Below, piece after piece: positions 1 to 64,000 of a DNA stretch of 64,000 bases. The DNA is taken from positions 335,635-399,634 of the forward strand of contig JAFDZW010000001.1 in assembly GCA_018266755.1 (NCBI GenBank). The letters are read 5' to 3'. Made by a program: the position numbers and the translations under genes. The notes beneath the pieces were generated by a model that worked only from the letters and a program-made list of their open reading frames with translations, did no database searches and was not told the origin of the DNA. Origin of the DNA: Bacteroidota bacterium (GTDB lineage: Bacteria > Bacteroidota > Ignavibacteria > Palsa-1295). Each line of letters starts with the position of its first letter. The first letter of the stretch is position 1.

Positions 1-38
1 CGCCCGCGGTGGTCGTTATCATCGTACCAAGATTGTCC

Positions 39-647
39 ATGTCCCGTATTTGTCTGTTTGTCATTGTCGCGGTCGTATGTGTTTGTGCCGGTTCCGTCTT
101 TGCACAGGAGCGCACGACGGGTACACGTACGGAAGTCGATTCGACGACCGGCGTGAAAACGGTACGGAGTTACGTCGAGGAAAAGAAAGTTGAAGATGTA
201 ACTCCTCGCCACGACATGCTCGTCGTGAATCCGCTGAAGTTTTTCGTGTTCTACAACCTATCGTACTACCATGCATTCAGTGAGCGAATCGCAGGCGGGA
301 TCGGTTTGCAGACCCCGACGCTTTCGGGAATCAGCGGATTCGGTGCGAATGCAGAACTTCGGTTCTATCCGTCCAAACATGCGCTTCGTGGCTTCTATAT
401 TGCACCGAACGTGTCCTTCAATTCGCTGAGTTCTACGGATACATATGCCAATAACAGCGTCTCTGCAACGACATTCTCGGTCGGTGTCCTTCTGGGATGG
501 CAGTGGTTTCCGGGCGACGACTTCGCGATCGGTCTCGGCATAGGGTACGACCGTTATTTTCTCAACGGCAGTACGTCGGGTGTGATGTTCGGATCGTATA
601 ACGGCGGCGTGCCGGCGTTGCGATTCGATATTGGGTATGCGTGGTAA
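39..647 (+). CDS. Outer-membrane beta-barrel protein, exported
   Basis: About 202 residues. The ATG at 39 starts a clean signal peptide (hydrophobic core followed by SVFAQ); the frame is open upstream to a GTG at 9, but starting there would only add residues in front of the signal. The mature part has alternating polar/hydrophobic strands rich in Gly, Tyr and Phe, and it ends RFDIGYAW with an aromatic last residue, as outer-membrane barrels do. A charged linker (about residues 25-55) precedes the barrel. It resembles small OmpW/OprF-type barrels of Bacteroidota but I recognise no named family. It converges on dsbD downstream. Role unknown. Confidence 0.75.
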   Translation: MSRICLFVIVAVVCVCAGSVFAQERTTGTRTEVDSTTGVKTVRSYVEEKKVEDVTPRHDMLVVNPLKFFVFYNLSYYHAFSERIAGGIGLQTPTLSGISGFGANAELRFYPSKHALRGFYIAPNVSFNSLSSTDTYANNSVSATTFSVGVLLGWQWFPGDDFAIGLGIGYDRYFLNGSTSGVMFGSYNGGVPALRFDIGYAW

Positions 648-659
648 GAGCGCCTGCGA

Positions 660-2729
660 TTACCGCTCGGCTACTTGCTTTTGCGTGCCGTCGGCGTGCG
701 GCTTGAGGAAGTTTAGGAATGCGGGCAAGTCGCGGGTAAAACCGGGGAAGGTTGCCAGCGGCTTATCGTCCGGCGAGATGATAGCATAATACGGCTGCGC
801 GATCGTGTTGAAGCGCGCTTCCTCCATGTTGCGGTTCGAATCGTTGAGCGGACTTCCGTCGTCGGCGTACAGACGTGCAAGCACATACTGCTTGAAGAGT
901 CCCTGCACTTCCTGCTGTTTGAAGATCGTTGCCTCCATCGCGCGGCAGTTTGTGCACTGATAGCCCGTGAAGTCGATGAAGACGTTCTTCCCGGTTCGCT
1001 TCGCTTCCGCAAGTGCTTCGCTATAGCGGGGAAACCAATGTAATTCGTTCGCCGCCAGCGCAGCTCCCGGCCCAATCCCTGCTCGTGCTACGGACACCGT
1101 TCCGTTATCGAGTTGCGGCGGCAAGAAGCCGTCGAGTTCGCCGAGCGGCCTGCCGCCGAGGCCGTTGAAGAGATAGATACCGAACGTCAGAAACATGATC
1201 GCGAAGACGGCGCGGATCGGCCCGATGTGCTGGCTCGGAGTATCGTGAGGCAAGTTGAAGCGTCCGAGCAGATACATCGTCGTGACGACCATGATTGCCA
1301 TCCACGTTGCAAGCACAAAGTCGCGGGTGAAGAAACCCCACTTGTACACGAGATCGACGTTTGCGATGAATTTCATCGCTGCCGCAATCTCCAGGAAGCC
1401 CATCACCACTTTCACACTATTGAGCCAGCCGCCTGATTTCGGCATGGCCTTCATCGCAGACGGGAAGAGTGCGAGCAAGAAGAAGGGAAGTGCAAAGACA
1501 CTGGCAAAGACCAGCATGCCGAGCATCGGCACGAACCATGCCCCGCGCGAGAACGAGACCATTAGCGTTCCGACGAACGGTACGGTGCACGTAAAACTCG
1601 TAAGAGAAAAGACGAAGCCCATCAGGATCACCGAGCCGATCTTGTTGTCGGACGAATGCGCCTTCATGTGCAGCTTCGTCAGCACCGACGACGGAACGCC
1701 AAGCTCGAAGAGGCCGAAGAGGTTGAGCGCAAAGGCGACGAAGATCACGGCGATGAAGACGTTCACCCAGGGGTTCGCCGCAAACTTATTGATGCCCGCA
1801 GGCCCCATCACCAGCGCAAGCAGGAAGCCCAGCGCCACGAACGTGCCGATAATTCCGAGCGCGTAGAAGGATGCGTCTTTGACCGCATGCTTTCGCGAAC
1901 CTTGATTTCGCTTGGTAAAAAAGCTCACGGTGATCGGGATCATCGGAAATACGCAGGGCGTGACGAGCGCGAGCAACCCGAATCCTATGGCTGCAAGAAT
2001 GAACTGCCAGATCGAGGTGTCGGCAAGATTCTTCAACCCTTCGGCGGTCGTCGCATCGGTGTTTGTTGCAGGCGGGGCGGCCTTGACGGACGTATCGTGC
2101 TTCTCTGCAATTGGAGCAACGGCAGTGGTTGTGTCCGGCGCAGATGCGACTTCCGTGCCGTCGCCTTTCTTGATCTCGATCTTCAGCGCCTTCTCACCGA
2201 GGAAGAAACGCGGGACGGTGTACGTACTCGGGGGGATGCAGGTCGAGGTGTCGCACGCTTGATAGAACGTCCAAAGGTAGAAGTCGGTCGGGCCTGTCGG
2301 TGCGCCGGGTTTGACCTTTACCGTAACGATAGCATCGAAATCCTTATAGTGCGCGAGTGTCGTCTCATTGAGTTCATCGTCATGATGGGAAACGACCGGG
2401 CCCGTTTCTTTGATATCGACGATCTGAAAATTTTTCTTGAGCTCGTCCGGGATGGCAATCTTGAGCGGGACGCTGGCATTCTCGCCCGACTTCATATTGT
2501 AGATATGCCAATACTTGCGCAGCTTGAAATGGAGTTTGGCCTCGAATGTCTTTCCCTGTACGATCTCGGCTTTCGGATCGACCGAAAGGGTGAGTTTGGT
2601 CGAATCCGTGGCGTATTTATTACGGATCGAACCGGCGGATTGTGCATACGCGCTGACGCTGCCCCACAGGAGCGCGACTGCGACAAGAAGGAAGATAATC
2701 GGATTTTGCTTCACCGGAACCGATAACAC
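660..2729 (-). CDS. dsbD: Thiol:disulfide interchange protein DsbD
   Basis: A 689-residue protein that carries electrons from cytoplasmic thioredoxin across the inner membrane to periplasmic thiols. All three modules are present: signal peptide (1-30), periplasmic N-terminal domain with a Cys pair at 159/164 (QACDTSTC), an eight-helix membrane domain (about 240-525) with the two redox cysteines in TPCVFPMIP (C259) and SFTCTVP (C381), and a C-terminal thioredoxin domain with CTNC (C591/C594). Length is slightly above E. coli DsbD (about 565) because of a Thr/Ala/Pro-rich linker (195-235). Likely partners in this organism, such as cytochrome-c maturation or secreted-protein reduction, are not in the window. 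Confidence 0.95.
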   Translation of the reverse strand: MLSVPVKQNPIIFLLVAVALLWGSVSAYAQSAGSIRNKYATDSTKLTLSVDPKAEIVQGKTFEAKLHFKLRKYWHIYNMKSGENASVPLKIAIPDELKKNFQIVDIKETGPVVSHHDDELNETTLAHYKDFDAIVTVKVKPGAPTGPTDFYLWTFYQACDTSTCIPPSTYTVPRFFLGEKALKIEIKKGDGTEVASAPDTTTAVAPIAEKHDTSVKAAPPATNTDATTAEGLKNLADTSIWQFILAAIGFGLLALVTPCVFPMIPITVSFFTKRNQGSRKHAVKDASFYALGIIGTFVALGFLLALVMGPAGINKFAANPWVNVFIAVIFVAFALNLFGLFELGVPSSVLTKLHMKAHSSDNKIGSVILMGFVFSLTSFTCTVPFVGTLMVSFSRGAWFVPMLGMLVFASVFALPFFLLALFPSAMKAMPKSGGWLNSVKVVMGFLEIAAAMKFIANVDLVYKWGFFTRDFVLATWMAIMVVTTMYLLGRFNLPHDTPSQHIGPIRAVFAIMFLTFGIYLFNGLGGRPLGELDGFLPPQLDNGTVSVARAGIGPGAALAANELHWFPRYSEALAEAKRTGKNVFIDFTGYQCTNCRAMEATIFKQQEVQGLFKQYVLARLYADDGSPLNDSNRNMEEARFNTIAQPYYAIISPDDKPLATFPGFTRDLPAFLNFLKPHADGTQKQVAER

Positions 2730-2760
2730 GAGTACCCGTCTGTTGGTGTCCGTTAGAAGC

Positions 2761-3411
2761 TCAGCGCACGGTGTAGGTCGTCACGCCATTCTTGGTCGAT
2801 GACGAAATTTTGGCCTTGGCATTTCCTTCGGCACGGAGTTCGGCAAGGTGTTCCTCGGCTTCCATACTGTTGGTTGTCGAATAGCCGGTTGATCGTGGGT
2901 GAGAGACCGTACGTCTCTTTTTCGGTGTTGTGCTCGGCTTCTCAGAACTCGGTTCGTTTGCGGACGTTTCTTCGGTCGTCTTTGGGCTCGATGGCATGCA
3001 GCATGAATCTATCTTCGGGGCGGCTGCGGCCATGCCGGATTCCGGCGCAGGAGGCGGTGCCTGTGGCGGCATTTCGGGCGGCATCTGCAGATGGTGCATT
3101 GTCGTTGCAGGCAGTTCCGGCATGCGATCACGCTGGAGCATCATAATTACCACGACGAGCGAGAGCACCCCTACGACGCCGAGGAGCGCACCAAGAATGG
3201 AAACCGGATTCCAACGGGAGTTACGTTCAACAGCGGTCGGCATGGCAGGCTCTCCTTTCACAGATGGCAGCGGTATATTCGGGGCGGATGCAGATTGTGT
3301 TCCATAGAGCAGGTTCTGTACCTCGCTCTCGGGTATTCCATATCGTTCGCTCAGGCGCTTGCTGGCGCCGCCGGAACGCTCGTTCGCATCGAATGCTGCT
3401 CGAAACATCAT
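2761..3411 (-). CDS. Hypothetical single-pass membrane protein with Pro-rich periplasmic region
   Basis: About 216 residues from the ATG at 3411; ATG 3408, ATG 3450 and GTG 3468 are alternative starts. The N-terminus (FRAAFDANERSGG...LSERYGIPESEVQNLLYG) looks like a short helical domain with a helix-turn-helix flavour. One transmembrane helix follows (SILGALLGVVGVLSLVVVIMML), then a Pro-rich stretch (PPEMPPQAPPPAPE), a Cys-Cys, a Lys/Arg-rich patch and a Ser/Thr tail ending VTTYTVR. No family recognised. It lies 31 bp upstream of dsbD on the same strand and is divergent from the IPP isomerase gene, so it could be co-transcribed with dsbD. Confidence 0.6.
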   Translation of the reverse strand: MMFRAAFDANERSGGASKRLSERYGIPESEVQNLLYGTQSASAPNIPLPSVKGEPAMPTAVERNSRWNPVSILGALLGVVGVLSLVVVIMMLQRDRMPELPATTMHHLQMPPEMPPQAPPPAPESGMAAAAPKIDSCCMPSSPKTTEETSANEPSSEKPSTTPKKRRTVSHPRSTGYSTTNSMEAEEHLAELRAEGNAKAKISSSTKNGVTTYTVR

Positions 3412-3528
3412 GCACTCTAAACCCTTACCGGTGCTCCGCGTTCCCGCCATTGTAACCCACCGCCACAACGGACTCTGGAGGCGCGTACGTCGAATTCCGT
3501 AATTTTATAGTTATTACAGCGACTATCC

Positions 3529-4614
3529 GTGGGAAAGAAAAATAAACGGCGCGAATCAAACGCATATCCGAAGCGAGCAACCGCGACGGTCTCGCGCAAG
3601 GCCGAGCATGTCGATCTCGTCGTGGCGAACAACGTTTCGCACCGGCATGCGAGCGGATTCGAGGCGTTGCGTTTCGAACATAACGCGCTGCCCGAATTGT
3701 CGCTCACCGAAATCGATACGTCGACGCTGTTTTTCGGCAAGCATCTCGATGCGCCACTCCTGATTTCGTCGATGACGGGCGGATACGATGAAGCAGAGAA
3801 GATCAACGGCGCACTTGCGCGTGCAGCCCGGAAGTTCGGGCTTGCGATCGGCATCGGTTCGGCACGGCAAGCGCTCGAGAATAAGAAATTTCACAAGTCG
3901 TTCTCTGTCGTGCGCAAGGAACATCCCGACGGGCTTGTGTTCTCGAACATCGGCGGGGTCGAAGTGGCGGCACTCAACGCCAGCGGGAAAATCGATTCGC
4001 TCGAACGCATCGTCGAGTTGGTGCAGGCCGATGCACTCATCGTTCATCTGAACCCACTACAAGAGCTAATGCAGCCAGAGGGAGCCCGCGATTTTCGCGG
4101 TGTGCTTGCCGGAATCGAAGCGGCAGCGAAGCATCTGCATGTTCCGATCATTGCGAAAGAAGTCGGTGCCGGTATCTCGCAATCGGTTGCAAAGAGACTC
4201 CTCGATAGCGGTGTGCTGGCGATCGACGTTGCCGGCTCGGGCGGGACGAGTTGGGCTGGTGTCGAGATCCTGCGTCGCAGTTCGGCCTCGCGCTCGACAT
4301 TCGAACAGTTTTGGGACTGGGGGATACCGACCGTCGACGCACTGCGCGCCGTGAAGGAATTGCGCGAGTCGATGACATTCGGTCTGATCGCAAGCGGGGG
4401 AATCCGTTCCGGGGTGGATGTTGCGAAGTCGATCGCCCTCGGAGCTGATCTGGCCGGAATGGCCCAGCCGCTGATCAAGTCGCTGGCCGATCACGGCGAA
4501 TCGGCGCTTGTCGATCACGTCGAAGCAATCTTGACACAGCTTCGGATGAGCATGCTGCTTTGTGGTGCGAAAACAACGACAGAACTTGCCAAGCAAGTGT
4601 TATATACGGTCTGA
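3529..4614 (+). CDS. fni: Type 2 isopentenyl-diphosphate delta-isomerase
   Basis: An FMN-dependent enzyme interconverting IPP and DMAPP. Visible family features include SSMTGGYDEA near residue 80, IGSARQAL, the IIAKEVGAGIS loop, SGGTSWAGVE and the C-terminal phosphate/FMN-binding run ASGGIRSGVDVAKSIALGAD. Length (361) is normal for type 2 enzymes. The start is a GTG, followed by a Lys/Arg-rich leader; no better ATG precedes the conserved core. The next gene is a polyprenyl diphosphate synthase 79 bp downstream, the direct consumer of the IPP/DMAPP pool, so the pair is probably an isoprenoid operon. Confidence 0.95.
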   Translation: MGKKNKRRESNAYPKRATATVSRKAEHVDLVVANNVSHRHASGFEALRFEHNALPELSLTEIDTSTLFFGKHLDAPLLISSMTGGYDEAEKINGALARAARKFGLAIGIGSARQALENKKFHKSFSVVRKEHPDGLVFSNIGGVEVAALNASGKIDSLERIVELVQADALIVHLNPLQELMQPEGARDFRGVLAGIEAAAKHLHVPIIAKEVGAGISQSVAKRLLDSGVLAIDVAGSGGTSWAGVEILRRSSASRSTFEQFWDWGIPTVDALRAVKELRESMTFGLIASGGIRSGVDVAKSIALGADLAGMAQPLIKSLADHGESALVDHVEAILTQLRMSMLLCGAKTTTELAKQVLYTV

Positions 4615-4693
4615 TGAGCGACGATCGGGCGAACATTCCGGTATCGTGCCGGAGTACGCAAGCTGAGCGTTTGCTGCACGTGAGCGAGATTCG

Positions 4694-5653
4694 ATGACGA
4701 CCAAAGAACTGCTAACTGTTGTACAGACCGAGGTAGATCGGCACATGCGTTTGCTCGTGCCGGAGGCACCTCGTAGTTTGTACGATCCGGTCCGCTATAT
4801 TCTCGATGCCGGCGGCAAGCGCTTGCGCCCGGCACTGACGTATCTCGCGGCGAATGACACAACCTCGTTGCAGTGGCTCCCTGCGGCATGTGCAGTCGAG
4901 ATGCTGCATACGTTTACGCTCGTGCATGACGACATCATGGACAATGCCGCAACCCGCAGAGGCCGAGCGACCGTCCATGAACAATGGGATGTCAATACGG
5001 CAATTCTCTCCGGCGACGTTCTGGTGGCGCTTGCCGAATCTGCGCTTGCCGCTGGTAACTACGAGCATGCCTCGTCGATGATGGCCGAGTTCGCCGCCGG
5101 TTTCCGCTACGTCTGCGAAGGGCAGGCGCTCGACAAAGAATTCGAAACCAGCGCGAACATCGGAGTGGGCGATTATTTCCGAATGATCGATCTCAAAAGC
5201 GCGAAGATGATCGAGCTTGCGGCGGTGCTCGGCGCGTATAGTGCAGGCGGAACAAATGTCGAGGCGTTGAGAACCTTCGCACATCATCTGGGCCTTGCGT
5301 TTCAGTTGCGCGACGATCTGCTCGACCTGACTGCCGCCGATGATTTCGGTAAGACGATCGGCGGCGACATCGTCGAAGGCAAACGGACGTTTCTGTTCCT
5401 TTCTGCGCAGGCGGCTGCACGAAGCGAGGCAGACATTGCCCTGGTGACGGCGATTGCCGAGCGTCGGGCAACCTTCGACGATATTCCTGCCGTTCGGGAG
5501 ATGTGTACGCGCCTGTCGGCGATCTCGGAAACCCAGCGGATGATCGCAGTACATACCGATCTGGCAACGACGGCCCTGAAAGAGTTGGAACACGAAGGCC
5601 AGCGAAACGCTTTATTATCCTTCGCAGACTATTTGCTAACGCGCAGCACTTAA
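4694..5653 (+). CDS. Polyprenyl (trans-isoprenyl) diphosphate synthase
   Basis: A 319-residue class-I prenyltransferase condensing IPP onto allylic diphosphates. It shows the KRLRP substrate-binding motif (GGKRLRPAL), the first Asp-rich motif in VHDDIMDNA with the following RRGRATVH, and the second Asp-rich motif in LRDDLLDLTAADDFGK. Chain length (farnesyl, geranylgeranyl or octaprenyl) cannot be fixed by eye; long-chain quinone side-chain synthesis is typical for this length. It follows the IPP isomerase gene and is followed after 12 bp by the HPr gene, suggesting one transcript. Confidence 0.93.
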   Translation: MTTKELLTVVQTEVDRHMRLLVPEAPRSLYDPVRYILDAGGKRLRPALTYLAANDTTSLQWLPAACAVEMLHTFTLVHDDIMDNAATRRGRATVHEQWDVNTAILSGDVLVALAESALAAGNYEHASSMMAEFAAGFRYVCEGQALDKEFETSANIGVGDYFRMIDLKSAKMIELAAVLGAYSAGGTNVEALRTFAHHLGLAFQLRDDLLDLTAADDFGKTIGGDIVEGKRTFLFLSAQAAARSEADIALVTAIAERRATFDDIPAVREMCTRLSAISETQRMIAVHTDLATTALKELEHEGQRNALLSFADYLLTRST

Positions 5654-5665
5654 TTTTTCGAACGC

Positions 5666-5932
5666 GTGATCACACGAGAAGTTACCGTCAAGAACCGTGC
5701 AGGACTCCACACCCGTCCTGCTGCAGCGATCGTCAAACTGGCGAGCGAATTCCAGTCCGATTTTTTCATCAACAATGCCGGTTTCCAGATCAACGGGAAA
5801 TCGATCATTGGGGTGATGACGCTTGCAGCCGCACAGGGGACCAGCCTGGAGGTGAGCTTCGACGGGCCGGATGAAGAGCAGATGGCCGAAGCCGTCTGCG
5901 ACTATTTCGATCGCGGGTTCGAAGAGATGTAG
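5666..5932 (+). CDS. ptsH: HPr phosphocarrier protein of the PTS
   Basis: An 88-residue HPr. The active His falls exactly at residue 15 (GLHTRPAA) and the regulatory serine at residue 46 (NGKSIIGVM), so both the enzyme I phosphorylation site and a potential HPr-kinase site are intact. The start is GTG at 5666, 12 bp after the prenyl synthase stop. Enzyme I is encoded separately at 33.5 kb and no sugar permease (EII) occurs in the window, so the pair may serve regulation rather than sugar uptake (inference). Confidence 0.93.
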   Translation: MITREVTVKNRAGLHTRPAAAIVKLASEFQSDFFINNAGFQINGKSIIGVMTLAAAQGTSLEVSFDGPDEEQMAEAVCDYFDRGFEEM

Positions 5933-5989
5933 CCGCCACACCCGGCGAATCCTGCACTCGCTCGTTTTCCATCGTAGAGTATCGTCACT

Positions 5990-8077
5990 ATGAAGAATTC
6001 TTTCCTGCGTACGGCTGCGGCCGTACTCTTCGTCGCACTGGCATCGTCGCTTACCCATGCGCAATGGACTCAACTCGACGGCCCCCATTCCGGCCCTGCC
6101 GGATTCGTCTATCAATATAACGGCAATCTCTACGCATCGCTGACGAGCTTCACGAACGCGAAGATCTATCGCTCGGCTGATGCCGGGCAAAACTGGATGT
6201 ATTTCAACGGCAGTGTTCCGTCGATCGGCATCTCGTCGGCAGCGGGCACGTCGTCTGCGTTGTATATCATATCGCCGGCTCGCGATCTCTACATCTCTGC
6301 AGAGGGAACGGGTGCATGGAAAGTGGTCGACAGCGGGTTTATCAATCGCAACATCATTACGCGGCTTGTGACCTCGAACGATAGCGTATTCGCGATCGGA
6401 AGCAACCTGAGTTGTTACATCATCGATACGGCAGTGGCCCGATGGTCGCCTCGCGATACCGGGGTCAGCGGCGTTCAGCAGGTGACGGCTGCCGTTGCCC
6501 GCAACGGAATGATCGTCGTTGCAACGAGCGGGAAAGGCATCATGCGCTGTGGTGACGGCGGATTCAACTGGGCGCAGTCCAATACCGGTTTGCCGAGAGC
6601 GACCGGCGGCGGACTCGTGGTGCATGGGAATACGCTGATCTACGGCATGAACACCAATCAGGCGGTCGATAGTCTCTTCGCGAGCACCGATAACGGCGCG
6701 ACATGGTCGTTCCTCTCGACGGCACCGACCCACGTGTCGGCGCAGATCGCCAGCGACGGCAGCCACTTATATGTGTTCGCTCCCTATGTCGGTTTATGGC
6801 GTTCCGACGACGACGGCAAAACATGGAAGACGATTGGTGCCGACTTGACGACACTCGGCATTCAGGGCATCAGCGCAACCGGCAATCTGCTTGCGCTTGG
6901 GACGAGCGCCGGGCCGTTTGTATCGAACGATCTGGGAGAGCATTTCACGTTTGCGGCTGTCAAGCAACCCGGTTGGTTCGCGACGACACAATCGATGGTT
7001 GTTGCACCGGGTGCGGTGATTGCTGGCACGCAATCCTCGGGCGCGTATCGCTCGTTCGATCGAGGCGCGACCTGGTCGCCCGCGGATATTGGGTTCGGCA
7101 GTACGTCAGTGAATGCACTCACGGTATTCGGTGGGGCGATCTATTGTGGTGCAGGTAACGTCTATAAAACGACCGATAACGGAGGAAGCTGGAAGCGTAC
7201 CGATACACTGCGAACCGGGATGCCGCGTGCGGTCACTGCCATCGCAGGCGAGGGCTCGACACTGTTCGTCGCATCGACGAACCAAGGCGTATTCCATTCA
7301 ACCGATAACGGGTTCTCATGGTCCGCCGATACGGTGGGGATCTCACGAAAGTCATTCACATCGCTGAATGTCGTCGGCGATTCGATCTTTGCCGGTACGA
7401 CAACCGGCGTATTCCGCAGCACCGATCGGGGTGCATCGTGGTCGGCAAGTAACAGCGGGATGACGGATACGAATATCCTCTCAATGGTGAGCACCCATGG
7501 AATACACATCGTAAGTACGGCGTCGGGAATTTTTACATCGAGCGATGGCGGTGCTACCTGGTCACCGACGCTGATGTTCACGTCGATCCGCTCGCTTGCA
7601 GTCGTCGGCGACACAGTGTACGCCGGCGGCGACGGCATGTACCTCTCGACCGACCGAGGGTTCACATGGGACATTGACGGAAACGATATGACATCGGTCA
7701 CTGTCAGTTCGCTTGCAACCGACGGGGATTATCTCTACGCCGGAACGACAACTACCGGTGTCTGGCGCCGTCCGGTTTCGGCAAGCGCCGGTACATCGGC
7801 AGGCGAAGCAGGTTCCTCAGCGAATCAAGTCAGCATCTATCCGAACCCATTCCGTGGTACGGTCAATGCAACTGTGACTGTCGAAACCGATTGCGACGCA
7901 CGAGTTCGGATGTTCGACATCCTTGGTCATGTAGTGTTTGATGCCGGGATCCTCCCGCTCACAACGGGAAGTAATCGTGTTGCGCTACAGCCGGAGCATA
8001 TCGGTGCGGGGCTGTTTTTCGTTCGGTTCGACTTCCCGGATGGCCGTAACTCCATCGTTTCAGTCAGAAGGCAGTAA
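5990..8077 (+). CDS. T9SS-exported sialidase/BNR-type beta-propeller protein
   Basis: 695 residues: signal peptide (ends THAQ), then about a dozen repeats of the Asp-box/BNR type (for example RSADAGQNW, STDNGATWS, RSFDRGATWS, STDNGFSWS, STDRGASWS, STDRGFTW). This architecture is shared by Vps10/sortilin-like and photosystem-stability-factor-like propellers. The C-terminus carries a T9SS type-A-like sorting domain: YPNPFRG, then MFDILGHVV and a final beta strand (FFVRFDFPDG...VSVRRQ). It is therefore predicted to be exported across the outer membrane and surface-anchored or released. No catalytic residues of a true sialidase are evident; an adhesive or binding role is more likely. Confidence 0.88.
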   Translation: MKNSFLRTAAAVLFVALASSLTHAQWTQLDGPHSGPAGFVYQYNGNLYASLTSFTNAKIYRSADAGQNWMYFNGSVPSIGISSAAGTSSALYIISPARDLYISAEGTGAWKVVDSGFINRNIITRLVTSNDSVFAIGSNLSCYIIDTAVARWSPRDTGVSGVQQVTAAVARNGMIVVATSGKGIMRCGDGGFNWAQSNTGLPRATGGGLVVHGNTLIYGMNTNQAVDSLFASTDNGATWSFLSTAPTHVSAQIASDGSHLYVFAPYVGLWRSDDDGKTWKTIGADLTTLGIQGISATGNLLALGTSAGPFVSNDLGEHFTFAAVKQPGWFATTQSMVVAPGAVIAGTQSSGAYRSFDRGATWSPADIGFGSTSVNALTVFGGAIYCGAGNVYKTTDNGGSWKRTDTLRTGMPRAVTAIAGEGSTLFVASTNQGVFHSTDNGFSWSADTVGISRKSFTSLNVVGDSIFAGTTTGVFRSTDRGASWSASNSGMTDTNILSMVSTHGIHIVSTASGIFTSSDGGATWSPTLMFTSIRSLAVVGDTVYAGGDGMYLSTDRGFTWDIDGNDMTSVTVSSLATDGDYLYAGTTTTGVWRRPVSASAGTSAGEAGSSANQVSIYPNPFRGTVNATVTVETDCDARVRMFDILGHVVFDAGILPLTTGSNRVALQPEHIGAGLFFVRFDFPDGRNSIVSVRRQ

Positions 8078-8129
8078 TAGCAGCTCTGTGAATGCCGGTT
8101 CCTACATACGAATTGCGGAAACGGGCCCT

Positions 8130-8151
8130 TCGGTTTAAGGGGACCCCGTAA
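8130..8151 (+). terminator. Possible hairpin after the propeller gene
   Basis: The segment contains CCCTT and AAGGG arms around a 6-nt loop, with flanking G/C-rich bases that can extend pairing. There is no strong T-run directly after it, so it is a weak terminator candidate between the propeller gene and the OmpA-family gene. Confidence 0.25.
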
Positions 8152-8281
8152 GTCCTGATTTCGTATATTCGTGCGGTTAATTGCGAACGCTTTTGCTCAC
8201 GAAGCGTTAGTTATTTATTCCGACTCATGCTCGACCTGCTCTGCTGACCCCACAGAGCCGGGTTGGCGGTTGTGTGTGAAC

Positions 8282-10123
8282 ATGAATTATAAGATCCGGC
8301 AGTACGAGATGACGTCACGACGTATTGTTCCTTTGCTCGTTGCATTCATTCTCTCACTTTCTGTCGTCACAGTGTTGTTCGCGCAGACGGACAGCACGAA
8401 ACAGATGATGGCCAGTGGCTTCGCTCAGACGCATGCGGAGAATGTCAAGAGTCTCAACTCGTCGAGCGACGAAGCCGCACCATTCCTGAGTGCGGACGGC
8501 AACTCTATTTATTTTTCCAGTTATCGGCTGAACAATCGGTCGGCCCTGTTCTCTGCAACCCGCTCGTCGTCTACAGAGTGGTCCGCACCAAAATTGCTGA
8601 TCGAGCTCGAAGGCAAGCAAAGCATTAGTGTGCTGACGGTTGCTGCGGACGGGCGTACGGCGGTCGTCCAGTGTTGCAACCGCCCCGACGGGATCTATTC
8701 GACATGCGATCTGTACATGGGCGATCTCGACGGTGGCGAACTCAAGAACCTACGTCCCTTCGGCGCCCCGATCAACTCCGAGTGGTGGGAAGGTCAGCCC
8801 TCGATCTCGTCGGATGGCCAGTTGCTCTTCTTTTCGAGCGATCGAAAGCATGGTGAAGGCGGAAGCGACATCTATATGATGACTCGCAACAGCGCCGGCG
8901 ATTGGAGCGAACCGGTAAACCTAAAGATCAACACCGGCTCCAACGAGGTCTCTCCGTTCATCGCCAGTGATAACCAGACATTATATTTTGCCTCTGACCG
9001 CTCGGGCGGACAAGGGGGATATGATATTTACGTGACCTACCGCAAAGGCGACAACGAATGGTCCGAGCCGAAGAATCTCGGTGCCGCTGTCAATACGAAG
9101 TCCAACGAATTGTTCTTTTCGATTCCGTCGCGCGAGGATGCGGTGTATGTTTCCTCGGATCGTGAAGGTGGCCAGGGCGGATTCGATATCTGGAAGATCG
9201 TCCCGAACCCGGTGAAGCCGAAACCCAAGTTTATCGCATTCAGCGGCCGAGTGCTCGATGCGGTTACCGGCCAACCGATCGCAACAAATGCCGATGTAAG
9301 CATTAATATCTCGGCGACCGGCGAAGCGATCACGAATACCGGTTCGGCCAAGAACTACAAAGCGGATGTTCCGATCGGCAAACCGATTCGTGTCACGGCC
9401 ATGGCCGACGGTTACGCATCGGGGAATGTCGAAGTACAGACGCCGGATGCTTTCGACCCCAACGGATTTTCACAGGATATCAAGCTGAACCCGTCGAAGG
9501 TTCGGATCGTCGGCCACACGACCGACCTGTTTACGAACAAGAAGATCGCCGACGCAAAGGTCACGCTCGAAGAGATCGACGCCAACGGTAATTCGCTCGG
9601 GACACAATCGGTCCAGACCGACGCCGATGCCGCGTTCGGTTTCGATGCGAAAGTCGGCGCGAAGTATCGCATCGCCGCGAGTGCGAATGAGTATCAAGGC
9701 TACTATCAGCCGCTCGACGATATCCCGCTCAAGCGTGAAGCGAGCGTGACGGTCCCGAAAGAGATACGCATGACGCCGAACGAGATTAAGCCGATCACGG
9801 TCAACTTCGAAACGGCGAAGTACGATCTGATGCCGAGCCAGTTGCCGCAGTTCAACGACTTTATCCGCCGGGTGAAAGACAATCCGTACGTCAAGCTTGA
9901 AGTACAGGGATATACCGACGAGCGCGGCTCGGAAGAACTCAACCGCGTGCTTTCGGAAAAGCGCGCAAAGGCAGTGCAGGACTATCTGCAATCGCAGGGT
10001 GTGCCGGCCAATCAGTTGGCCGTTGTCAAAGGTTACGGCAAGAGCAACCCGCTCGATCCGTCGAGCAACGAAGAGGCGTGGAGAAAGAACCGCCGTTGTG
10101 AAATTCGTATCGTCGGAAAATAA
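8282..10123 (+). CDS. PorE-like OmpA-family protein (PD40 propeller, CRD, OmpA C-terminal domain)
   Basis: About 613 residues. A signal peptide ends VLFAQ. Residues about 60-320 hold WD40-like PD40 repeats (FLSADGNSIYFSS, SISSDGQLLFFSSDR, IASDNQTLYFASDR, SSDREGGQGGFDIW). Two carboxypeptidase-regulatory-like folds follow (FSGRVLDAVTGQPI near 318; VGHTTDLFTNKKIADAKV near 406), then an OmpA peptidoglycan-binding domain (about 503-613: VNFETAKYDL, GYTDERGSEELN, KNRRCEIRI). This matches the core of T9SS PorE without its N-terminal TPRs. ATG 8282 or ATG 8309 fits the signal peptide; a GTG at 8171 is open but adds an unlikely leader. The barrel gene downstream is 23 bp away. Confidence 0.85.
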   Translation: MNYKIRQYEMTSRRIVPLLVAFILSLSVVTVLFAQTDSTKQMMASGFAQTHAENVKSLNSSSDEAAPFLSADGNSIYFSSYRLNNRSALFSATRSSSTEWSAPKLLIELEGKQSISVLTVAADGRTAVVQCCNRPDGIYSTCDLYMGDLDGGELKNLRPFGAPINSEWWEGQPSISSDGQLLFFSSDRKHGEGGSDIYMMTRNSAGDWSEPVNLKINTGSNEVSPFIASDNQTLYFASDRSGGQGGYDIYVTYRKGDNEWSEPKNLGAAVNTKSNELFFSIPSREDAVYVSSDREGGQGGFDIWKIVPNPVKPKPKFIAFSGRVLDAVTGQPIATNADVSINISATGEAITNTGSAKNYKADVPIGKPIRVTAMADGYASGNVEVQTPDAFDPNGFSQDIKLNPSKVRIVGHTTDLFTNKKIADAKVTLEEIDANGNSLGTQSVQTDADAAFGFDAKVGAKYRIAASANEYQGYYQPLDDIPLKREASVTVPKEIRMTPNEIKPITVNFETAKYDLMPSQLPQFNDFIRRVKDNPYVKLEVQGYTDERGSEELNRVLSEKRAKAVQDYLQSQGVPANQLAVVKGYGKSNPLDPSSNEEAWRKNRRCEIRIVGK

Positions 10124-10146
10124 GCCGCGCAAGGAGAGTGTAGGAC

Positions 10147-10992
10147 ATGAATCAACGAGTAATGCAGAGAGTTACAGCAGTGTTGGTCGTTCTGGCGGTG
10201 TTCGCCGGCGCGAATCGCTCGGATGCACAGATCCTCAGTCGCGGCGATCTCTTCGGCCCCGGTGCTCCGCCGGCGATGATCGGCGTCGAACTCGGGCTTG
10301 GGATGCACCAACAACAGGGGACGTATCAGGCGGCGTGTAGTTGCGAATTCACCGACGGTTCGATGAGCGGTTTCCTCGGCGGCCTGCTCTTCGAGCTTCC
10401 GCTCGATTACGAATGGACCCTCGGGATCGCGGCGAAGTTCGATTTCAAGGGGCTCGATAACTCCACGATCACGCAGGATACGGCCACCATGCGGTTCCTT
10501 GCGAACGATTCCGTCGCCAAAGGGATCATCCACATGCACCGGACCGGCACGGTGCGCGAGACCTTCCTGACGTTCAACCCCTTCGTCCGCTACGAGTTCT
10601 ACCGCAACGGTCCGTTCGTGCAGATCGGACCTGGGATCGGCATCGTGCTCTCGAGCAGTTTCAAGCACACCCGAGAGCTTCTGAGCTCGAGCGTCCAGCT
10701 CCTGGATTCCAATCTTGTCCCCACAGGCCAGGTGATTCCGGGTGTGACGTTCGAGAATGGGACCAACAGCGAGACACTGCAGGACGAGAAAAAGGTTGCG
10801 AATATCAATACCTTGCAGATCACGCTCAATGCGTCGCTCGGCTACGATATTCCTGTCGGCGATAATGCCGTGATCGCCCCGATGGTGACGTACTCGCTGC
10901 CGTTCACGGCAGTGCGCCCGGACATCCAGTCGACCGGATGGAAAGTGTCGAGCCTGTACGTGTCGGCAGGCTTCAAGTATAAACTCGATTAG
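10147..10992 (+). CDS. Outer-membrane beta-barrel protein
   Basis: 281 residues. The signal peptide ends NRSDAQ; the mature chain has alternating strands (GVELGLGMH, FLTFNPFVRYEFY, GPFVQIGPGIGIVLSS, ASLGYDIPVGDNAVI, LYVSAGFKYKLD) typical of 8-10 stranded barrels. The last residues AGFKYKLD fit a terminal strand, though the end is not aromatic. There are two cysteines near the mature N-terminus (CSC). It lies 23 bp after the PorE-like gene and is probably co-transcribed with it. No specific family recognised. Confidence 0.8.
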   Translation: MNQRVMQRVTAVLVVLAVFAGANRSDAQILSRGDLFGPGAPPAMIGVELGLGMHQQQGTYQAACSCEFTDGSMSGFLGGLLFELPLDYEWTLGIAAKFDFKGLDNSTITQDTATMRFLANDSVAKGIIHMHRTGTVRETFLTFNPFVRYEFYRNGPFVQIGPGIGIVLSSSFKHTRELLSSSVQLLDSNLVPTGQVIPGVTFENGTNSETLQDEKKVANINTLQITLNASLGYDIPVGDNAVIAPMVTYSLPFTAVRPDIQSTGWKVSSLYVSAGFKYKLD

Positions 10993-11087
10993 TACGAGAG
11001 GTATCGGACTTCCCCCGAAAGTCATCATCAATCTCTCGGTGTGAACAGTGTGTTGTGTGGAAGGCAGAAGTAAGAAAGGGTAGTCCA

Positions 11088-14000
11088 ATGAAATCGAATC
11101 TCCACCTGACGGTCCTGAGCCTGTTGATGGTTATGGCCGCGCTTTCGCTCAGCGGGCGCGTCTGTGCTCAGGATCTCGAGACGCATAATGAGTTTATCTA
11201 CGGCCGTGTGCTTGGCAATGACGGCACGATCGTCGTGCTGCTCCCGCTTGGCCGAGTTGGCCTCGACGCGTCCCTAAACTTCTACGACAAAAGTTTCTTC
11301 ACTGCAAAGATCAACGGGCAGTACTTCACGAATAACAATGTTATCCAAAGCCCCCCGCCCGGCACGACAAAGCTCGGACCGCCCAGCCAGATGTTCATCG
11401 TCAAAGGCGCAGTCGATACGATCCGGGCAATCTGGGCGGCCCGCAACGGTGTCGATATCATTCAGGATGTGTGGCCGATCAAATTCACGAAGAGCGGACA
11501 GATCATGATGCGCTGGAGCTTCAAGAATCTTGATACATCCTCGGTGGTCCCCATACAATGCCAATGGCTCAATGACGTCGATATCTCGGACCCGAACGAC
11601 AAAAACGGTCAGACGGCGAACGACGGACCGATCTTCCTGCATCGTTACGGCTACTACGACCAATGGCAGCAATATCCCGGTACGTATTCGCCGAATATCC
11701 CCTGGTTCTATATCTGCTTCCTCTATAATTTACCAGGACCGAAGAACAGCCCCGGGCTTGCGGGTCAAGGATATTTAGACAATCCTTCGATCGGGACGAC
11801 CAAACCGGCTCGCATAACGATGGGCGATTGGTACACGCTGGCCCAGTCGATCTTCGGACCTCCTTCGAATATCAACACGCTCCTCGGGAAGAAACCCGGC
11901 AACGACGATGCGATGCTGATCGAGTTCAACCCGACGGCTGCGTCGAAGAATCGCACGGTCGTCGGCGGTATCACGTCGTACGGTACCGGTGAGTTCGAGC
12001 GATGCGTCGGCAATATGTTCGGGTTGGTATTTTATCCGCATCAGATCGACTGGAATAAGAGTACGATGTCGTATTCTCCGTCGCCGTTCACTGTCGAGCT
12101 GTATGCATTCGATCCGAGCCAATTCAACTCGGCAGCAAATTCGAAGTTTACTCTTACGACCTGCAACAACCTGCTCATCTACGATTCAGCGGGTACAAAC
12201 CTGATCGGCACGTCGCAGACGTTGCCGCCGGACCCGGCCGGACTCTCGATCGGACCTGGTGGTGTTGGGGTGTTTGATTGGTATTTGAAGGCACAACCGG
12301 CGTATTTCTGCACCGGAAATGTCAACTCGTGTTTCAAGATCTCCGGAACGACAGCACTTGGCCCGCCGACATATACGAGCGTTCTTGGCGATACGTGCCT
12401 GTTGCCGATCACGATCGGATGTGCAGAGACCGACACGCTTCCGCCGATCCACGACGTATTCACGCACACCGACTTCGGGTCGAACGATTCGATCACCGTG
12501 CATGACGATCGTGCGAACGATAAAGGGCTCAAGAAGATCACCTGGACGCTCGCTTTTGGCGGCCCGGCCAGCAACTTCACGATTACTATGTCGGACTCGA
12601 TCCAACCGTGCTTCAACGATAAGGCCAAGCACCTGATCGTCATTCACCAGATCGATTCGCTCATCGGCGGTTGCTTCGATTTCAAGTTCGAGGATTGTCT
12701 CGGTAATATCAGCGACACGACCGTTTGCTTCCCGGCACATCCGAAGTACATCGTCCCCGATACGCTGAAGCCCGCGATCAAAATAACCTATTATGGCAGC
12801 TACGACAGTACGCTGTTGTGCAATACCCGCATCGATTCGATCCTGACAAGCGACTTCCGTCAGTACGATGTTGGCATCGACAGCATCTACTTGCTGGATT
12901 CGAGTAACATGTACATGTTGCCGCCGTCGAAGACCTTTAGTCCGCCGAATAACTTCAATCCGTTCCGGTTCGGCGTACACGTGCGTGACTCGATGCAAGA
13001 CGGACACCTCTGCCTGCGCATCAAGGATGCTGCGACACCGAAGGCGAACTACATCGACACGTGCGTCTACTATTGCACGATCAAGGATACGCTTGCTCCG
13101 CGCATTTCGATCTCGCAGGTTTCCCTGTATCCGCCAACGTGGACAGTCTATGTGCATGACGACACGGCGTGGGATCGCCACATCAATCAGATCACGATCG
13201 TAAACGCGGTGAACATCAAGCCGGTCACAGGGCTTGGCGCTGCAACCGGACAGGGACTCTATATCTTCCAGGTCGAAAAAGCGGACACGACGTTGCCTGC
13301 AAGCTTCTGCGTCAAGGCATCGGACCTTGCGGGGAATGTCAGTTCGGATAAGTTCTGCGCGTCGAGCAGTGTCGATACCGATGCAAAGGCGCCGAATATC
13401 GGCTATAGCCCCGATCCGCGCACGAACCCGACCCAGTTGATCGTCAATGTCAACGACATCCACTTCAACGATCCGCCGGCGAATACCAGTAAGTACGTCT
13501 GGGATACCGGTGTCGATTCGGTGTGGTTCACCTGGGGACCGGATCCGTCGAAGCCCGGCATCATGGAGCCGTATTTCCCGGCGACCGGCAGGAAGTTCAA
13601 TTGCGACACGACGCAGTTGCCGCCGATCGTGCTGACGGTGATCGATAGTTTGAATGCGGACTCGATCCCGACATGTATCACTATTCACGCACGCGATTGC
13701 CACGGCAACGATTCGTCGTGGATGTGGTGCTATCCGTTCACGCCGGACCTGGCGCCGCCGAACATCGTCGCACAGTATCTCAACAAGCAGACGGTACAAG
13801 TGACACTCAAGGACGACTCGCTCTACGATCGCGGGCTTCGTTCGGTGTCGTTCGCAAACGGTGCGTTCAATCTGCAGAATGTGAACATGACGCTCAATCG
13901 CCTGCCGGATACGACGTTTATCATCACGCGCACGAACCTTGCGCAATCGGCGGCGGCGACGATCAACTCGATCGATTACTGGGGGACATTGTTCGCCAGC

Positions 14001-14852
14001 GAGCTCGCACAGCATAGCGCCTCGACCGGGATCCAGATGTGGATTCAGGATCTGGCGATGAAGAAGGGCGAGTTGACGCGGCAGGCACAGACGTTCGATC
14101 TGCCCGTGTACATCGTCAAGAACGATACCGTGTCGCTCGATCGCAAGGGCATTCGCAGCTTCAAGTTCAGATTCACGATGAGCGGTGATATCAGCCAACT
14201 GACATTCGCGGGCGTCAAAACCACCGGCACACTGACGGCATCGAATTGGACTGTCACACCGCAGCCGGTAGGGAGTACTGTGACTATTACTGCAACGGCC
14301 GCACCGGGGACGGTGCTGACACAGCCGACCGCTCTCGATACCGTCCTGCTCTATCTGAGCTTCACGACCGCTGCGAGCGAATCGACGAAAGACGTAACGA
14401 TCTCGATCGACACGCTCGGTGTGACCGGAGGTTCGGAATACGTCGTCTATAACGGGTATGCCGATACCGTTATCAAAGGCTACCATGGTCTCTCGACCAT
14501 GCCGCCGCCGTGGGGTTCGATGGAAGGATCGCATATCGTTATTGTCGGTTCGTGCGCTCCGTCGTTGCAGTCGCCCGACAAGAACGTCCGGATCGTTTCG
14601 CTCGATGTTCCGATGCCGAATCCGGTATCGCGTAGTGTGAACTTGCACTACACTGTCGGCGAAGAAGGCCCGGTTCGTCTTGGTGTCTATGATATGCTCG
14701 GCCGACAGGTCAAAGAGCTCTTCAACGACACGCAGAAGCAGGGTGTGTACGATCTGCCGTTCGACGTTCGCGAACTGCCGGACGCACAATACACCATCCG
14801 CCTCGAAGCGAATGGTTCGGTGATCACTCGGAAGGTCACCGTGCAGAAGTAA
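11088..14852 (+). CDS. Giant T9SS-exported repeat protein, paralogue 1
   Basis: About 1,254 residues from ATG 11088, preceded by AAGAAAGGG; the open frame reaches GTG 11055. Signal peptide ends RVCAQ. An N-terminal module (about 25-450: FIYGRVLGNDGTI, RNGVDIIQDVWPI, QIMMRWSFKNL) is shared with the next gene. At least five Ig-like repeats of about 90-120 residues follow, each opening D.APxI or DTLPP and carrying V.VxDD...D. A region near 990-1180 (PVYIVKNDT, IRSFKFRF, LTFAGVKTTGT, LLYLSF) resembles a cohesin or CBM2-like fold. The end is a T9SS sorting domain (MPNPVSRSVNLHY, VYDMLGRQV, ITRKVTVQK). No enzyme signature seen; probably structural or adhesive. Confidence 0.85.
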   Translation: MKSNLHLTVLSLLMVMAALSLSGRVCAQDLETHNEFIYGRVLGNDGTIVVLLPLGRVGLDASLNFYDKSFFTAKINGQYFTNNNVIQSPPPGTTKLGPPSQMFIVKGAVDTIRAIWAARNGVDIIQDVWPIKFTKSGQIMMRWSFKNLDTSSVVPIQCQWLNDVDISDPNDKNGQTANDGPIFLHRYGYYDQWQQYPGTYSPNIPWFYICFLYNLPGPKNSPGLAGQGYLDNPSIGTTKPARITMGDWYTLAQSIFGPPSNINTLLGKKPGNDDAMLIEFNPTAASKNRTVVGGITSYGTGEFERCVGNMFGLVFYPHQIDWNKSTMSYSPSPFTVELYAFDPSQFNSAANSKFTLTTCNNLLIYDSAGTNLIGTSQTLPPDPAGLSIGPGGVGVFDWYLKAQPAYFCTGNVNSCFKISGTTALGPPTYTSVLGDTCLLPITIGCAETDTLPPIHDVFTHTDFGSNDSITVHDDRANDKGLKKITWTLAFGGPASNFTITMSDSIQPCFNDKAKHLIVIHQIDSLIGGCFDFKFEDCLGNISDTTVCFPAHPKYIVPDTLKPAIKITYYGSYDSTLLCNTRIDSILTSDFRQYDVGIDSIYLLDSSNMYMLPPSKTFSPPNNFNPFRFGVHVRDSMQDGHLCLRIKDAATPKANYIDTCVYYCTIKDTLAPRISISQVSLYPPTWTVYVHDDTAWDRHINQITIVNAVNIKPVTGLGAATGQGLYIFQVEKADTTLPASFCVKASDLAGNVSSDKFCASSSVDTDAKAPNIGYSPDPRTNPTQLIVNVNDIHFNDPPANTSKYVWDTGVDSVWFTWGPDPSKPGIMEPYFPATGRKFNCDTTQLPPIVLTVIDSLNADSIPTCITIHARDCHGNDSSWMWCYPFTPDLAPPNIVAQYLNKQTVQVTLKDDSLYDRGLRSVSFANGAFNLQNVNMTLNRLPDTTFIITRTNLAQSAAATINSIDYWGTLFASELAQHSASTGIQMWIQDLAMKKGELTRQAQTFDLPVYIVKNDTVSLDRKGIRSFKFRFTMSGDISQLTFAGVKTTGTLTASNWTVTPQPVGSTVTITATAAPGTVLTQPTALDTVLLYLSFTTAASESTKDVTISIDTLGVTGGSEYVVYNGYADTVIKGYHGLSTMPPPWGSMEGSHIVIVGSCAPSLQSPDKNVRIVSLDVPMPNPVSRSVNLHYTVGEEGPVRLGVYDMLGRQVKELFNDTQKQGVYDLPFDVRELPDAQYTIRLEANGSVITRKVTVQK

Positions 14853-14874
14853 TTAGCGTACAAACGCGCTCATG

Positions 14875-14911
14875 AACACGCTCTCCGGCATGCCGGGGAG
14901 CGTGTTGTTTT
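14875..14911 (+). terminator. Rho-independent terminator
   Basis: A long near-perfect hairpin: AACACGCTC pairs with GAGCGTGTT, extended by CCGGC/GCCGG around an AT loop, followed by GTTTT. It lies 22 bp after the first giant cargo gene and separates it from its paralogue, so the second copy must have its own promoter between here and 14984. Confidence 0.85.
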
Positions 14912-14969
14912 AAACGGGTCCTGTGCAAACCATTTCGGGGCGGGACTGTTAGTACTGATGTAGCGACAT

Positions 14970-14976
14970 AGGAGGT
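14970..14976 (+). promoter_or_regulatory. Consensus Shine-Dalgarno sequence
   Basis: AGGAGGT lies 7 nt before ATG 14984. Most genes here lack a recognisable Shine-Dalgarno sequence, as is usual in Bacteroidota, so this full consensus stands out and fixes the start of the second giant cargo gene. Confidence 0.75.
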
Positions 14977-14983
14977 ACGCCAC

Positions 14984-17900
14984 ATGGGTCTACATCATCA
15001 TCTTAGCTTCCTCCCGATCCGCCGAACCTGTTGCGGACTCTTGGCGATTCTTGCCCTTTCTGTTTCATTGGCTCATGCTCAGAAATCTCCGGTAGTGCGC
15101 TCGAAGTATAGCATGATGCTGCCGAATGCACTCGACGGCACGACATCCAACAAATTTGTATTTGGCCGCGTGAGCCAAAGCGACGGCACGATCTGGGTAC
15201 AGCTTCCCGATGGCAACCCGAATTACGTCGGGTATCTTAATTACCGCGAACAATGTTTTTTCTCGGCAAAGGTGATTGATCGGGTATTCACCAACAATCC
15301 GTATGTCTCGGGCGCCGCGAACACGTACTCGTTGAATTCTCCGGATACTCTCATTAAGAACGCCGATACCGTTCGTGCGGTGTGGACCAATCGAAACGGC
15401 GCGGATATTATTCAGGAGATCTGGCCATACGCATTCGAACGAGCGGGACAGATCGTGATGCGCTGGAGTTTTCGCAACCGCAATCCATCGGTGCCGATCT
15501 CGGTACAATGTCAGTGGCTCAATGACGTCGAACTCGATGACCCCAATGACACACTCTATCTCAAAGTCCCGCACCTCGGCCACAAGATCCGCCATTCCAA
15601 CGACGGACCGACCATCTTGACAAATGTTAGCTACCGGGATAGGTCACAACAATGGACCAATGCAGGGACGATGCCGTGGATGTACATGGCATTTCTGTTC
15701 GATCTGGCGGAGCAACCCGGACGGCCTGCGCTCACGAGCCTCGGGTATCTCGACAACAAAGAGCTTGGTACGACGAAACCACTTCGCGTGACGATTGGCG
15801 ATTGGCCGACACTCTCGACGAGCGCCTGGGGAGTAGCGCCAGGACACCTCATCGGTCCCGTGCTCGGACCCGACGATGCCGTTCTCATCGAGTTTATACC
15901 GACACAAGCCGGAAGCGGCATCACGGTCGGCGGAGTAACGTCGTACGGCACGAGCGATTTCGAGATCTGCCATGGCACGATGTTCGGGCTGCTGAAATAC
16001 AAAGAGTTTTTACCACTCGACAAGACTCGGCAAGCGTACGATCCGACGCCGGTGCGAATCGACTTCCTGCCGGTGAACGACACGACCTTCACGAGCGATT
16101 CGCTTCGGTTCTCATTGACGGTCGGTCCGCATCTTTCGCTTTGCGATGCGGCGAATACAATATCGTACGGCACAACGCAATTGTTGCCGATAGAAACTCA
16201 ACCCCCGCTTCGGATGGCACCGGGAGATGTTGACGAACTCGTCTGGTGGGCAAAAGCATCGCCCGTGTATTTCTGTAAGGATACATTCGTGAGCGAACTC
16301 AAAATCGCGGCGACCGGCGGCATCGACGGGCATCCCCCATACCACTCCGATTTCGATGTGAACGTCGATACGTGCGAGCATCCGATCAGGCTCGAATGCG
16401 CCGAAACCGATACGCTGCCGCCGTTGCACGATGTCCTTGCGGCGACGACAGTACCGGGCACGATGACGATTACCGTTCATGACGACCGCAAGACGCCGAT
16501 CCTCGATCGCGGACTCGATACCGTCTGGTGGCAACCGGATCGAAACACCGTGCCGTACGTATCGAATTTCTCGATCGCATTGCTGGATTCGATTCGTCCC
16601 TGTTATGCAGACACATTAAAGCATCGCATTGTCTTTACGCAGCGCGATTCTACGATTGGGGGATGTTTTACGTTCTTCTTCCTCGACTGCATGGGGAATC
16701 TGAGCGATACCGAACTATGCTTCACGCCTCATCTGCCGCCTACGCCACCCGATACGCTGCCCCCCATCATTAAAATTATCGAACAATTCGGCCAAACCGA
16801 TGACCGACCGTGCAGCGTGAAGATCGATTCGGTACTTGCAAGCGAAGTCCGTAATCACGATCGGAAGATCGATAGCGTCTATGTGCTGGGTTCGCCGAAT
16901 AATATGGCGATGAATCCGAGGTTTCAGCACTTTGCGAATCCTGTGCCCGTCGCACGCTTCGGCGTGCATGTGCTCGACTCGATGCACGACGGCGACATCT
17001 GTATCCGCGTCGTCGATGCCGCCACGCCGCCGAATCACACTGATACGTGTTTCCGTTATTGCACGACGCCGGACACGCTGGCCCCGCTCGTGAAGATAAG
17101 TCCTGTCACGCTCGTGAAATGGCAATGGCAAGTGGACGTCGATGAATCGCGACCATGGGATCGGTTGATCGACACGATATTCGTGTACTATGATCCAGCG
17201 AAGTTCACGTTTCCGCCGACGCTGCAACCGCCGCAGCCGTCCGTTACGAAAGGATTGAATCACTACACATTCATTGTGCAAGCGATCGATACGTCGGGTA
17301 CTGCGTCGTTCTGCGTGCGGGCGAACGATCTTGCAGGAAATATGAGCGACACGGTCTGCACAGGGTTCGAAGCGGAGCCGGACATTCTCGCACCGAACAT
17401 CGTCTTTGAGCACAATCCGAACGTCAACGCACCGAGCATGGAGTTCGGGATCAATGATATCCACCTCGTCGGTCCGCCGCCATACACGACCCGCTATGTG
17501 TGGGATAGGGGAGTAGACTCCGTGTGGTTTACGAACGTGCGGGGCATTACGATCCCGTGGATGAGTGTTAAAGTAGCATGTATCGATTCGCTGCCCCACT
17601 TTGTGTTGTCGGTGACGGATACGGTCGCACTCGATACATTGCCTGCCTGCGTCACGATCAACGCGCTTGATTGTGCAGGTAATCTTGCCACGCAGGATTG
17701 GTGCTACCGATACAATCGCGACGCTCATGCTCCGAAGATCGTCGCGCATTACCTCGACCGTCGGCGCATCCAAGTGACGGTTACGGATTCCGCGTTGTAT
17801 GACCGGGGCAACGGAACGGTCAGCACCAGCGGCGAAGTCAATATCGATCCCATCGCAGCGACGCCTACCGCAGAGGCGGTAAGCACGCTCATACTACAGC

Positions 17901-18805
17901 GACCGCTGGTAGGGCAGAGCTCGCATGCATCGGTCTCGGCGCTGGATCGTTGGGGCTCGGTCTTTCTTGCCGACATGCCGACACATACGGCCGAAGCGCC
18001 GATCGATGTTCGAATACAGGATCTTGCGTTGGGTAGAAGCGAAGTCGTCCGTCACAATACCGAGCTCGATATCCCCGTGCGGTTCGTGCAGAATGATGCT
18101 ACGGATGTCATGCGCAAGGATATTACATCGTTCCTGTTCAGCTTTACGATTCAACCGCAGAGCCTCGGGTTGAAATTCATCGGCGTAACGACCGCGGGTA
18201 CGGCAACGGCGAATGGTTGGCAAGTAGATACGCTCACGAAGGGTATCTCCTCTGTGATTATGGCTCAACAACTGCCGGGTGGTTCGGCTCTGAGCTCACC
18301 GCCCGATACGTTGCTCTTCCTGCGCTTTGCCGCTATCGGAAGCGATACGACAGAGGTGGTTCGTATTTCGGTCGACCAAATCAACGGAGAGACGGTCATC
18401 TACAATGGTGGAAGGGACACCACGATCAATGGCCTGAATTCCGTCTCGATCATGCCGCCGCCGTGGGGGTCGCTCAGCGGAACGCAGATCGTGATTGCCT
18501 CGACGTGTGCGCCGATTCTTGGGGCTGACTCTACGCTGGCAACAAGGATCTCGCTCGACGAGCCCTCGCCCAATCCGGCAAACGCTACGGCACACATCCA
18601 CTATACGCTCGCACAGACCGGACCGGTTCAGATCGGCATCTTCGACATGCTCGGACGGGAAATTCGGAGAATCACCGACCGCACGCAAGTGCAGGGTTCG
18701 TACGATATCTCCGTATCAATCGACGACATCGGTGCGGGTCAATACATCATCCGTCTCGCAACGCAAGACGGAGTCCTGACGCGGCTCTTCGTCATCAGGC
18801 GATAA
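14984..18805 (+). CDS. Giant T9SS-exported repeat protein, paralogue 2
   Basis: 1,273 residues, a tandem paralogue of the preceding gene with the same order of modules. Signal peptide ends LAHAQ. The N-terminal module repeats KFVFGRVSQSDGTIW, RNGADIIQEIWP and QIVMRWSFRN; the middle has the same Ig-like repeats (ETDTLPPLHDV, TLAPLVKIS, AKIV.HYLDRRRIQVTV); a cohesin-like region (DIPVRFVQNDA, ITSFLFSFTI, LKFIGVTTAGT) precedes the sorting domain (PSPNPANATAHIHY, IFDMLGREI, LTRLFVIRR). Divergence along the whole length shows an old duplication rather than a recent one. Surface or extracellular location is predicted; function unknown. Confidence 0.85.
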   Translation: MGLHHHLSFLPIRRTCCGLLAILALSVSLAHAQKSPVVRSKYSMMLPNALDGTTSNKFVFGRVSQSDGTIWVQLPDGNPNYVGYLNYREQCFFSAKVIDRVFTNNPYVSGAANTYSLNSPDTLIKNADTVRAVWTNRNGADIIQEIWPYAFERAGQIVMRWSFRNRNPSVPISVQCQWLNDVELDDPNDTLYLKVPHLGHKIRHSNDGPTILTNVSYRDRSQQWTNAGTMPWMYMAFLFDLAEQPGRPALTSLGYLDNKELGTTKPLRVTIGDWPTLSTSAWGVAPGHLIGPVLGPDDAVLIEFIPTQAGSGITVGGVTSYGTSDFEICHGTMFGLLKYKEFLPLDKTRQAYDPTPVRIDFLPVNDTTFTSDSLRFSLTVGPHLSLCDAANTISYGTTQLLPIETQPPLRMAPGDVDELVWWAKASPVYFCKDTFVSELKIAATGGIDGHPPYHSDFDVNVDTCEHPIRLECAETDTLPPLHDVLAATTVPGTMTITVHDDRKTPILDRGLDTVWWQPDRNTVPYVSNFSIALLDSIRPCYADTLKHRIVFTQRDSTIGGCFTFFFLDCMGNLSDTELCFTPHLPPTPPDTLPPIIKIIEQFGQTDDRPCSVKIDSVLASEVRNHDRKIDSVYVLGSPNNMAMNPRFQHFANPVPVARFGVHVLDSMHDGDICIRVVDAATPPNHTDTCFRYCTTPDTLAPLVKISPVTLVKWQWQVDVDESRPWDRLIDTIFVYYDPAKFTFPPTLQPPQPSVTKGLNHYTFIVQAIDTSGTASFCVRANDLAGNMSDTVCTGFEAEPDILAPNIVFEHNPNVNAPSMEFGINDIHLVGPPPYTTRYVWDRGVDSVWFTNVRGITIPWMSVKVACIDSLPHFVLSVTDTVALDTLPACVTINALDCAGNLATQDWCYRYNRDAHAPKIVAHYLDRRRIQVTVTDSALYDRGNGTVSTSGEVNIDPIAATPTAEAVSTLILQRPLVGQSSHASVSALDRWGSVFLADMPTHTAEAPIDVRIQDLALGRSEVVRHNTELDIPVRFVQNDATDVMRKDITSFLFSFTIQPQSLGLKFIGVTTAGTATANGWQVDTLTKGISSVIMAQQLPGGSALSSPPDTLLFLRFAAIGSDTTEVVRISVDQINGETVIYNGGRDTTINGLNSVSIMPPPWGSLSGTQIVIASTCAPILGADSTLATRISLDEPSPNPANATAHIHYTLAQTGPVQIGIFDMLGREIRRITDRTQVQGSYDISVSIDDIGAGQYIIRLATQDGVLTRLFVIRR

Positions 18806-18827
18806 CGTATTTCCGATGGTCTCGCTG

Positions 18828-20486
18828 TTACCGACGACGTCCCGATACGACGATGCCGGTACGTAATGTATGCCCCTCGATCAGCGCGCGGGCGGTGAAG
18901 AGGCCGGCGCCAAGTATCTTCCCATGTTCATCGCGTCCGTCGAACGCAAAGCCTCTGCTTCCGACAAATCGGCCCGATTGAGCGAGCGAACGCACGAACC
19001 TGCCGCGCGAATCGTAGATGGCAATATCCGCAACGTGCTCGTAGTCGTCGGGTGCGCGAACATAAATGGTAGTATAGTCGTCGAAACCGTCGCCATCGGG
19101 TGAAAATGAATGTGGTCGCGCATCGACCGTAAATGTCTCACCGACGCTGTCGACGCTCACGGAGTTCTTTTCGTATGGAGTAGCGCCGCGAGGATCGACA
19201 CATGATCCCCAATTTTCTGCTACGCTACCTGGCAGATCGGCGTGCTTTCGTTCGAGCGAGATGCCTGTCGATGAGCTCGTTAATTGTGTAGAGAGTGAGG
19301 ATGGGTCGAGTGTCACAGAATCGACGACCGAGCCGAATGGATCACGCAGCACCACGCTGCAATTCTCGAGCCCAAGTTGTAGCGAAGGAACATCGAGCGT
19401 ATCCGTCGGGCCAAGGTTTAGCGGCGGCGGATCGGTAATGGGTATCGATGCGGCGATCACCCCATATTCGAGCGGACGAATATGCATCGAATGCATGTAG
19501 AACACATGGTCGGAATCGTCACGGCGCACAACGAAGCGGCTTCCGCTCAGATCGACGGCCGAAGGACTTTGATTATCGAGTTCGACCCACTGCGGCAACC
19601 CCGCATTCGGCGCATACATCAATTCGTTGATCACAAGTGTCGCTTCCGGGATCGGAATCTGCAAATGTGTGTGCAGGGTATCGTTACTCGGAGTTTCATC
19701 CCCTGCGACCGTAACGGTTGCACTGAGCAATGCGCGACCGAGCGTCGCGGTGAACCACTCGATCGGAATAGACCGGTGCGACAACGGCGCGATTGAATCC
19801 GTCACGATGCCCTGTGTGATATCGAACGCGGAGCCATCTTCTCTGAGACGATATGATACTCCTGCAAGCGGCAAACGACCACGGTTGATAATCTCAAGTT
19901 GCAGGTATGCGGTTGACGTTCGCAGAGAATCGAACTCGATCGAGGACACGGCAATATCGCGGTCTCGCCGCCGCACCGAGTTCGGCATGCCGGGCGTGGC
20001 GCCGTTGCGGTCGGTGCATTCTTCGAGATTACTGGAATCTGCCAGGGCAAATGCATCGATGCGCTCGAGCGAGCGTCCGTGTGCGCCGCCTTCAGAAGGG
20101 GAGTAGGCGACGCTATCGACAAGTATTCCGTTCGTGTCGCGAAGGGTAACGATGTCGCCGGTATTGTTGAGCGTACTGATGGCGGCTTGCATCATTGGTG
20201 CTGCGATCGATGGATATCGTTGGCGAAGTAACGCCGTGTCCTTTGTCACGACGACAAATCCGTGCCCGGGCACAAACATTGCCGGGAAACGTACGGATCG
20301 GACCGCATCGCCGAGCGTGTATGCGTGTAACTGTGCAGAGTCATCCGTGATATTCACAAGCTCAACCCACTCCGGCTCCGGTGCGATGGGAGCATACATG
20401 ATCTCGTTGATGACGACGTGCGGCTGTGCAACGATGTCCGCCGCAGCAACGATACAACAAAGCACTATCAATAGTACCGAACGCAT
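18828..20486 (-). CDS. Lamin-tail-domain (LTD) surface protein with gliding-type C-terminal domain
   Basis: 552 residues. A signal peptide ends DIVAQ. Two lamin-tail domains are visible: VVINEIMYAP...EWVELVNITDD (about 25-150) and LVINELMYAPNAGLPQWVELDNQS (about 285-400), separated by an Ig-like/CARDB-type stretch. The end shows FSPDGDGFDDYTTIYV, IYDSRGRFVRSL and GARLF-type geometry (GKILGAGLFTARALIEG), matching the gliding-motility-associated or FlgD-Ig-like C-terminal domain used by T9SS cargo. It converges on the giant cargo gene. Predicted surface protein; no catalytic motif seen. Confidence 0.85.
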   Translation of the reverse strand: MRSVLLIVLCCIVAAADIVAQPHVVINEIMYAPIAPEPEWVELVNITDDSAQLHAYTLGDAVRSVRFPAMFVPGHGFVVVTKDTALLRQRYPSIAAPMMQAAISTLNNTGDIVTLRDTNGILVDSVAYSPSEGGAHGRSLERIDAFALADSSNLEECTDRNGATPGMPNSVRRRDRDIAVSSIEFDSLRTSTAYLQLEIINRGRLPLAGVSYRLREDGSAFDITQGIVTDSIAPLSHRSIPIEWFTATLGRALLSATVTVAGDETPSNDTLHTHLQIPIPEATLVINELMYAPNAGLPQWVELDNQSPSAVDLSGSRFVVRRDDSDHVFYMHSMHIRPLEYGVIAASIPITDPPPLNLGPTDTLDVPSLQLGLENCSVVLRDPFGSVVDSVTLDPSSLSTQLTSSSTGISLERKHADLPGSVAENWGSCVDPRGATPYEKNSVSVDSVGETFTVDARPHSFSPDGDGFDDYTTIYVRAPDDYEHVADIAIYDSRGRFVRSLAQSGRFVGSRGFAFDGRDEHGKILGAGLFTARALIEGHTLRTGIVVSGRRR

Positions 20487-20632
20487 TGGTATTCAATGCC
20501 TTAAGGTTCTTCACTAATTGGCGCTGACAACCCCGGACCGTAGGCAAGGTGCCCACAGTCTCTGAATAAAAGATACGAAAAAGTCGCGAAGGCTGGGCTA
20601 ATATTGATCCGGTTTGAACACTTTATGAAGCC

Positions 20633-20739
20633 GTCATTCTGAGCAACGCGAAGAATCCCTTTAGCGGAGCCTCACCGCGTTTCATCAGGGGATTCTTCGC
20701 GGAGTTTACACTGAGCAAAGCGATTGTGCGCAGAATGAC
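20633..20739. repeat. Interspersed inverted repeat, copy A
   Basis: A 107-bp element bounded by GTCATTCTG and CAGAATGAC, with an internal stem GCGAAGAATCCC / GGGATTCTTCGC and the shared core CGGAGCCTCAC-GCGTTTCATC. It occupies most of the otherwise gene-free interval 20487-20821 upstream of rimO. The right half has about 25 extra bases relative to copy B at 30441. Translated on the reverse strand it yields the LSxxKNP...GFFAxLRMT pattern known from spurious ORFs in many genomes. Confidence 0.85.
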
Positions 20740-20821
20740 GTAGTTTGCATGTGTTAGGCTAAACCACATCCCACCAACCCACAGCCAAACCCAAAGGGGG
20801 CTCCCCCTGTTATGGGTAGCT

Positions 20822-22147
20822 GTGAAGAACGAACAAGAAAACGGCCGACGCAAGCGCGTATCCATCGTTACCCTCGGATGTGAGAAAAATACTGTCGATT
20901 CCGAGATCCTAATGGGCGGGTTGCGCCATCATGGCGTCGAACTGATTTCGGATCCCGAGTCAGCGGAGATCGTCATTCTCAATACCTGCGGTTTCATCGA
21001 AAGCGCGAAGCAGGAGTCGATCAATTCTATCCTCGAAGCGCTCGAACTGAAGAAGAACGGGCAGGTTCGCGACGTCTATGTCGCCGGATGCCTCTCGGAG
21101 CGATATCGCAGTGAACTCCAAACCGAGATTCCGGAGGTCAGTGGCTACTTCGGGACGCAGGATTTCGAGAATATCATTAAGTCGATCGTCCCGACGGCCG
21201 ATCTCGGCCCAAACCTGAAATACGACCTGCTCGGCGATCGAGTACTGACGACGCCGAAGCATTACGCGTACATGAAGATCAGCGAGGGGTGCGACAACCC
21301 GTGCTCGTTCTGTGCGATCCCCATTATGCGCGGCGGTCACCGCTCGAAGTCGATCGACGAACTTGCATTCGAAGCCATGATGCTCGCGAATGCGGGGGTG
21401 AAGGAGATTGTGCTGATTGCGCAGGATCTTACCTACTACGGCCTCGATCTCGAAAATCGCCGTATGCTCTCGGATCTGTTACAACGATTGGTGAAGGTCA
21501 ACGGGATCGAATGGATACGGCTGATGTATGCCTATCCCGCGAAATTTCCGATGGATATTCTCGACGTGATCGCGGGTGAAGAAAAGATCGTAAACTATCT
21601 TGACATTCCGGTGCAGCACGCAAGCACGGAAGTGCTCAAGTCGATGCGTCGGGGCATTTCGCGCCGTGCGACCGAGGATCTGATCGGTGCAATCCGAGCG
21701 AAAGTACCAGGCATTGCATTGCGGACGACACTGATCACAGGATACCCAACCGAGGGCGAAGCGGAATTTGCCGAGTTAGAAGATTTTCTCGAGACCATGC
21801 AGTTCGACCGTCTCGGCGTCTTTACCTACTCGGTCGAAGACGGTACGACGGCCGTCCCGCTTGGCGACCCGGTCCCGCGCGAAGAGAAACTGCGACGACA
21901 GGCGCGCTTGATGGAGGTTCAGCGAGATATCTCCTACGACAAGAATCAACAGAAGATCGGCACGACCCTCCGGGTTCTTGTTGAGCGCGAAGAAGACGGC
22001 GCGTATTTCGGCCGCAGCGAAGCCGATGCGCCCGAGGTCGATGCGGAGGTCGAGATCTATTCCGAAGAGCCGATCGAACTCGGTTCGTTTGTCAATGTGC
22101 GCATCACCGAAGCCGGAGATTTCGACCTGACGGGAGATCGTGCGTAG
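20822..22147 (+). CDS. rimO: Ribosomal protein uS12 methylthiotransferase RimO
   Basis: 441 residues. It adds a methylthio group to the conserved Asp of ribosomal protein S12. The N-terminal UPF0004 domain has the three cluster cysteines (TLGCEKNTVDSE, NTCGF, AGCLSERY), followed by the radical SAM motif EGCDNPCSFCAIP and a C-terminal TRAM domain. The CEKN..DSE signature separates RimO from MiaB. The start is GTG 20822; the next in-frame Met is inside the conserved core. Its stop overlaps the GTG of the next gene by 8 bp, implying translational coupling. Confidence 0.95.
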   Translation: MKNEQENGRRKRVSIVTLGCEKNTVDSEILMGGLRHHGVELISDPESAEIVILNTCGFIESAKQESINSILEALELKKNGQVRDVYVAGCLSERYRSELQTEIPEVSGYFGTQDFENIIKSIVPTADLGPNLKYDLLGDRVLTTPKHYAYMKISEGCDNPCSFCAIPIMRGGHRSKSIDELAFEAMMLANAGVKEIVLIAQDLTYYGLDLENRRMLSDLLQRLVKVNGIEWIRLMYAYPAKFPMDILDVIAGEEKIVNYLDIPVQHASTEVLKSMRRGISRRATEDLIGAIRAKVPGIALRTTLITGYPTEGEAEFAELEDFLETMQFDRLGVFTYSVEDGTTAVPLGDPVPREEKLRRQARLMEVQRDISYDKNQQKIGTTLRVLVEREEDGAYFGRSEADAPEVDAEVEIYSEEPIELGSFVNVRITEAGDFDLTGDRA

Positions 22148-23477
22148 AAGTCTGCCGCATCTTGTCGTTTTCGTAGTCTGCCTCGCCGCGTTCACACGTG
22201 TGCATGCGCAGGATTCGACGTTCAACCGCAATAACTTTCAGTACGATGTCGTCTCGTTTCGGTTAGGGGCGGCAACGGATTCCGTTCGTACCGACATCTA
22301 TATCGCCGTTCCCTACTCCTTCCTGTTCTTTCAGAACGCCGTCGATAAGTATGTTGCCGATTATCGTGTATCGATCGAGATTCGCGATTCGACCACCGAT
22401 AGCATCGTCTTCACACACTCGAACGATAATAGCGTCGTCGTTCCGACGGTAGTGATGGAGAAACTGCGGGAGCTCGATCAATCGAGAGCCGATGCGTCGC
22501 AGCAGCGGGTTCATTTGGCCTCGGGACATACCTACGTGATCCACCTTGCGGTCAACGATCTGTCGAAGCGCGATCATGCGGCGGCGGACATTACGCTGCA
22601 CACGCCGTCGTTTTCGGCCGCAGGGCTTGCGATGAGCAGTGTGTTGCTCTTCCGCTCGCATTCCGGCGCGAGAATGGTACCGAACATCGGCGAGGATGCG
22701 ACCGACCTTACACCCGTCGACGGCGGCGCATTCTTCGAAATCTATAACGCACCGCAGAGCACACCATTATGGGTGGTGCATGTACTCACCGACGTCAATG
22801 GCGCAGAGGTCTCGCGTCATGTTGAAGTATTAGTGCCGGATGGAACACCACGCCAATCGGTGTTTACGAAGGTGATCGACGACGACCTCTGGAGCGGAAG
22901 CTACCGGCTTCGAACATATATCGTCGCGAATGTGGGAGATACAGCGGACGAGCCGAACCGATTGGAGGAAGTCGCGCTCGTAAAGAACCGCCGTCGCCTA
23001 CGCATCAACGGCGGACACGGTATCCCGCTCGTGTCGAACGATCTGGACGAAGCCATCGACCAACTCACGATTATCTCTTATGGCGGCAGCTACGACTCGC
23101 TGGTGAACGCACATACATCCCAGGAAAAACGACGGGCGATCCGAGAGTTCTGGGATAAGATGAATGTCTACAGGGGCCAGGTTACCACTCGACCGATGGA
23201 GGTGTTCTATCGCCGCGTCCGCTATGCGATCTCGCATTATACACAGGGCATGCAGGGGTGGCGCAGCGATCGGGGCAGGATGTACATTATTTACGGCGAG
23301 CCGACTTCGATCGACCGTAATACCTATAGCGCCGGGCAGAAGCCCTACGAACTCTGGACGTACTACGACCTGAACCTTCGGTTCTATTTCGTCGATCAAT
23401 TTCTGATGAACGACTACCGCCTGAATGGTCCGTTTCCTGCGGCCGGGACGTTCTATTGGGAACGTGACGGACAATAA
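22140..23477 (+). CDS. GWxTD domain-containing exported protein
   Basis: 445 residues with a signal peptide (ends RVHAQ). The C-terminal GWxTD domain is recognisable from GWRSDRGRMYIIYGEPTSID near residue 373, followed by YELWTYYDLNLRFYFVDQF. This domain is found in exported proteins of Bacteroidota, Chlorobi and Acidobacteria with no established biochemical role. The N-terminal half (about 25-330) is a beta-rich domain. Start GTG 22140 overlaps the end of rimO by 8 bp. It heads a tight run of genes that ends with the AddB-like nuclease. Confidence 0.88.
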   Translation: MRRSLPHLVVFVVCLAAFTRVHAQDSTFNRNNFQYDVVSFRLGAATDSVRTDIYIAVPYSFLFFQNAVDKYVADYRVSIEIRDSTTDSIVFTHSNDNSVVVPTVVMEKLRELDQSRADASQQRVHLASGHTYVIHLAVNDLSKRDHAAADITLHTPSFSAAGLAMSSVLLFRSHSGARMVPNIGEDATDLTPVDGGAFFEIYNAPQSTPLWVVHVLTDVNGAEVSRHVEVLVPDGTPRQSVFTKVIDDDLWSGSYRLRTYIVANVGDTADEPNRLEEVALVKNRRRLRINGGHGIPLVSNDLDEAIDQLTIISYGGSYDSLVNAHTSQEKRRAIREFWDKMNVYRGQVTTRPMEVFYRRVRYAISHYTQGMQGWRSDRGRMYIIYGEPTSIDRNTYSAGQKPYELWTYYDLNLRFYFVDQFLMNDYRLNGPFPAAGTFYWERDGQ

Positions 23478-23551
23478 GTTGCTCCGGGCAAGATCCGCGC
23501 GCGTGGCAGACTCGTCGTCGTAACTTTGCATGTGCGTACCAACTGTGATCG

Positions 23552-24730
23552 ATGCAACAACCCTTCTTCATCTTTTCTCGCGCATGCGCAGATCTCGGCT
23601 CGACCGAATTGGCGTCACTTGCCGCAAAACAAATTCGCGCTGCATTCAAGACGATGCGTGTGCATCAATTCCCGCTTGTCAGCGGCGAGACGGGCACGAT
23701 GGAACAACTCGTGACGTCGTCGCTCGGCTCGTTCCTCGAAGTCGAAGCGACGGCCGCCAGCGGCGAACAGTTGATCGTGCCGATCGGGTTTACCGGTGAG
23801 ACCGGGACGCTCGGAATCATCGAGATGATCGCCGTTGCGCGTCGTCCCGACGAGCCGCTATTTCGTCGCAGTGGAAAAGGAAAGCATCTCGATCACCTCG
23901 GTTCGACCTTCGGTGTCGGCGAACTCATCCGCGACGTGCTCGACGAAGGGGCACATTCGGTGCTGCTCGGGTGGGAAGAGCCGCTCGCACGCGATGCGGG
24001 CTTCGGGATGGCGCAGGCGCTTGGTGTGAAGTTCTTCGATAAGAACGGCAAAGAATTGGATTTTCGGGGCGAGACGTCGCTGCACGATGTCGCGTCGCTC
24101 GATCTGAGCGGACGATCGAGCGAGCAGCTCTTCGCAAAGTTTTATCTGATGCGCTCCGAGTCGATCCCGGCGCCGAAGCGGACGCAGCAGTTGAGTGTCG
24201 ACGATCTGGTCTATGAACAGGAGCTGACACGGATCGCCGAAATACTCCGGCGCGATCTTGGCCTGAGCGTGCCGAACATCGAGATCGATTATAGCGGAAG
24301 CTGCATCGAGTTCGGCGCGTCGGTGTTTTTGAATGCAGAAATAAAAGACGGTGCGACGCTGGCATTCGAAGTCGAGAATCTGCCGATGCGTCTCGCCAGC
24401 GACGGGGGAACGGCAATCTTCTTTGCCGAGCAGCTGGAAGACGTGGCAAGCGAAAAAGCGCCGGCGTCGTCGAAACAAGTGATGCAATGGCTCGAAGAGT
24501 ATCATGTACCGACCGTCGTGATCACGAACCAGTCGTTCAAGAGCGCCGCGGAAACCCGGTACAAGAAGAAGTATTCGACGATTCAATCCATCCATGCGCT
24601 CGCTGATGTGCCGCTGTTTTTTGAGCCGCTTGCGCCCGATGCGCCGGCCGACGTGCGTCGTCGGTATCTTGCGGCCCGGCTCGAAAAGCTCTTTATGCGC
24701 ATCGGCGAAGGCGCGAGCGTCGGGGTCTAA
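23552..24730 (+). CDS. Divergent glycerate kinase (GarK/GlxK) family protein
   Basis: 392 residues that align by eye with type-2 glycerate kinases over their whole length: SGETGTMEQLV (45-54, normally GGEGTxxAL), GIIEMIAVA, STFGVGELIRD (118-128), MAQALGVKFFD and a C-terminal VPTVVITNQ...LFFEPLAP segment. However the signature normally written GIGGSATNDGG reads LGWEEPLARDAGFG (139-152), keeping only the Asp and the last Gly residues. Either the enzyme has altered substrate or phosphate handling, or it no longer acts as a kinase. It sits 4 bp upstream of the next gene. Confidence 0.7.
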   Translation: MQQPFFIFSRACADLGSTELASLAAKQIRAAFKTMRVHQFPLVSGETGTMEQLVTSSLGSFLEVEATAASGEQLIVPIGFTGETGTLGIIEMIAVARRPDEPLFRRSGKGKHLDHLGSTFGVGELIRDVLDEGAHSVLLGWEEPLARDAGFGMAQALGVKFFDKNGKELDFRGETSLHDVASLDLSGRSSEQLFAKFYLMRSESIPAPKRTQQLSVDDLVYEQELTRIAEILRRDLGLSVPNIEIDYSGSCIEFGASVFLNAEIKDGATLAFEVENLPMRLASDGGTAIFFAEQLEDVASEKAPASSKQVMQWLEEYHVPTVVITNQSFKSAAETRYKKKYSTIQSIHALADVPLFFEPLAPDAPADVRRRYLAARLEKLFMRIGEGASVGV

Positions 24731-24734
24731 CCGC

Positions 24735-25397
24735 ATGCATCGCCGTGCGGCCGTGTTCATGCTCGCACTGATTGTATTCGGCTGTGGTGAGATGGCTCGG
24801 GCACAATCAGTCGTCGCGGCGATTGGGCAGATCGTTACCGAGAGCATTCTGCCGGGCGGATATACTGCCGGGGCCGAACTTCGTACATTCCTGCGATCGA
24901 ACACCTGGCGCGCCTACGCCGCCACACGACCGGACTCGACACTGATGAACGATATCTTTTCGCTCGCATTCATGCGTAGCGGTGGTAACCGTCGCGAAGC
25001 CGTCTTCGCATCGGCGCTTGCTGTGCTCGAGCATCGGACCATCCCACTACGGCTGCCGTTCGGCGGGGAGCTCGACCTTCCGCTGACACTCGAAACCGAG
25101 ACGAACTTCGAACGTCGCGTCGCATCATTACCGACGCACGTATATTCGGAGCGCGTCGAAGACCGCGACAAATTGCAGCATTTCTTTTTTTCGGCGTATC
25201 TCGAGCAGTCGATCGGCACGTCATGGATCGTATCGGCGCTCGGCTCGCTGATCGAGACTGGTGAAGAACTCTTTGTGATCGGCGGCGCGAACGACGCTCG
25301 CGATCGTCACGCAAATGCCGATGGTGTTCGCTTCGCACGAGCACTGGCTCGCGACCCGAATGTTCGGCCCACCGATTGCCTGACGCCGAATCCATAA
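24735..25397 (+). CDS. Hypothetical exported protein
   Basis: About 220 residues from ATG 24735, 4 bp after the previous stop; the frame is open further upstream but only as an overlap with the glycerate kinase-like gene. The N-terminus is a signal sequence that could be read either as type I (ends ARAQ) or as a weak lipobox (VFGC). The C-terminal half has EDRDKLQHFFFSAYL...LGSLIETGEE and DRHANADGVRFA, a His/Asp/Glu-containing helical region faintly like DUF2279/VanZ-type membrane-associated proteins. No confident family. Confidence 0.65.
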   Translation: MHRRAAVFMLALIVFGCGEMARAQSVVAAIGQIVTESILPGGYTAGAELRTFLRSNTWRAYAATRPDSTLMNDIFSLAFMRSGGNRREAVFASALAVLEHRTIPLRLPFGGELDLPLTLETETNFERRVASLPTHVYSERVEDRDKLQHFFFSAYLEQSIGTSWIVSALGSLIETGEELFVIGGANDARDRHANADGVRFARALARDPNVRPTDCLTPNP

Positions 25398-25459
25398 TGT
25401 ACACAAAAGCAATCGGCGTCTTGCACAACTTTTCATTTCCGGTTGTTCCTATTCGTACG

Positions 25460-26344
25460 ATGAAGACCACACGATCGATCATACGATATGCGTTGCTGGC
25501 CACGCTGCCTCTGCTCGCTGCATGTAAAGGCATCGGATTCCGGCACATGGAAGGCGCTTCGGAGAAAGCAACGGTGCAGAGCGCAAACGAGACGCTGCAG
25601 CAGATAGAAGTGGCGCTCGAACGGTATCACGAAGTCAATCACCGCTACCCGCAGGCAACGGATCTCTCGCTTTACGACTCGCTCCGCGATTACTTCCTCA
25701 TTCCCGTCGACGCGGCGAACCTCTATCGCAACGAGAACGACCAGGCTACATACGTGGCCGTTGGCGGAAGGAAGAACAAGATCATCTACCATTATCCGGC
25801 AACGCTCGGCTCGGGCGAGTACACGCTGTACTGGATCGGCTTGAACGCAGTCGATGAAGAAGGCAGGGGCGACGACATCTTTGCCACGCCCACGTCCGCA
25901 CAGAAACAACTATCGCGTCGTGTGTTCGTGGACTTCCGCAACGACAGCGCGAAAGTGGAGTTCGTACTCTCGGCCACTGGCGGCGATGCGCGCAAGGATG
26001 AGGCGGTGTTCGTGATCCGAAGCGGGAAGACTACGATCTACGAAGATCGTTGGGCGATGTCGGCATATACGCGGAATCGTCCCGACTTGAGCGAACGCGA
26101 ACGGCAAGAGGTCATGAACGCGGAGTTCGATCGCTTCCTGCGTCCGACCCATTTTAATTCGGTAGATTCACTGGCAAAAAATCCCGGCTCGCTGCTGACG
26201 CGTCGGATCGACTCGAAAGATTTCTCGGATCTCGCAAAGGCGAAACTACCGGTCTTCACATACTACTCCGCCGGCGAGGGCGCAAAAGCCGTCTATTGGA
26301 GTGTGAAGGCAAAGAAAGTCGTCGTGATCGAACTCGGCTCCTGA
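25460..26344 (+). CDS. Hypothetical lipoprotein
   Basis: About 294 residues from ATG 25460. It has a good lipoprotein signal (LLATLPLLAAC). The early mature part (QQIEVALERYHEVNHRYPQATDLSLYDSLRDYF) resembles the region after the N-terminal helix of type-II-secretion pseudopilins, with a beta-rich remainder. The family is not recognised. Its stop overlaps the next start (TGATG), so the two are translationally coupled and likely functionally paired. Confidence 0.7.
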   Translation: MKTTRSIIRYALLATLPLLAACKGIGFRHMEGASEKATVQSANETLQQIEVALERYHEVNHRYPQATDLSLYDSLRDYFLIPVDAANLYRNENDQATYVAVGGRKNKIIYHYPATLGSGEYTLYWIGLNAVDEEGRGDDIFATPTSAQKQLSRRVFVDFRNDSAKVEFVLSATGGDARKDEAVFVIRSGKTTIYEDRWAMSAYTRNRPDLSERERQEVMNAEFDRFLRPTHFNSVDSLAKNPGSLLTRRIDSKDFSDLAKAKLPVFTYYSAGEGAKAVYWSVKAKKVVVIELGS

Positions 26345-26898
26345 TGCTGCTACTTCTCGGCTTGTTACTCCTGCAAGGATCCGTGCCCGCAACAACGGCG
26401 CCGGATTCTGTTAGTATTTTCGAACGGCACAAACCCTTCGGGGTCGTGCTTCGCACGGTACGAGATAGTGTGCACATGATCGACGACTCCTCGTATCAGA
26501 CCCTGCAGGTCGAGACGACGCCGTCGAAGCGATTTTCGAAGATCATGGTGCGCTTCGGTGTCTATCAGAATGGCAAACGTCTGTTCTTCGATCAGTGGCC
26601 GGCCGAGAGCTACTTCGAGGCCCGCGACAAACTCGCCGACACCGTCAAGTGGCGGCGATTGGAATACCTGATGAAAACCTTCTTCATCAACCAGAATTTT
26701 ACCAATAGCGGCGACGAACCGCTCGACTCGATCCTCTCGCGTACTGCTGCGGCCGAGATTGCGCCGGCAAGTGCGCAAGCACGAGAGTTCGATGCAGCGC
26801 CGCATCGTATTTTTTCGGTCTATGGCGGACGCGACCATCTCTACGCCATCACATGGCTGGGGTCGAAGCGACGGTTTGTGAAGGTCTGGAAGAACTAA
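26344..26898 (+). CDS. Hypothetical exported protein
   Basis: About 184 residues, starting at the ATG that overlaps the upstream TGA by one base. A strongly hydrophobic Leu-rich N-terminus (MLLLLGLLLLQGSVPA) is a signal peptide or anchor. The rest is a small alpha/beta domain (RFSKIMVRFGVYQNGKRLFF, YAITWLGSKRRFVKVW). Both this and the upstream lipoprotein carry paired Phe/Tyr-rich strands, but no named domain is recognised. The AddB-like gene starts 18 bp downstream. Confidence 0.6.
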   Translation: MLLLLGLLLLQGSVPATTAPDSVSIFERHKPFGVVLRTVRDSVHMIDDSSYQTLQVETTPSKRFSKIMVRFGVYQNGKRLFFDQWPAESYFEARDKLADTVKWRRLEYLMKTFFINQNFTNSGDEPLDSILSRTAAAEIAPASAQAREFDAAPHRIFSVYGGRDHLYAITWLGSKRRFVKVWKN

Positions 26899-26916
26899 CG
26901 CAGACAGAGTCTACCC

Positions 26917-29900
26917 GTGCAATACGCAAGCAACCATCCGGGTCTCGTACTTCCCGTTTCGTTCGAAGCGGAAGTCACGGCACGCGTACTCGCAGGGGAT
27001 CGGCGAAATTTTCTCTACATTGTACCGACGGCTGCCGAGGCGCGAGATCTGATCAACCGCATTACCGCTCTTTGCAGAGATCGTGCGCTGATGCTTCCGC
27101 ATATTCTCTCGCTCGGTGAATTCATCACTGCGCTGCGCACGGTCGTTCGGCCCCAATTACAATTGATCAGCGCCGGGCAGTCCGCCGCATTGATCGAGCT
27201 GTCGATCCGCGAACTCTTCGCTCGTGGAGCGCTGCACTATTTCGAAGAACGTTCGTCCGCGGGGCCTGGGCTGCCGCTATTCCAGGGGACGTTCGACGAG
27301 ATCGTCGCAGCCATTAACGGATTGAAAGAACAGGGTGTATCGGTCGAGCGGCTCGGCGAGTTGCTTGAACGCGCCCCGCAGGAGAATTCCGAACGGCGCA
27401 AATTGCAGGATATTCACGCTATCTATAGTGCATACACCGACCGTATCCGCGATTCGCTGGTCGATCTCTACGGACAATATTTCATCCTCATCGACCGTCT
27501 CGGTTTGCCGATCCGAAGCGGGGAGGATGCGAAAGCGCGCGAGTATGCCGCCTTTTTCCGGATGGCATTCCCGAATGTGCGCGACGTATTGATCGCACCG
27601 TTCATACGATTCACCGAACCGGCCCTCGACCTGTTGCTGCCGCTCGGATCGGTTGACGAATTGAATGTGACGTTCGCGCTCGACCGCGAGAACGTAAACC
27701 CCGAGCTATTCCGATTTCAGAATACGCTTGCCGATATTCTCGAAGAACGAGGCTTCGTGATTCAGGCTCGCGCTCATGGGCCGGCCGAAGGCATCGAGCA
27801 ATTTCGCAGTCATCTTCGGCGCTCGCTCTTTTCTCGTCGTGCGAGTGCGGATCCGTTCGATGCAAAGACCATGATCGCCGAGCATCGTGCAATTTCGATC
27901 GAAGCCGAGGTGCGCTTCGTCGCTCGGCAGGTGAAGCTGCTGTTGTCGGCTGACATGGCGCCCGAGATGAAACAGATCGCGATCGCATCGACCGATCAGG
28001 CGCTCTATGCTCCTCTTGTTCGCTCCGTCTTTGAGGAATATGGCATACCGGTGCAGCTCACGCATCGATCCATGCTTGCACAACTGCCGATCTATCATGC
28101 GTTCGAGTACCTACTCTCGCTCGCATTGTTCGGTCTGAGCAGACGCCGCGTTCGCTCGGTAGTCGAATCGCCGTACTTTACGATTCGCGACGCGCACGGC
28201 GAGCCGATCGACCGGCATGCGCTGCTGGCGGTGATGACGCGGCATCATCTGCCGCAGGGATCGGCAGAGTGGAGCTCGGAGATCGAAGAACTCATTGCAG
28301 ACGTCGAGTATCGGTTGACAATGGTCTTCGAGGACGAATTCGAGAGACGAACGCTCGAAGACGATCTGAGCGAACTTCGTCGTTCGCTGGCTCCCGTTCG
28401 GCGGCTCGAAGCGTTCATTGTTGCCGGACGTCAGCAGCGTACGCCGTCGGAATTCGTGCGGTTCGTTCGCGAGACGCTGCACGAACTCGATCTAGCGGGT
28501 TCGGTCGTTCGAACTGCCGATCTGATGCTTGGCGCCGGAGTGCTCGAAGAACAAACGCGCGCGCTGGCGGCGCTCGAATCGTTGCTCGACGAACTCGAAT
28601 CGCTCTGCGCAACGCTGGGGCTCGCGAACACGCCGCTCGAACTTGGGTTCTACCTCGAACGCTTACGCACAGCCTCGACTCGCGCACGCAGCGCCGAGCG
28701 CGCGGAGCCCGGCAGCGCAGTGATCGTGACGTCGTTCGATCAGCTCTATGGCAATGAATACGATCACGTCTTTTTGATGGGTTTGCGTGAAGGCTTATTC
28801 CCCCGGGCCTATCGTCGGGCGCTCTTTGCGCCGAAGGAGCATTCGAAGACCCACGACGTACATCTGGTCGAGCAACGATTTGAATTCTACCAGACGCTCG
28901 CTACCTTCCGAACGCACCTAACACTTTCGTGGCATACAGGCACCGAAGAGGGGACTCGGGCATATAATCGGTCGCTTGCACTCGATGCGTTGCGACGGGT
29001 AGTGCATTGCGACGAAGTCGTGGATACGAACACGACGGTATTGTCGCGGCCCGAATTCTATCGTCTTGCAGCAACCGCCGTTGCTTCCGGCTCTCCCGAG
29101 CAGCTCGAAGCGTTGCTCGCCGTTGCAACCGACGCAGGGTTGGATCAATCAACCGCTCGCACACTGCGTACATCCGAACGGGCGATCGTTGCCGCCGAAC
29201 AGATGCGCAGGCATGATGCTGCAAACGTGTTCTCCGGCGTTCTGCCAAAGTCGGATTTCGACAAGGAAGAGCGCGACCGATTGGATATATACCGCGATCA
29301 TGTGTATTCCATCACACAGCTTGAAACGTATGCGGCATGCGGATTCAAGTACTTCTGCCGGTATGTACTCGGGCTCTCGAAGACCCAGACGGAGATCGAA
29401 GACGGGCTCGATTCGCTGGAGAAAGGGACGATCGTTCATACGAGTCTCTTCCGATTGCTCGAACGCTTGCGCGAACGAGGGCTCAATCTTCGTACGATGG
29501 GCGCCGCGGCACTCGTGAACGCACGCGAAGTGATCGACGAACTCTATCCTGAGACGTCGCTCGAACGAATGCATCCCTTCGCACGGCTCGATCACGGTCA
29601 GTTACTCGGCGCAGGCGTCGAGGGTGCGAATGTCATCGAACGATTCATCCAAGCCGAGCAAGATTCCAAGCTTCAGTCGATCACGACGCAACCTCGGTAT
29701 TTCGAACTTGCATTCGGCCAGCGCGGAGCCGCCGAGCGAACCGAATATCCCGATCCGCATCCGCCGGTCGAGGTCGGAGGGATCAAACTTCGCGGAAAGA
29801 TCGACCGCATCGATATGGATGACGACGGCAACTTCGTGGTCATCGACTACAAGACGGGTTCGATGGCATCGCGTGCCGATATGGAACGAGGGATCAGTCT

Positions 29901-30285
29901 GCAACTGCCGCTCTATGTTCGTATCGCCGAAGATCTGCTTCGCGCACATCTCGGCGACGAAGCCGTTCGGGGTGTTGCAGCGCTGTATCACTCGCTCAAG
30001 GAGACCGACAAACCACGACAGTTCAGAATCGCACTCGAAGAGGCGATCGATTCCGGTGCGATCGAACCGACGAATATCAGAAAGAAATTTGCAAGCGTCG
30101 AGGAGTTAGAGGGCTTTATCGACACCGTCATTGGCTTCGCGCAACAGTATGTCGAGGGAATCGTGGAGGGACGGTTCCAACTGGTCCGTGCCGATCGCAA
30201 GGCCGCAACCTGCTCGCGGTGCGAGTTTCAGGCAGTCTGCCGTGTGGCCCAGGCCGAGGCGGATGGGGTGCTGCCTGTGTCCTAA
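26917..30285 (+). CDS. AddB-like helicase-nuclease protein with PD-(D/E)XK domain
   Basis: 1,122 residues. The C-terminus is a RecB-family nuclease with an iron-sulfur cluster: first cysteines in YAACGFKYFC, the H of GTIVHTSLF, the catalytic LRGKIDRID...VVIDYKTGS, and CSRCEFQAVC at the very end. The N-terminal helicase-like part lacks a P-loop where AddB has one (reads IVPTAAEARDL). Role by family: double-strand break end resection together with an AddA helicase, which is not in the window. GTG 26917 is the start; an upstream ATG lies in another frame. It closes the run that begins with rimO. Confidence 0.85.
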   Translation: MQYASNHPGLVLPVSFEAEVTARVLAGDRRNFLYIVPTAAEARDLINRITALCRDRALMLPHILSLGEFITALRTVVRPQLQLISAGQSAALIELSIRELFARGALHYFEERSSAGPGLPLFQGTFDEIVAAINGLKEQGVSVERLGELLERAPQENSERRKLQDIHAIYSAYTDRIRDSLVDLYGQYFILIDRLGLPIRSGEDAKAREYAAFFRMAFPNVRDVLIAPFIRFTEPALDLLLPLGSVDELNVTFALDRENVNPELFRFQNTLADILEERGFVIQARAHGPAEGIEQFRSHLRRSLFSRRASADPFDAKTMIAEHRAISIEAEVRFVARQVKLLLSADMAPEMKQIAIASTDQALYAPLVRSVFEEYGIPVQLTHRSMLAQLPIYHAFEYLLSLALFGLSRRRVRSVVESPYFTIRDAHGEPIDRHALLAVMTRHHLPQGSAEWSSEIEELIADVEYRLTMVFEDEFERRTLEDDLSELRRSLAPVRRLEAFIVAGRQQRTPSEFVRFVRETLHELDLAGSVVRTADLMLGAGVLEEQTRALAALESLLDELESLCATLGLANTPLELGFYLERLRTASTRARSAERAEPGSAVIVTSFDQLYGNEYDHVFLMGLREGLFPRAYRRALFAPKEHSKTHDVHLVEQRFEFYQTLATFRTHLTLSWHTGTEEGTRAYNRSLALDALRRVVHCDEVVDTNTTVLSRPEFYRLAATAVASGSPEQLEALLAVATDAGLDQSTARTLRTSERAIVAAEQMRRHDAANVFSGVLPKSDFDKEERDRLDIYRDHVYSITQLETYAACGFKYFCRYVLGLSKTQTEIEDGLDSLEKGTIVHTSLFRLLERLRERGLNLRTMGAAALVNAREVIDELYPETSLERMHPFARLDHGQLLGAGVEGANVIERFIQAEQDSKLQSITTQPRYFELAFGQRGAAERTEYPDPHPPVEVGGIKLRGKIDRIDMDDDGNFVVIDYKTGSMASRADMERGISLQLPLYVRIAEDLLRAHLGDEAVRGVAALYHSLKETDKPRQFRIALEEAIDSGAIEPTNIRKKFASVEELEGFIDTVIGFAQQYVEGIVEGRFQLVRADRKAATCSRCEFQAVCRVAQAEADGVLPVS

Positions 30286-30440
30286 GATACTGGCTACGCG
30301 TTTCTCCTACCATACACCTCTCGTTGCATTCCTCTCCTCTTCGCGCATCCGTGTAGTCGTGCCCCAAATACTGCAATAGTCCATATACTCTGCAATGAGG
30401 TGCTGACTGAGTGTTATATGGTCATGCTCAACAACGCCCT

Positions 30441-30523
30441 GTTATTCTGAGCGAAGCGAAGAATCCCTGCGGCGGAGCCTCACTGCGTTTCATCGAGGGA
30501 TTCTTCGCTTCGCTCAGAATGAC
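30441..30523. repeat. Interspersed inverted repeat, copy B
   Basis: An 83-bp near-perfect hairpin: GTTATTCTGAGCGAAGCGAAGAATCCC on the left pairs with GGGATTCTTCGCTTCGCTCAGAATGAC on the right around the CGGAGCCTCACTGCGTTTCATC core shared with copy A at 20633. The remainder of the gene-free stretch 30286-30662 shows nothing I can name. Confidence 0.88.
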
Positions 30524-30662
30524 GTCTTCATAGACTGTGCAAACGGAGCCACTCGTCTTCAATCCGAGCGGCATTTTTTGGTCCGTTTTTTGTTGCACCC
30601 TAACTGACGCCGGTGCCCGTGGCCCGTGTTCCCTGTGAACTGTATTGATCATTACGAGTTGC

Positions 30663-33242
30663 ATGAAAGTATCCACCCCTATCCGTTCCGTGCTGACGGT
30701 TGCATTGTTCGTGCTCGTTGGCGCGAATGTATTGGCACAGCAGCCCCAATCGTTTGAAGCAAGTCTGTTCCGTCGCACCGTTGCACCGGCTTTGAATGCC
30801 GGAGCGCCGTTTCCAGCCGACGCCGGTTTTTTCACCATCGATCCGTATGTATTCGGACAAGCCGCGCAGTATGCGCCACCCGTTTCGCGTATCGAGAACT
30901 TCCCGCTTGGCTCAGGCACGGTCACGTTGAGCGTTTCGCAGTTCGAGGCGACGACACGCGATGCGAAGATTGTCGGCCGAACGGCAACGGGCGATATCCC
31001 GCTTGCATTGCCCGCGCATGTGCTCTTGCGAGGTGAAGTCGACGGACGAAGCGGCTCCCACGTGTACCTCGCCGTCTTCGACAAGATGGTACTCGGGTAT
31101 GTCGAGCTTGTGAATGCGGACGGTTCGAGCACTCGCTATCTCGTCCAACCCGTCTCCCAGAGCGGGGAAGCTGCGACAACGATGATCTGTTATGCGCAGA
31201 ATGCGATCGACCGTACGCACGACGCGTCGGCGAAATGGATCTGCGGCACGGAAGAACTTCCGGGTAACTTCAAAGCTCTCGATCGTATCGCTGCCGATAT
31301 CGCCGCACCGGCCGACCCGCTCCACAATGCGAGTGTGCAGGCCAAGAACGTCCGGGTCGCAAAAGTCGATATCGAATGCGACTACAGATACTACCAGGAT
31401 TTCAAGAACGATACGTCGAAGGCGCTTGCGTATGCCCTTGCGACGCTTGCTGCGTCGAGCGATATTTACGTTCGCGATCTTAATGCCGCGCTCGTATCGC
31501 AGTATTTGAAACTGTGGATCACGAACGATCCGTATCGCAACGAATCGGACACGACGATCAACGCCACGCTCGACAGTTGGACCAACTCGAACGATCTTCC
31601 GTCGGATAACCGTGCGGGCGCCATCTTACTGAGCGGCTGGAAGGGCATCGGAGGTCTGGCATGGCTCGGGACGATCTGCAGCGTAAACTCCGGTCTCGAC
31701 CACGGGTACTGTGTCTGCGGTACGAACGATAATGTCACCTATCCCCGCGACGGCTTTGTGTGGGATGTCGATGTCGTTTCGCACGAGTTTGGCCACGTCG
31801 TCGGATCGCCGCATACGCACAGTTGTTTCTGGAATCCGGCGATTGACTCCTGCTATCCGGCAGAAGGCAACTGCTTCAGCGGCACTGTGCCCACAACCGG
31901 TACGATCATGAGCTATTGCCACTTGACGAGCGGCGGTGTGATCCTCAAATTCCACACGCGCAACATCCCGAAGATGCTGCAGTGGCTGCAGGCGGCGACC
32001 TGCCTCGTCAATGAGCAGTTGCCCCAAGCAAATGCGGGCCCGGATGCGTATGTCTGTGGGACGGACTCGGCAACCGTTTCCGGCTCCGGCCAATTCGGCA
32101 CTCCGCCCTATGTGTATTCCTGGCGGAATATGCGTACGAACTTCATCGTGGGCTCCGATCCGTCGTTCAAGATCAAACCGAATGCAACGACGACCTATGT
32201 ACTGACGCTCACGGATGCCAACAATCTGCGCACTTACGATACGATGGTCGTAAATATCGATCAGCTCAAAGCGGTCACCGGAGGAAGCCTGACGGTGTGC
32301 GGCGCAGGGCAGATCAATCTGCACGGCACGACGATTGGCGGATTCGGTGCGACGAAGAAAGGATATACATACAAGTGGGTCGAAAAGACGAGCGGCACGA
32401 TCATGGGAGTCGATTCCGTGATTACGGTGCCGGTGAGCGCAACGACGACGTACACCTTCACCGCGATGGATTCGGTCGGATGTTCGTCGAGCGCGGATCT
32501 GATCGTGACGGTCGCTCCGAAGCCGGTGTGTACGGTCAACTATAGCGGACCGCTCACCGTCTGCGAGAACGACTCCGTCCAGATCGACGCTGGCAGCGGA
32601 TTCAAGACGTACCTCTGGTTGAAGAACGGCTCGTCCGTTGGCGTCACCACCCAGAAGTATTGGGTCAAGGCCGCCGGTTCGTATTCGTGCCTGGTCACGA
32701 ATACGGGTCAGGGATGCGAGGATACGTCGAATGCGATCGCATTCACGAAACTCACCGCGCCGACCAGACCGACGATCACACAAACGGGGAATACGTTGAA
32801 TTGCCCGACCTCGGTCGAGTATGCATCGTATCAGTGGTATAAGTCCGGCTCGCTGATCTCCGGCGCGACGAACCCGACGTTTACGCCGACCTCGAACGGG
32901 CAGTACTTTGTGATCGTCACCGGGACGAACGGCTGCGAGTCGCGTTCGAACACGCTGAGCGTGACTTCCGGCGTTATCACGAAGGAGTTGGACGAACACA
33001 TTTCGATCTATCCGAATCCGGCCTCGAACGAGTTGGTATTGGAATGGAACGATGTTCCGGCGTCGACGCTGATGGTGTCGGTCACTGACGCGCTCGGGAA
33101 AACCGTGCTTGCCGGAAAGCGCGTGTCGATCGGTTCGTCGAGTATTTATACGCTCGATCTTCGTTCGCTGTCGTCCGGTACGTATGTGTTGCACTACGAC
33201 TTCGGGTTCGGCGAGGGCACACGCAAGTTCGTCAAGCAGTAA
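30663..33242 (+). CDS. T9SS-exported metzincin zinc metalloprotease
   Basis: About 859 residues from ATG 30663. Signal peptide ends VLAQ. A propeptide-like region precedes a reprolysin-type catalytic domain with HEFGHVVGSPH (His 374, 378, 384 as zinc ligands, Glu 375 as base) and a Met-turn in GTIMSYCHL, with several cysteines nearby (CFWNPAIDSC). Ig/PKD-like repeats follow (YVCGTDSATVSGSG, LTVCGAGQI, LTVCENDSVQIDAGSG, YQWYKSGSLISGATN). The T9SS domain has SIYPNPASNELVL, VTDALGKTV and FGEGTRKFVKQ. Predicted secreted protease, self or substrate cleaving; substrate unknown. Confidence 0.92.
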   Translation: MKVSTPIRSVLTVALFVLVGANVLAQQPQSFEASLFRRTVAPALNAGAPFPADAGFFTIDPYVFGQAAQYAPPVSRIENFPLGSGTVTLSVSQFEATTRDAKIVGRTATGDIPLALPAHVLLRGEVDGRSGSHVYLAVFDKMVLGYVELVNADGSSTRYLVQPVSQSGEAATTMICYAQNAIDRTHDASAKWICGTEELPGNFKALDRIAADIAAPADPLHNASVQAKNVRVAKVDIECDYRYYQDFKNDTSKALAYALATLAASSDIYVRDLNAALVSQYLKLWITNDPYRNESDTTINATLDSWTNSNDLPSDNRAGAILLSGWKGIGGLAWLGTICSVNSGLDHGYCVCGTNDNVTYPRDGFVWDVDVVSHEFGHVVGSPHTHSCFWNPAIDSCYPAEGNCFSGTVPTTGTIMSYCHLTSGGVILKFHTRNIPKMLQWLQAATCLVNEQLPQANAGPDAYVCGTDSATVSGSGQFGTPPYVYSWRNMRTNFIVGSDPSFKIKPNATTTYVLTLTDANNLRTYDTMVVNIDQLKAVTGGSLTVCGAGQINLHGTTIGGFGATKKGYTYKWVEKTSGTIMGVDSVITVPVSATTTYTFTAMDSVGCSSSADLIVTVAPKPVCTVNYSGPLTVCENDSVQIDAGSGFKTYLWLKNGSSVGVTTQKYWVKAAGSYSCLVTNTGQGCEDTSNAIAFTKLTAPTRPTITQTGNTLNCPTSVEYASYQWYKSGSLISGATNPTFTPTSNGQYFVIVTGTNGCESRSNTLSVTSGVITKELDEHISIYPNPASNELVLEWNDVPASTLMVSVTDALGKTVLAGKRVSIGSSSIYTLDLRSLSSGTYVLHYDFGFGEGTRKFVKQ

Positions 33243-33273
33243 GCGCGGCATATCGGAAGAATTCACCGAGATA

Positions 33274-33309
33274 ACCCCGCGCTCTCTATGCGCGGGGTTG
33301 TTCGTTTAT
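33274..33309 (+). terminator. Rho-independent terminator
   Basis: A perfect 10-bp stem, AACCCCGCGC with GCGCGGGGTT, around a 7-nt loop, followed by GTTCGTTT. It lies 31 bp after the metalloprotease gene and separates it from ptsI. Confidence 0.85.
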
Positions 33310-33483
33310 AGGCGTTTGGACGATCGTTACGAAATTCAGAATTCGATTTGCTTGAGGTCAGGGCTTACGCGGAGTATTCGCTGTATAGTATGCGCGCAGG
33401 TGAATATAGAATGCCCCTGATTTCCCCGGAAGAAACTTCCTGTTCGAATCGTTGTATATTGACACATAATTAACCCACACTCG

Positions 33484-35289
33484 GTGCTTCGATATACCGG
33501 AATCGCTGCTAACGGCGGGATCGCCATCGGTCCGGCCTATCACTTCAACCGCTCGTTGATCGTGGCGGAGGATCGCGAGCTCGACCCAAGCGAGACCGAC
33601 GCGCAGGTCGCGCAGTTCGATTATGCGATCGAACGAGCGAAGATCGAGATCGAGAAAGTCTCGGCGCTCGCAGCACAAAAAGCCGGCGCACAGGCGAGCG
33701 CGATCTTCGAGGCACAGAAAATGATGCTCGACGATGTGCATGTGCTCTCGACGATTCGCCACCGTATCCGTGCCGAGCACAAGACGGCCGCCTACGTCGT
33801 CGATAGTGAGTTCTCGCATCATCAACACTTTTTGCAAACGAGCGAAAGCCCGCTCTTGCGCGAACGCGCGGACGACGTCGAGGACATCAAACAGCGTCTG
33901 CTGCGCCATCTGATCGAGAAACAGAAGATCGTCTCGAAGCTCGATCATCCGGCAATCGTCGTCGCCGAGATGCTGACCCCTGCCGATACGATCCTCTTTG
34001 CCAGGCACGAACTGCTCGGCTTTGCGACCGACGCGGGCGGCTCGACGAGCCACGTATCGATCCTCTCGCGCTCGCTGAATCTTCCGGCCATCGTGGGCTT
34101 GCGCGGTGCGGCAGCGCATATCGAAACGGGCGACATCGTGATTGTCGACGGCTTCACGGGCGAGCTTTTCGTCACGCCGGACGATGCAACGCTGGCGAAA
34201 TACCGTACAAAGCTCTCGGAGTCGATCAAGGAAAAACGTGCGCGTGTTGCGGCCGTCCGTCGCGATGGCAGCGAACCGCCGCTGACGACCGACGATAAAC
34301 AGATCGTCGTGAACATGAACATGGAGCTGATCAGCCCCGAAGCGGTGGACGAAGCGGCAAAGATATCACGAGTGAAAGGAAAGGCGGTGCGAGGGTTGGG
34401 CCTCGTCCGCACCGAGCACTTTCTGACGGCGAACGACGAGATCCCGACCGAAGAAGAGCAGACACGCATCTACACGGACCTTGCATCGCATTTCGCACCG
34501 GCGCCGATCACGATCCGCACATTCGATATCGGCGGCGATAAGCTTATCGGCGGTGGGTTCCGCGAGAAGAACCCGTTCCTCGGCTGGCGCGGCATCCGGA
34601 ATCTGCTCGACCAACCGGACATCCTGACGGCCCAGCTTCGCGCCTGCCTGCGCGCATCGGCGGTGGGGAAAGTGAAGTTGCTATTTCCGATGGTCACGAC
34701 CATCGACGAACTCGAACGAACACTGCTTTATCTCGAAGCGGCGAAAGCCGATCTTCGCTCGACGGGCGAACCGTTCGACGAAGACATCAAATTCGGTGTA
34801 ATGATCGAAGTACCGGCGGCCGCGTTGCAAGCGGCAGCGTTCGCCGCGAGATGCGATTTCCTTTCGATCGGCTCGAACGACCTGACGCAGTACACGCTCG
34901 CCGTGGATCGGGGCAACGAGTTTATCGCGCATCTCTTCGATGAGTTGCATCCGGCGGTGCTTCGCCTGATCGCCATGACCGTCAAAGAAGCGCACTTGCG
35001 GAAAAAGCCGGTATCGCTGTGCGGCGAGATGGGCGGGAAGACCGGCGCACTGCCATTTATCGTCGGCCTCGGCATCGACGAGATTTCGGTAGCGCCGAAC
35101 AAAGTCGAGCACATGTCGTCTCTGATTCGCAAACTAAGCTACCGTGAAACCAGAGCGCTGACGCATCGCGTGCTGTCGGATTTTCAGACCCTCCCCGAGC
35201 TTAAGCGCAGCCTCTATCGCTTTTTGGCAAAGCGCAAACTCCAATCGGAATTCCTGACCGAAGCGCAGATCGAAGCGCTTACGACGTAA
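33484..35289 (+). CDS. ptsI: Phosphoenolpyruvate-protein phosphotransferase (PTS enzyme I)
   Basis: 601 residues. It transfers phosphate from PEP to HPr (encoded at 5.7 kb). The phosphorylated His is residue 190 in GGSTSHVSILSRSL, and the C-terminal PEP-binding barrel shows IRTFDIGGDK, MIEVPAAA, SIGSNDLTQY and the active Cys in SLCGEMGG. It lacks the N-terminal GAF domain of PtsP. The start is GTG 33484. Its 3' end overlaps the convergent rmlD-like gene by 11 bp. HPr and enzyme I are unlinked and no EII component is seen. Confidence 0.94.
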   Translation: MLRYTGIAANGGIAIGPAYHFNRSLIVAEDRELDPSETDAQVAQFDYAIERAKIEIEKVSALAAQKAGAQASAIFEAQKMMLDDVHVLSTIRHRIRAEHKTAAYVVDSEFSHHQHFLQTSESPLLRERADDVEDIKQRLLRHLIEKQKIVSKLDHPAIVVAEMLTPADTILFARHELLGFATDAGGSTSHVSILSRSLNLPAIVGLRGAAAHIETGDIVIVDGFTGELFVTPDDATLAKYRTKLSESIKEKRARVAAVRRDGSEPPLTTDDKQIVVNMNMELISPEAVDEAAKISRVKGKAVRGLGLVRTEHFLTANDEIPTEEEQTRIYTDLASHFAPAPITIRTFDIGGDKLIGGGFREKNPFLGWRGIRNLLDQPDILTAQLRACLRASAVGKVKLLFPMVTTIDELERTLLYLEAAKADLRSTGEPFDEDIKFGVMIEVPAAALQAAAFAARCDFLSIGSNDLTQYTLAVDRGNEFIAHLFDELHPAVLRLIAMTVKEAHLRKKPVSLCGEMGGKTGALPFIVGLGIDEISVAPNKVEHMSSLIRKLSYRETRALTHRVLSDFQTLPELKRSLYRFLAKRKLQSEFLTEAQIEALTT

Positions 35290-36118
35290 CACCGATGTTC
35301 GTCGCGTAGGCGTCGATCATGCGGTGCAGCACAGACGTCACATCGTCGGGCTTGATCAATCGTTCGAATCGCTCGTCATAGAGTACCGTATCCACTCGTT
35401 TGGGTTTGTGGAAGCTGTCGAGCTCGGACTTCGTCAGCGGCTTCGGCTCCTTGCGCAACCCTGCTTCGGCGAGCATCTTTCCGATCGTGAACGGCGTCGT
35501 GACGCCTTTGTCGTAGATATTCCAGATGCCCGTCCAATCCACGCCGTCGAGGAGGTAGCGTACGGTCTTGGTAATGATCTCGATGCTCGAGACCGAGTTA
35601 GGCGTATCGATGAGCCCTTCGTATGCGCAGAGTTTCGTAAGCGTGCTGCGCGGCGAAGGGTTATGCGAAAATACTTGGCGCGGTCGCAAGATCGCCACAC
35701 CGCCTGGGTCGCGTTGCAGCAGCAGCGCGTCGCACGATGCCTTGGTCCAGGAGTAATACGCTGCCGGCGTCGGCGCTGACGCCGGAGTGAACGGCTTGCC
35801 GTTCTCGTCGTAGGGGCCATCCCACACGCAGCCACTTGAGAAGTGCAAATAGCGCGGACGATGCTTCATGCGCTGGATGCGCAGATAAAGCTCGAGAGGC
35901 GCTTCGACGTTCGAGCGAAATGCTTCTCGTGCGTGATCCTCGCACCATCGCAGATCGGTGCGGCCCGCCGCGTTGATCACGACATCTGGCGAGAGCCGTT
36001 CGAGCGCGTCGCTCGAGAGGTCCGCAATATCGTGAGCCCACTGGGTAATTTCGTGCGTATGCAGCGCATCGAAGAGCGCCGAGCCGATTTGTCCTTTGCC
36101 GATAATTACGATCTTCAT
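35279..36118 (-). CDS. RmlD-like dTDP-4-dehydrorhamnose reductase / SDR family protein
   Basis: About 279 residues from the ATG at 36118; the frame is open upstream to 36460 but that part is antisense to rmlB. It has the Rossmann motif IGKGQIGSALF, the VVINAAGRTD strand, and the catalytic YSWTK (YxxxK). The RmlD substrate-binding family is the best fit, completing sugar nucleotides made by rmlA and rmlB; substrate may not be rhamnose, as rmlC is absent from the window. The start overlaps the stop of rmlB by 4 bp (ATGA). Confidence 0.85.
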   Translation of the reverse strand: MKIVIIGKGQIGSALFDALHTHEITQWAHDIADLSSDALERLSPDVVINAAGRTDLRWCEDHAREAFRSNVEAPLELYLRIQRMKHRPRYLHFSSGCVWDGPYDENGKPFTPASAPTPAAYYSWTKASCDALLLQRDPGGVAILRPRQVFSHNPSPRSTLTKLCAYEGLIDTPNSVSSIEIITKTVRYLLDGVDWTGIWNIYDKGVTTPFTIGKMLAEAGLRKEPKPLTKSELDSFHKPKRVDTVLYDERFERLIKPDDVTSVLHRMIDAYATNIGVTS

Positions 36119-37098
36119 AGTTTTTCGCTCCACCATGCGGAATGCTCCAGATACCAATCGACGGTACGCTCGATGCCGGTATCGAAATTGGTCTCGGGTC
36201 GCCAGCCGAGGGTGCGTTCGCTCGACGACCAATCCATCGCGTATCGCCGGTCGTGGCCGGGGCGGTCGGTCACGTGGGTGATGAGGCCGAGCAACGCTTC
36301 CTCGTCCTTGCCCATCTTGCGCGCGACGTGGCGCAGGATCAGGCGCGAAAGATCGAGGTTGGTTCGTTCGCTCGAGCCGCCGAATAGATAAACACCTGCG
36401 GGTTTCCCGGATTCGATCGTCTTGAAGATGCCGCGGCAGTGATCGTCGACGTAGATCCAATCGCGGACTTGTAATCCGTCGCCATAGACCGGCACCTGCT
36501 GTCCGCGCACGGCGCGGGTGATGATCGTCGGGATGAACTTCTCGGGGAATTGGTACGCGCCGTAATTATTCGTGCAACGCGTGATGCGCACGTCGTATCC
36601 CCACGTCTTGAAGAACGAGAGCGCCAGTAGATCGGCACCGGCCTTGGTGGATGAATACGGGCTTGACGGATCGAGCGGGGAGTCGTGGCTGAACGTCCCG
36701 TTCGCACCGAGGCTGCCATAGACTTCGTCGGTCGAGATCTGCACGAAGGTCGGGATGCCCGCGTCGCGTGCAGCTTCGAGGAGCGTCGCCACGCCTGCAA
36801 CGTTCGTGTCGCTGAAGACCCGCGCGGCATGGATCGAGCGGTCCACATGGCTTTCGGCCGCGAAGTTTACGAGCGCATCGAACTTCTCACACGTACAGAT
36901 CGAATGCACCGCTTCGGCGTCGCAGATACTCCCACGAACGAACCGATAGTGTGAGCCGCTTTCGAGGTCGGCGAGATTTTCGCGACGACCGGCATACGTC
37001 AGCGCATCGAAGTTCACGACGCGATGGCCGTTCGCCACCGCCATGCGGATGAAGTTCGACCCGATGAATCCGGCTCCGCCGGTAATGAGGAGATTCAT
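36115..37098 (-). CDS. rmlB: dTDP-glucose 4,6-dehydratase
   Basis: 327 residues. It converts dTDP-glucose to dTDP-4-keto-6-deoxyglucose. The NAD-binding motif TGGAGFIGS, NFAAESHVDRSI, QISTDEVYGS and catalytic YSSTK (YxxxK) are intact, as is the RCTNNYGAYQFPEK substrate loop. It is translationally coupled to the rmlD-like gene downstream. Its partner rmlA lies 2.8 kb upstream on the same strand, separated by an AT-rich insertion with two forward-strand genes. Confidence 0.95.
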   Translation of the reverse strand: MNLLITGGAGFIGSNFIRMAVANGHRVVNFDALTYAGRRENLADLESGSHYRFVRGSICDAEAVHSICTCEKFDALVNFAAESHVDRSIHAARVFSDTNVAGVATLLEAARDAGIPTFVQISTDEVYGSLGANGTFSHDSPLDPSSPYSSTKAGADLLALSFFKTWGYDVRITRCTNNYGAYQFPEKFIPTIITRAVRGQQVPVYGDGLQVRDWIYVDDHCRGIFKTIESGKPAGVYLFGGSSERTNLDLSRLILRHVARKMGKDEEALLGLITHVTDRPGHDRRYAMDWSSSERTLGWRPETNFDTGIERTVDWYLEHSAWWSEKL

Positions 37099-37426
37099 AC
37101 GACGATATAGTTACCGAAGAAGCATACTTAACACAATTCGCAGTGATCTCGTCGTAGAAAAGAAAAGAGGAGGGAAAAAAAACTTGGAAAAGGCCGACTA
37201 TCGGAATTCATTCATTAGGCGTAATTGGCAAGTGCGGAACTTATTCGTAAAATATTGATTATGTTAATTATTCCAAGCGATTCATGAAAGTCTAAGTTGC
37301 ACATTGATGCAATTATCAACAAAAAAAACAATTGACGATAATTGTGAACCTCAAGGTTGCAAGTGCCTTGGAGTTGCCGTTTCTTTAGTCGGACATAGAT
37401 GATCTAACAACATAAACATTTTAAAC
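37099..37426. other. AT-rich intergenic region
   Basis: A 328-bp gene-free stretch with long A and T runs, in clear contrast to the GC-rich flanks. It must hold the rmlB promoter on one side and the promoter of the Cys-rich exported protein on the other. A TTGACG hexamer occurs near 37331 but no convincing paired element was found. I see no RNA gene in it. Confidence 0.5.
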
Positions 37427-38173
37427 ATGAAACACAACATTAAGAATGCAATACACGCTCTCCTGTTGTTATCAGGACTTCTCCTGTCTGTAAGGATTGC
37501 GGATGCACAGTCGTGTATCTCCGAACAAACACTGACCAATCACTATCATGGCATACAGAGTTGTGATAATGTTTGTCACCCTGGTGTGTTTATTTGCGTG
37601 ACTTCCAATGTTTGGAGCGCACAAACATGCGTACCAGCATGTAGCACGGACGCTCAGAATTGTAAGTGGATACATATCCGGAACCTGCTTGCATGCCCGG
37701 GCGTGAAAATCGTGAGTGTGAAAATAAGAGCCTATAAGGATGCCAACAGCCCCCAGCTTTCAATATGCGACCCTATCATGCAGTGGGGTGGGACCGGGTT
37801 CACAACGCCGTGGCTGATGTGGGAGGTGACTGGCGGTGGTAGGGTGACGCTTTCCTCGGGTCAATGCCTGCTGTTGCCAGCAGACTGGCAGTACCAATCT
37901 AACGGTGTCCCATATCGGGATATTGAGATTCACTGCCCACTCCTCAGCGATGGAGTGACACCGGATCCTGCGTACATGTTAGACTGTTTGGAACATTTGA
38001 CACTGACCATCTGTGGCGCTGATCACTTCGACTTTGAAGTGTTTTACAACGATGGTAATTCGAGTGGGTCAGGTAATTTTACGGCGAGTAACGTTGCCAG
38101 TTACCAACTCTACACGGATTGCCCGACGAAGGACTCGGAGAACGGCTGGGAGGCAACAAGCAACTGCCCCTAG
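37427..38173 (+). CDS. Cysteine-rich exported protein, unrecognised
   Basis: 248 residues. A signal peptide ends RIADAQ; the mature part has about sixteen cysteines, often in close pairs (CDNVCHPGVFIC, CVPAC, CPGVK, CDPIMQW, CLLLPADW), suggesting a disulfide-stabilised secreted domain. There is no T9SS sorting domain at the C-terminus. Codon use is less GC-biased than in neighbouring genes and it follows an AT-rich spacer, consistent with recent acquisition. A propeller gene follows on the same strand 77 bp downstream. Confidence 0.7.
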   Translation: MKHNIKNAIHALLLLSGLLLSVRIADAQSCISEQTLTNHYHGIQSCDNVCHPGVFICVTSNVWSAQTCVPACSTDAQNCKWIHIRNLLACPGVKIVSVKIRAYKDANSPQLSICDPIMQWGGTGFTTPWLMWEVTGGGRVTLSSGQCLLLPADWQYQSNGVPYRDIEIHCPLLSDGVTPDPAYMLDCLEHLTLTICGADHFDFEVFYNDGNSSGSGNFTASNVASYQLYTDCPTKDSENGWEATSNCP

Positions 38174-38250
38174 TATGCGAAAATGATGGAGGCGGCGGCA
38201 CTTGGCGCCGCCTCTGGTCGTTAGTAATACAGCACCCACTCGTGTGTCCT

Positions 38251-39930
38251 ATGAAACGGAATCGAATCAATGTTATTGCCATCCATTCCAGTAGCGTTCT
38301 GTTCGCTTACTTCTTACTATGCATCTGTGCACATGCACAGGCACAAGTAAAGCGTGGTGACTGGCGTTACATTTCCTTGCCTGTGGATAGTGTCAAGTCT
38401 GTCCTACAACTTTCGTTTTCCGATAGTTTGCATGGGTATGTCGGTGTGCAGCGGATGACGCCATTTCTCGACACGATTCTCGGTGTGGCATTTAACCTCA
38501 ACCAACGGTGGTATAGAACGACGGACGGGGGGCGCAGTTGGGAACAAATGAGTTTCGGTTCGCTATACCCTGATGTCTTTGTTGCGCGGACTAGCTATTC
38601 CGGTATTGGAAATAACATGACATTCTGGCCGCTGCTGTTTACCCCCATAGACGGAGGCGTCGTATGCGTCCCAATGAATAGTGGGTGGGGTGTTGGGACT
38701 TCGATCATTGGCAGCGAGGACTACGGCTCAACGTGGCAACCGCGACTGAATGGATACAACACGTCGGGTTGTGTTCTTGTGGATGCGCTTGATTCGAAGC
38801 GGCTATTGATGTATGATCCAAACGTATCTCACCATGCGTTGTACTATTCGAACGATGGAGGCGTAACGTTGCCTTCGGCACCGACTGACTCGATTTTCCT
38901 GAGGTCGGTCTATCCATACGACATCACAGGACGAGCTCGCGTCCATGTTACGGGGGCATGCATTGACAGTACTCATTGGATTATTGCCCTCCAACCGGGG
39001 GAAAGTAGGGCCGATACGCTATTCGCAAGCGGACTTAACATCGTTATGAGCTCAGATGCGGGTCGCAGTTGGCATTTCGTCAACCATCTGCCAAAGGATT
39101 ATCAGCCTACGTTTGTAGGGGATGGGTTGGGTGGCCACGATTTCCCGGGGAAGTTTCAGATTGCTCGAACGACAAAAGAAGTCTATTTCATGACCGGTGA
39201 GTACTGCGAAGGAGAGCAGGAATATCAGTTCGCCCGAATGAACCACCGACCCGGTACATATTGCCTCTGTGGTAACACAAGTGGCTCGCTCCAGGGTATC
39301 TCCTTCCTCTACTCATCGGACTACGGTGCGAGCTGGAGCGAGAACCGCACATTCGGTACTCGCCGGCGTGCATTCGAGGCTGTTGGCAACGGTAACGTGT
39401 GGATGACAGCCGTGGAGGAGGATTCGATTCGCGACGAATATCGAGCTTCGCTGATGTTGCATTCGACCAATAATGGCGTAACTTGGGATACTGACCGCTA
39501 TGCTCTTACCGTCTCCGATTATGCATTACTCGATGGGCGCATCCTTACATTCACCGATCCGGATCATGGATGGTGCGCTGCAATCGAGAACAACGGGATC
39601 CTCCGGGGTGGCCTCGTCATGATGCGATATGAGCCGCGAGTGCTCTCCTCGGTCGCTACCGAACGCTCGCGTGCCATGCAGACGTTCGACTTCTGTCAGA
39701 TCTACCCCAACCCTGCATCGGACAACGCCTCCTTCCTCATGCCTGTGGAGCGCAAGTTGTACGGTGTGGAATTGTACGACATGTTTGGACGAAAACCGCG
39801 ATACACATATCGGCAGATCGATGGTCATTCAGCAGAGATTGATACCCACATGGTCCCAACTGGTTTATACATCGCTCGTATCAACTACGACGTCGGCTGG
39901 TTCACCGAGAACCTGGTGGTCGTGCATTAA
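38251..39930 (+). CDS. T9SS-exported beta-propeller protein
   Basis: About 559 residues from ATG 38251; the frame is open from 38119 but the signal peptide (ends AHAQAQ) fixes the start. Asp-box-like repeats are visible: TTDGGRSWE, EDYGSTWQP, SNDGGVTL, SSDAGRSWHF, SSDYGASWSE, STNNGVTWD. The T9SS domain has QIYPNPASDNASF, LYDMFGRKP and WFTENLVVVH. It is related in design to the propeller at 6-8 kb but lies in the AT-rich insertion between rmlB and rmlA. Likely a surface or binding protein. Confidence 0.85.
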   Translation: MKRNRINVIAIHSSSVLFAYFLLCICAHAQAQVKRGDWRYISLPVDSVKSVLQLSFSDSLHGYVGVQRMTPFLDTILGVAFNLNQRWYRTTDGGRSWEQMSFGSLYPDVFVARTSYSGIGNNMTFWPLLFTPIDGGVVCVPMNSGWGVGTSIIGSEDYGSTWQPRLNGYNTSGCVLVDALDSKRLLMYDPNVSHHALYYSNDGGVTLPSAPTDSIFLRSVYPYDITGRARVHVTGACIDSTHWIIALQPGESRADTLFASGLNIVMSSDAGRSWHFVNHLPKDYQPTFVGDGLGGHDFPGKFQIARTTKEVYFMTGEYCEGEQEYQFARMNHRPGTYCLCGNTSGSLQGISFLYSSDYGASWSENRTFGTRRRAFEAVGNGNVWMTAVEEDSIRDEYRASLMLHSTNNGVTWDTDRYALTVSDYALLDGRILTFTDPDHGWCAAIENNGILRGGLVMMRYEPRVLSSVATERSRAMQTFDFCQIYPNPASDNASFLMPVERKLYGVELYDMFGRKPRYTYRQIDGHSAEIDTHMVPTGLYIARINYDVGWFTENLVVVH

Positions 39931-39939
39931 GCACGCTGC

Positions 39940-40680
39940 TTAGAACTTAGGTTCGGTGCGAACGACCAGCTCGTTGGCTTTTGCGAGCGAAGGGAAGGTG
40001 CCGGCGTCGCTCCAGTAGCCCACGAAGGATGAATACTTCAGGCGACCGGCTTTGACGTATGCATTATTCACGTCGGTGATCTCGAGCTCGTTGCGCGACG
40101 ACGGGCGGAGCTTTTTGATAATCTCAAACACGTCGGGCGGATAGCAGTAAATACCCGTGACCGCAAAATGCGACGGCGGGTTCGTGGGTTTTTCGATGAT
40201 CTTGGTGATGTGTTCGCCATCGACGACGGCCACGCCAAAGCGTTCGGCGTCGGGCACTTCTTTGAGAATGATGTGCGCATGGTTCGGGTCGGCCATAAAT
40301 GCCGAGATCGTCGAGGAGATGCTGTCCTCGAAGATGTTATCGCCGAGGATGACGCACATCGGCTGGTTGTTCGCGAAGCGTTCGGCAAGCAGGAGCGCTT
40401 GCGCGATGCCGCCTGCTTCGTCCTGCACGCGGTAGGTGAGCCTGCAGCCGAAGTCCTTGCCGGAGCCGAGCAGCGAGATGAAATCGCCCATGTGCTCGGT
40501 GCCGGTGACGATGAGGATATCGGTGATGCCCGCGCCGACGAGCTTTTTCAGCGGGTAGAAGATCATCGGCATTTCGCCGATCGGCAGCAAATGCTTGTTC
40601 GTGACCTTCGTGCACGGGTACAGCCGGGAGCCCGTCCCGCCGGCTAGGATGATACCGACACAATTCGAATTATTCGTCAT
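39940..40680 (-). CDS. rmlA: Glucose-1-phosphate thymidylyltransferase family protein
   Basis: 246 residues. It activates glucose-1-phosphate with dTTP to make dTDP-glucose, the substrate of RmlB. The nucleotidyltransferase signature is complete: ILAGGTGSRLYPCTKVTNKHL and LLPIGEMPMI, VILGDNIFED (metal-binding Asp), GVAVVDGEHITKIIEKP, and YWSDAGTFPSL. It is somewhat shorter than E. coli RmlA (about 290), matching the short RmlA-type enzymes common in Bacteroidota. It converges on the propeller gene, leaving a 9-bp gap. Confidence 0.92.
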   Translation of the reverse strand: MTNNSNCVGIILAGGTGSRLYPCTKVTNKHLLPIGEMPMIFYPLKKLVGAGITDILIVTGTEHMGDFISLLGSGKDFGCRLTYRVQDEAGGIAQALLLAERFANNQPMCVILGDNIFEDSISSTISAFMADPNHAHIILKEVPDAERFGVAVVDGEHITKIIEKPTNPPSHFAVTGIYCYPPDVFEIIKKLRPSSRNELEITDVNNAYVKAGRLKYSSFVGYWSDAGTFPSLAKANELVVRTEPKF

Positions 40681-40817
40681 AGGCGTACGTAACAGAGGCT
40701 GTAGAACAGAGGGCGTAGGGAGAAAGATTTTGCCGCCTGCATTATTTTTGGCAAGAAGCGTGGAGTTTTACACCCTCGTTTGCGTTGTACTCACTTCTTT
40801 CGTCGATCGACTGACCG

Positions 40818-41831
40818 ATGTCATACCCACGAGTCGTGTTGTTACACTGGAATCGCGGACGCTGGAGCGCCTCGGAGCGCCGCGAGCAGGCCGCGACCGA
40901 GAACTCGTGCGAATCGTGGGTCTTTGCCCTGGACGGCGATTTCCTCAATACCGATCTTGCCACCGCAACGGCGATCGAGGGATATGACATCGTCATCGCA
41001 AATGCGGACTACATCCATCTCGAGAAGCTTCGCTCTCTTGCGGAATCCCGACCCTCGACATGCAAATGGGTGACGTTGATCGAAGGCGATGCGCATGATT
41101 TTGCACGTCCGAGGCCGCATGTCCGCGAGCTCTTCGATGCCTCCGATCTCATCAACTGCATCAACCGCTATACCGTCGATTTTCTGCAATCGATGACGAA
41201 GACGCCGGTCCGGTTCATCGGCTTCCCGTATCCGGCAGAGGAGATGCGCAAACGCAGTGTGCCGTTCGAGCAGCGCCGCCGCGAGATCTTTCTCGCACCG
41301 ATGCTGCTCGGCAGATGGTCGGAGTTTCACGCAGCACGCTCGCTCGGCTATCCGATGTTCGGCTACGAGCGCAAGATATCGCGTACGTGGCGCAATCTGG
41401 CAAAGAACGTCCGGACGCATCGCTCGCTCGATCGTGACCTCTATACCAAACGGGCGGGATCGCTCTACAACGATCCGAATCTTACGGTGCGACGGGAAGT
41501 CCCGCTATCCGATTTCTTCGAGCAGACCGCGGGCTCGTATGTATGGCTGAATCTTGACCCGCGATATACGTGGGGGAGATACATTCTCGATGCAGCGGCG
41601 CTCCGTATCCCGATCGTCACGACGCGTTCGACCGGCCAAGCAGAGGAGTTTTTCCCGGCGCTCACTGTTGAGCATGAGTTCGCTACCGAGCATGCACAAT
41701 CGCTCATTCGCAGGTTGTTTGATGACGACGCGTTTTACCGCGAATGCGCAGACGTGCCACTGGAAGCATTCGAGCACCTCCGTCCCGAGGTAAAAGCACG
41801 GCAGATGATCGACGCACTAACACCTCCGTGA
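40818..41831 (+). CDS. Glycosyltransferase, GT-B type
   Basis: 337 residues. The C-terminal part carries a group-1-like donor-binding pattern (YILDAAALRIPIVTTRSTGQAEEFFP) and the terminal helix typical of GT-B folds; the N-terminal half has alternating beta strands (VVLLHWNRG, DIVIANADYIHLE, CKWVTLIEGD). Divergently transcribed from rmlA, it is probably part of the glycan locus. Donor and acceptor are not predictable. It overlaps the next gene by 4 bp. Confidence 0.75.
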   Translation: MSYPRVVLLHWNRGRWSASERREQAATENSCESWVFALDGDFLNTDLATATAIEGYDIVIANADYIHLEKLRSLAESRPSTCKWVTLIEGDAHDFARPRPHVRELFDASDLINCINRYTVDFLQSMTKTPVRFIGFPYPAEEMRKRSVPFEQRRREIFLAPMLLGRWSEFHAARSLGYPMFGYERKISRTWRNLAKNVRTHRSLDRDLYTKRAGSLYNDPNLTVRREVPLSDFFEQTAGSYVWLNLDPRYTWGRYILDAAALRIPIVTTRSTGQAEEFFPALTVEHEFATEHAQSLIRRLFDDDAFYRECADVPLEAFEHLRPEVKARQMIDALTPP

Positions 41832-42631
41832 GCCAACGCTATCATATTCTCTTTCGGACTTGTGACATCGTGCACTCGCTGCACAATGCACCGCGGCCGT
41901 TCGACCTCGATAAGCGCACGCTCATCAAGGTCTGTTTCCGCTCGCTCATCGAAGCGCTTCGGCCCGTCGATCACCGTATCGTCATCATTGCCGACCGCCT
42001 CTCGCCGGAAATGACGACGTTTTTCGAGAGCTTCCGCGAGCAGGGCCACGAGATCGAGATGGTCCACGGCGAATATGGCAACGACAACTCGCTTCGCAAA
42101 CAGGTCGAGCTTGCGCTATCGGTACCGGATGACGACTGGGTGTACTTCGTAGAGGATGATTATGTCCACACTCCAGAGGCATTTGTCTGGATGAACGACC
42201 TCATCGTGAACAAGGACGAGTACATCACGAAGAAGACGATCCTTCGACAACTGAAATTCTGGAAGACACGGCTCGACACCATTCCGATTGTCATCCATAC
42301 GCCGGATTATCCCGACCGCTACCTGCCGCGCTATTTGCGTCCGTCGCTAATTTTCCTCGGAAAGCATTGCCACTGGCGGCAGATCACGAACACGACGTTC
42401 ACGTTCCTGATCAAAGCCTCGTCGGTGAAGCGGTACAAAGACATTCTATTCTACTCCTGCAACGGTGCAGACGACGGCTACCTCAGTCGCGCGCTGTATG
42501 GCGGTCTGCGCTTCGGTGACAAAGCCCTCTGCCTGAGCCCGATCCCCGGCGTCTCGACCCACATGCACGACGGCGTGATGACGCCGCTCGTCGATTGGGC
42601 ATCGATTGTTGACCGGCATCGGGGTTCGTGA
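41828..42631 (+). CDS. Glycosyltransferase-like protein, GT-A type
   Basis: About 267 residues starting at the GTG inside the GTGA overlap with the previous stop; the open frame goes back to 41744 but only over the preceding gene. A GT-A-like core is seen: HRIVIIADRLS, DDDWVYFVEDDYVH (the EDD acting as a DxD-type metal site) and a later DDGYLSRAL. The overlap predicts translational coupling with the GT-B enzyme, so both likely act on the same glycan. Confidence 0.75.
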   Translation: MSQRYHILFRTCDIVHSLHNAPRPFDLDKRTLIKVCFRSLIEALRPVDHRIVIIADRLSPEMTTFFESFREQGHEIEMVHGEYGNDNSLRKQVELALSVPDDDWVYFVEDDYVHTPEAFVWMNDLIVNKDEYITKKTILRQLKFWKTRLDTIPIVIHTPDYPDRYLPRYLRPSLIFLGKHCHWRQITNTTFTFLIKASSVKRYKDILFYSCNGADDGYLSRALYGGLRFGDKALCLSPIPGVSTHMHDGVMTPLVDWASIVDRHRGS

Positions 42632-42679
42632 CGATGAACGAATGCCGAGTACTGTCCCTGCGCAACCAATTGCATTTCA

Positions 42680-45445
42680 GTGTGTTTAGGTATCGTGAAT
42701 TTCTTTGTCCCGAACCGCCCGCTGCTGCTGTATTCGATATTGCTGAGCTTGGTTCTCATAGGCTCCGATATCGTGCACGCCCAGGTATTTGACCCATATC
42801 GAAAGGTATCCGATCCTCGCGGTATCTGCCGCCTTACAGGCCCGGATAGTTTACCGGTTCGAGTTAATAGCGGAGTATATCGGTCTGGGGTTCAGGATAG
42901 TGTGGATGATTATCAGATTATAGGTGCTGCGACCGGGGCAGGAATCCTTACTCACATCTGGCTACAGTATTACGAGTTGCCTGCCGATTCCATTTGTTTG
43001 GTCAAGATTTGGATCGACGATTCGCTTATTGTTGCTTCGGATCTGCGCGGACTCTTTCGCAACGTCCACGGAGTCTTCCGTCCACCGCTGGACTCGGAAG
43101 CCTCCGGAGCATTTGTGTGCGACATTCAACTCTGCTACAAGAAGAATTTTCGAGTGACGGAGTTCACCGCTCCAAATAACTGCTGTTTGTTCTGGGGAGT
43201 GGAGTACCGACCAATGCCCGATTCGTCTGAGATCGAGAGTGCCTTGACGAGATTCCCGATTACAGAACAACAACAACATGCCGCCGAAGAGGCGTATCAT
43301 CGCTCAGGTTCACCATGGGACACGACTGCCTCGGTTCGGCATGTTCTGCCGCAGATGCTGGTCGCGGCGGGGGAGTCGGTACTCATTGATTCACTCCGAG
43401 GGCCAGGGCTGCTGCAGGAGCTGCATGTTGACGTGGATACTGCCGAGTTTGCGGCCCTATCTGACCTTCGTTTACGTATCTATTGGGATGGGAATCCGAC
43501 GCCAAGCGTCGATGTGCCGGTACCAGACTTCTTTGGTTGCGGCGCTGGATTTCGCACCGTGAATGCGTTTCAAATTCGAGCGGATCTCGGGGGTCATTTC
43601 ACCTGCTACCTTCCGATGCCATTTGCGGAGCAAGCGGTAATCCGACTCGAGAATTTCGGTTCGAAGACAGTCCATCTCGGCGGAGGGCAGTTACTCTACT
43701 CTCCTGAAGCGGTGAATCGCCATGACGAAGGGTATCTCTATGCGCAGTTCAGCGAATCCAAGCCTGCGCATTGGAAGCGGTACCATCCGGTCGCTCATGC
43801 GCTCGGCCGGGGTCGTTTCATCGGCGTGTTCTTCGCATTGCCTGACTATCCGATCGCCTCCTACCTGGAGGGGAATCCGTACTTCTTCGTCGATTCATCC
43901 GAACAGAACACTGTATGGTATACCGGTACGGAAGACTATTGCAATGGGGGCTGGTATTTCCGTGATCACACGTTCTCATTGCCATTTGCAGGTTGTACGC
44001 ACGAATACTCCAGTATCTACCGCTTTCACTACCTCGACGCACTCGATTTCGAAAAGTCGTTGGACTACGAACACCAACACGGTGTCAATAACGACTTTCA
44101 GACATGGTACCGAACCGTCGGTTTCTTGTACAAACGATGGACTCCGTTTTGGCCAAGCCATGATAGCCTCGACCGAGCAGAACAATGGAACATCCAGGGG
44201 AAGGGGTACCGTCCGGGGCAAGCGATCGACATATCGATCGATACCACGCATCTACGATCGATGACAGCAGGAATCGATGGCTCGTTTACCGCCGACCTTA
44301 CCATTCCGGCCTCGGTGCCGAGTGGTATACATCGGCTGAGTGTCAACGGGGAAGTACGCCCCGAGCCGATCTTCGTACTGTCCGATCCGACGGTACGGTT
44401 CCTCAATGACACCAATCCGCCTGTATTTCGTGCAGGGGACTCGTTGATACTCGACGGACAAGGTTTTATTCCGGGCGAACGCGTTCGGATCTACGTCGAT
44501 ACCGCAGAGGTCAATTATCTCTCGATCCCGACAGTTTCTTCGCTCAACGATCTGCATGCGACCATCCGGCTTCCGTGGCTGCCGGAGTCTGTGTATCGAA
44601 TTCGGGTTCGTGGCGATCGCGGTTCAGAAGCGCTCACCCGATCGTTTCAACTGACCCGGACACTTTCGTATGAATTCGAGGACCTCCCGGTGATTTATAG
44701 CGAATGGACCTACCAGTCATCTCCAGTCTACCTCGGATGGTACCCGTATGCCGATTGGAGCAATACGACGGGGTATCTCTTCTATCCGGACGGGCCATCA
44801 CGGAAGATCAAATTCGGGTTTAACGTGCCTGTCAGCGATACGTTCGCTGTATCCATGTACCATATCATTGGACTTCGATACGGCAATTATGACCTCTATC
44901 TCGACAGTATGTTTGTGGGGTCGTTGCATGGATATCTGGACACCGACTGGTCGATGCCAATGCGTTCGGCGCCTCTCGAACTGGGTATTCATTACCTCAC
45001 CGCCGGTTCGCACGATCTGATGTTCCGTTGTACCGGACACGATAGTTCTGCGGTTGATTTTCTCATGGATGCCGACAATATGATTCTCACGCCAACTACT
45101 GCGTATCACAGTTTGAAGCAGCCCGGCGACTCGTCGACAGATGTCGAGACCCTGCCTGGTCCGTTTGCGCGGCTATCCGAAAATCCCGTCCGTTCCGACC
45201 GGGCAATCCTTCGATATTCGCTCGGCTCTTCTTCGCCCACCGATGGGGCCACCATTACTGCAGACGTATTTGATATTCTCGGCAGACGAGTTCGTTCGAG
45301 TTCGGGGCTGCAAACGTCACAATCCGTGGGTTCGATCGAGCTGGATTGCCGCGGACTAGCCAATGGAAAGTACTTTGTCATCGTTCACGGCATCGACGGG
45401 TTGAGCTCGTCGAACACGACTCTTCCAATGGTACTGGATCGGTAG
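42680..45445 (+). CDS. GH172-like (DUF2961) T9SS-exported protein
   Basis: 921 residues. Signal peptide ends DIVHAQ; starts GTG 42680 or GTG 42695 both fit. The DUF2961/GH172 region (about 40-480) is marked by TVWYTGTEDYCNGGWYF around Glu 418, the GTxTEDY pattern typical of that family, plus FFALPDYPIASYLEGNPYFFVD. GH172 members include D-arabinofuranosidases and difructose-anhydride enzymes. Ig-like domains follow, then a CBM-like stretch (YEFEDLPVIYSEW, ADWSNTTGYLFYPDG), then a T9SS domain (PVRSDRAILRY, VFDILGRRV). It sits 48 bp after two glycosyltransferases, so it may trim a related glycan. Confidence 0.82.
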   Translation: MCLGIVNFFVPNRPLLLYSILLSLVLIGSDIVHAQVFDPYRKVSDPRGICRLTGPDSLPVRVNSGVYRSGVQDSVDDYQIIGAATGAGILTHIWLQYYELPADSICLVKIWIDDSLIVASDLRGLFRNVHGVFRPPLDSEASGAFVCDIQLCYKKNFRVTEFTAPNNCCLFWGVEYRPMPDSSEIESALTRFPITEQQQHAAEEAYHRSGSPWDTTASVRHVLPQMLVAAGESVLIDSLRGPGLLQELHVDVDTAEFAALSDLRLRIYWDGNPTPSVDVPVPDFFGCGAGFRTVNAFQIRADLGGHFTCYLPMPFAEQAVIRLENFGSKTVHLGGGQLLYSPEAVNRHDEGYLYAQFSESKPAHWKRYHPVAHALGRGRFIGVFFALPDYPIASYLEGNPYFFVDSSEQNTVWYTGTEDYCNGGWYFRDHTFSLPFAGCTHEYSSIYRFHYLDALDFEKSLDYEHQHGVNNDFQTWYRTVGFLYKRWTPFWPSHDSLDRAEQWNIQGKGYRPGQAIDISIDTTHLRSMTAGIDGSFTADLTIPASVPSGIHRLSVNGEVRPEPIFVLSDPTVRFLNDTNPPVFRAGDSLILDGQGFIPGERVRIYVDTAEVNYLSIPTVSSLNDLHATIRLPWLPESVYRIRVRGDRGSEALTRSFQLTRTLSYEFEDLPVIYSEWTYQSSPVYLGWYPYADWSNTTGYLFYPDGPSRKIKFGFNVPVSDTFAVSMYHIIGLRYGNYDLYLDSMFVGSLHGYLDTDWSMPMRSAPLELGIHYLTAGSHDLMFRCTGHDSSAVDFLMDADNMILTPTTAYHSLKQPGDSSTDVETLPGPFARLSENPVRSDRAILRYSLGSSSPTDGATITADVFDILGRRVRSSSGLQTSQSVGSIELDCRGLANGKYFVIVHGIDGLSSSNTTLPMVLDR

Positions 45446-45984
45446 TAAACTCGTCGCAATCCGATGCACATAGACACATGTGCTTCATAGGTTGTCGCTA
45501 CATTCGATGGTCGTCATCCACAAGCATCCTTATAGAGAATAAGGGGTTAGCAATCGAGTTCGATCTCATGGTTGATAACCGCGATTGTATGTGAAGAAGA
45601 TTGTTGATAAATACGAGCATGTTTGCCTTGCTTTTTAAAATCAATTTGCCGAAATTTGTATTTACAACTTCGCTCCATTTTTTGGGAGCGTAGTTCTGTG
45701 CTCGTATAAGGTTTTGCACTCGGAAACAATCTCGCGAGTGCGCTGCAGAATTCAGGACGTTTAAGTACCGACTCGCCGAACAACCGAAACGCACAGCTTA
45801 GGGATAGTCATGATAGCCTCGACGAATATCGGATCACTTCTTCAGCAACACCTGCCTTATGCGGGTGCCGGACCATTGACTGTTCGGCGCATCCTGAGCG
45901 TTGCCCCCTCCGGCTGTCGACGCCGAAGAACGAGATAACTTACTCACGTTTTTTGTTTAGAATTGTAAGGAGCATACGAAACGT
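45446..45984 (+). other. Gene-free region with the nrdJ leader
   Basis: A 539-bp stretch. The left part (45480-45700) is AT-rich and holds only short open frames I do not credit. A hairpin with arms GCACTCG/CGAGTGC lies at 45716-45741. The right part, leading to nrdJ, holds two stems that share one arm (see the regulatory feature at 45865-45927), followed by a T-rich run at 45949-45957. No tRNA, and no match to the cobalamin riboswitch core or an NrdR box by eye. Confidence 0.5.
45865..45927 (+). promoter_or_regulatory. Candidate attenuator: two mutually exclusive stems upstream of nrdJ
   Basis: GTGCCGGA (45865-45872) can pair with TTCGGCGC (45883-45890; 8 bp including two G-U pairs). The TTCGGCG arm (45883-45889) can instead pair perfectly with CGCCGAA (45921-45927). 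The two pairings exclude each other, and a T-rich run lies about 20 nt beyond the second arm, the layout of an RNA switch or attenuator controlling the ribonucleotide reductase gene. This is read from the sequence only; chance pairing is possible in a GC-rich region. Confidence 0.35.
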
Positions 45985-48900
45985 ATGAAGGTAGCCCGTC
46001 GCTTTACGAAAAAAGGAACCAGTGTCTTCGATCAGTTCGAATACACGATGCGCTCGAGCGTGTTGCGCAACCCCGATGGCAAGCCGATCTTCGAGATGCA
46101 CGACATCGAAGTACCGCGCCAGTGGTCGCAGGTGGCTACCGATATCCTCGCCCAGAAGTATTTCCGCAAGGCCGGCGTCCCCCAGCGCGATGCCGAAGGC
46201 AACCTCCTCATCGGTGAGGACGGCAAGCAGGTCATGGGCGCCGAGAAGTCCATCAAGCAGGTAGCTCACCGTTTGGCGGGTTGCTGGCGCTATTGGGGCG
46301 AGAAGCACGGCTATTTCTCCTCCAAGGATGATGCGCAGGCGTATTATGACGAAATGGTCTATATGATCATGCGTCAGATGGGTGCTCCGAACTCGCCGCA
46401 GTGGTTCAACACTGGCCTTGCCTGGGCATACGGCATCACCGGTCCGGCACAGGGCCACTGGTACGTCGATCCGAAGACCGGCCAGCTCACGCGTTCGAGC
46501 GACGCCTACACCCATCCGCAGCCGCACGCCTGCTTCATCCAGTCGGTGACCGACGATCTCGTCAACGAAGGCGGCATCTTCGACCTGATGACGCGCGAGG
46601 CGCGCATCTTCAAGTACGGCTCGGGCACGGGCTCGAACTTCTCTGCATTGCGTTCGGCAGGTGAAAAGCTTTCCGGCGGCGGACAGTCGAGCGGACTCAT
46701 GAGCTTCCTCAAGATATTCGACACCGCAGCAGCGGCGGTGAAGTCGGGCGGCACGACGCGTCGCGCAGCGAAGATGGTCATTCTCGACGTTGACCACCCG
46801 GATATCGAGAACTTCATCACCTGGAAGGCATCCGAAGAGCAGAAGGTCGCCGCGCTCGTGGCCGGCTCGAAGATCTGCGATCTCTTCCTGAACATGATCA
46901 TGAAGATCGCCGTCGAGGGTGGCACCGATCGCCACCTCAACCACGATCTCGATATCGCCATCAAGAAGGCGCTTGCCCGCGGCGTTGCGATGAACTACAT
47001 CGTCCGCTGCCTGCGCTTGGTCGAGATGGGCTACGACCACATCGACTTCAAGACCTTCGATACGCACTACGAAGGCGAAGCATACCAGACCGTCTCGGGA
47101 CAGAACTCGAACAACTCGGTCCGCGTCACCAACGACTTCATGAATGCGGTTGCGAACGACGAGGAGTGGCAGCTCCGCTACCGCACCAGTGGTAAGGTCG
47201 CCAAGACCGTCAAGGCATCGCACCTGTGGAACGAGATCACGCTCGCCGCATGGTCGAGCGCCGATCCGGGCATGCAGTTCGATACGACCATTAACGAGTG
47301 GCATACCTGCCCCGCAGACGGCCGCATCAACGCCAGCAACCCATGCTCCGAGTACATGTTCCTCGACGACACGGCCTGTAACCTCGCGTCGATCAACCTC
47401 GCGCACTTCCTCAACGAGGAGACCGGCGAGTTCGACATCGAAGGCTACAAGCATGCGGCGCGCATCTGGACGATCACGCTCGAGATCTCGGTGCTCATGG
47501 CGCAATTCCCGTCGCGCGAGATCGCGCAGCGTTCGTTCGATTACCGCACGCTCGGCCTCGGTTACGCGAACCTCGGTACCATCCTCATGGTGCTCGGCAT
47601 TCCGTACGATTCGCCGAAGGCGCTTGCCATTAGCGGCGCACTGACCGCCATCCTCTGCGGCGAGAGCTATGCAGCGTCGGCCGAAATGGCGCGCGACCTC
47701 GGCGCATTCCCGCGCTATGAGGCCAACAAGGAGTCGATGCTCCGCGTCATCCGCAACCACAAACTTGCTGCCTACGATGCAGCCGCCGACCGCTACGAGG
47801 GCCTGACCATCAAGCCGATGGGCATCAGCGCCGAAGAAGCGCCGGAAGATCTCCTTACTGCCGCACGCGAGTGCTGGGACCGCGCCTACGAGCTCGGCGA
47901 AGCACACGGCTTCCGCAACGCACAGGTCACCGTCATCGCGCCGACCGGCACGATCGGCCTCGTGATGGATTGCGACACCACCGGCATCGAGCCCGACTTC
48001 GCCATCGTGAAGTTCAAGAAGCTCGCCGGCGGCGGATATTTCAAGATCGTCAATCAGTCGGTCCGCAAGGCGCTCGTGCGCTTGGGCTATACCGACAAGC
48101 AGATCGAAGAGATCGAGAAGTTCTGCAAAGGCCACGGCACGCTCGTCGGCTGCCCGGCGGTCAATCGCTCGACGCTCAAGCTCAAAGGCTTCTCCGACGA
48201 GAAGATCGACGAGATCGAGAAGCAGTGCGACAACGTCTTCGATCTCCGTTTTGCGTTCAACAAGTGGACGCTCGGCGAAGACTACTGCAAGAAGCTCGGC
48301 TTCACGCTCGAGCAGATGGACGATCCGAACTTCGATATGCTCGCATCGCTCGGCTATTCGAAGGAAGAGATCTCGAAGGCCAACGATTACGTCTGCGGCA
48401 CGATGACCATCGAAGGCGCGCCGTTCCTCGCCGACGAACACCTGCCGATCTTCGATTGCGCCAACAAGTGCGGCAAGTACGGCAAGCGCTTCATCCCCTA
48501 CAATGCGCACATCCGCATGATGGCGGCCGCACAGCCGTTCATCTCGGGTGCGATCTCGAAGACGATCAATATGCCGAACGAGGCGACCGTCGAGGATATC
48601 TCGAATGCGTACACCGACTCGTGGAAGCTCATGATCAAGGCGAACGCGCTCTATCGCGACGGCTCCAAGCTGTCGCAGCCGCTCAACTCGATCAACGAAG
48701 AAGGCGACCTCGCTGAGCAGGTCCTCTTCAGCGATCCCGAGGACGAGATCAAAGAGACCGTTGGCGCTGCCGAGCTGCACCAGCTCATCAACGTGCAGGC
48801 CGAAGAGACCGGCACATGGCAGCCGCGCCGCCTGAAGCTGCCGCAGCGCCGCCGCGGATGGCTCCGCGAAGCCGTCGTCGGCGGACACAAAGTGTACCTG

Positions 48901-49533
48901 CGTACCGGCGAATACGACGACGGTGCGCTCGGTGAGATCTTTATCGATATGTACAAAGAGGGCGCAAGCTTCAAGGGACTCTTGAACTGCTTCGCCGTCT
49001 TGGCTTCGAAGGCGCTCCAGTACGGCGTGCCGCTCGAAGAGTTAGTGGATACCTTTACGTTCACCCGTTTCGAGCCCGCCGGATCGGTCCAGGGACACGA
49101 AGCGATCAAGAACGCAACATCGATCCTCGATTACGTTTTCCGTGCGCTCGGCTACGAATACCTCAATCGTACCGATTTCGTCCACGTCAAAGCGGTCGAC
49201 GAGCACAAGCACGACCACCATCACCACGCAAGCGTTGCGGCGGGGCCTGCGACTGCGCCGGTATCGGCCGTCAGCACGCAGCGCACCGAAGCGCCGAGCG
49301 AGGATGAGGTCGTCGAGCGGCTCAAGAACCAGCAGAAGTCCGAACCCGAACCGGCCATGGCCGCCGCGACCAGCGCCGCCACCGCCGCCGAAACCCGCAA
49401 ACAACAGTACCGCGAAGCCAAAACCAAAGGCTACACCGGCGAGCAATGCCCCGCCTGCGGATCGATGAGAGTCAAGCGCAACGGCGCCTGCACCCTCTGC
49501 GAAGACTGCGGCACGACCAGCGGGTGTTCGTGA
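45985..49533 (+). CDS. nrdJ: Vitamin B12-dependent (class II) ribonucleotide reductase
   Basis: 1,182 residues; reduces ribonucleotides using adenosylcobalamin, so no separate small subunit is needed. Class II hallmarks include [46 protein letters not shown] (radical/active Cys and Glu), [20 protein letters not shown], a TSCPD-like C-terminal domain ([27 protein letters not shown]), and a final zinc-ribbon CPACGS...CTLCEDCG. A linker rich in Ala and His (about 1070-1150) precedes the ribbon. ATG 45985 is well placed. The last 44 bp recur in degenerate form at 50.09 kb beyond the toxin-antitoxin genes. Confidence 0.96.
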
Positions 49534-49572
49534 GGAAACGGATAAAGAGTTTACATTAGGTTTTGAGATAAT

Positions 49573-49590
49573 GCGTGAGAGTGCTCACGC
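49573..49590. promoter_or_regulatory. Perfect palindrome, candidate TA operator
   Basis: GCGTGAG-AGTG-CTCACGC, a 7-bp inverted repeat with a 4-base spacer, begins 32 bp before the toxin ATG and 40 bp after nrdJ. It lacks a T-run, so it fits an autoregulatory operator of the toxin-antitoxin pair better than a terminator. Confidence 0.5.
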
Positions 49591-49604
49591 GTTATCCCGT
49601 CGCC

Positions 49605-49853
49605 ATGAAATACGATCTTGAGATAAAACCACGAGCGCTCAAGGACCTTACCCGCCTTCCGGTGGAAGATAGGATACGCATGCTCGCGCGGATCGAACAG
49701 CTCACGAACGGACTGGACGGCGATATTAAGAAGCTAAAATCGCACGAACCTCAGTATCGCGTTCGTTCCGGAAACTACAGGGCGCTGTTCAATATCGAAG
49801 GAAACAAGATCGTTGTGTACAGGGTTAAGGATCGGAAGGAGTCGTACAACTAA
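49605..49853 (+). CDS. RelE/ParE-family toxin
   Basis: 82 residues from ATG 49605 (an in-frame GTG at 49575 would put the start inside the palindrome). RelE-type features: basic helix region (IKPRALKDLTRLP), the LKSHEPQYRVRSGNYRALF strand with the conserved RxGxYR, and the C-terminal VYRVKDRKESYN, close to the usual HRxDAY. By family it is a ribosome-dependent mRNA interferase or gyrase-type toxin. The toxin precedes its antitoxin by 1 bp, the reverse of the classic order. Confidence 0.88.
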   Translation: MKYDLEIKPRALKDLTRLPVEDRIRMLARIEQLTNGLDGDIKKLKSHEPQYRVRSGNYRALFNIEGNKIVVYRVKDRKESYN

Positions 49854-49854
49854 C

Positions 49855-50049
49855 ATGTTATATCACACTGAGTACTTCGAGAAGAACGGCCAGAATTTCG
49901 TCGTTCTGCCCGCCGAAGAATTTCGGAAGATGCAAGAACTTCTCGAAGATGCAGAAGACGTCCTCGATCTTGAGACAGCGATTTCCGAGGAGCAACACAT
50001 CCCCGGCCTGACGCTTGAGGAAGTAAAACGGACGCTCAATATCCCATAA
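49855..50049 (+). CDS. Phd/YefM-like antitoxin
   Basis: 64 residues, starting 1 bp after the toxin stop. The sequence FVVLPAEEFRKMQELLEDAEDVLDLETAI follows the Phd/YefM pattern (short N-terminal DNA-binding part, then an acidic helix that neutralises the toxin). It ends shortly before the degenerate nrdJ tail copy at 50091. It probably represses its own operon through the palindrome upstream of the toxin. Confidence 0.82.
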   Translation: MLYHTEYFEKNGQNFVVLPAEEFRKMQELLEDAEDVLDLETAISEEQHIPGLTLEEVKRTLNIP

Positions 50050-50090
50050 GGCCGTCGTGGAGACAGCCAGTCGTGCTCTGGCCGCCTCCA

Positions 50091-50138
50091 GCGCCTGCAC
50101 TCTCTGCGAATACTTCGGCACAACCAGCGGGTGTAGCT
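50091..50138 (+). pseudogene. Degenerate copy of the nrdJ 3' end
   Basis: Forty of 44 bases match the end of nrdJ (49484-49527), and in frame it reads ACTLCEYFGTTSGCS then TAG, against [15 protein letters not shown] then TGA. The serine codon changed from TCG to AGC while still encoding Ser, and two cluster cysteines/aspartates changed (DC to YF). Nothing upstream of it aligns to nrdJ. The two copies flank the toxin-antitoxin pair as direct repeats. The rest of 50050-50300 contains no gene I can support. Confidence 0.8.
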
Positions 50139-50284
50139 AGGGAGGGTGAAGCCCTTGTTGACAGTCGGGCTGATATTCGCCAGAATCGATGAGTGAGGGT
50201 CTCCTGACTCGGGAAGCCACGAGGAAGCTTGGATAGTCAGGTTAGCTGTAGACACGCATTCGTAAGTTGGAGCTGTCACGTATT

Positions 50285-50294
50285 GGAGGAGGGG
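50285..50294 (+). promoter_or_regulatory. Strong Shine-Dalgarno deciding a GTG start
   Basis: GGAGGAGGGG lies 6 nt before GTG 50301. The open frame extends back to a TTG at 50229, but that leader is unlike protein and lacks a ribosome-binding site, so GTG 50301 is preferred. Confidence 0.6.
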
Positions 50295-50300
50295 TTAGAG

Positions 50301-50969
50301 GTGGTAGTCCTTGGACAGAATGTTGATGATGTCATTGTTATTTTCGCCTTGAGGCAGCTGGAGGATCGCGTGCTGTTGCAACCAGCGGAAGCTCGCATCA
50401 AGAAGCTAAGACAACAATTCTCAAACGTTATTGTACTTGATGGTACGCACGATGGGATTGCAATCCAACTTGAGAAACTTGCGGCTTTAGGCATAGAACA
50501 CCCAGTTATTATTGAAATAATTTCTCACGGTAGTCTGTCTGGGACAGAGGCTTGTTCTGACGTTGATCGCGTCGCATGGACTAAAATTGCATCGTTCATA
50601 CGACAGCTTCCAGCAGAGAAGGTGGTGCTAGTGAACGCCATGTCGACCTGCATGTCATTCGCCCTCGTTGACTTGCTTTGTAACTCCGTTCAGGCGGTGT
50701 TTGCAAACAATCTCGCCGCCAGTGCGGCAGCTTTCTCTCAATCTGACATACTCTATTCGAAGGGGTTTAAATTGATGCAGCATGGACTTGATGTCGCGCA
50801 TATGTTAGATCAGTATACTTGGTGCAAGGGAGGTCAAAGGGAGAATGTGATAGACTGGCAAAAGAGATATGAGTTGCTGACAGACGAGCATCAGGATGCT
50901 GCGTATTGGAATGAATGGGACCCGGTACTTCGAAAAGCAGCCGGAATCGAGAAATCAGACGCCACATAA
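50301..50969 (+). CDS. Unrecognised protein, possible divergent caspase/CHAT-like fold
   Basis: About 222 residues. Alternating strands and helices are evident: DDVIVIFAL, FSNVIVLDG, HPVIIEIISHGSLSG (His 76), AEKVVLVNAMSTCMS (Cys 117), VQAVFANNLAASAAAFSQ. A hydrophobic strand ending in HG, followed by one ending in a small residue and Cys, is the clan CD protease layout, but the usual AC position reads AM (113-114) with the Cys three residues later, so catalysis is doubtful. The VFANNLAASAAA...LMQHG segment could alternatively suggest a ClpP/S49-like fold. Codon use is AT-richer than the core genes. It precedes the DUF2806-like gene by 22 bp. Confidence 0.6.
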   Translation: MVVLGQNVDDVIVIFALRQLEDRVLLQPAEARIKKLRQQFSNVIVLDGTHDGIAIQLEKLAALGIEHPVIIEIISHGSLSGTEACSDVDRVAWTKIASFIRQLPAEKVVLVNAMSTCMSFALVDLLCNSVQAVFANNLAASAAAFSQSDILYSKGFKLMQHGLDVAHMLDQYTWCKGGQRENVIDWQKRYELLTDEHQDAAYWNEWDPVLRKAAGIEKSDAT

Positions 50970-50991
50970 GCAAAGTTAAGTACAACTTATT

Positions 50992-52017
50992 ATGGACGAG
51001 AAGGATTTAGCACAGATTGCTGGACCGGCAGATCGTTCATTTCGAAAACTACTTGAGACGATAGTTTCAGGCTTCGGCCTGAAAACCGGCTCGCGGCAGA
51101 TCAAGAAACAAGGCGAAACCGCATTGAGCCTAGCCAAGCAGTTAGACTCGCTTGTGCAGTCATCCCCAAACCTCGACGGGGTCTCCCTAGAATTGCGGGA
51201 TGGCAATATTCAGATGATGGCAACCGCCTCGCAGAGAGCGCTCTCATTTGACCAGCGCTCAGATGTAGCCCTGCGACTAAATGCTGAAAGAAAACAACAA
51301 AACCGAGAGAGCATAATCGCAGATGCAGCCTTTGAGTTGACGGCGGGTGACTCTCAGGTTCCGTTATCCGAGGATCCTGTTGACCCAGATTGGACAGTTC
51401 GCTTCTTTAACATCGCAGAGGATGTTTCTGACGATGACATGCAACTGATTTGGGGTAGAATTCTAGCAGGTGAGGTTTGCCAACCGGGTAGTTACAGTTT
51501 GCGCACGCTTGATCTCTTAAAGAATATTTCCCAAAAGGAAGCAACGCTCTTCGCAACGCTTTGCAAGTTCGTCTTTAATGGCCGATTCGTATACTACCAA
51601 GAGGGAATATTCCCAGAGTTCTGCGATATGAGCTTTGACGATATCCTTCTCCTCGAGGAGGCAGGATTGCTCCAGCACTCCCTGTTCTTTACTATGAACA
51701 AGAAAGATACAGAAAAAGGGAGACTCGAAATATGGTACAATAGCACCTTCGCATTCAACCTCAGCGCCGACAAAATACCCACACCTATGCCGTGCCTAAA
51801 ACTAACCAAGGCGGGTATTGAACTGTCTACGCTCACCCAGGGACCAAGGAGCCGGAAATACGCCCGATTGCTGCGCGAGTTTTATCGACAGCAGGGGTTC
51901 ACCATTATGGAATACACAGGTGGAGGCAATATCGTGGGGGGAGCTTTTAGACCGCCCGAGTGGGATGAAGATGATTTGTCAGATAGGAAGCCGAAAGAAG
52001 ATTGGGGCAGACTTTAG
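50992..52017 (+). CDS. DUF2806-like protein
   Basis: 341 residues. The central segment (DPDWTVRFFNIAEDVSDDDMQ, LIWGRILAGEVCQPGSYSLRTL, EATLFATLCKFV) matches my recollection of the DUF2806 family, found in accessory regions of many bacteria with unknown function. The N-terminal half is helical, Gln/Arg-rich and contains KKQGETALSLAKQL; the C-terminal part ends in an acidic Pro/Asp/Glu tail. It probably forms a two-gene unit with the preceding gene and overlaps the convergent J-domain gene by 4 bp. Confidence 0.75.
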   Translation: MDEKDLAQIAGPADRSFRKLLETIVSGFGLKTGSRQIKKQGETALSLAKQLDSLVQSSPNLDGVSLELRDGNIQMMATASQRALSFDQRSDVALRLNAERKQQNRESIIADAAFELTAGDSQVPLSEDPVDPDWTVRFFNIAEDVSDDDMQLIWGRILAGEVCQPGSYSLRTLDLLKNISQKEATLFATLCKFVFNGRFVYYQEGIFPEFCDMSFDDILLLEEAGLLQHSLFFTMNKKDTEKGRLEIWYNSTFAFNLSADKIPTPMPCLKLTKAGIELSTLTQGPRSRKYARLLREFYRQQGFTIMEYTGGGNIVGGAFRPPEWDEDDLSDRKPKEDWGRL

Positions 52018-53357
52018 AGTGTATCGACTCCATCCACACCTAGATCCGATAAATCCAGACTAAGCGAAATTCGTTTATCACCCTTCATGTAGACCACACT
52101 GCAACTCGCGTTTCCACAAACAACTTCTGGATACTCTTGATAGGGACGGTTGTCTCGAAGTTCATAAACCGGCTTCCAACCGTCTTGCATGAGAATGCGA
52201 CGAGCGCGGGAGTACGGTACAGCGTACCACAACCCGAATGCAGCCAACTCGGCACCTACTGAAGCTGTATCAACGGGATTCTTGAAGACCGGGCCATCTG
52301 AACCACCATCGCAGAAATACTCGCTGCAGAGTCGCCCAGAAACCACTGTAGCGTCATCAAGTTTGAAGTGTTCGAGAATCTGCCGTTCCACCTCGTGTGG
52401 CAGGGTGCCTAGCGGGAAGTTGACATACGCTTTGCCCGTCGGGAGTGCATTGCCATCCAAAGTCGCGTTGTGTGAATCCTCGGCAGCGATGTAATGGACG
52501 CGGAAGAACTTGTTTAGAGGTGCACTGTAAATTACGAGGCCTCTCTCGTCAGGGCATCTATGTGGGTAGCACCCATCCCAGATCAGGTACTCTCCACCAT
52601 CAAGAAACACTCGATAGACACTGTGTACGTCGAGGTAGTAAGGAATCAAGGTCTTGCTTAGAAGTTTCCCATTTGACTTGCTCCGCATCTGAAGTAGTCC
52701 GTTATCTTCCCTCGGCTTAAATGTAATCTTTCCGGTCACATTGGTTAGCTCGAAGATATCAGATGTCCCGTCAAGAGCCATAAAAGTATTTGAAAGTATC
52801 GGCGCAGGCAGATTAGGCTGGGTGGATGACTGTCTCGTTTTTGAGCTGTTGATTGAATCATCGCCTGTGGGGAGCCGACCATGGGATGCGGTGTCGGTAT
52901 TCGGATGCGACGTCGTGTCGTATCCCATTCTTTTCAAGATTGACCCGAACACCAGTATTCCCAAGAACCACAGAAGCAGCTTTCTGTTTCGAGCTGCCTT
53001 TGCCTGTTTGCTGGCATCTCTTTTCGGCGGTGGTTGTGGTGGCGGTGGCTCGGTCCTGGTCTGACCAGCGTTTCGTGGCGGGTCCGTCGTCTGACGGCCG
53101 TGTGCATCACGGTTTGACTGGCGTTGGTGCGATTGCTGATTCGCGTACTCCTCGATGAAGGATTTCACAAATCCGTACGCCTCGTTTATCCGCTTCGTTC
53201 TTTCTTCGGCCTTCCTCCTTAGGTTTTCATTTCCTTGGAATCGATCAGGGTGCCAGACATTGATAAGCTCTCGGTATGCCTTTTGAGCATCGGCAAGCGA
53301 AGAGCCAAATGGTATTTCCAGCACATCAAAATACTTCTTGACTTCTGAGGGAGTCAT
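52014..53357 (-). CDS. J-domain (DnaJ-like) membrane protein
   Basis: 447 residues. An N-terminal J domain is clear (YFDVLEIPFGSSLADAQKAYRELI, then VWHPDRF with the essential HPD, and RINEAYGFVKSF). A Gln/Pro-rich linker, one transmembrane helix (LLLWFLGILVFGSILK, about 135-150) and a 280-residue domain of unknown type follow (YLIWDGCYPHRCPDERG, CSEYFCDGGSDG, VVCGNASCSVVYMKG), with paired cysteines suggesting an oxidising, extracytoplasmic location. The J domain would stay in the cytoplasm and recruit DnaK. No partner is recognised in the window; the overlap with DUF2806 is tail to tail. Confidence 0.8.
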   Translation of the reverse strand: MTPSEVKKYFDVLEIPFGSSLADAQKAYRELINVWHPDRFQGNENLRRKAEERTKRINEAYGFVKSFIEEYANQQSHQRQSNRDAHGRQTTDPPRNAGQTRTEPPPPQPPPKRDASKQAKAARNRKLLLWFLGILVFGSILKRMGYDTTSHPNTDTASHGRLPTGDDSINSSKTRQSSTQPNLPAPILSNTFMALDGTSDIFELTNVTGKITFKPREDNGLLQMRSKSNGKLLSKTLIPYYLDVHSVYRVFLDGGEYLIWDGCYPHRCPDERGLVIYSAPLNKFFRVHYIAAEDSHNATLDGNALPTGKAYVNFPLGTLPHEVERQILEHFKLDDATVVSGRLCSEYFCDGGSDGPVFKNPVDTASVGAELAAFGLWYAVPYSRARRILMQDGWKPVYELRDNRPYQEYPEVVCGNASCSVVYMKGDKRISLSLDLSDLGVDGVDTL

Positions 53358-53457
53358 CGATCATGCCGATTGCATAAGTCCACAATTGAACAATACCAAC
53401 AGTTATTGGTTTCGTCGCTGGCCGACGACTGGCCTGTGAATCTGCTGAGCTTTCGAA

Positions 53458-53838
53458 TTATTCTTTGGCCGTTTTCCCTGCCTCTGCTTTTTCCTTGAGC
53501 AACGCATCGCGCAGCAGCTTGCCGTAGTGTTTTTTGTCCTTTTCGTACTCGGCTTCGTAGCGGGCTAGGGCTTTGCGGAGCTTGGCGATCGGGGTGCGCA
53601 TTTTGCTTGTTTCGGGGTCGAACGCATCCATCGGGGTTGGGTGCGGGTTGCCGTGGAAGCAGAGGTCCGGCTCGAGCAGCGCGGCCTGAATGAGCCGCTG
53701 GGTGTCGTGAATGTTCACCGTGTCGATCTTCAAATTGGTCACCATTTCATCATAGATCGCCTGCGCCTTTGTACGCTGGGCGTGTGCTTCGAACGTTACC
53801 AGAGCGAGCAGTGCGAGAGTCATCATATACGTTTTCAT
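53458..53838 (-). CDS. Small exported hypothetical protein
   Basis: 126 residues with a signal peptide ending EAHAQ, then a helical, charged mature part (AQAIYDEMVTNL, KLRKALARYEAEYEKDKKHYGKLLRDALLKEKAEAGK) that looks like a coiled coil. The only notable motif is FHGNPHPTPMDAFDP. No family recognised. It stands alone between the J-domain gene and the first S26 gene, with gaps of about 100 bp and 185 bp that hold nothing I can name. Confidence 0.65.
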   Translation of the reverse strand: MKTYMMTLALLALVTFEAHAQRTKAQAIYDEMVTNLKIDTVNIHDTQRLIQAALLEPDLCFHGNPHPTPMDAFDPETSKMRTPIAKLRKALARYEAEYEKDKKHYGKLLRDALLKEKAEAGKTAKE

Positions 53839-54022
53839 CGTCGCTTCCTTTCGTGGCTTGTGAGGGATACACTATCTAAACGGGGACAAGAACCGTGCCA
53901 CAAATCCAAAGCACCTCTCCTGCCCGACAACCGCTCTGGGTTGAAACCTGAAGCGGCGAGTGTAGTACTATCAAAGGCAAGGCACCGACGGTTGTTGGCG
54001 TGTCTTGGTATTTGTAGTAACA

Positions 54023-54517
54023 ATGATCGATTTCATGACTGTAGTCTTCAGATCTTTCGGAATTGTAGCATTGGTGTTGTCGCTTGGCGCGTGTCGCGGC
54101 GCGAAGTTCGAGAGCGGTTCGATGGAGCCGACGATCCACCAAGGCGATGTGGTCACGATCAACCATACCGCGTACTTGAACAGCGATCCGCAGCGCTGGG
54201 ATGTCGCGGCATATGAGGACGAGGACACGCATGGCAATAGTTGGTGTCACCGGATCGTCGGTATGCCCGGGGAGACAATCGATCTGCGGGACGGCTTCGT
54301 CATTATCGATAGTGTGAAACTTGAGTATCCTGCAAAGATCGGGAAGGTGAGGTACTCCGCTCTGCCGGCCGGGACGCCGACAAAGATCCATTTGCCGTAT
54401 CTTATTCCTAAGGACTGTTATTTTGTCCTGGGTGACAATACGTCCGACGCGATCGATAGCCGCTACCTCGGCGCGATCAAGCGTTCCGATATCCGAGGGA
54501 GGATCGAAGGGAAGTAG
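54023..54517 (+). CDS. S26 signal peptidase-like lipoprotein, copy 1
   Basis: 164 residues from ATG 54023 (ATG 54035 also possible). The signal ends in a lipobox (SLGAC, Cys 24), so a lipid anchor replaces the usual transmembrane helix. Signal-peptidase boxes follow: SGSMEPT (nucleophile Ser 33), RWDVAAY, CHRIVGMPGETI and GDNTSDAIDSRYLG. In box D the general-base Lys (KRxxGLPGD) is His 76. Family role: cleaving signal peptides or T9SS-type cargo; with His at the base position this could be an ER-type-like dyad or an inactive form. A paralogue lies at 55.7 kb. Confidence 0.85.
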   Translation: MIDFMTVVFRSFGIVALVLSLGACRGAKFESGSMEPTIHQGDVVTINHTAYLNSDPQRWDVAAYEDEDTHGNSWCHRIVGMPGETIDLRDGFVIIDSVKLEYPAKIGKVRYSALPAGTPTKIHLPYLIPKDCYFVLGDNTSDAIDSRYLGAIKRSDIRGRIEGK

Positions 54518-54818
54518 GCCGCCGTTATCTGGGGCTCAAATGCCGGATCGGCACCTAACAAACCAGATGTGAGTGTTGGTGACGAATTGGCAGGGGCTCC
54601 CGAGTCGCTCGCTTTGCTCGCGGGACGGACTAAAGTCCGTCCTACTGAGTCTGGACGGACTGAGAGTCCGTCCTACTGAGTCGCTTGCTTTGCTTGCGGG
54701 ACGGACTAAAGTCCGTCCTACTGAGTCGCTCGCTTTGCTTGCGGACGGACTGAAGGAGTCCGTCCGCGTCTGATCGCGTTTCAATTCGGCTTCACGCTCA
54801 AACCGGAATCCTACTCAC
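54518..54818. other. REP-rich spacer
   Basis: A 301-bp interval between the first S26 gene and the reverse-strand lipoprotein gene. It is mostly four tandem REP-like units, described as one repeat feature; about 80 bp before them and 50 bp after show no gene. Confidence 0.6.
54605..54765. repeat. Cluster of four REP-like palindromes
   Basis: Four palindromes with arms GGACGGACT/AGTCCGTCC at 54623-54642, 54653-54673, 54699-54718 and 54743-54765, with central TAAA, TGAGA, TAAA and TGAAGG. Three are preceded by a GCTCGCTTTGCTCGCGG-type module, and most are followed by TACTGAG, giving a composite unit of about 55-60 bp. This is the densest part of a family dispersed over 54.6-58.6 kb. Confidence 0.9.
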
Positions 54819-55484
54819 TTACTTGACGGTGTACGACTTGAGCTCGACGAGATCGAGCAGGTTATCCTCGCTGATCCTGTTTGATCGATAGTGTGCCGTC
54901 CGGACCAACCCAACCCCGGGTGCGAGGTAGTCATCTGTGACTTGGGCGGTATCAAGAGGGGCAGCGGAGAAGGTCGAAAGTATCACCGTGCGGAATTGAA
55001 CGCACGTGAAGGTCCCTGCGGGAACGGTCACCTTCTTTGCGCTATCGACGATCTCGAGCGTGGTGACCTGACGAGATTGGTCGGAGTACGTTGTGTCGAG
55101 CACCTTTTGAGGGGTACCGACGAGCATAGGGTAGCGGTACCGAACGAGCGTGATCATTCCTGTGCGGCCGCTTGGCGTGTATGAGTACTGGAGGTCATTC
55201 CCGGAGAACGATTGATACGCAGAACCACTGCCGTACTTGTATGCGGTCTGTCCGTTGATCGTGACGGCGCTATCGATCGATGTGGTGTACGTCGATCGCT
55301 GACTGACCGCGCCCGTGTTCGCATCGTAGTTCGTTACCTGGTATGTCCAACTATTGCCAACGGCGAGCGGGAAGAGCGTTCGGATCGTTGTTGGTGTCGG
55401 TGCGGTCTCGGGTTGAGTCGAGCTGCTCGAGCACCCTTGTGTAATAACGAGAACAACAAGAACCAGAAGATATGTATGACGCAT
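54819..55484 (-). CDS. Hypothetical lipoprotein
   Basis: About 221 residues from the ATG at 55484; an upstream extension to 55556 is open but the signal peptide fixes the start. The lipobox is VITQGC, followed by a Ser/Thr/Pro-rich linker and a beta-rich domain (FPLAVGNSWTYQVTNYD, TVPAGTFTCVQFRTVI, DDYLAPGVGLVRTAHY). The VGNSWTY and PGVGLV phrases are typical of widespread Bacteroidota/FCB exported proteins of unknown role. REP elements lie on both sides. Confidence 0.75.
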   Translation of the reverse strand: MRHTYLLVLVVLVITQGCSSSSTQPETAPTPTTIRTLFPLAVGNSWTYQVTNYDANTGAVSQRSTYTTSIDSAVTINGQTAYKYGSGSAYQSFSGNDLQYSYTPSGRTGMITLVRYRYPMLVGTPQKVLDTTYSDQSRQVTTLEIVDSAKKVTVPAGTFTCVQFRTVILSTFSAAPLDTAQVTDDYLAPGVGLVRTAHYRSNRISEDNLLDLVELKSYTVK

Positions 55485-55594
55485 GATGGTTGAGATAGAT
55501 GAATACGTGAATGCAGTATTCAAACGGTCGACACGCTCCGTTGTTGCATCGGGCACGGTTTGTTGCCCTCGGGTACATGAGTGCAGATGCTCGC

Positions 55595-55614
55595 GGACGG
55601 ACTAAAGTCCGTCC
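55595..55614. repeat. REP-like palindrome
   Basis: GGACGGACTAAAGTCCGTCC followed by TACTGGG, preceded by a shortened TGCTCGCGG module. Same family as the 54.6-kb cluster; lies between the lipoprotein gene and the second S26 gene. Confidence 0.85.
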
Positions 55615-55682
55615 TACTGGGTGAGGCGGAGCGTATGTCACTTTTCGGATGTTGCTGAGCGAATGAACACATTAGGACAAAT

Positions 55683-56168
55683 ATGAAGAGATATCTACTG
55701 ACGATCGCGATCGGGGTTGTATTTGCTGTGGCGCTTGGGTCCTGCCGTGAGGCGAAGATTCAGAGTGGGTCGATGGAGCCGACGATCAAGGCTGGCGAAG
55801 CCGTTACCATCAACTACACTGCGTATGTAAGCGACGCGCCTGTTCGATGGGATGTGGTCGCCTTCATGAATGACCAGACGAAAGGAAAAGTGTGGTGTCA
55901 CCGTGTTGTCGGTCTGCCCGGCGAGACCATCGATATTAAGGACAGCTTCATTTTCATCAACGGGGCGAAGATGACATATCCGCAGAAGATCGCGGGCATT
56001 CGCTATGCCGCGATGGTGCCGGGAGAGCCGGCGAAGCTGCAATTACCGTACACGATTCCGGCGAACACTTACTTCGTGCTCGGCGACAACACGAACGATG
56101 CCTACGACAGTCGCTATATCGGCCCCGTTAAGCGCGATGATATTAGGGGGCGGGTAGAAGGGAAGTAG
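55683..56168 (+). CDS. S26 signal peptidase-like lipoprotein, copy 2
   Basis: 161 residues, clearly paralogous to the gene at 54.0 kb. The lipobox is ALGSC (Cys 21), the nucleophile Ser 30 lies in SGSMEPT, and box D reads CHRVVGLPGETI with His 73 where signal peptidase I has Lys; box E (GDNTNDAYDSRYIG) is intact. Both copies share the same substitution, so it is not a random error. A dispersed REP lies on each side. Function predicted only as an S26-type serine protease or a decayed one. Confidence 0.85.
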   Translation: MKRYLLTIAIGVVFAVALGSCREAKIQSGSMEPTIKAGEAVTINYTAYVSDAPVRWDVVAFMNDQTKGKVWCHRVVGLPGETIDIKDSFIFINGAKMTYPQKIAGIRYAAMVPGEPAKLQLPYTIPANTYFVLGDNTNDAYDSRYIGPVKRDDIRGRVEGK

Positions 56169-56181
56169 AGGCGGTATGGCG

Positions 56182-56237
56182 GGACGGACTAAAGTCCGTC
56201 CTACTTAAGATGATCGGACGGACAAGAGTATCCGTCC
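56182..56237. repeat. Two REP-like palindromes
   Basis: GGACGGACTAAAGTCCGTCC (56182-56201) and an imperfect GGACGGACA...TATCCGTCC copy (56216-56237). The second abuts the stop codon of the reverse-strand VOC gene, a typical REP position just after a gene. Confidence 0.8.
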
Positions 56238-56674
56238 TACTGGGTGAGTTTTTGTGCGAGGGCGATGAGGATGCCTTCGGGGCCTCGGAGGTAGCAGAGG
56301 CGATAGACGTGTTCGTACTGCACGATCTGGTCGAGGACTTCGCCGCCGTGTTTGCGCAAGCGCCCGACCATCGCGTCGATGTCGTCGACCTCGAACATGA
56401 TGCGCCGTATGCCCAGCGTGTTCGACGGTGCGTTCTGCGGTTCGGACATGACGGCCTCGGGGCGAATGTATCGTTGGAGTTCGACGCTCGCGCCTCCGCC
56501 GGGTGTCCGCATCATTGCGATATCGCTGACGGCGCCCTCGAGCCCGATGCAATGATCGACCCACGGCCCTTCGACGCGCATCTCGCCTTCGAGCACGAGG
56601 CCAAGCTCTTGAAAGAAGGCGACCATCCGTGGCAAGTCTTCGACGACAATGCCGATGTTGTCCATTCGTACCAT
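56237..56674 (-). CDS. VOC (glyoxalase-like) protein 1
   Basis: 145 residues with the beta-alpha-beta-beta-beta pattern of the vicinal oxygen chelate fold twice (VRMDNIGIVVEDLPRMVAFFQELG; GIRRIMFEVDDIDAMVGRLRKHGG). Metal-ligand positions are plausible but not decisive (MDNIG, ELQRYI, Glu in FEVDD). Members include lyases, dioxygenases and antibiotic-resistance proteins; the substrate is unknown. It lies 1 bp from the DHFR-like gene on the same strand, suggesting a two-gene unit. Confidence 0.88.
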   Translation of the reverse strand: MVRMDNIGIVVEDLPRMVAFFQELGLVLEGEMRVEGPWVDHCIGLEGAVSDIAMMRTPGGGASVELQRYIRPEAVMSEPQNAPSNTLGIRRIMFEVDDIDAMVGRLRKHGGEVLDQIVQYEHVYRLCYLRGPEGILIALAQKLTQ

Positions 56675-56675
56675 A

Positions 56676-57230
56676 TTACTTTTGTCGAGGAGTATAGTGG
56701 AGCATGATCGAACCGATCGCGAATGTCTTGGTCGCGGTCAGCGTCAGATCGACCTTTTGGTCGAGGCCTTCGAGAAATTTCAGGCCGCCGCCAACAAATG
56801 TCGGATGGATCAGCAGCCGGTACTCGTCGATCAGGCCCAGCTTCGTAAACTCGGTGATCAAGCTTCTGCTGCCGACGAGGATGTTCTTGCCCTCCTGCGC
56901 TTTGAGTGCCAGGATTTCGTCCGCCAATAGTTCATTCCTGAGTTCGGAGTTCTTCCAGCGGACCGCATCAAGCGTCCGCGAATAGACGATCTTTCTCATG
57001 CCGTCGATGAGGACGGCAAAGTCATCCTGGGCCTTGTCGCCGCTCGGGTGTACTACTTGCTCGGGCCAGAAACCTTCCATGAGCTGGTAGGTGGTCCGTC
57101 CCCAGATCATGGTATCGGCCTGGCGGAGCAGATCGTTGTAATATTCGTGAATCTCGGCGTCGACCATCCCGGCGGTATGCTGGCAATAGCCGTCAAGCGT
57201 AATATTGAAGGCAGAGATTATTTTTCGCAT
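56676..57230 (-). CDS. Dihydrofolate reductase-family (RibD C-terminal-like) protein
   Basis: 184 residues from the ATG at 57230. The N-terminus MRKIISAFNITLDGYCQ and the phrases MIWGRTTYQLM, IVYSRTLDAVRWKN, LVGSRSLITEFTKLGLIDEY and HPTFVGGGLKF are characteristic of the family (NADPH-dependent reductases of unknown substrate, not authentic FolA). Downstream is the VOC gene. A TATATTTG element lies 34 bp upstream of the start. Confidence 0.88.
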   Translation of the reverse strand: MRKIISAFNITLDGYCQHTAGMVDAEIHEYYNDLLRQADTMIWGRTTYQLMEGFWPEQVVHPSGDKAQDDFAVLIDGMRKIVYSRTLDAVRWKNSELRNELLADEILALKAQEGKNILVGSRSLITEFTKLGLIDEYRLLIHPTFVGGGLKFLEGLDQKVDLTLTATKTFAIGSIMLHYTPRQK

Positions 57231-57263
57231 GGGTGGTCGGTGTAATGGTGTTGGTATCGATAT

Positions 57264-57271
57264 CAAATATA
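57264..57271 (-). promoter_or_regulatory. Possible Bacteroidota -7 promoter element
   Basis: On the reverse strand the sequence reads TATATTTG, matching the Bacteroidota sigma-A -7 consensus TAnnTTTG, about 34 bp upstream of the DHFR-like start. No clear -33 TTG element is visible, so support is modest. Confidence 0.35.
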
Positions 57272-57282
57272 CGTGCCGACAC

Positions 57283-57319
57283 TGCTCGCTTCGCTCGCGG
57301 ACGGGCTGAGAGTCCGTCC
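57283..57319. repeat. REP-like composite unit
   Basis: A CTCGCTTCGCTCGCGG module followed by GGACGGGCTGAGAGTCCGTCC; one arm base differs from consensus. Family member upstream of the second toxin-antitoxin pair. Confidence 0.85.
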
Positions 57320-57378
57320 TGCTGATGTAGTGCACTTTTTGACATTGGGCAGGTGTTCCAAGAAAGGAGTAGAGTATT

Positions 57379-57591
57379 ATGCTACCTTCAAACGTTGCAC
57401 AGATGAATCCGTCAGAAAAGCTTCAGTTGGTCTGGGAGCTGTGGGATTCGCTTGCGAAGAATGAAAACGACATCCCGATCAGCGACGATGACCGGAGGGA
57501 GATCGAACATCGGCTTGCTCAGTATCGCGCAGGGAAACTCGAGACAATGAGTTGGGAAGAGGTCAAAGCGAGTATTCTTGAGCGGCGATGA
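57379..57591 (+). CDS. Addiction-module antitoxin (TIGR02574-like)
   Basis: 70 residues. The phrases MNPSEKLQLVWELWDSL, IPISDDDRREIEHRLAQY and SWEEVKASIL match the putative addiction module component family. It overlaps the downstream ParE-type toxin by 4 bp (ATGA) in the classic antitoxin-first order. Confidence 0.9.
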   Translation: MLPSNVAQMNPSEKLQLVWELWDSLAKNENDIPISDDDRREIEHRLAQYRAGKLETMSWEEVKASILERR

Positions 57592-57881
57592 GCAAGCGGT
57601 TGCGGCTCCTCTCTGTCGCACGAACGGATATTGCGAATGCCTTTGCATACTATGAGTCCGAGAGCAGAGGGCTCGGAGTTGTTTTCCTGCAAATTCTTGA
57701 GGGACTACTCGATCATGTCGTTGAATATCCCGAATTCTACCCGCAACGGATCGGGCAGACTCGACGAGCACTGGTACCTCGGTTTCCGTATGCCGTGTTC
57801 TACATCGTCGATGCGGAGGAGATCACAATCCTGGGCGTTCGGCATACAAAGCAAGATCCCGGCTCGATGCCAACTGCATGA
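57588..57881 (+). CDS. ParE/RelE-family toxin
   Basis: 97 residues. The ParE-type pattern is seen: ARTDIANAFAYYESESRGLGVVFLQ, LLDHVVEYPEFYPQ, RRALVPRFPYAVFYIVDAEEITILGVRHTKQDP. Paired with the upstream antitoxin by a 4-bp overlap. By family it acts on gyrase or ribosome-bound mRNA. The pair is bounded by REP-like units on both sides. Confidence 0.9.
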   Translation: MSKRLRLLSVARTDIANAFAYYESESRGLGVVFLQILEGLLDHVVEYPEFYPQRIGQTRRALVPRFPYAVFYIVDAEEITILGVRHTKQDPGSMPTA

Positions 57882-57883
57882 AC

Positions 57884-57920
57884 GGCTCGCTTCGCTCGCG
57901 GGCGGACTGAGAGTCCGTCC
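57884..57920. repeat. REP-like composite unit
   Basis: GGCTCGCTTCGCTCGCG module followed by GGGCGGACTGAGAGTCCGTCC. It begins 2 bp after the toxin stop codon. Confidence 0.85.
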
Positions 57921-58060
57921 TACTGATCTGAAATCGGGTGGCGGCCTGTACCGTGTCTGTATATTGTTCCGACGATCGATGAGCACCATTCGGCGCGCTA
58001 TCGCGGACAGACTGAGTGGGCTTGGGGTTCGGTCATTCATCCAATATACATTCTACTACT

Positions 58061-58450
58061 ATGAATCCGGTTGTACATTTTGAAATGGGCGCCCACGATA
58101 CGGCGCGGATGCAGAAGTTCTATCAGATGGCGTTCGGCTGGCAGACACAGCAGCTCGGCGAGGAGATGGGGAGCTACGTGCTCGTGACGACGACCGAGAC
58201 CGACGAGAAGGGCATGGTCAAGACGCCAGGGACGATCAACGGCGGGTTCTACAAGAAGACCGATGATGTAACGTCGCATGCGCCGTCGGTTGTGATCGCG
58301 GTGACGAATCTCGACGAGATGATGGAGAAAGTGAAAGCCGCGGGCGGCAAAATCCTCCGCGATCCCGATGACATTCCGGGCGTCGGGAAGTGGGTGTCGT
58401 TCCAAGACACCGAAGGCAACCGCGTAAGCATGCTGCAGCCGTTGATGTAG
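58061..58450 (+). CDS. VOC (glyoxalase-like) protein 2
   Basis: 129 residues from ATG 58061; an upstream extension to 58016 lacks support. The VOC fold is recognisable from NPVVHFEMGAHDTARMQKFYQMAFGW, TINGGFYKK, SVVIAVTNLDEMMEKVKAAGGKILRDPDDIPGVGKWVSFQDTEGNRVSMLQP, the last resembling the GxxxxxxDPxGN phrase of glyoxalase/bleomycin-resistance proteins. Substrate unknown. It stands alone between REP units and is not adjacent to the first VOC gene. Confidence 0.9.
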   Translation: MNPVVHFEMGAHDTARMQKFYQMAFGWQTQQLGEEMGSYVLVTTTETDEKGMVKTPGTINGGFYKKTDDVTSHAPSVVIAVTNLDEMMEKVKAAGGKILRDPDDIPGVGKWVSFQDTEGNRVSMLQPLM

Positions 58451-58467
58451 TTATTGCTGAGAGCCGG

Positions 58468-58554
58468 AGGACGGATTTTTCGTCCGTCCTCGTTCGGGAA
58501 GCAGGATGCGCCGAGAGTGCTCGCTACGCTCGCGGACGGACTGAGAGTCCGTCC
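58468..58554. repeat. Two REP-like palindromes
   Basis: AGGACGGA / TCCGTCCT around a T-rich loop (58468-58490) and GGACGGACTGAGAGTCCGTCC (58534-58554) preceded by CTCGCTACGCTCGCGG. They separate the second VOC gene from the T9SS gene and mark the right end of the REP-rich zone. Confidence 0.85.
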
Positions 58555-58671
58555 TACTGTATGGTGTACTTCGTACAATTTCTTGAGTGAGTTGTCACAG
58601 ATCGTGGGAGAACTGTGTCATAGTAGTGGATTCATTCGTCCATCGCTCACGAAGTTGCTCAATAGACTACC

Positions 58672-59802
58672 ATGAAACATCTTGCTTCACTGCTCCTGCT
58701 TGTATCGCTTGTTGCCGGAGCGTCGGCTCAGCCGTCCACTGACGTGCCGATTACGATCGATTTCCCCGATTTTATCTTCTATATCAATCACGTTCCGAGC
58801 GTACTGACGACGTTCACCTCTCAGGAGCCGTTCAAACTTACTTCTGTGCTCGGCAGCAGCGACACGAATGCCGTGTGGGACTTTACCGTCGCGAAGTTTA
58901 CCCGTGACCCGGCGTCCCCTGAAACGGACTCGTTTATGGATATCACGGGTGCGCCGCTGTCTTCGGATACAGATCTCAAACAAGCGAACGAAGTCGTAAG
59001 AGGGACATCGGCCACTACCGTGCCACGCTACCAGTATCTTCGTTTCGCGAATTCGGATTCGTCGTCGAATCCGAACAGATTAGCATATAAACTGGGGATC
59101 GTGGACGACCATAACGGCGACGTTCGAAAAGTAATGATGTGGAATCCGCCGTTTGTCGAAGCACAATATCCGATGTCATTCCAATCGTCGTGGAGCACGA
59201 CATCAACGATCACGGGGGATACGATCGAGCCTGGCGAGACACGCGTCATTACGTCGGTCTCGCGTGTCGATCAGTGGGGGACGATGATTCTGCCGAATCA
59301 ATACAACCCGTCTGGAACACCGACCTCCCAGCGTGCGCTTCGAGTAAAAGAAGTAACCATCGAGACCGGCTCGTTCTCCGGCGGCATCTCCAAAAGCGAT
59401 ACGACGGTGTGGTATCGCTACTACACGCCGAGTCTGGTATCGGCTCTGATTAAGACGGATATTCGTAATATCATTCGGTACGCGAGGTTCACGGTCAACG
59501 TGATCCCGGCAAGTGGCGTCACGGAGTCGCAGATGGCGCAAGCATTTAACGTTGCAATCTCGCAGAACCCGGCGTCGAACGAGATAACGCATGTGTCGTT
59601 CACACTTGCGAACGGCGGTCCGGCGCGAGTTGAGTTGATGGATGCACTTGGTCGCAATGTAATCATGCTGCATAATGGTCCGGCAGCAGCGGGGCGGAAT
59701 GTCGTTTCGGTCGATCCGCAGCGACTTTCAAATGGTACATATTTCGTGCGAGTGGAAGCAGAAGGAACGAGTGCAATGCAACGATTGGTCGTCGCACATT
59801 AA
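58672..59802 (+). CDS. T9SS-exported protein, unrecognised
   Basis: 376 residues. Signal peptide ends ASAQ. The mature part is beta-rich and Thr/Ser-rich with no known domain (FTSQEPFKL, YQYLRFANSD, YPMSFQSSWSTTSTITGDT). The C-terminal sorting domain has ISQNPASNEITHVSF, ELMDALGRNVI and FVRVEAEGTSAMQRLVVAH. The first residues after the signal (QPSTD) match those of the PDZ protein at 61.1 kb, hinting at related export processing but not homology. Confidence 0.82.
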   Translation: MKHLASLLLLVSLVAGASAQPSTDVPITIDFPDFIFYINHVPSVLTTFTSQEPFKLTSVLGSSDTNAVWDFTVAKFTRDPASPETDSFMDITGAPLSSDTDLKQANEVVRGTSATTVPRYQYLRFANSDSSSNPNRLAYKLGIVDDHNGDVRKVMMWNPPFVEAQYPMSFQSSWSTTSTITGDTIEPGETRVITSVSRVDQWGTMILPNQYNPSGTPTSQRALRVKEVTIETGSFSGGISKSDTTVWYRYYTPSLVSALIKTDIRNIIRYARFTVNVIPASGVTESQMAQAFNVAISQNPASNEITHVSFTLANGGPARVELMDALGRNVIMLHNGPAAAGRNVVSVDPQRLSNGTYFVRVEAEGTSAMQRLVVAH

Positions 59803-59933
59803 TCGAAGATGAGTAGATAGGTGCTCGTAACATTAAATTTCGACGGGCACCTTGCAGCGAGTTTGCCGTGTGATTATCTTGATGGTACAGTTATAAGCAC
59901 CACGCTCAATTCTACCATCATGATATCACGACT

Positions 59934-60962
59934 ATGCGAGGAACAGCATTAGAGATTACCAACCGGTTCGAGACTGTCGGGTACGAAGCATTTGACGACG
60001 GATGGGAAACGATCGGCGAAGAGTTGCCGGTCGTGCAGACACAATTTCTGGTCGATCATGCACGGTCGATTCTCTTTAAGAACGATAGCCCGGATGTCGG
60101 GATGAATTATTCGATCAATGTGTACCGTGGCTGCGAGCACGGCTGCGCATATTGCCGGGCCCGACCGTACCATGAATATCTTGGCTTCAACGCCGGCATC
60201 GACTTCGAATCGAAGATCATGGTCAAGCACGACGCTCCGCAACTCTTGCGTGAGGCGTTCGATCATCCCAAGTGGATTCCGCAAAGCATCATGATGAGCG
60301 GGAATACCGATTGCTATCAGCCCGCCGAGCGGCAGTATAAACTGACACGGCAAGTGCTGGAAGTATTTCTCGAATATCGCCATCCCGTGAGCATCCTGAC
60401 AAAGAATGCGCTCATCCTTCGCGATCTCGATCTGCTGACAGAATTGGCGTCGATGAATCTGGTGAGCACGCTGCTATCGATCACCTCGCTCGATCCCCTG
60501 TTGCGTCGCCAGCTCGAACCTCGGACGTCGACAGCAACGATGAAATTCAAGGCGATGGAGACACTGGCAAAGGCGAATATACCGGTTGGGGTTATGGTTG
60601 GCCCGATCATTCCGGGATTGAACGACAACGAAGTCCCGAACATCCTGAAGCGATCGGCCGATGCGGGGGCAACGTTCGTGGCGCATACTATCCTTCGGTT
60701 GCCGTATTCGGTGAAGCAAATCTTTGTGGACTGGCTGAATAAGAATGTCCCGCAGAAAGCAGACCGCGTAATCACCCGAGTCGAGATGATCCGCAACGGA
60801 AAGCTTAACGATTCGAACTGGGGAACACGCATGAGCGGGACGGGGGCGTATGCCGATTTCATGCACACACTGATCGGCACGCTCTCGAATAAATACGGCC
60901 TTGACAAGCCCCGGACTCCGCTGGCGACTAACCTCTTCAAGCGACCGGGCGAATTATTCTGA
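59934..60962 (+). CDS. PA0069-family radical SAM protein
   Basis: 342 residues. The radical SAM cluster motif is CEHGCAYC (in YRGCEHGCAYCRARPYHEYLG), followed by SGNTDCYQPAE, ILTKNALILRD, TLLSITSLDP, EPRTSTATMKF and GPIIPGLND. This matches the PA0069 family, related to spore photoproduct lyase-type enzymes, with no assigned reaction. Length is normal. The region between this and the T9SS gene, and the 156 bp after it, hold no gene I can support. Confidence 0.9.
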   Translation: MRGTALEITNRFETVGYEAFDDGWETIGEELPVVQTQFLVDHARSILFKNDSPDVGMNYSINVYRGCEHGCAYCRARPYHEYLGFNAGIDFESKIMVKHDAPQLLREAFDHPKWIPQSIMMSGNTDCYQPAERQYKLTRQVLEVFLEYRHPVSILTKNALILRDLDLLTELASMNLVSTLLSITSLDPLLRRQLEPRTSTATMKFKAMETLAKANIPVGVMVGPIIPGLNDNEVPNILKRSADAGATFVAHTILRLPYSVKQIFVDWLNKNVPQKADRVITRVEMIRNGKLNDSNWGTRMSGTGAYADFMHTLIGTLSNKYGLDKPRTPLATNLFKRPGELF

Positions 60963-61118
60963 GATCGCTCGCTTCATTCGTGAGAAATTCTGAGATGAAT
61001 TGGGGCTTTTGGTATGCTCGTACTCCGTCCGGCACGCTACCATAGATACGATGCGTTCCGATGAAATAATCGCATCGCACATCGTGTTGACACACTCATC
61101 AATCTATCGATCGGACAG

Positions 61119-63497
61119 ATGAACAGAGTTGTGTTTGCAGTATGTGCGGTTTGTGTAGGACTATCTATTTTTCGTGGGGATGTCGTCGCGCAACCCTCGA
61201 CGGATTCGCTGATCGAACATTCGCTTCGATATGTGGATTATCCGGGATATGTCCGACACGAGGGGCTGCCGGAGATGAAGCCTCGGCTCGGCCTTTATTT
61301 CAATAACGTACCGGCCGACACCATTCGCGCGATGACGCACGGTGCCGATACGGTTCGCGGCAGCCGCATTTGGCATGTCGCACCGCATTGGTCGGCGGAT
61401 AATGCCGGGCTCATGATCGGCGATATTGTGCTTCGCGTCAACGGCCTGACGCTCGAAGATTCGGTGTATGGCGCCGACGATGTGCTCAACACCCGCATCA
61501 GCAAGATGCACACGGGCGATACGCTCGTCGTCGATTTCCTGCGCAAGAGCAAGCCGATGAGAGTTACCGTGCCCCTTACCGGAGGAAAACGGTCGCCTGC
61601 ACGAGCATATACCGAATTTGCAGGTCTCGGCCCAGTGCGTACGGATTCATGGCTGCAGAATACGCTCAAAGAAAAACATCTGACGGCGTATGCGGATACA
61701 ATCGCAAAGCAGATCGCCGGACTTGCAGATATGGATTATTGCGATCGTCCGTTCACCGCCCGTCCCGACCCATTCCGTTTGAATGCCGTGACATACCTCG
61801 ATCATTTTCCCTTGCGTGTTGGTGCGTTATCGCGATTGATCGATCAGTCGGTCTGGGATAGCATTGCATCCGGGCAAGGCCTTGCCGGGGCTCTTGCCGC
61901 AGCCGCGTATCAACTTGGTGTTACGCCAGCGCCGTCACGATTTGACCGGCCGAAGACAGTCGATGCAATGAAACGCTATCTCGATCAGGTCGAGACACAC
62001 GTCACAGCCGCTGTTATGCCGATCGGCCCCAAACTTGCGAATATCGTCGAAGGACTTGCGCAGTTACTCAATGTGGAGCATAACTGGGAAGACGAAGTCG
62101 ATACGACGACAGACCCAGTGAAGCAATTACAGGTTCGGACTGCGACGGAAGACAAACTCGTCGAGTTACTCGGTGCGGCCGACAAAATGAATCTTTCCGA
62201 GATGACCGTCGCAGCTCAAATGTTCGCCGCGCTTGCCGACACGAATTGGATTACTGCTTTCGCATCGACCTTCGATCACACTGCTCCGATCGCGAAGAAG
62301 ATAGCGGGCGTCGATGGCGACGTGCTGGCATATTGGGATACTCCATATGGCCGGTGTGTCATCGGAGGTCGCGGAGCGAACCGCTATTCTGGCAACTTCG
62401 CGTTCATCTTCGATATCGGCGGTGACGACGAGTACGATCTGCCTGCATGCCGCTACGGCAGTGCGCGGCTTGTTGTCGATGTTTCAGGAAACGACGTGTA
62501 TCGTGGCAACGAAGCGGCAGGGTCGGGTGTCGGTTGTGTCGATGCGTTGATCGATCGTACCGGAGACGACACGTATCGCTCGGAAGATTGGTCGCAAGGA
62601 GCGGGATGTCTCGGCGTCGGTATCCTTGCAGATTTCGGTGGTGACGATATCTACACATCGCACTGGTGTTCGCAGGGTGCGGCGTTTCTCGGCATCGGCT
62701 TGCTCTACGATCATTCGGGAAGCGACCATTACACGTCGGATGTGTACTCGCAGGGCTTCGCCTATTCAAAAGGATTCGGGATGATCCTCGAGAACGGTGG
62801 TAACGATTCGTATCGTGCAGGGTGGAAATATCCCGATGACAGATGGCCGAATCGCGCGCATCTGGCGATGTCGCAAGGCTTCGGCTACGGGATGCGTCCG
62901 TGGAGCACCGGTGTCGGCACAAGCGGCGGGATCGGCCTCTTGAGCGACCGGCAGGGCGATGATGTGTACGATGCCGGTATTTTTAGTCAAGGCGGCAGCT
63001 ATTGGTATGCGCTCGGCATCCTGCATGACCGACAGGGTGCGGATCGGTATTCTGCCGGACAGTACTCGCAAGGCAGCGGCATTCATCTTTCGTTCGCGGC
63101 CTTGCTCGACGATAGCGGCGACGATAGTTACGATGCGTACGCATGGCTTGAACAAGGCAACGCGCACGATTGGTCTGCCGGATGTCTCGAGGATTGGGAC
63201 GGAAAGGATACATACCGATCAAGCGGCGCTTCGCAAGGTTGCGGCTTCTTCGTCTCGTTCGCGTATTTGCTCGATAGCCATGGCGACGATCGGTATTACA
63301 TCAAACAATCGGATACGACGAATTCTCAGGGCGGCGGCAATTTCATTCCTCCCCGACACAGCGGTTCGCTCGGTATCCTGCTCGATCTCGGGAAGAGCGA
63401 AGATTGGTACAGCGATACACGAATCAAACCGGGTGAGGCAGTCGTGAAATCGCAGACGGGGATCACATTCGACGATGGAGAGCCCGAGAAGAAGTAG
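61119..63497 (+). CDS. Exported PDZ protein with about twelve GDD-Y/SQG repeats
   Basis: 792 residues. Signal peptide ends VVAQ. A PDZ domain (about 45-155) is recognised from GLYFNNVPAD, GSRIWHVAPHWSADNAGLMIGDIVLRVNGL and TGDTLVVDFLRKSKPMRVTVPL. A helical region (about 170-400) follows. From about 430 to 760 come some twelve units of 26-35 residues following G-x-L-x-D-x-x-G-x-D-x-Y-x5-SQG-x-G (for example ADFGGDDIYTSHWCSQGAA, DRQGADRYSAGQYSQGSG, DSGDDSYDAYAWLEQGN). Asp clusters suggest calcium binding in a solenoid. No protease triad and no T9SS domain are seen. Function unknown. Confidence 0.82.
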   Translation: MNRVVFAVCAVCVGLSIFRGDVVAQPSTDSLIEHSLRYVDYPGYVRHEGLPEMKPRLGLYFNNVPADTIRAMTHGADTVRGSRIWHVAPHWSADNAGLMIGDIVLRVNGLTLEDSVYGADDVLNTRISKMHTGDTLVVDFLRKSKPMRVTVPLTGGKRSPARAYTEFAGLGPVRTDSWLQNTLKEKHLTAYADTIAKQIAGLADMDYCDRPFTARPDPFRLNAVTYLDHFPLRVGALSRLIDQSVWDSIASGQGLAGALAAAAYQLGVTPAPSRFDRPKTVDAMKRYLDQVETHVTAAVMPIGPKLANIVEGLAQLLNVEHNWEDEVDTTTDPVKQLQVRTATEDKLVELLGAADKMNLSEMTVAAQMFAALADTNWITAFASTFDHTAPIAKKIAGVDGDVLAYWDTPYGRCVIGGRGANRYSGNFAFIFDIGGDDEYDLPACRYGSARLVVDVSGNDVYRGNEAAGSGVGCVDALIDRTGDDTYRSEDWSQGAGCLGVGILADFGGDDIYTSHWCSQGAAFLGIGLLYDHSGSDHYTSDVYSQGFAYSKGFGMILENGGNDSYRAGWKYPDDRWPNRAHLAMSQGFGYGMRPWSTGVGTSGGIGLLSDRQGDDVYDAGIFSQGGSYWYALGILHDRQGADRYSAGQYSQGSGIHLSFAALLDDSGDDSYDAYAWLEQGNAHDWSAGCLEDWDGKDTYRSSGASQGCGFFVSFAYLLDSHGDDRYYIKQSDTTNSQGGGNFIPPRHSGSLGILLDLGKSEDWYSDTRIKPGEAVVKSQTGITFDDGEPEKK

Positions 63498-63504
63498 ATG
63501 AGTG

Positions 63505-64000
63505 CTATTGTATTCCGCGAGATGTGGTTGGGCTTGCAGATCGAATGGGAGTTGGAAACATCCGAATCGCAAGCACTACAACCCACAGTAAGAACACGCC
63601 GATATTGATCCGCTCCCAGATGCCGATCGATGGTGTCGGTTCGTTCGTTGCGACCTTAGGCGCATCGAGCGCTGTCAGAATGCCGAAGACAAGCAGCGTG
63701 ATGAATGTGGCGATCGAATACGCTCGAAATGTTTTGCCAAGTGCTGCAGCGGCAAAGACGAGCGCGAGAAGGTAGATTACTTCCGTGATACCGCCGAGTG
63801 TTAGATGCAGTGTGTCGGCGAACGTCCCGCCGCCGGCTGCTAGCGCCTCGCGAAGATGCATCGGCGCGAACGGCCAGATCAACCCAAGCGCACCATACGC
63901 GATGAGCAATCCGCCGGCAATGCGTAAGTGCCGGTTGTTCTCGGCCGAGCGCCAGATACCAACGGCGAACGCGATCATCATGATCGTATACGGAGTAGAT
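63505..64000 (-). CDS. DUF998-like membrane protein, partial
   Basis: The frame is open to the right edge of the window, so the N-terminus is missing; a Met pair near 63981 is internal or an alternative start. Four transmembrane helices are visible (LLIAYGALGLIWPFAPM, LTLGGITEVIYLLALVFAAAAL, SIATFITLLVFGILTAL, IGVFLLWVVVLAIRMF). The LHLTLGG and ALD phrases resemble the DUF998 family of unknown-function membrane proteins. The 3' end is 7 bp from the PDZ gene in convergent orientation. Confidence 0.7.
   Translation of the reverse strand, partial: STPYTIMMIAFAVGIWRSAENNRHLRIAGGLLIAYGALGLIWPFAPMHLREALAAGGGTFADTLHLTLGGITEVIYLLALVFAAAALGKTFRAYSIATFITLLVFGILTALDAPKVATNEPTPSIGIWERINIGVFLLWVVVLAIRMFPTPIRSASPTTSRGIQ

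What the first reader, a model, noticed from the sequence alone, without database searches (positions are those of the whole stretch)
54023..56168. Two S26 lipoproteins with His replacing the catalytic Lys
Both copies keep the SGSMEPT nucleophile and the GDN...DSRY box but read CHR(I/V)VG(M/L)PGE where signal peptidase I has KR..GLPGD, and both have a lipobox in place of the transmembrane anchor. The same substitution in both paralogues argues for a selected Ser-His version or a non-proteolytic role, and lipid anchoring of such a protein is unusual.
Basis: partly seen in the sequence, partly recalled or inferred. Interest (0 to 1): 0.5.

Follow-up and report, generated by a model that had tools for sequence, protein, structure and literature searches.

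The report
Lipid-anchored, probably dead signal peptidase relatives
Two neighbouring bacterial genes encode short, probably lipid-anchored relatives of signal peptidase I that have lost residues the enzyme needs, so they more likely grip peptides than cut them.

Summary
Two S26 (PF10502) proteins lie at 54023-54517 and 55683-56168, with SGSMEPT, CHR(I/V)VG(M/L)PGE and GDNT.DA.DSRY, a lipobox Cys 9 residues before the Ser, and His where E. coli signal peptidase has Lys145. The selected Ser-His reading is weak. The proteins belong to a small clade (6 proteins, 5 of 391 genomes sampled from the class; support 100/97) in which that position is His, His, Asn, Gln, Cys, Phe. One member also lost the Ser, and no Lys is invariant. 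All six carry Ala where E. coli has Ser278, the residue that steadies Lys145; 86 of 86 Lys-type rows in my pool have Ser there. The two window copies are sisters, so their shared His is inherited, not repeated. The genome has two Lys-type signal peptidases elsewhere. Best explanation: a lipid-anchored, catalytically degenerate S26 family that keeps the fold and peptide cleft and works as a peptide-binding protein, like streptococcal SipA (top by VIA-align, Z 18.7; Foldseek puts active SpsB first). Activity, lipidation and partner are untested. A real Ser-His(-Asp) protease in this one genome is not excluded.

The parts
54023..54517 (+). S26 lipoprotein copy A (164 aa), PF10502/TIGR02227
54083..54094 (+). 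lipobox L-G-A-C of copy A, Cys24, 9 residues before the Ser
   Evidence: PS51257-type pattern
54119..54121 (+). Ser33, equivalent of E. coli Ser90
54248..54250 (+). His76 at the place of catalytic Lys145
54449..54451 (+). Ala143 at the place of Ser278
55683..56168 (+). S26 lipoprotein copy B (161 aa), PF10502/TIGR02227; AlphaFold2 mean pLDDT 90.5
55734..55745 (+). lipobox L-G-S-C of copy B, Cys21, 9 residues before the Ser
55770..55772 (+). Ser30, equivalent of E. coli Ser90
55899..55901 (+). His73 at the place of catalytic Lys145
56100..56102 (+). Ala140 at the place of Ser278

Best explanation
The two genes encode lipid-anchored members of a small S26 family that has lost signal peptidase chemistry but kept the fold and the peptide-binding cleft. 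Shown from sequence: the general base (Lys145) and the Ser that positions it (Ser278) are both gone in the six members found, and one member has lost the nucleophile too; most of the motif core of boxes B to E is conserved, and the window copies differ far less at nonsynonymous than at synonymous sites. Inferred: after Lgt/LspA processing the protein hangs by a lipidated Cys about 9 residues before the old active-site Ser, where active enzymes have a transmembrane helix, most likely at the periplasmic face of the outer membrane since none of the six has Asp after the Cys (E. coli rule, recalled). There it binds extended peptide or protein termini in the old signal-peptide cleft without cutting them, as proposed for SipA in pilus assembly. 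The partner is not identified.
For: Catalytic column H,H,N,Q,C,F in the six members, amid invariant MEP, R, G, P, E, GDNT, A, DSR. Ala for Ser278 in 6 of 6, Ser in 86 of 86 Lys-type rows of the pool (the pool was chosen by similarity to the family and is not independent by descent). Ser to Ala in G002's copy. One clade, 100/97. dN 0.32, dS 2.0 between the window copies by NG86; dS is near saturation. Lipobox pattern in 4 of 6 against 0 of 80 Lys/Ser-type rows. Two Lys-type LepB genes remain elsewhere in the genome. VIA-align's best match is inactive SipA 4n31, Z 18.7, rmsd 1.9, 128 aligned, ahead of active SpsB at 17.1. SipA lost Ser90, Lys145 and Ser278 yet keeps the cleft and is needed for pilus assembly (PMC4049620: abstract, passages, cleft section).
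Against: Ser is kept in 5 of 6 members, more than a dead enzyme needs. Gly272, which SipA lost along with Lys145, is kept in 6 of 6. Both window copies have His, which serves as base in ER-type enzymes, and the Asp and Arg of box E are kept. Ser278 is also reported to hydrogen-bond the ligand in E. coli (PMC12984324, passage), so its loss may touch binding as well as catalysis. Foldseek ranks active SpsB above SipA. Three other non-Lys rows in the pool keep Ser278, so the two losses are not tied in every lineage. Only six sequences are known. Of four orthologue loci, only G002 clearly shares neighbours with the window. The lipobox is poor in two members. No activity or localisation data.
Confidence: 0.6

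Rival explanations
1. The two window proteins are working proteases with a Ser-His dyad or Ser-His-Asp triad reached independently on a bacterial P-type scaffold, with relatives having lost the base later.
For: Ser, His and the box E Asp are all present in both copies. ER-type and archaeal enzymes replace Lys by His and need no Lys (PMC2913515 and PMC10269814, passages). The catalytic cores of E. coli (Lys) and human SEC11A (His) are reported to have similar geometry (PMC12984324, passage). Loss of Ser278 would not matter to a His base (inference).
Against: Four of four orthologues lack His (Asn, Gln, Cys, Phe) and one lacks Ser. The two copies are one event by descent. They score as P-type (TIGR02227 104 and 118 bits) and fail the TIGR02228 (archaeal) cut-off (27 and 28 bits against 51.85). 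Ser-His geometry was not measured: no coordinates were available.
Confidence: 0.16
2. Duplicated remnant without a function, drifting after loss of catalysis.
For: Patchy: 6 proteins in 5 of 391 class genomes; not found in G001 of the same genus, a 93% complete draft; the catalytic column is free to vary.
Against: No stops inside the six, dN well below dS in the window pair, invariant motif core across two taxonomic families.
Confidence: 0.12
3. Serine hydrolase of another kind (for example a slow or self-processing activity using the retained Ser without a fixed base).
For: Ser retained in 5 of 6; the GDN turn is invariant and is reported to position the Ser90 nucleophile in E. coli (PMC12984324, passage).
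Against: Ser replaced by Ala in G002's copy while the clade's other features are kept; no conserved base.
Confidence: 0.06

Closest known systems
Streptococcus pyogenes SipA (PDB 4n31, 4k8w)
   Same: S26 fold with a small cap domain; Lys145 and Ser278 equivalents lost; for SipA, peptide cleft kept and no peptidase activity (PMC4049620, abstract and passages)
   Different: SipA has Asp for Ser, Gly for Lys and Asn for Gly272, a transmembrane anchor and a pilus/sortase gene cluster; here Ser is mostly kept, Gly272 is kept, a lipobox Cys stands before the Ser, and no sortase or pilin domain was found among 13 neighbouring ORFs scanned
Bacterial signal peptidase I (LepB, SpsB; TIGR02227)
   Same: SxMEPT and GDN..DSR motifs, fold; passes the TIGR02227 cut-off
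   Different: No Lys base, no Ser278; a lipobox Cys in 4 of 6
Staphylococcus aureus SpsA
   Same: Signal peptidase homologue described as lacking two conserved catalytic residues (PMC12445088, passages)
   Different: Not compared by sequence here; anchor recalled as transmembrane
ER-type / archaeal signal peptidase (SEC11, Sec11b; also SipW)
   Same: His at the place of the Lys, in two of six members
   Different: Window pair scores as P-type; His not conserved in the clade; fails TIGR02228 cut-off

Membership tests
Bacterial type I signal peptidase (S26A) | Passes curated family model | tested here: met
   TIGR02227 83 to 118 bits against 47 in 6 of 6 members; PF10502 98.1 and 113.4 in the window pair
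Bacterial type I signal peptidase (S26A) | Ser nucleophile in SxM | tested here: met
   window pair and 5 of 6 members; Ala in G002's copy
Bacterial type I signal peptidase (S26A) | Lys general base in box D | tested here: not met
   H,H,N,Q,C,F; Lys in 0 of 6
Bacterial type I signal peptidase (S26A) | Ser278 equivalent | tested here: not met
   Ala in 6 of 6
Bacterial type I signal peptidase (S26A) | Transmembrane anchor before the Ser | tested here: inconclusive
   a hydrophobic segment is present; lipobox pattern in 4 of 6, and 2 of 6 have a Cys with a poor lipobox; no topology predictor was run
Bacterial type I signal peptidase (S26A) | Cleaves preproteins | not testable with these tools
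   needs enzymology
ER-type / archaeal signal peptidase (S26B) | His base with archaeal family model match | tested here: not met
   TIGR02228 27 and 28 bits against 51.85 in the window pair; His in 2 of 6
SipA-like inactive S26 | S26 fold without the Ser-Lys dyad | tested here: met
   Lys absent in 6 of 6; VIA-align Z 18.7 of copy B to 4n31
SipA-like inactive S26 | Encoded with sortase and pilins | tested here: not met
   no sortase or pilin domain among 13 neighbouring ORFs scanned with Pfam (3 window ORFs, 10 ORFs of four orthologue loci); other neighbours were not scanned
Bacterial lipoprotein | Signal sequence ending in a lipobox Cys | tested here: met
   window pair; 4 of 6 in the clade
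Bacterial lipoprotein | Cys is lipidated | not testable with these tools
   needs labelling or mass spectrometry

The most novel reading that the evidence does not exclude
In this lineage a bacterial P-type signal peptidase was moved from a transmembrane anchor to a lipid anchor, sent towards the outer membrane, and in the window genome re-armed with a Ser-His-Asp triad like that of the ER enzyme, giving a lipid-anchored protease with a new job; its relatives show the same scaffold with the base lost.
Probability: 0.13. Interest if true: 0.65.

Novelty: new variant of a known kind. Interest (0 to 1): 0.38.

Why it matters
All six proteins pass the NCBI equivalog cut-off for 'signal peptidase I', so naming by model would list them as working enzymes although the catalytic base is gone. 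If the reading holds, they are an S26 pseudo-protease family outside the Gram-positive cases named here (SipA, SpsA), apparently on a lipid anchor, and a natural test of which signal peptidase residues serve catalysis and which serve peptide binding: Lys145 and Ser278 are both gone while the rest of the motif core stays.

Tried and rejected
Selection for His because both paralogues have it: rejected, the copies are sisters. A Lys elsewhere taking over in the whole family: rejected, no Lys is invariant in the six; a Lys acting in one copy alone was not tested by structure. Relationship to ER-type/archaeal enzymes: rejected on family scores of the window pair. A conserved operon partner: not found. 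Of 15 window ORFs compared with four orthologue loci, besides the two S26 genes a ribonucleotide reductase-like ORF (84%), a glycosyltransferase-like ORF (61%; both names recalled) and a weaker RibD-like match (31%, about 9 kb from the S26 gene) recur in G002; one 83-residue, 30% match appears in G023; G004 and G050 gave only the S26 genes.

Wider search: genome contigs gave 12 loci, of which two belong to the clade and are the G002 and G004 copies; the other ten fall outside it. Viral contigs gave 2, the closer one Lys-type and the second, a short match, not read. 395 genomes of the phylum gave none beyond the window genome at E 1e-25. The genome searches are samples and scored at most nine candidates in each genome listed, so members may have been missed. 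Plasmids gave 143 records, all under 60% identity and not checked residue by residue. Ser-His geometry could not be measured, because no coordinates were available. YN00 dN/dS failed and one of six NG86 pairs gave no dS; the window pair's NG86 value is quoted. Of the 80 Lys/Ser-type rows, 7 have a Cys within the stretch checked before the Ser, but none with a lipobox pattern.

Papers: nine searches; their listings show no paper on a lipoprotein S26 or on a Lys-to-His mutant of a signal peptidase. Most listed papers were not opened, and the library lacks most subscription journals. Passages of PMC13104630 were seen and were not relevant.

Full report
Observation. Two S26 ORFs lie on the + strand at 54023-54517 (copy A) and 55683-56168 (copy B), with a DUF3108-like ORF between them on the other strand. 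Both match PF10502 (98.1 and 113.4 bits, cut-off 22.9) and TIGR02227 signal peptidase I (104.3 and 118.2 bits, cut-off 47). Both read SGSMEPT, WCHR(I/V)VG(M/L)PGE and GDNT.DA.DSRY. PDB alignments put the Lys of the E. coli, SpsB, Bacillus and Enterococcus enzymes on the column of the window His. Residue numbers Ser90, Lys145, Gly272 and Ser278 follow PMC4049620 (passages).

Anchor. A lipoprotein pattern ends at Cys24 of copy A and Cys21 of copy B, nine residues before the Ser. In the clade, 4 of 6 match the pattern; the G002 and G050 copies have a Cys at the end of the hydrophobic stretch but a poor residue before it (Glu, Asn). Of 80 Lys/Ser-type rows in my pool, none matches the pattern upstream of the Ser, though 7 have a Cys in the stretch checked. 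None of the six has Asp after the Cys (and the window translations), which by the E. coli sorting rule (recalled, not tested in this phylum) points to the outer membrane.

The genome's own signal peptidases. The genome has four PF10502 matches: the two window genes and two longer genes in tandem on another contig with KRCIAVAGD and KRAVALAGD, that is, with Lys, and with a hydrophobic segment before the Ser, read by eye. So the cell probably does not need the window genes for ordinary signal peptide removal (inference).

Family. A search of 61 genomes (the window's own and 60 relatives) found orthologues in G002, G004, G050 and G023. A profile of the six (A1) searched against 391 genomes sampled from the class gave these six proteins in 5 genomes at 202 bits or more, and the next match at 88 bits. 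395 genomes of the phylum gave no further member at E 1e-25; the order has it in 3 of 13 genomes and the family of G050 in 2 of 12. Two orthologue contigs carry names: a Bacteroidota MAG and an Ignavibacteria MAG. In a tree of 95 S26 rows the six form one side of a branch (100/97) and the window copies are sisters (100/92) (bootstrap not fully settled, several long branches, among them G023's copy; two duplicate or partial rows of the window genes were left out before the build).

Catalytic residues. In the six, the Lys145 column reads His, His, Asn, Gln, Cys, Phe (2.25 bits, tied as the most variable of the box D columns listed), while Arg74, Gly77, Pro79 and Glu81 of copy B are invariant. 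The Ser90 column is Ser in five and Ala in G002's copy. The Ser278 column is Ala in all six. The pool aligned has 97 rows: 86 with Lys, all with Ser278 (six of these are cut off before the Ser90 column); eight rows for the six family members (one duplicate, one partial); and three others that lack Lys but keep Ser278 (a Lachnospiraceae MAG, G072 and G357). The pool holds hits and is neither random nor independent by descent. Ser278 is reported as needed for optimal activity of the E. coli enzyme (PMC2913515, passage) and as stabilising Lys145 (PMC4049620, passage); it is also reported to hydrogen-bond the ligand (PMC12984324, passage). Loss of Lys145 together with Ser278 is what one expects when Ser-Lys chemistry is no longer selected. 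The SipA paper reports both lost there too, plus Gly272, which this family keeps in 6 of 6.

Constraint. Between copies A and B, dN is 0.32 and dS 2.0 (NG86, 136 codons, near saturation), so the proteins appear maintained. That the conserved motif core builds the cleft is inference from the SipA and LepB structures; the cleft of the model was not inspected.

Structure. AlphaFold2 on copy B with a 15-sequence alignment gives mean pLDDT 90.5 and pTM 0.83. Foldseek lists active SpsB first and SipA fourth, with 26 chains at E 0.001 or better, all signal peptidases or SipA. VIA-align puts SipA 4n31 first (Z 18.7, rmsd 1.9, 128 aligned), then SpsB (17.1) and E. coli LepB (16.5 and lower). SipA's lead may reflect its similarly small cap domain and shows no shared function by itself.

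Neighbours. Window ORFs compared with four orthologue loci show a clearly shared locus only with G002 (ribonucleotide reductase-like ORF 84% identical, glycosyltransferase-like ORF 61%). Among ORFs near the other orthologues are an integrase in G004, a subtilase with a T9SS-tail match just under the Pfam cut-off and a TPR histidine kinase in G023, and a DUF362 protein, an AbgT transporter and a T9SS-tail protein in G050. No sortase or pilin was seen among the 13 neighbouring ORFs scanned. The partner is unknown.

Verdict. The best account is a lipid-anchored, catalytically degenerate S26 family that binds rather than cuts (0.60). A Ser-His(-Asp) enzyme in the window genome is the main rival (0.16): the residues are there, but the His is not kept in any of the four orthologues. 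It may work like SipA by anatomy; it is not shown to be a member of the SipA system, whose pilus context is missing. It should not be filed as a working signal peptidase I, since the Lys and Ser278 features fail.

Noticed in passing
window 54623-58554 (seven sites): A palindrome GGACGGACT(n)AGTCCGTCC occurs at 44 places in the genome and 0 times for the reversed control; seven are in the window, between and after the two S26 genes, so this dispersed repeat may have helped the duplication (untested).
   Followed up: partly
L052 and L068 (G072, G357): A second group of S26 proteins in the same class lacks the Lys (Gly in both; Ser replaced by Asn in one) but keeps Ser278; longer, with hydrophobic N-terminal stretches by eye; sister rows 95/63 in the tree, flagged as a possible long-branch join.
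   Followed up: partly
L039:1944-2588: A Lachnospiraceae MAG encodes an S26 protein with Ala for Ser and Arg for Lys.
   Followed up: no
L001 / L002 (G000:C5): The genome's two Lys-type signal peptidases lie in tandem next to an elongation factor 4 (lepA)-like ORF (name recalled from sequence).
   Followed up: no
window 45985-49533: A ribonucleotide reductase-like ORF is also beside the S26 gene in G002, 84% identical; enzyme name recalled from sequence, not scanned.
   Followed up: partly
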